Assembly (NCBI GenBank): GCA_937858455.1
Contig: CALLYN010000291.1
Coordinates: 1-11,671 of the forward strand
Direction: 5' to 3'
From: an uncultured Kouleothrix sp.
GTDB lineage: Bacteria > Chloroflexota > Chloroflexia > Chloroflexales > Roseiflexaceae
Length of the DNA stretch: 11,671 nucleotides
Shown here: positions 1 to 11,671 of the stretch, piece after piece
How the letters are laid out: each line of letters starts with the position of its first letter
Position numbering within the stretch: the stretch's first letter is position 1
Made by a program: the position numbers and the translations under genes
The notes under the pieces: generated by a model
What the model saw: the letters and a program-made list of their open reading frames with translations, nothing else
The model's database searches: none
What the model was told of the DNA's origin: nothing

Positions 1-32
1 CGGGTGGCGACCACATTCGTGGCCGCCACCCG
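1..32. repeat. Strong hairpin at left edge
   Basis: The arms CGGGTGGCG (1-9) and CGCCACCCG (24-32) are perfect reverse complements. Inside them CCAC and GTGG also pair across an ATTC loop, with one A/C mismatch. It lies beyond the 3' end of the E1 alpha gene and may continue past the window edge. It could be a second, bidirectional transcription stop or a dispersed palindromic repeat. No T-run follows it inside the window on either strand, so terminator function is unproven. Confidence 0.5.
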
Positions 33-49
33 CCAGAACAAGTGGATAC

Positions 50-72
50 TTGGAGGGACGAAGTCCCTCCAA
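50..72 (-). terminator. Hairpin after E1 alpha gene, probable transcript end
   Basis: A perfect 10-bp stem (TTGGAGGGAC at 50-59, GTCCCTCCAA at 63-72) closes a 3-base loop. It sits 23 bases after the E1 alpha stop codon. On the minus strand the loop reads TTC, so the top of the hairpin is a compact C-TTC-G turn. No clear T-run follows, so it may protect the 3' end or act as a weak or Rho-assisted stop rather than a classical intrinsic terminator. Confidence 0.45.
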
Positions 73-94
73 ACCACCCTTTTCAAACAACTTC

Positions 95-1111
95 TTAGTC
101 GGCATAGACATGCCGCGACAAGGTGGCTGGATCCGGCAGCGGCGCCTGCTCGGCGAAGGTGGTGGCGTCGTCGACATCGTGCTTCACGCTGGCGCGCAGC
201 TGGTGGTCGATCGCATCGTCGAGCACCCCGTGCTCGCGCAGGTAGTCGCGGAAGTGCGCGATCGGGTCGTGGGTGCGCAGGCTCTTGATCTCGTCGGCCG
301 GGCGGTAGGTGCGGTCGTTGTCGTCGCTCGAGTGGGGTGTCAGGCGCACGCAGTGGGCCTCGATCAGCGTCGGGCCTTCGCCAGCGCGCGCGCGCGCCAC
401 CGCCGCCGCAGTAGCGGCGTAGGTCGCCAGCACGTCGGTGCCGTCGACTTTCACGCCGGGCATGCCGTAGGCCGGGCCGCGGTCGGCGACGCTCTTGACG
501 GCCATCTGCTTGTTCATGGGCACCGAGATCGCGTAGTCGTTATTTTCGCACTGGAAGATCGCCGCCAGCCGGTGTACCGAGGCCAGGTTCAGCGCCTCGT
601 GGAAGTCGCCCTGGCTCGAGGTGCCCTCGCCAAACGACACCCAGGCCACCGCGTCGCCGCCTTTGATCTTCTCGGCCAGCGCGATGCCGGCGGCGTGCGC
701 GATCTGGGTGCCGACCGGGCTGGATTGGGTGACGATCTTGTGCTTGCGGTGGCCGTAGTGCGCCGGCATCTGCCGCCCGCCGCTCGAGGGGTCGGCGGCG
801 CGGGCGAAGATCGCCAGCATCACCTCGCGCGGCGACATGCCCATCACCAGCACGGTGCCGAGGCCGCGGTAGTAGGGGAGTGTAAAGTCTTTGCCGCGCT
901 CGAGCGCGAACGCCGCGCCGATCTGGGCGGCCTCGTGGCCCTGGCACGAGATCACGAACGGCGCCTTGCCCGATCGATTGAGCAGCCACATTCGCTCGTC
1001 GAGCGCGCGCGCCAGCAGCATATACCGATACATTTCCAGCATGGTGTGCTCGTCGAGCGCGGGCGCTGGCCCGATCTCGTGCAGCAGCTGGGTCTCGGCC
1101 GGTAGCGTCAT
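95..1111 (-). CDS. Branched-chain 2-oxoacid dehydrogenase-type E1 component, alpha subunit (338 aa)
   Basis: This is a thiamine-diphosphate-dependent E1 alpha subunit. With E1 beta it decarboxylates a 2-oxoacid and passes the acyl group to lipoyl E2 in the cytoplasm. The TPP-binding stretch runs from FGEGTSSQGDFHEALN (160-175) to CENNDYAIS (188-196), with GEG in place of the usual GDG. RLTPHSSDDNDRTYR (256-270) matches the phosphorylation-loop region of branched-chain (BCKDH) E1 alpha better than that of pyruvate E1. Length is somewhat below many bacterial homologues because the N-terminal extension is short. The ATG has a good ribosome site, AAAGGAG at 1119-1125, 7 bases upstream. No E1 beta follows in the 94 bases downstream, where two hairpins stand instead; the beta gene may lie further left or elsewhere. 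The substrate (branched-chain oxoacids, pyruvate or acetoin) cannot be fixed from sequence alone, so no gene symbol is given. Confidence 0.9.
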   Translation of the reverse strand: MTLPAETQLLHEIGPAPALDEHTMLEMYRYMLLARALDERMWLLNRSGKAPFVISCQGHEAAQIGAAFALERGKDFTLPYYRGLGTVLVMGMSPREVMLAIFARAADPSSGGRQMPAHYGHRKHKIVTQSSPVGTQIAHAAGIALAEKIKGGDAVAWVSFGEGTSSQGDFHEALNLASVHRLAAIFQCENNDYAISVPMNKQMAVKSVADRGPAYGMPGVKVDGTDVLATYAATAAAVARARAGEGPTLIEAHCVRLTPHSSDDNDRTYRPADEIKSLRTHDPIAHFRDYLREHGVLDDAIDHQLRASVKHDVDDATTFAEQAPLPDPATLSRHVYAD

Positions 1112-1136
1112 TTGAGTACTCCTTTGGACTCAGGCC

Positions 1137-1176
1137 AACAAGAAAGAACGCCCCCGATGGCGACATCGCAGGCGTT
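1137..1176 (-). terminator. Attenuator-like terminator in the E1 alpha leader
   Basis: On the minus strand, AACGCC (1176-1171) pairs with GGCGTT (1152-1147). A U-G wobble and a G/G mismatch follow inward, then CGATG pairs with CATCG around a TCGC loop. Directly after comes CTTTCTTGTT (1146-1137), a U-rich tail. It ends only 11 bases before the ribosome site of the E1 alpha gene and well after the upstream gene's stop at 1310. I see no promoter between it and the ATG, so it would act on transcripts already heading into E1 alpha, as an attenuator does. Confidence 0.5.
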
Positions 1177-1271
1177 GAATCTTACAGGTCGCGCTGGCCA
1201 ATCCCACATCCGCGTGGGCCGGCTACGCAGAGCTCGTCATCAACGCTGATGGCGCTCTTTCAATTGCGCGT

Positions 1272-1300
1272 AGTGTAACATACACCGGGGTGCTGTGCAA
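1272..1300 (-). promoter_or_regulatory. Possible promoter for the E1 alpha gene
   Basis: On the minus strand TTGCAC (1300-1295) and TACACT (1277-1272) are separated by 17 bases. The -10 matches 4 of 6 consensus bases and the -35 only 3 of 6. It lies just after the LytM/M23 stop codon and would give a leader of about 150 bases carrying the attenuator-like hairpin and an upstream stem CCCAC/GTGGG (1203-1218). The fit is weak, and read-through from the three-gene operon is an alternative. Confidence 0.3.
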
Positions 1301-1309
1301 AGAGGATGG

Positions 1310-1942
1310 CTATGGCAGCGCGTTATAGTCGAGCGGGTTGACGTTCACGCCGTCTTTCCACACCTGGTAGTCGAGGTGCGGCCCGCTTGCCTCGCCCGTC
1401 GAGCCGACGTAGCCGATCACGTCGCCGCGCTTGACCGTCTGCCCGTCCTGGATGGCAAAGTCTTTCAGGTGCGAGTAGCCGGTTTTGAAGTGGATGCCCT
1501 CGAGCCAGATATGATTGCCGGCCGGCCAAGTGTCGCGCGCGAGGTGCACCACGCCGTCGTGGGTGGCGTACACGGGTGTGCCGAGGGTGCCATCGGGATC
1601 GGCCTGGCCGTCGTGATTGCCATCGATCGCCAGGTCGATCGCGCCCCAGATATTGGCCGGCGCGTGTGAGCCAACGCCGTAGCCCTGCGTCATCACAGTG
1701 TTTGGCAGGCCAAGCGGGTTGATTGAGGGAAGGTCGGTGTCGGGCACGCCGCGGCCGGTGAGCGGCGCTGCCTCGCCGGTGATGCCCTGCGTGCGCGCGC
1801 CGGCCGCGCCGCCGGCGTTCCACGCGCTGATGCGCGCTGCGCCCGGCCGGGTCTGCAGCAGGAGGTAGGCGAGCCCAACCAGCGCGAGTATGAATATGAC
1901 TTTGCGCAGGCCGCCCGCGGCGGCCCAGCCATCGTTGATCAA
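1310..1942 (-). CDS. Membrane-anchored LytM/M23-family protein with altered zinc site (210 aa)
   Basis: M23 proteins cut peptide cross-links in peptidoglycan; degenerate members activate other wall hydrolases. A short cytoplasmic end and one membrane segment (about 13-30) are followed by a linker and a LytM domain (about 85-205). WGAIDLAI (99-106) stands where HxxxD normally lies, giving Trp99 for the first zinc His with Asp103 kept. YSHL (157-160) keeps a catalytic-type His158. GPHLDYQ (187-193) replaces HxH with His189-Leu-Asp191. Two of three canonical zinc ligands are therefore changed. An EF-hand-like DGNHDG loop (107-112) is inserted. I chose TTG at 1942: it has GGGAG (1950-1954) 7 bases upstream and overlaps the preceding stop as TTGA, like the ATGA overlap upstream in this operon. 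GTG at 1963 would add 7 residues but has no ribosome site. It is the last gene of the operon. Confidence 0.82.
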   Translation of the reverse strand: MINDGWAAAGGLRKVIFILALVGLAYLLLQTRPGAARISAWNAGGAAGARTQGITGEAAPLTGRGVPDTDLPSINPLGLPNTVMTQGYGVGSHAPANIWGAIDLAIDGNHDGQADPDGTLGTPVYATHDGVVHLARDTWPAGNHIWLEGIHFKTGYSHLKDFAIQDGQTVKRGDVIGYVGSTGEASGPHLDYQVWKDGVNVNPLDYNALP

Positions 1943-2973
1943 CGCACCACTCCCTGGCGCCACGCATTCGCGAGATCGACCACCGTGGCAACGTAGTTGC
2001 CGACATCATTCTCAAATGAGGGCGCGTAGATTGGAATAATCTGCTCGATGGTTGCGGTGCCGCGATTGCCTACATACTCAGTGGCAATCAGCTTATACCA
2101 ATCTTCAATGCCCTCATCCCAACTGGCGTAGTCGCGGAAGCGGCCGAAGCAAGTGGCGTAGCCGGCGCAGATGATATTGCCGACATTATGGGTGCTGCCG
2201 CCGCCCGGCTTCAGGCCAGCCCAGCCGGGGTTGGTGCCGGCGCTCGACTCGTGGATGAAAAACGCCAGCGCGTAGGCAGGGTCGATGCCATAGCGCTGGC
2301 CCATCTCGACCCAGATCGCGCCTGTGCCCTGCGCCGGCGAGCCATAGTGCGCCAGCACCTGGTCGATGAACTGGGCGCTGATGCTTGGCGTGCCGAGTAG
2401 CGAGTGCTCGCCGGCAGGAATAGCAGCCTGGCTGGCCTGAAACACCTGCGATAGCGAGTCGGCGGCAGCGGCGGCAGGCCCGCCGTTAAAGCCGCTGATG
2501 ATTGTCTTTGGCGTGGCCGAGGCAAACCAGATAATCAGCACGCTGACGAGCGCGACGATGATCAGCAGCCAGGGCCGGCTGCGGATGAACGCGCCGGGCG
2601 GCTCGTACGTGGCCTGGTAGGGCCGCCGCATCGCCATGCCTTGCGCCTGCGAGGTGGTGTGCTGCAGATCGGCCACGCGCTGCGGCAGCGAGCGCGGCGC
2701 CGGGGCGTCGGCATGATCGCGCTCACCTGGCGCGGCCAGCTGCGGCGTCACAAGCCGCTGCAGCGGTGCCGGCTGGCGTGGCGCGGTGCGAACGACCGGC
2801 GCGGCCTGGCGTGGCCCGATCTCGTGCAGATCCTCGAACAGATCGCGCGTTTTATCTATTGGCCTGGGCGCCTGCGGAAGTTCGTCGTGGCGAACTTCAA
2901 ACATCGGCGCGCGCTGCGACGCCTGCCTGGGCCGATCGGCCGGCTTCTGGCGCCGCTGTGCGTCTGCGCTCAT
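1939..2973 (-). CDS. Membrane-anchored glucosaminidase/lysozyme-like peptidoglycan hydrolase (344 aa)
   Basis: This resembles the mannosyl-glycoprotein endo-beta-N-acetylglucosaminidase (Pfam Glucosaminidase) fold, which cuts the glycan strands of peptidoglycan. Residues 1-130 are a basic, Pro/Gln/Arg-rich, probably disordered cytoplasmic segment. One membrane segment follows at about 134-150, then an Ala-rich linker, then the extracytoplasmic catalytic domain (about 200-340). GIDPAYALAFFIHESSAGT (229-247) carries the expected catalytic glutamate, Glu242. NVGNI and a Cys269/Cys275 pair follow; these cysteines could form a disulfide outside the cell. The ATG overlaps the upstream stop as ATGA (2970-2973), with AAAGGGA 8 bases before it. 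The long basic cytoplasmic tail is unusual for a plain autolysin and could bind a partner. Exact bond specificity is not determined. Confidence 0.8.
   Translation of the reverse strand: MSADAQRRQKPADRPRQASQRAPMFEVRHDELPQAPRPIDKTRDLFEDLHEIGPRQAAPVVRTAPRQPAPLQRLVTPQLAAPGERDHADAPAPRSLPQRVADLQHTTSQAQGMAMRRPYQATYEPPGAFIRSRPWLLIIVALVSVLIIWFASATPKTIISGFNGGPAAAAADSLSQVFQASQAAIPAGEHSLLGTPSISAQFIDQVLAHYGSPAQGTGAIWVEMGQRYGIDPAYALAFFIHESSAGTNPGWAGLKPGGGSTHNVGNIICAGYATCFGRFRDYASWDEGIEDWYKLIATEYVGNRGTATIEQIIPIYAPSFENDVGNYVATVVDLANAWRQGVVR
1950..1954 (-). promoter_or_regulatory. Ribosome site deciding the TTG start of the LytM gene
   Basis: GGGAG on the minus strand lies 7 bases before TTG (1942-1940), inside the end of the glucosaminidase gene. 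The TTG overlaps that gene's TGA stop as TTGA, implying translational coupling. The upstream GTG at 1963 lacks any such motif. Confidence 0.5.
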
Positions 2974-3497
2974 CGCGCGTTCCCTTTTGCCAGCCGCGCC
3001 TGCTCGGCGGCGGTTGGCAGACGAAACACACCATCTTTGTTCAGGTAAACCACCTGCTCGTTGCGCACATCCAGCAGCAGATCGACATTGCCGTCGTTGT
3101 CCATATCGCGCAGCTCAAGCGCCAGCGGCGTCAGGTCTTCGTCGGCGCCAAACAGGTATGGGCCACTGATCGTTCGGGCGTTGGCCGGGTTGCCGCCTGG
3201 CAGCTCGATGATCATGGCCTGGCGGTTTAAATTTACGGCGATCAGGTGTGTTGGTTGGCCGCTGGCCTCGTCGTGGCCCACGAATGCGTCGAGCTGCACG
3301 GTGCGCGGCCGGCCGTAGCGCACGTCGTCGATCAGCACCTGCGCCTTGCCCAGCAGTAGGCTCACGAGCACGTAGATTGCCACCGCCGCGAGCAGCAGCG
3401 TCGCAAGGTATACGGTGCTATACATCCGCCGCGGCAGCCCATTCGCTAGCGCCTGCGCCTGAATATTCGAGCGCAGCGTCTTCTGTGTCACGGCCAT
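2970..3497 (-). CDS. Single-pass membrane protein with a calcium-type DxDxDGxxD loop (175 aa)
   Basis: I do not recognise a characterised family. The protein has a basic cytoplasmic N-terminus, one membrane segment (about 28-49) and an exposed domain of about 125 residues. DMDNDGNVD (131-139) is the calcium-binding loop found in FG-GAP/VCBS repeats, and the surrounding LALELRD...LLLDVRN pattern is one such blade-like repeat. The frame stays open to 3635, but the operon promoter lies at 3607-3635, so an upstream start could not be on the transcript. ATG at 3497 has GAGGAG (3508-3513) 10 bases upstream. It is the first gene of the operon and overlaps the glucosaminidase gene by 4 bases, so all three products probably act together at the membrane. 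A scaffold or sensor role is only a guess. Confidence 0.75.
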   Translation of the reverse strand: MAVTQKTLRSNIQAQALANGLPRRMYSTVYLATLLLAAVAIYVLVSLLLGKAQVLIDDVRYGRPRTVQLDAFVGHDEASGQPTHLIAVNLNRQAMIIELPGGNPANARTISGPYLFGADEDLTPLALELRDMDNDGNVDLLLDVRNEQVVYLNKDGVFRLPTAAEQARLAKGNAR

Positions 3498-3606
3498 AGT
3501 GATCGTTCTCCTCACCTGGGTGGCCGGCGCGTACTGCGGAAACATACCGCGCCGCCCCGCTGATCGCCCGTGTTGAGCATCGCTCAGAACGTATTCGGTG
3601 AGGCTT

Positions 3607-3635
3607 ATTATAATAGAACATATGTTCTGTGTCAA
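3607..3635 (-). promoter_or_regulatory. Consensus promoter of the three-gene wall operon
   Basis: On the minus strand TTGACA (3635-3630) and TATAAT (3612-3607), both exact consensus, are separated by exactly 17 bases. Transcription would begin near 3600, leaving a leader of about 100 bases before the ATG at 3497. The spacer is almost entirely occupied by a perfect palindrome. A promoter this strong with an operator in its spacer is typical of a gene that is silent until a repressor leaves. Confidence 0.85.
3615..3628. promoter_or_regulatory. LexA/SOS-box-like operator AGAACATATGTTCT
   Basis: This is a perfect 14-base palindrome lying between the -35 and -10 boxes. Its core GAAC-ATAT-GTTC is the Gram-positive LexA box core (B. 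subtilis consensus CGAACRNRYGTTYC); only the outermost base on each side differs. Its position would block RNA polymerase directly. Assigning it to LexA is inference: lexA is not in the window, and another dimeric repressor could recognise the same sequence. Confidence 0.6.
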
Positions 3636-3678
3636 GCATTTTTTACCAGATCATTCGGGGGCGCGACGCGACTGCAAT

Positions 3679-3692
3679 CGCATTGTAATGCG
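3679..3692. promoter_or_regulatory. Second palindrome CGCATT-GT-AATGCG
   Basis: Two 6-base arms are separated by 2 bases, just downstream of the extended -10 box at 3705-3713. The surrounding bases repeat ATTGCG/GCAAT motifs. It could be an operator acting on the upstream promoter, or a small hairpin near the 5' end of its transcript. It does not resemble the palindrome at 3615-3628. Confidence 0.3.
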
Positions 3693-3704
3693 CAATCCGC
3701 TCGT

Positions 3705-3713
3705 ATTATAGCA
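3705..3713 (-). promoter_or_regulatory. Extended -10 promoter element
   Basis: The minus strand reads TGCTATAAT, a perfect extended -10 (TGnTATAAT). No good -35 is present 16-18 bases upstream, as is usual for extended -10 promoters. It would start transcription near 3698 and read through the operator promoter into the wall operon, giving a second, possibly basal, start. Confidence 0.45.
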
Positions 3714-3734
3714 TGGCGTTGGCCGGGCTGTTTT

Positions 3735-3778
3735 AACAAACGCATCACGAGTTCGACGCTGGCGCGCGAGCGTTTGTT
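3735..3778 (-). terminator. Inverted repeat directly after the IF-2B-family gene
   Basis: AACAAACGC (3735-3743) and GCGTTTGTT (3770-3778) are a perfect 9-bp inverted repeat with a 26-base GC-rich loop, starting at the base after the stop codon. The 3' arm on the minus strand ends in TTTGTT but is followed by AAAA rather than a T-run. A weak terminator that insulates the wall operon from the upstream gene is plausible. Confidence 0.4.
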
Positions 3779-4708
3779 TCACAGCGCCACTTCTGCCGAA
3801 TGCTGCGCCAGGGCCGGGTGCAGCTGTGTTGCGGCCAGCCACGCCTCGATGGCCGCGACCGGCAGGATGCCCTTTTCGGTCACGATCCCCGAGAGCAGCT
3901 CAAGCGGCGTGAAGTCGAACGGCAGGTCGCCGAGCTCAAGCTGGTACGCCTCGACGGCATCGCCATTATTGGCCCAGCTGATCGAGCGATTGCCGGGGCG
4001 GAAGCCGGGCGGCAGGAATTTTTCGCTGCCGCACAGCGTATAGAACGGCGTGCCGGCCGTGTGTGCCGCCAGCGCCATCGGCGCGGTGCCAACTTTATTG
4101 ATCAGGCCGCGGTGCGTCAGCATATCGGCGCCGACCAGTACCAAGTCGGCATGCTCTACGGCCGCGAGCGCCGATTCGTCGTCGAGCAGGATCGCCGCCA
4201 CGCCGCAGCTCCGCAGCACCGTGGCGGTGTCGCGGCCCTCGCGGCCCGGCTGCGACTCGGCGCAGAGCACTTCGAGCCGCCGGCCGGCACGCTGCGCGTG
4301 GATCAGTGCGTGCTGAATAGTGCTGCTGAACGACAGCGTGACGATCTGGCTGCCTTCGTCGATCAGGCCAAGCGTTCCTTCGGCCACGTGCAGCGCGTGC
4401 TGCTGGATCTGGCGCTTGAACTCCTCGGTGGTTTGCTCGACGGCGCGGCTGAGGCTGCGCGGCGAGTCGCCCTGCTCCATGCGCCAAAGCACCGCGTTCA
4501 CCAGGTTCACCAGTGGCGCCATCACCATCTGCGCGCGAATCAGCGCCCGGCCGATCGCCAGAATCTCGTGGCGAAACGCATCGGCCGAGGGCGCCTGGCC
4601 GCTGGCTGCGCGCTGCAGCAGAATGTTCGCGGCGCGCTCGGCGATCTGGGCGGCGCCTGAGCGATTGTCGGCGGCAATCTCGGCAATCGCCTTGAAAGTT
4701 GGTTCCAC
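3779..4708 (-). CDS. Initiation factor 2B (eIF2B alpha/beta/delta) family protein (309 aa)
   Basis: The family includes eIF2B regulatory subunits, methylthioribose-1-phosphate isomerase (MtnA) and archaeal ribose-1,5-bisphosphate isomerase. The helical N-terminal half (about 1-110) leads to a Rossmann-like C-terminal half. Family signatures are TLSFSSTI (124-131), ESQPGREGRD (151-160), LVGADMLTHRGLINKVGT (191-208) and FDFTPLELLSGIVTEKGIL (264-282). The SFSST stretch has no cysteine where the isomerases carry their catalytic Cys, so an isomerase role is doubtful; the protein looks closer to the eIF2B-like group. A sugar-phosphate or nucleotide-binding regulatory role is possible but unproven. 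The frame is open to an ATG at 4843, but GTG at 4708 has a full GGGAGGAG 8 bases upstream and matches the usual family length. It stands alone, with 200 bases to the kinase gene upstream. Confidence 0.8.
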   Translation of the reverse strand: MEPTFKAIAEIAADNRSGAAQIAERAANILLQRAASGQAPSADAFRHEILAIGRALIRAQMVMAPLVNLVNAVLWRMEQGDSPRSLSRAVEQTTEEFKRQIQQHALHVAEGTLGLIDEGSQIVTLSFSSTIQHALIHAQRAGRRLEVLCAESQPGREGRDTATVLRSCGVAAILLDDESALAAVEHADLVLVGADMLTHRGLINKVGTAPMALAAHTAGTPFYTLCGSEKFLPPGFRPGNRSISWANNGDAVEAYQLELGDLPFDFTPLELLSGIVTEKGILPVAAIEAWLAATQLHPALAQHSAEVAL

Positions 4709-4716
4709 GGCTTGAT

Positions 4717-4724
4717 CTCCTCCC
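4717..4724 (-). promoter_or_regulatory. Ribosome site deciding the GTG start of the IF-2B-family gene
   Basis: GGGAGGAG on the minus strand, 8 bases before GTG at 4708, is the strongest Shine-Dalgarno sequence in the window. It argues against the longer open frame from 4843, whose extra 45 residues have no family-like character. Confidence 0.7.
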
Positions 4725-4908
4725 GGCCGCACCCAATCGGCGCGCACCGAGTGTGGACCACGCATAATGCTTCGTTGCGCGCGTAGTGTGGCTTCTCCGA
4801 CGCTGTGTCGTAGCGGGAAATGCGAATCGTCAAACGCTGACATGGCGAACCGGCGCTTTCCGGTGGGCTAGCAGGCGTACTTCATTGGACGATCTGTGCG
4901 GGCGTACA

Positions 4909-7335
4909 CTACTGCTCGATCGGTCGTTGCGACAACAAGGTTCGAACAAGCGCCTCAAGGCGCTCAATGGCGAATGGCTTGGCGATATAGGGGTTGCCAG
5001 TCTGGGCGATGCGCGCCTGGGTTGCCGCGCTGAGCATATCGCCGGTGACGAATACCACGCGCGCCGCGAGCTCGGGGTTCAGCTGCTTGATGACCTGGTG
5101 TAGTTCAAAACCACTCATTCCAGGCATTTTAACATCACTGAGTATCAAGTCAAATGGCTCGCGTTTAATCCGCTCGATCGCGGCCGCGCCGCTGTCGACG
5201 ATCATCGGCTCGTGGCCAAGCTGGCGCAGGAGCCGCGCCAGCAGCCGCGCTACCGGTTCTTCGTCGTCGACCACCAGCACCCGGCAGCGCGGGGTGTTTT
5301 CGGCCACGCGCGCGTCGTCGTCGAGCAGGATGCCATCGGTGGCTGGCCCTTGCAACAGCGGCAGCGCCACCGAGAGGGTTGTGCCGCTACCTGGCTCGCT
5401 TTCGGCCCAGATCCGCCCGCCGTGCTCGCGCACGATGCCGAAGCAGATCGACAGGCCTAGGCCGGTGCCCTGGCCGACTGGCTTGGTGGTATAGAACGGG
5501 TCGAAGATCCGGTTCAGATCGCGCGCGGCGATGCCTACGCCGGTATCGCCCACGGCCAGCACCACCGACGGCTGGCTGGCGGCGCCGCTCTCGCCGGGAG
5601 TGGTGGCTACATAGGTGCGCAGTGTCAGCGTGCCGGGGCCACCGCGCTCGGTGATCGCCTGGTGGGCATTGTTGATCAGGTTGAGGATGACCTGCTGGAG
5701 CTGGAAGGGGTCGGCGATCGTGTTCGGCAGGTTCGGGTCGAAGTCGAGCACGACGCTGATGTTGTCGACGCGCAGCTGGTAGGCGCGCAGGCTGAGCGTA
5801 TTTCGAAAGACTTCGTTGAGGTTGACGGTGCTGCGCTCGGGCTTGTGCTCGCGGGCGAACACCAGCAGGTTCTGCACGATCCGCGCGGCGCGCTCGGCCT
5901 GGGTGTTGATGTGCTTCAAGTCGTCGCGCATATCGTCGCGCAGGGTGGTGTCGCGCAGCATCAGCTGGGTATAGCCCGAGATGCTGGTGAGCGGGTTGTT
6001 CAGCTCGTGCGCCACGCCGGCCACCAGCTGGCCGATCGACGAGAGCTTTTCGGAGTGGATCAGCTGCTCTTCGAGCCGGCGGCGCTCGGTGAGGTTGCGC
6101 GCAATACAGTGCACCCCGCCGGTGCGCCCGTGGCCGTGCAGCAGCCGCGCGCTGACCTCGAGCACCAGGGTTTCGCCGTCGGGGCGGCGCAGCTGCAGCT
6201 CGAATGGCTGAGTGCTGTTGCCCATCAGCAGGCCGGCGAAGCGCTGCTCGGCGGCATCCCAGGCCTCGGCCACGGCCAGGTCGCGCAGCGGCCGCCCAAC
6301 CAGCTGGGCCTCGTCGTAGCCAATCAGCGTGGTGCCGATATTGTTGATGCTCTGGATGTGCAGCTGCCGATCGAGGGTGAAGATCAGATCGTAGGCGTTG
6401 GCGAACAGATCGCGGTAGCGCTCTTCGCTGCTCTTGACTTCGGAGTACAGCCGGGCGTTCTCGATCGCGATCGCGGCGTAGTCGGCCAGCGCCGAGAGCA
6501 GGTACTGGTCGTTCTCGCTGAAGGTGCGCTCGGCCTGCTGGTTGTCGACGGCCAGCACGCCGATCGCGTGATTGCCGACGGTGAGCGGCACCTGCAAGAT
6601 CGCCCGCACCAGAAAGCCAGTCTTGACTTTCAAGTTCGCGCCGGCGCTGGCTTTATCGAGCCGCACCGGCTTGCCGCTGCGCACCACCTGGCCGGCCAGC
6701 GTATCTTCGATCGGCATACGCATGCGCTGGGCGCGCTGCTCGCCGAGGTTTTTGGCGGCGCGCAGGTACAGCTCGTCGGCGTTCTGATCGCGCAGCAGCA
6801 GAAAGCCCTCTTCGGCGCGGGTGATATACACCGCCGCCTCGACAATGCGCTCGAGCAGCTCTTCCAGATCGAGCAGCGCGCTGACCGACTGGCCGATCGA
6901 GTACAGCACCGTCAGCTCTTTCACGCGCTGCTGTAGGTTGCGCGTCAGCTGCTCTTTCTCGCGGCGCAGCCGGCGCTCGCGCAGCGCCTGGTCGATCACC
7001 GCCTGGGCCTCGGTTTCGCTGAATGGCTTGATCAGGTAGTTGCGCGCGCCGAGCCGGAATGCCTCGACGGCGATACCCTCCGAGCCGTGCGCGGTCATCA
7101 GGATCACCGGCACGTCGTAGCCCTCCTGGGCGATCAGGCGCAGCAGATCGAGGCCGCTAATATCGGGCAGCTGCAGGTCGAGCAAGATAAGATCGGGGAG
7201 CCGCTGGCGCAGCCGGTTGAGACCCTGGCGCCCGGTGTTGGCGATCGCCGAGGTGTAGCCAAGCTCGGGCAGAATGTACTCCGCCAGCATGGCGCAGATC
7301 TGCTGGCTGTCGTCGATGATCAGGATCTCTTCCAT
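4909..7335 (-). CDS. Soluble hybrid histidine kinase, REC-GAF-PAS-HisKA-HATPase-REC (808 aa)
   Basis: This is a cytoplasmic signalling kinase with no membrane segment. An N-terminal receiver domain (1-120) has Asp8/Asp9, phospho-acceptor Asp53, Thr81 and Lys103. A coiled linker (about 108-140) precedes a GAF domain (about 145-297) and a PAS domain (about 305-420). HisKA carries the phospho-His in GVAHELNNPLTS (His443). The HATPase shows the N box QVILNLINNAHQA (547-560), G1 box GDTGVG (596-601), F box FDPFYTT (611-617) and G2 box GQGTGLGL (621-628). The C-terminal receiver (about 684-800) has Asp690/Asp691, phospho-acceptor Asp734 and Lys786. Having a receiver at each end suggests input from another kinase as well as onward phosphotransfer. 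There is no output domain and no adjacent response regulator. No ribosome site is visible before the ATG. The signal sensed is unknown. Confidence 0.93.
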   Translation of the reverse strand: MEEILIIDDSQQICAMLAEYILPELGYTSAIANTGRQGLNRLRQRLPDLILLDLQLPDISGLDLLRLIAQEGYDVPVILMTAHGSEGIAVEAFRLGARNYLIKPFSETEAQAVIDQALRERRLRREKEQLTRNLQQRVKELTVLYSIGQSVSALLDLEELLERIVEAAVYITRAEEGFLLLRDQNADELYLRAAKNLGEQRAQRMRMPIEDTLAGQVVRSGKPVRLDKASAGANLKVKTGFLVRAILQVPLTVGNHAIGVLAVDNQQAERTFSENDQYLLSALADYAAIAIENARLYSEVKSSEERYRDLFANAYDLIFTLDRQLHIQSINNIGTTLIGYDEAQLVGRPLRDLAVAEAWDAAEQRFAGLLMGNSTQPFELQLRRPDGETLVLEVSARLLHGHGRTGGVHCIARNLTERRRLEEQLIHSEKLSSIGQLVAGVAHELNNPLTSISGYTQLMLRDTTLRDDMRDDLKHINTQAERAARIVQNLLVFAREHKPERSTVNLNEVFRNTLSLRAYQLRVDNISVVLDFDPNLPNTIADPFQLQQVILNLINNAHQAITERGGPGTLTLRTYVATTPGESGAASQPSVVLAVGDTGVGIAARDLNRIFDPFYTTKPVGQGTGLGLSICFGIVREHGGRIWAESEPGSGTTLSVALPLLQGPATDGILLDDDARVAENTPRCRVLVVDDEEPVARLLARLLRQLGHEPMIVDSGAAAIERIKREPFDLILSDVKMPGMSGFELHQVIKQLNPELAARVVFVTGDMLSAATQARIAQTGNPYIAKPFAIERLEALVRTLLSQRPIEQ

Positions 7336-7393
7336 AGGGTGTCACGGGTGTTGCGCTGGGTTGGCATTGTTCTTGAAGTATTTCCAGTGTTTC

Positions 7394-7422
7394 ATTATAC
7401 AGCAGCGAGGCAAGCTCGCCAA
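7394..7422 (-). promoter_or_regulatory. Promoter of the hybrid kinase gene
   Basis: On the minus strand TTGGCG (7422-7417, 4 of 6) and TATAAT (7399-7394, exact) are separated by 17 bases. Transcription would begin near 7387, giving a 5' leader of about 50 bases without a clear Shine-Dalgarno site. The divergent htrA-type gene shares this 271-base spacer; I find no convincing promoter for it in the remaining bases (7423-7594). Confidence 0.65.
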
Positions 7423-7606
7423 CCGCGGCGGCTTACGACATTACTATGCCAGCGCCGGGCGCCTACCATGGCTCATCCGTTTCTCATCCCTTCCTCACGG
7501 CTGGCTCAATTTATGTTGGCATACTAATACCAGCAACAAAGCGCATTACCATGCCCGGCGTGATAGATTGGCCGGGCCGATGGGTGAAGTGATTGAGGAG
7601 GTTCCG

Positions 7607-8842
7607 ATGGAACGTCGTACACGAATTTTGGTGATAGTTGCCCTGGTGGTGACATTTTTGTTAGGCACGGCGATGGGCGGGGTGATCGGCGGCGGGGCGG
7701 CGTATTATTTCTCGCGGAGCGCGTCGTCGCAGTCGGCCGCGCAGCCGCAGCCGCGCCCGGTGTCGAATATCGAGGCGCAGGTGCAGCCCACGCCTATCCC
7801 GGCGCCGCGCACCGCGCCGCAGCCGCAGAGCGGCGATAGCAGCGTGGTGGTGGCGGTGAAGCAGATCTCGCCGGCGGTGGTAACGGTGGTGAACACGCTG
7901 CGGCCCGACGCGCAGCCGAACGACGCGCAGCTGCCGTTCCCGATTCCCGGCCAGGATCAGCCGCAGCAGCGCCAGCAGCGCGCCAGCGGCTCGGGTGTGA
8001 TCATCAGCGGCGACGGCTATGTGGTGACGAACAACCATGTGGTCGAGAGCGCGGCCTCGCTTGCGGTAATCTTCGCCGATGGCACGCGCCACGACGCCGA
8101 GCTGATCGGCACCGACCCGCTGAGCGACCTGGCCGTGATTCGCGTGAAGGAGGCCGTGCCGAGCTTCGCGGCGCTAGGCGACTCCGACGCGCTGCAGCCG
8201 GGCGAGACGGTGATCGCGATCGGCAGCCCGCTGGGCGATTTCAAGAACTCGGTGACGGTGGGCGTGGTGAGCGCGCTGAACCGCACGGTGCCGGGCAGCG
8301 GCCAGGAAGGCCTGATCCAGACCGACGCGGCGATCAACCACGGCAATAGCGGCGGCCCGCTGGTGAACCTGCGCGGCGAGGTGATCGGCATCAACACGCT
8401 GGTGGTGCGCGGCAATGGCCTCAGCGGCGATCAGGCCGAGGGCCTGGGCTTCTCGGTGCCGAGCAACACGGTGAAGCACGTCAGCGACGACCTGATCGCC
8501 CAGGGCAAGGTCGAGTACCCATATCTCGGCATCAGCTATAGCATGATCGACGCCGACACTGCGGCCCAGGCGAACCTGCCGGTGCAAAATGGCGCGCTGA
8601 TCGGCCCGCGCAGCCCGAACGAGCCGGCCGTAGTCGACGGCACGCCGGCGGCCAAGGCGGGCCTGCGCGATGGCGATATTATTACGGCGATCGGCGGCAC
8701 CAAGCTCGACAGCAATACCTCGCTGCGCGCCGCGCTGCTGAAGCACAAGCCGGGCGAGACGGTGCAGCTCGAGGTGCTGCGCGACGGCAAGACGCTGACT
8801 GTGGATGTGACGCTGGCGACGCGGCCGGGCGATCTGCAGTAG
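7607..8842 (+). CDS. HtrA/DegQ-type trypsin-like serine protease with PDZ domain (411 aa)
   Basis: S1C-family protease that degrades or refolds damaged proteins outside the cytoplasmic membrane. A signal anchor (about 6-35) is followed by a Pro/Gln-rich linker (about 40-76). The protease domain shows the full triad: His144 in VTNNHVVES, Asp174 in DPLSDLAVI and Ser248 in HGNSGGPLV. The residue before GNSGGP is His rather than the usual Pro. A single PDZ domain occupies about 310-405, with substrate-binding region YLGIS and the usual AAKAGLRDGDIITAIGG stretch. The frame is open upstream to 7274, but ATG at 7607 has GAGGAGG (7595-7601) 5 bases before it and opens directly into the charged MERRTR ahead of the membrane segment. 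It ends in a strong terminator and is divergent from the hybrid kinase. No CIRCE or other heat-shock operator is visible. Confidence 0.93.
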   Translation: MERRTRILVIVALVVTFLLGTAMGGVIGGGAAYYFSRSASSQSAAQPQPRPVSNIEAQVQPTPIPAPRTAPQPQSGDSSVVVAVKQISPAVVTVVNTLRPDAQPNDAQLPFPIPGQDQPQQRQQRASGSGVIISGDGYVVTNNHVVESAASLAVIFADGTRHDAELIGTDPLSDLAVIRVKEAVPSFAALGDSDALQPGETVIAIGSPLGDFKNSVTVGVVSALNRTVPGSGQEGLIQTDAAINHGNSGGPLVNLRGEVIGINTLVVRGNGLSGDQAEGLGFSVPSNTVKHVSDDLIAQGKVEYPYLGISYSMIDADTAAQANLPVQNGALIGPRSPNEPAVVDGTPAAKAGLRDGDIITAIGGTKLDSNTSLRAALLKHKPGETVQLEVLRDGKTLTVDVTLATRPGDLQ

Positions 8843-8864
8843 CGCGGAGGGAAAGAAACGGAGG

Positions 8865-8911
8865 CCAGGAGCCAGGCGCCGCAATCAGGCGGCGCCTGGC
8901 TCCTGGTTTTT
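8865..8911 (+). terminator. Strong intrinsic terminator of htrA-type gene, 18-bp perfect stem
   Basis: An 18-bp perfect stem (8865-8882 with 8889-8906) and a 6-base loop AATCAG are followed by TTTTT (8907-8911) and CGTTT. It lies 22 bases after the protease stop. On the minus strand it is followed by a weaker TTTCTTT tail, so it can serve both converging genes. The TGA stop of the HIT/GalT-like gene sits inside the loop, so its 3' arm is translated as that gene's last codons. Confidence 0.93.
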
Positions 8912-9976
8912 CGTTTGCAGCGCAGCGGCAACCTCGAATGGATCGGTCGAGATGACATTCGCGGCGAACAGCTCCATTGCGCCTACGTCGTTGCGGTTGG
9001 TCAGCGGGTTGCCGCGGTCGCCGATGCGCGCCATCGCCGGCACGCCGCTCCAATCTTCGGCTGTGGCGGCGAGGGGCGGCAGCGCGATCGCCAGGTTGAA
9101 TGCGCGCAGCCCCTGCTCGTCGATCAGCCGGCGCACCAGCGCGGCCAGTGGCGCGATCAGCTGCTCGGCGGTGTCGGCGCAGAGCAGCAGCTCGCCATTG
9201 CGCATTGGCGTGAGGTGCGCGAGGATGTGCGCGTTGTCGTGGCGGATCGACAAGCCCAGCGCATCGTGCAGCGCCGCGAGGTCGGCGAAGAAGGGCGCGC
9301 CAGTGGCGGCGCGGTAGCTTTCGGCGGCGCGGCGCCAGCACTCGACGCGCGCGAAATGCATGCCGCGCGTCAGCGCCACCTGCATATGGCCGTGCATCAT
9401 GGTGGCGCCGCTCTTCGGCAGGCAGTTCCAGATGATCAGCGGGTAGACTGCGGCCGGGTCGTGGGCGTGGGCGGCGGCGATCCAGCGCAGCGCCACGTCG
9501 ATGAAGTCGGCGATCTGGGCTGGGCCAGGGCGCAGCGGGTGCGGGTCGTCGAAGATCACCAGGCCGTGCCAGCCGTCGTACTTGGCCACGTTCGAGGCGC
9601 TCACGCAGAACCTGCCGCGGATGCGCCCAAACACATCGGCGGTGGTGTCGCGCTCGGGGTAGGCGAAAATATCGTGCTCGGCCAGCTCGTGGGCGATCCA
9701 GCGCTCGATCGCCTCGTCTTCGGCCGCGCCGGTGTGCGGGCGGTGCGCGCGCACCGGGTTGAACAGCGCAGTTTCGAGCGTCAGGCGATTGGTGACCTTG
9801 ACGACCAGCTGCTCGCGAATCTGGGCGACGTCGCCGAAATGCTCGATGATCCAGGGCTCCATCGCCGGCGGTGGGACGGCCTGGCTGCGCATTACCACAA
9901 CGTGGTACATGCGCTCGGCAATGGCGCGTAGGGCCGGCGGCAGCGCGGCGATCTGTTCGTGGATGGTCGCGATCAT
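8885..9976 (-). CDS. HIT/GalT-like nucleotidyltransferase-family protein (363 aa)
   Basis: This looks like the HIT superfamily branch that includes galactose-1-phosphate uridylyltransferase and Ap4A phosphorylase. PKSGATMMHGHMQ (187-199) gives a His195-x-His197-x-Gln199 motif, the nucleotide-transfer active site of that branch, preceded by SNVAKYDGWHGLVIFDDP (128-145). The paired-cysteine zinc motifs of classical GalT are absent. A second region (about 305-345) carries PPLAATAEDWSGVP and RIGDRGNPLTNRND. The length is near that of GalT. The open frame extends to 10087, but ATG at 9976 fits a -10-like box ending 7 bases upstream and no ribosome site, as in leaderless mRNAs. The last codons overlap the bidirectional terminator. 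The substrate is unknown: sugar phosphate or dinucleoside polyphosphate are the likely options. Confidence 0.75.
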   Translation of the reverse strand: MIATIHEQIAALPPALRAIAERMYHVVVMRSQAVPPPAMEPWIIEHFGDVAQIREQLVVKVTNRLTLETALFNPVRAHRPHTGAAEDEAIERWIAHELAEHDIFAYPERDTTADVFGRIRGRFCVSASNVAKYDGWHGLVIFDDPHPLRPGPAQIADFIDVALRWIAAAHAHDPAAVYPLIIWNCLPKSGATMMHGHMQVALTRGMHFARVECWRRAAESYRAATGAPFFADLAALHDALGLSIRHDNAHILAHLTPMRNGELLLCADTAEQLIAPLAALVRRLIDEQGLRAFNLAIALPPLAATAEDWSGVPAMARIGDRGNPLTNRNDVGAMELFAANVISTDPFEVAAALQTKNQEPGAA

Positions 9977-9983
9977 CAATGCT

Positions 9984-9989
9984 ATTGTA
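9984..9989 (-). promoter_or_regulatory. -10-like box for a leaderless transcript
   Basis: TACAAT on the minus strand (5 of 6 consensus) ends exactly 7 bases before the ATG at 9976, so transcription could start at the A of the start codon. No Shine-Dalgarno sequence precedes the ATG and no good -35 is seen. From here to the MITE-like element (9990-10118) I see no other feature. Confidence 0.4.
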
Positions 9990-10118
9990 CTCGATCTCTG
10001 GCCGCCGGCCCTGGCCTGCGCTCGTGATTTCCGGCCATCCGCATTCCGATTACGGTGGTGGCGCGGCCGGGATGCCGCCTGGCGCATCCTGTTTCGCCTG
10101 TGGCATTCGGCTGATTAC

Positions 10119-10302
10119 TTTAGGACTTACGAAGTTGCGCTGTTCGGCTTCCCGAGGCCGTGCATGGTGCCTGCGGCAGCATGGTACTTTTTGATCGTCG
10201 TGTATGCGGTTTTTCCTCGCTGTGCGCGGAAAAACCGCATACGTCCAAAAGAAAAATATCGCTCTGCCGAAGGCTAAGCACGCCAACTGCGTCAGTCCTT
10301 TA
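10119..10302. mobile_element. MITE-like element, 176 bp plus TTTA target duplications
   Basis: Terminal inverted repeats GGACTTACGAAGTTG (10123-10137) and CAACTGCGTCAGTCC (10284-10298) match at 13 of 15 positions. Both ends are flanked by the direct repeat TTTA (10119-10122 and 10299-10302), as expected for a target-site duplication. There is no credible coding sequence inside; short open frames there are accidents of the inverted repeat. A strong hairpin lies near its centre. The GGACTTACG-type end resembles ends I associate with IS5-type elements, but that is recollection, and the parent element is not in the window. Confidence 0.65.
10202..10242. repeat. Central 15-bp-stem hairpin of the MITE-like element
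   Basis: GTATGCGGTTTTTCC (10202-10216) and GGAAAAACCGCATAC (10228-10242) are perfect reverse complements with an 11-base loop, itself holding CGC/GCG. On both strands the T-run is in the 5' arm, so it is not an intrinsic terminator. It lies 11 bases off the exact centre of the element. Confidence 0.85.
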
Positions 10303-10320
10303 CTTGCTGTATGGTGGGGG

Positions 10321-10347
10321 TTCGGGGGCGGCGGAGTTGCCCCCGAA
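10321..10347. repeat. First of two tandem hairpins upstream of the LysR gene
   Basis: TTCGGGGGC (10321-10329) pairs perfectly with GCCCCCGAA (10339-10347) around a 9-base loop. It ends 2 bases before the next hairpin, and both begin with TTCG and end with CGAA, which suggests one composite unit. Confidence 0.75.
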
Positions 10348-10349
10348 AG

Positions 10350-10392
10350 TTCGTTTTGCCCTGCCCGCCGAAGCCGGGCAGGGCAAAACGAA
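10350..10392. repeat. Second tandem hairpin, 18-bp perfect stem
   Basis: Positions 10350-10367 and 10375-10392 are perfect 18-base reverse complements (TTCGTTTTGCCCTGCCCG and its complement) with a 7-base loop. On the minus strand the loop contains C-TTCG-G, an exceptionally stable RNA tetraloop. The T-rich part is in the 5' arm on both strands, so it lacks the terminator layout. It looks like a dispersed palindromic repeat or a structural RNA element. Confidence 0.8.
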
Positions 10393-10398
10393 AGTGAT

Positions 10399-10426
10399 CA
10401 AACGGAGTTTGTATAGGCGCCGTTTG
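10399..10426. promoter_or_regulatory. Inverted repeat CAAACGG/CCGTTTG near the LysR promoter
   Basis: Seven-base perfect arms (10399-10405 and 10420-10426) flank a 14-base spacer and overlap the start of the putative -35 box. This is a plausible autoregulatory site for the LysR protein, though it is not a textbook T-N11-A motif. Confidence 0.3.
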
Positions 10427-10452
10427 CCGAAGCTCACTATCTCGTTTAAGAT
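10424..10452 (+). promoter_or_regulatory. Candidate promoter of the LysR gene
   Basis: TTGCCG (10424-10429) and TAAGAT (10447-10452), each 4 of 6 consensus, are separated by 17 bases. Transcription would start near 10459, about 27 bases before the chosen ATG at 10486. Confidence 0.45.
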
Positions 10453-10485
10453 GAATCCAGATCAGAAATGTATGGATTGCAGGCT

Positions 10486-11382
10486 ATGGAGCTACGGCAC
10501 CTGGTCTATTTTGAGGCGGTGGCGCGCCACCAGCACGTTTCGCAGGCGGCGGCCGAGCTGTCGGTGGCGCAGCCGGCAGTGAGCCGGCAGATCCGCGATC
10601 TTGAGAACGAGCTAGGCGTGGCGCTGTTTGAGCGGGTTGGGCGCAATGTGCGGCTGACCGACGCGGGCTACGCGCTGCTCGATCACGTGCGGATCGTGCT
10701 GGCGCAGCTCGAGGCGGCGCGCGCCGAGATGCGCGAGCGCGTGGGCTTGCACAGCGGGCGCGCCGCGATCGGCGCGCCGCCGTCGGTTGGCGTGCAGCTG
10801 CTGCCGCCGATCCTGGCGCAGTTCAACCAGCAGTACCCACGGCTCCAGCTGGTGCTCCGCGAGGGCGGTACGCAGACGATGCTGTCGCTGCTTGAGACTG
10901 GCGAGGTCGATCTGGCGGTGGTGACACTGCCGGTAGCACGGCGCGGCCTGCACGTCACCACGCTGTTCAGCGAGGAGCTGGTGATTGTGGTGGCGCCGTC
11001 GCACCCGCTGGCGGCGCGCAAGCACGTGGCGCTGGCCGGGCTGTCGGGCGAGGCGTTTCTGCTGTACCCGCGCGGCTATGGCATGCGCGAGCAGACACTG
11101 CTGGCCTGCGCGCAGGCTGGTTTCACGCCGCGGATCGTGCTCGACGGCGGCGAGATGGATATGGTGCTGCGCATGGCCGAGCTGGGGCTGGGCATCGCGC
11201 TGATGCCGCGGCTGGCGCTGCACGGCAACACCCGGCTGGCGGCGCTGCGCGTGAGCGATCAGAAGCTGCGCCGCACCATGGCGCTGGTGTCGCGCGAGGA
11301 TCGTGCGCTGGCGCCGGCCGCGCGTGCGCTGCGCGAGTTCCTCGAGACGCGCCTGGCCGAGCTGCCGCCGGCCAGTGGCTAG
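10486..11382 (+). CDS. LysR-type transcriptional regulator (298 aa)
   Basis: Standard LTTR length and layout. The N-terminal winged helix-turn-helix begins MELRHLVYFEAVARHQHVSQ and continues through AVSRQIRDLENELG (about 31-44) and LFERVGRNVRLTDAG. A linker helix (about 60-88) follows, then a two-lobed effector-binding domain (about 90-290), with ILAQFNQQYPRLQLVL, GEVDLAVVTLP and GLGIALMPRLAL as recognisable family stretches. The frame opens at ATG 10468, but the family almost always starts at the ME-LRHL position, so I chose ATG 10486; both have weak ribosome sites. LTTRs usually control a divergent neighbour. Here a MITE-like element and two hairpins separate it from the divergent HIT/GalT-like gene, so the target is unclear, as is the effector. 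Confidence 0.92.
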   Translation: MELRHLVYFEAVARHQHVSQAAAELSVAQPAVSRQIRDLENELGVALFERVGRNVRLTDAGYALLDHVRIVLAQLEAARAEMRERVGLHSGRAAIGAPPSVGVQLLPPILAQFNQQYPRLQLVLREGGTQTMLSLLETGEVDLAVVTLPVARRGLHVTTLFSEELVIVVAPSHPLAARKHVALAGLSGEAFLLYPRGYGMREQTLLACAQAGFTPRIVLDGGEMDMVLRMAELGLGIALMPRLALHGNTRLAALRVSDQKLRRTMALVSREDRALAPAARALREFLETRLAELPPASG

Positions 11383-11671
11383 CCTTCGCCAGCGAGCGCG
11401 CCGATCAGCATGATTACGTTGCGGCCGGCATTTTCGCGCATCAGCAGGTAGTATAGCGGGTCGTCGCCCACGAACAGCACCTGCTCATCGGCGAATAGTG
11501 GCGGCCAGCCGGCAGCGCGCGCCGCGCCGACGAGCTCGCCGACGCCCATCCCAGCCGTCGCGGCGTTGCTGAGGTTGTCGCCCCAGGCATACTCGGTCGA
11601 TTGGCCAGCTGGACGATTGGCCGGGTCGGCGCGATCGGGGCGCAGCCGCAGCCACTCGGCCGGGCCGAGCC
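11379..11671 (-). CDS. Unidentified protein, C-terminal part, runs off the right edge
   Basis: An uninterrupted minus-strand frame from the window edge to TAG at 11381-11379 encodes about 96 residues. Its composition is protein-like: AEWLRLRPDRADPAN, then EYAWGDNLSNAATAGMGVG, then PPLFADEQVLFVGDDPLYYL, and the end MLIGALAEG. I do not recognise the family. The end converges on the LysR gene with no spacer: the palindrome CTAG (11379-11382) supplies a stop codon to both genes. No terminator separates them. The start and most of the gene are missing from the window, so the frame rests on openness and composition only. Confidence 0.6.
   Translation of the reverse strand, partial: LGPAEWLRLRPDRADPANRPAGQSTEYAWGDNLSNAATAGMGVGELVGAARAAGWPPLFADEQVLFVGDDPLYYLLMRENAGRNVIMLIGALAGEG

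Follow-up and report, generated by a model that had tools for sequence, protein, structure and literature searches.

The window, an 11,671-nt stretch of DNA from an uncultured Kouleothrix sp. considered here at its full length, carries three overlapping genes behind a consensus promoter whose spacer is filled by a palindrome, and this arrangement as a whole is very likely best explained as a LexA-repressed SOS operon of membrane-anchored wall proteins in Chloroflexales. On the strength of sequence conservation, LexA almost certainly represses the operon and the SOS response induces it, and we have good confidence that its products form a wall-facing set acting on peptidoglycan. Its purpose, a checkpoint on septation or separation, is proposed tentatively and falls just short of an even chance.

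Direct reading of the minus strand (3635..3607) bore out the exact TTGACA-N17-TATAAT promoter with a palindrome-filled spacer described in an earlier, sequence-only reading, and the three wall-related genes placed behind it there, a calcium-loop membrane protein, a glucosaminidase-like hydrolase and a LytM protein, were found in the sequence and with Pfam (Table 1). The palindrome AGAACATATGTTCT (3628..3615) is perfect over 14 bp and its GAAC-N4-GTTC box lies in the register -35, 2 nt, box, 3 nt, -10, with the start of gene 1 approximately 110 nt downstream of the -10 hexamer. An Rfam scan of the window at gathering score returned no RNA element. The box occurs once in the window versus 0.07 copies expected, with at least one copy in 13 of 200 shuffles. 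Across the host assembly (5.14 Mb, 1123 contigs, 71.5% complete, the window being contig C291) the palindrome is not enriched genome-wide, at 24 copies versus 59 of a backwards-read control pattern, and its weight therefore rests on position and conservation.

Table 1. Features of the promoter and of the three-gene operon in the window.
Feature	Position	Strand	Basis or remarks
Promoter TTGACA-N17-TATAAT	3607..3635	-	direct sequence reading
-35 TTGACA	3635..3630	-	direct reading
Spacer, 17 nt	3629..3613	-	direct reading
-10 TATAAT	3612..3607	-	direct reading
LexA-type operator AGAACATATGTTCT (predicted), within promoter spacer	3615..3628		sequence and conservation at orthologues
12-nt box GAACATATGTTC (GAAC-N4-GTTC) in spacer	3627..3616		
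Gene 1, one-helix membrane protein (predicted)	2970..3497	-	AF2 helix 20-61; FG-GAP/VCBS-like beta ectodomain; DxDxDG Ca-type loop
Gene 2, GH73-like glucosaminidase (predicted)	1939..2973	-	~130-residue N-terminal tail; helix 134-152; ectodomain ~186-344
Gene 3, M23/LytM protein (predicted)	1310..1963	-	N-terminal hydrophobic stretch (by reading); altered metal site; DGNHDGQADPDG loop

Homologues of gene 1 are present in 77 of the 82 genomes of the order, often as two copies, one before genes 2 and 3 and one alone. Of 131 gene-1 loci, 55 have a gene-2 match downstream and were counted as operon loci, 71 were placed among the others and 5 were left as unclear; this division leaves out six weaker gene-1 matches, and loci with a missing downstream part may be misclassed in it. 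The operon loci represent 55 genomes from 27 genera, and gene 3 comes next in 49 of the 53 that have a gene-3 match or at least 2 kb downstream. The operon is widespread in Chloroflexales and probably ancestral there. Exact GAAC-N4-GTTC was found within 300 nt upstream at 46/55 operon loci, covering 22 of the 27 genera and ranking first among the 256 possible 4-N4-4 palindromes (next, 6), and at 30/71 of the other loci, where it again ranks first of 256 (next, 7). When one mismatch is allowed, these counts rise to 50/55 (next palindrome, 24) and, by a smaller margin, to 55/71 in the stand-alone set (next, 40). The N4 centres vary (ATAT, ACAT, TTTT, AAAA, GTGC and more), so it is the half-sites that are kept and not the entire string. 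Orthologous operons of the order thus retain the palindrome, as a check put forward with the sequence-only reading had asked. That the palindrome arose by chance inside a strong promoter would fit its genome-wide rarity relative to the control pattern, but with its presence at 46 of 55 operon loci and their differing centres the probability of this is virtually nil, and we consider chance ruled out by conservation at orthologous operons.

The position of the box is conserved as well. Among loci with an exact box, it lies within a promoter-like spacer at 39/46 in the operon set and 22/30 in the other set, as compared to 76 of 1100 random positions in operon regions, and the very register of the window recurs in 31/55 operon loci, all of them among the 46 that carry the exact palindrome. 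A 29-nt register pattern, with up to 5 mismatches permitted over 20 positions, matched 36/55 operon loci (1/1100 shuffles), 39/71 other gene-1 loci (1/1420), 8/30 lexA loci (1/600) and 6/30 recA loci (2/600); this pattern misses spacers of 16 or 18 nt, and the host lexA promoter has 6 mismatches on it. Eight operon loci carry two exact boxes. The exact box is absent at nine of the 55, among which a degenerate box was read between the hexamers at L043, L047, L049, L073 and L143, and no box at all was seen on reading at L055, L068, L099 and L106 (4/55). An IF-2B-like gene (3779-4843 in the window) sits beside the operon and also adjoins gene 1 in 14 of the 55 operon loci; at L099 and L106 it runs up to gene 1. 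Elsewhere in the window, a 363-aa frame on the minus strand (8888-9976) has no Pfam match at E 0.001.

Across the class, gene 1 was found in 84/158 genomes, and in 7/76 outside the order. At the nine loci from these seven genomes gene 2 follows in 9/9, and no gene-3 match was obtained in the stretches covered. Within 400 nt, two of the nine carry an exact box (L257, L259) and two more a one-mismatch box (L253, L258). From this pattern the gene 1-gene 2 pair seems older than both the place of gene 3 and the strict box.

The host encodes LexA. It has one LexA_DNA_bind match (E 2.3e-18), and its LexA contains TAG and GHSM motifs, which we take to be LexA features, and can be aligned over its length to LexA proteins of known structure (best 3k2z, 1.6e-32); one full RecA was found (8.7e-136), a second match falling below cut-off. 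The host lexA promoter reads TTGACA-A-GAACAGGTGTTT-TTG-TATAAT, a one-mismatch box in a 16-nt spacer with a layout near that of the window, whilst the host recA promoter holds AAACACTTGTTC, plus GAACGTTCGTGC ahead of TATAAT. Inspection of the host genome at lexA and recA, which had been suggested together with the LexA-box assignment, found a site of the same kind at both promoters, although over the recA and lexA loci compared below most sites are inexact variants; along with the palindrome conserved in the order, these promoter sites support the predicted LexA box. Besides the window's own, 19 of the 24 exact host sites were viewed in gene context (L016-L033; C90, C312, C368 and C476 were left out). 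They lie ahead of a gene-1 paralogue (L016:2509, TTGACT-N17-TATACT), recN (TIGR00634, 527 bits), sbcD (TIGR00619, 151 bits), a VOC-family gene (L024) and short unassigned frames at L022 and L026; several further sites, inside open frames, are probably there by chance. A host sigma-70 gene (L029:842) has an exact GAAC-N4-GTTC approximately 290 nt upstream.

We compared the upstream regions of recA, lexA and recN across the matched genomes (77 with lexA, 74 with recA, 77 with recN and 35 with a control gene, the E1 dehydrogenase gene of the window), examining 30 loci of each with a matrix built from 54 operon boxes. Median best-site scores were 9.1 for recA, 10.0 for lexA, -3.4 for recN and -5.7 for the control (n = 30 each); the 71 stand-alone gene-1 loci reached 15.0. 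Against the control, recA (p = 2e-11), lexA (1e-11) and recN (0.03) differ, p-values that treat related genomes as independent and are optimistic because of that relatedness. The exact palindrome lies within 300 nt upstream of recA in 0/30 loci and of lexA in 4/30. Within one mismatch it reaches 19/30 at recA, where GCAC-N4-GTGC does better (30/30), and 18/30 at lexA, where the AACA palindrome comes first (21/30). GAAC-N4-GTGC stands immediately ahead of TATAAT in 18 of the 30 recA loci; the variants upstream of lexA are GCAC-N4-GTTT or GAAC-N4-GTTT. As a conserved SOS target recN was rejected, with an exact box at 1/30 loci, namely the host's own, and the low matrix median given above.

Readings that invoke another regulator keep some weight, as the sites at recA and lexA depart from the operon box and match it less well, a real difference. 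Under such a reading, a repressor other than LexA but with a similar site would own the box, and the operon would serve wall homeostasis outside SOS, which would agree with the prevalence of variants at recA and lexA and with recN not being a conserved target. Against it, the host lexA promoter has nearly the same layout, the operon-box matrix picks out both recA and lexA against the control gene, and GAAC-N4-GTTC is the LexA motif described for B. subtilis and extended to Gram-positives in the background section of PMC3323433. We consider a different repressor highly improbable, and LexA remains the preferred regulator.

Two side observations concern these loci. Split RecA matches were obtained in G016 (L328:812-1831) and G037 (L329:814-1833), and also in G004, G021 and G023; the in-frame insert of G016 and G037 matches LAGLIDADG_2 (1e-21), that of G016 also Intein_splicing, weakly, and from these matches both are probable inteins. 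In G006, G008, G009, G011, G012 and G013, recN is found within a few hundred bases of the stand-alone gene-1 paralogue, the two genes being on opposite strands, and a box between the pair could act on either.

The three genes form a compact unit. The gene 1 stop and gene 2 start overlap as ATGA and genes 2 and 3 overlap by 25 bp, so their translation is probably coupled; at two loci, genes 2 and 3 are fused into one 587-aa frame. The calcium loop ascribed to gene 1 is present as DMDNDGNVD. Neither Pfam (hmmscan, E 0.001) nor Foldseek (E <=0.001) gave a match for gene 1, and VIA-align rows mixed integrins with small lectins, a lysozyme inhibitor and other propellers, which limits the claim to a blade-type fold. 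In gene 2, the helix at 134-152 is taken as transmembrane, and both a glucosaminidase fold and the catalytic Glu were found, E242 being kept in 54/54. Its Pfam Glucosaminidase match (PF01832) scores 26.1 bits for the window protein, below the cut-off of 30.2, and the domain is carried by 94 of the 120 gene-2 homologues listed out of 707; a sequence search for solved relatives gave E 0.18 at best. Gene 3 matches Peptidase_M23 (PF01551) at 81.6 bits (cut-off 28.7). By hmmscan against Pfam (E 0.001), no LysM domain was detected, the only domains being Glucosaminidase in gene 2 and M23 in gene 3. A defence system was rejected, as PADLOC had no match for any of the three proteins at E 0.001, and so was a phage origin, as PHROGs were matched by gene 3 only, via its M23 domain, and by neither gene 1 nor gene 2.

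The altered zinc site noted earlier in gene 3 holds across 46 homologues, and the canonical M23 ligands His, Asp, His are not found in this protein. The expected first ligand is Trp in 46/46 when aligned at WG-A/G-I/V-DLA (another alignment places that part otherwise), and the third is Asp in 35/46, including the window protein, and His in 11/46. Residues 108 and 198 co-vary, as A108/D198 in 35 and G108/H198 in 11 of the 46, which hints at two versions of the changed metal site. H165, H196 and D110 are present in 46/46 and H100 in 45/46. As neither of the two catalytic-type His residues varies, the metal site may have been rebuilt and need not be dead, and H100 could act as a replacement ligand. 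For gene 3 only, and compatibly with SOS control, the protein might instead be a dead LytM regulator of the EnvC/NlpD kind whose sole job is to activate gene 2: the invariant Trp and the frequent Asp, also present in the window, would suit such a role, whilst the invariance of H165, H196 and D110, the near-invariant H100 and the third His kept in 11 homologues speak against it. We regard a dead regulator as less likely than not.

Under the preferred LexA-repressed SOS operon, LexA bound to the palindrome, between the two promoter hexamers, would block RNA polymerase; upon DNA damage, RecA-stimulated cleavage of LexA would open the promoter, and the three overlapping genes would yield membrane-anchored proteins with their working domains toward the wall. 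The gene 2 glucosaminidase would cut glycan strands, and gene 3, with its altered and perhaps rebuilt metal site, would cut or regulate peptide cross-links or its partner. The small bitopic protein of gene 1, with its putative half-propeller, would probably be an adaptor or septal effector, and the stand-alone paralogue, also boxed, suggests that it is able to act alone. These proteins may delay septation or filament-cell separation during DNA repair, by cutting back or redirecting wall synthesis close to the membrane.

Two wall-hydrolase domains behind a single SOS-type promoter, and the matches of the gene 3 domain, which include phage endolysin families (phrog_6700, 2.4e-18), could also point to SOS-run lysis or cell sacrifice, in which both hydrolases open badly damaged cells, so that their content is released or the filament breaks where cells have died. 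Both enzymes look membrane-anchored, however, no holin-like gene was seen within the three-gene unit and genes 1 and 2 have no PHROG match; moreover, the M23 domain of gene 3 also matches division and shape hydrolases, and gene 1, in 77/82 genomes of the order, is a better fit to housekeeping than to suicide. Lysis is thus an unlikely purpose, and we favour a division checkpoint or remodelling role over a lysis module. We also hold it decidedly unlikely that a dedicated damage-triggered wall machine, made up of a propeller-type membrane adaptor, the glucosaminidase and a LytM protein with a rebuilt metal site, isolates or severs the damaged cell from its filament, an SOS decision taken at the level of the multicellular filament and going beyond a division pause.

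According to PMC13396833 and PMC3989709, wall or division proteins under SOS control occur in Bacillus, Staphylococcus, mycobacteria and Caulobacter, and each of these uses a small protein of its own; PMC13396833 presents small membrane proteins that halt late septal wall synthesis as a widespread SOS solution, and PMC3989709 covers ChiZ and DivS. The 2012 study (PMC3323433) omitted Chloroflexales for having no defined LexA motif or too few genomes. Among the matches listed for open PMC, a coverage that excludes subscription journals, no title or abstract start concerned the Chloroflexales LexA regulon or this operon, and none of the matches listed, which cover part of the literature, described an SOS operon of such composition. 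The operon points to a connection, so far undescribed, of DNA damage with wall remodelling in filamentous Chloroflexales, and gives candidates for a DNA-damage checkpoint, a testable LexA motif for Chloroflexales and a LytM protein whose metal site is altered in an unusual and conserved way.

Known systems resemble parts of this operon. The M23 domain is shared with the LytM/M23 division factors EnvC, NlpD, DipM and ShyA, from which gene 3 differs by Trp where the first ligand is expected, by Asp or His in third position and by an inserted Ca-type loop; it matches the DipM, ShyA and NlpD models far under their cut-offs. Gene 2 is set apart from LytB, SagB and autolysin-type GH73 glucosaminidases by its own long N-terminal tail and helix, and we know of no such enzyme that is SOS-regulated. 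The SOS division inhibitors YneA, ChiZ, SidA and SosA were compared with the operon by topology and control only. ChiZ/Rv2719c, the DNA-damage-induced wall hydrolase and division inhibitor of mycobacteria, is likewise damage-linked and at the membrane, but is a LysM protein, whereas here GH73-like and M23 proteins share one operon. YneA of Bacillus subtilis, SOS-induced, with a TM segment and LysM and blocking FtsW, is likewise small and bitopic with a wall-facing domain and the same type of box; gene 1 has a putative FG-GAP-like half-propeller and no LysM, and is followed by two hydrolases; the likeness to YneA lies in topology and control. Gene 1 shares its topology with the SOS septation blockers and has a boxed stand-alone paralogue, and the hydrolases encoded alongside look membrane-anchored. 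Taken together, this is a multi-enzyme wall set behind a recurrent operator-promoter layout, which differs from the known single small SOS proteins.
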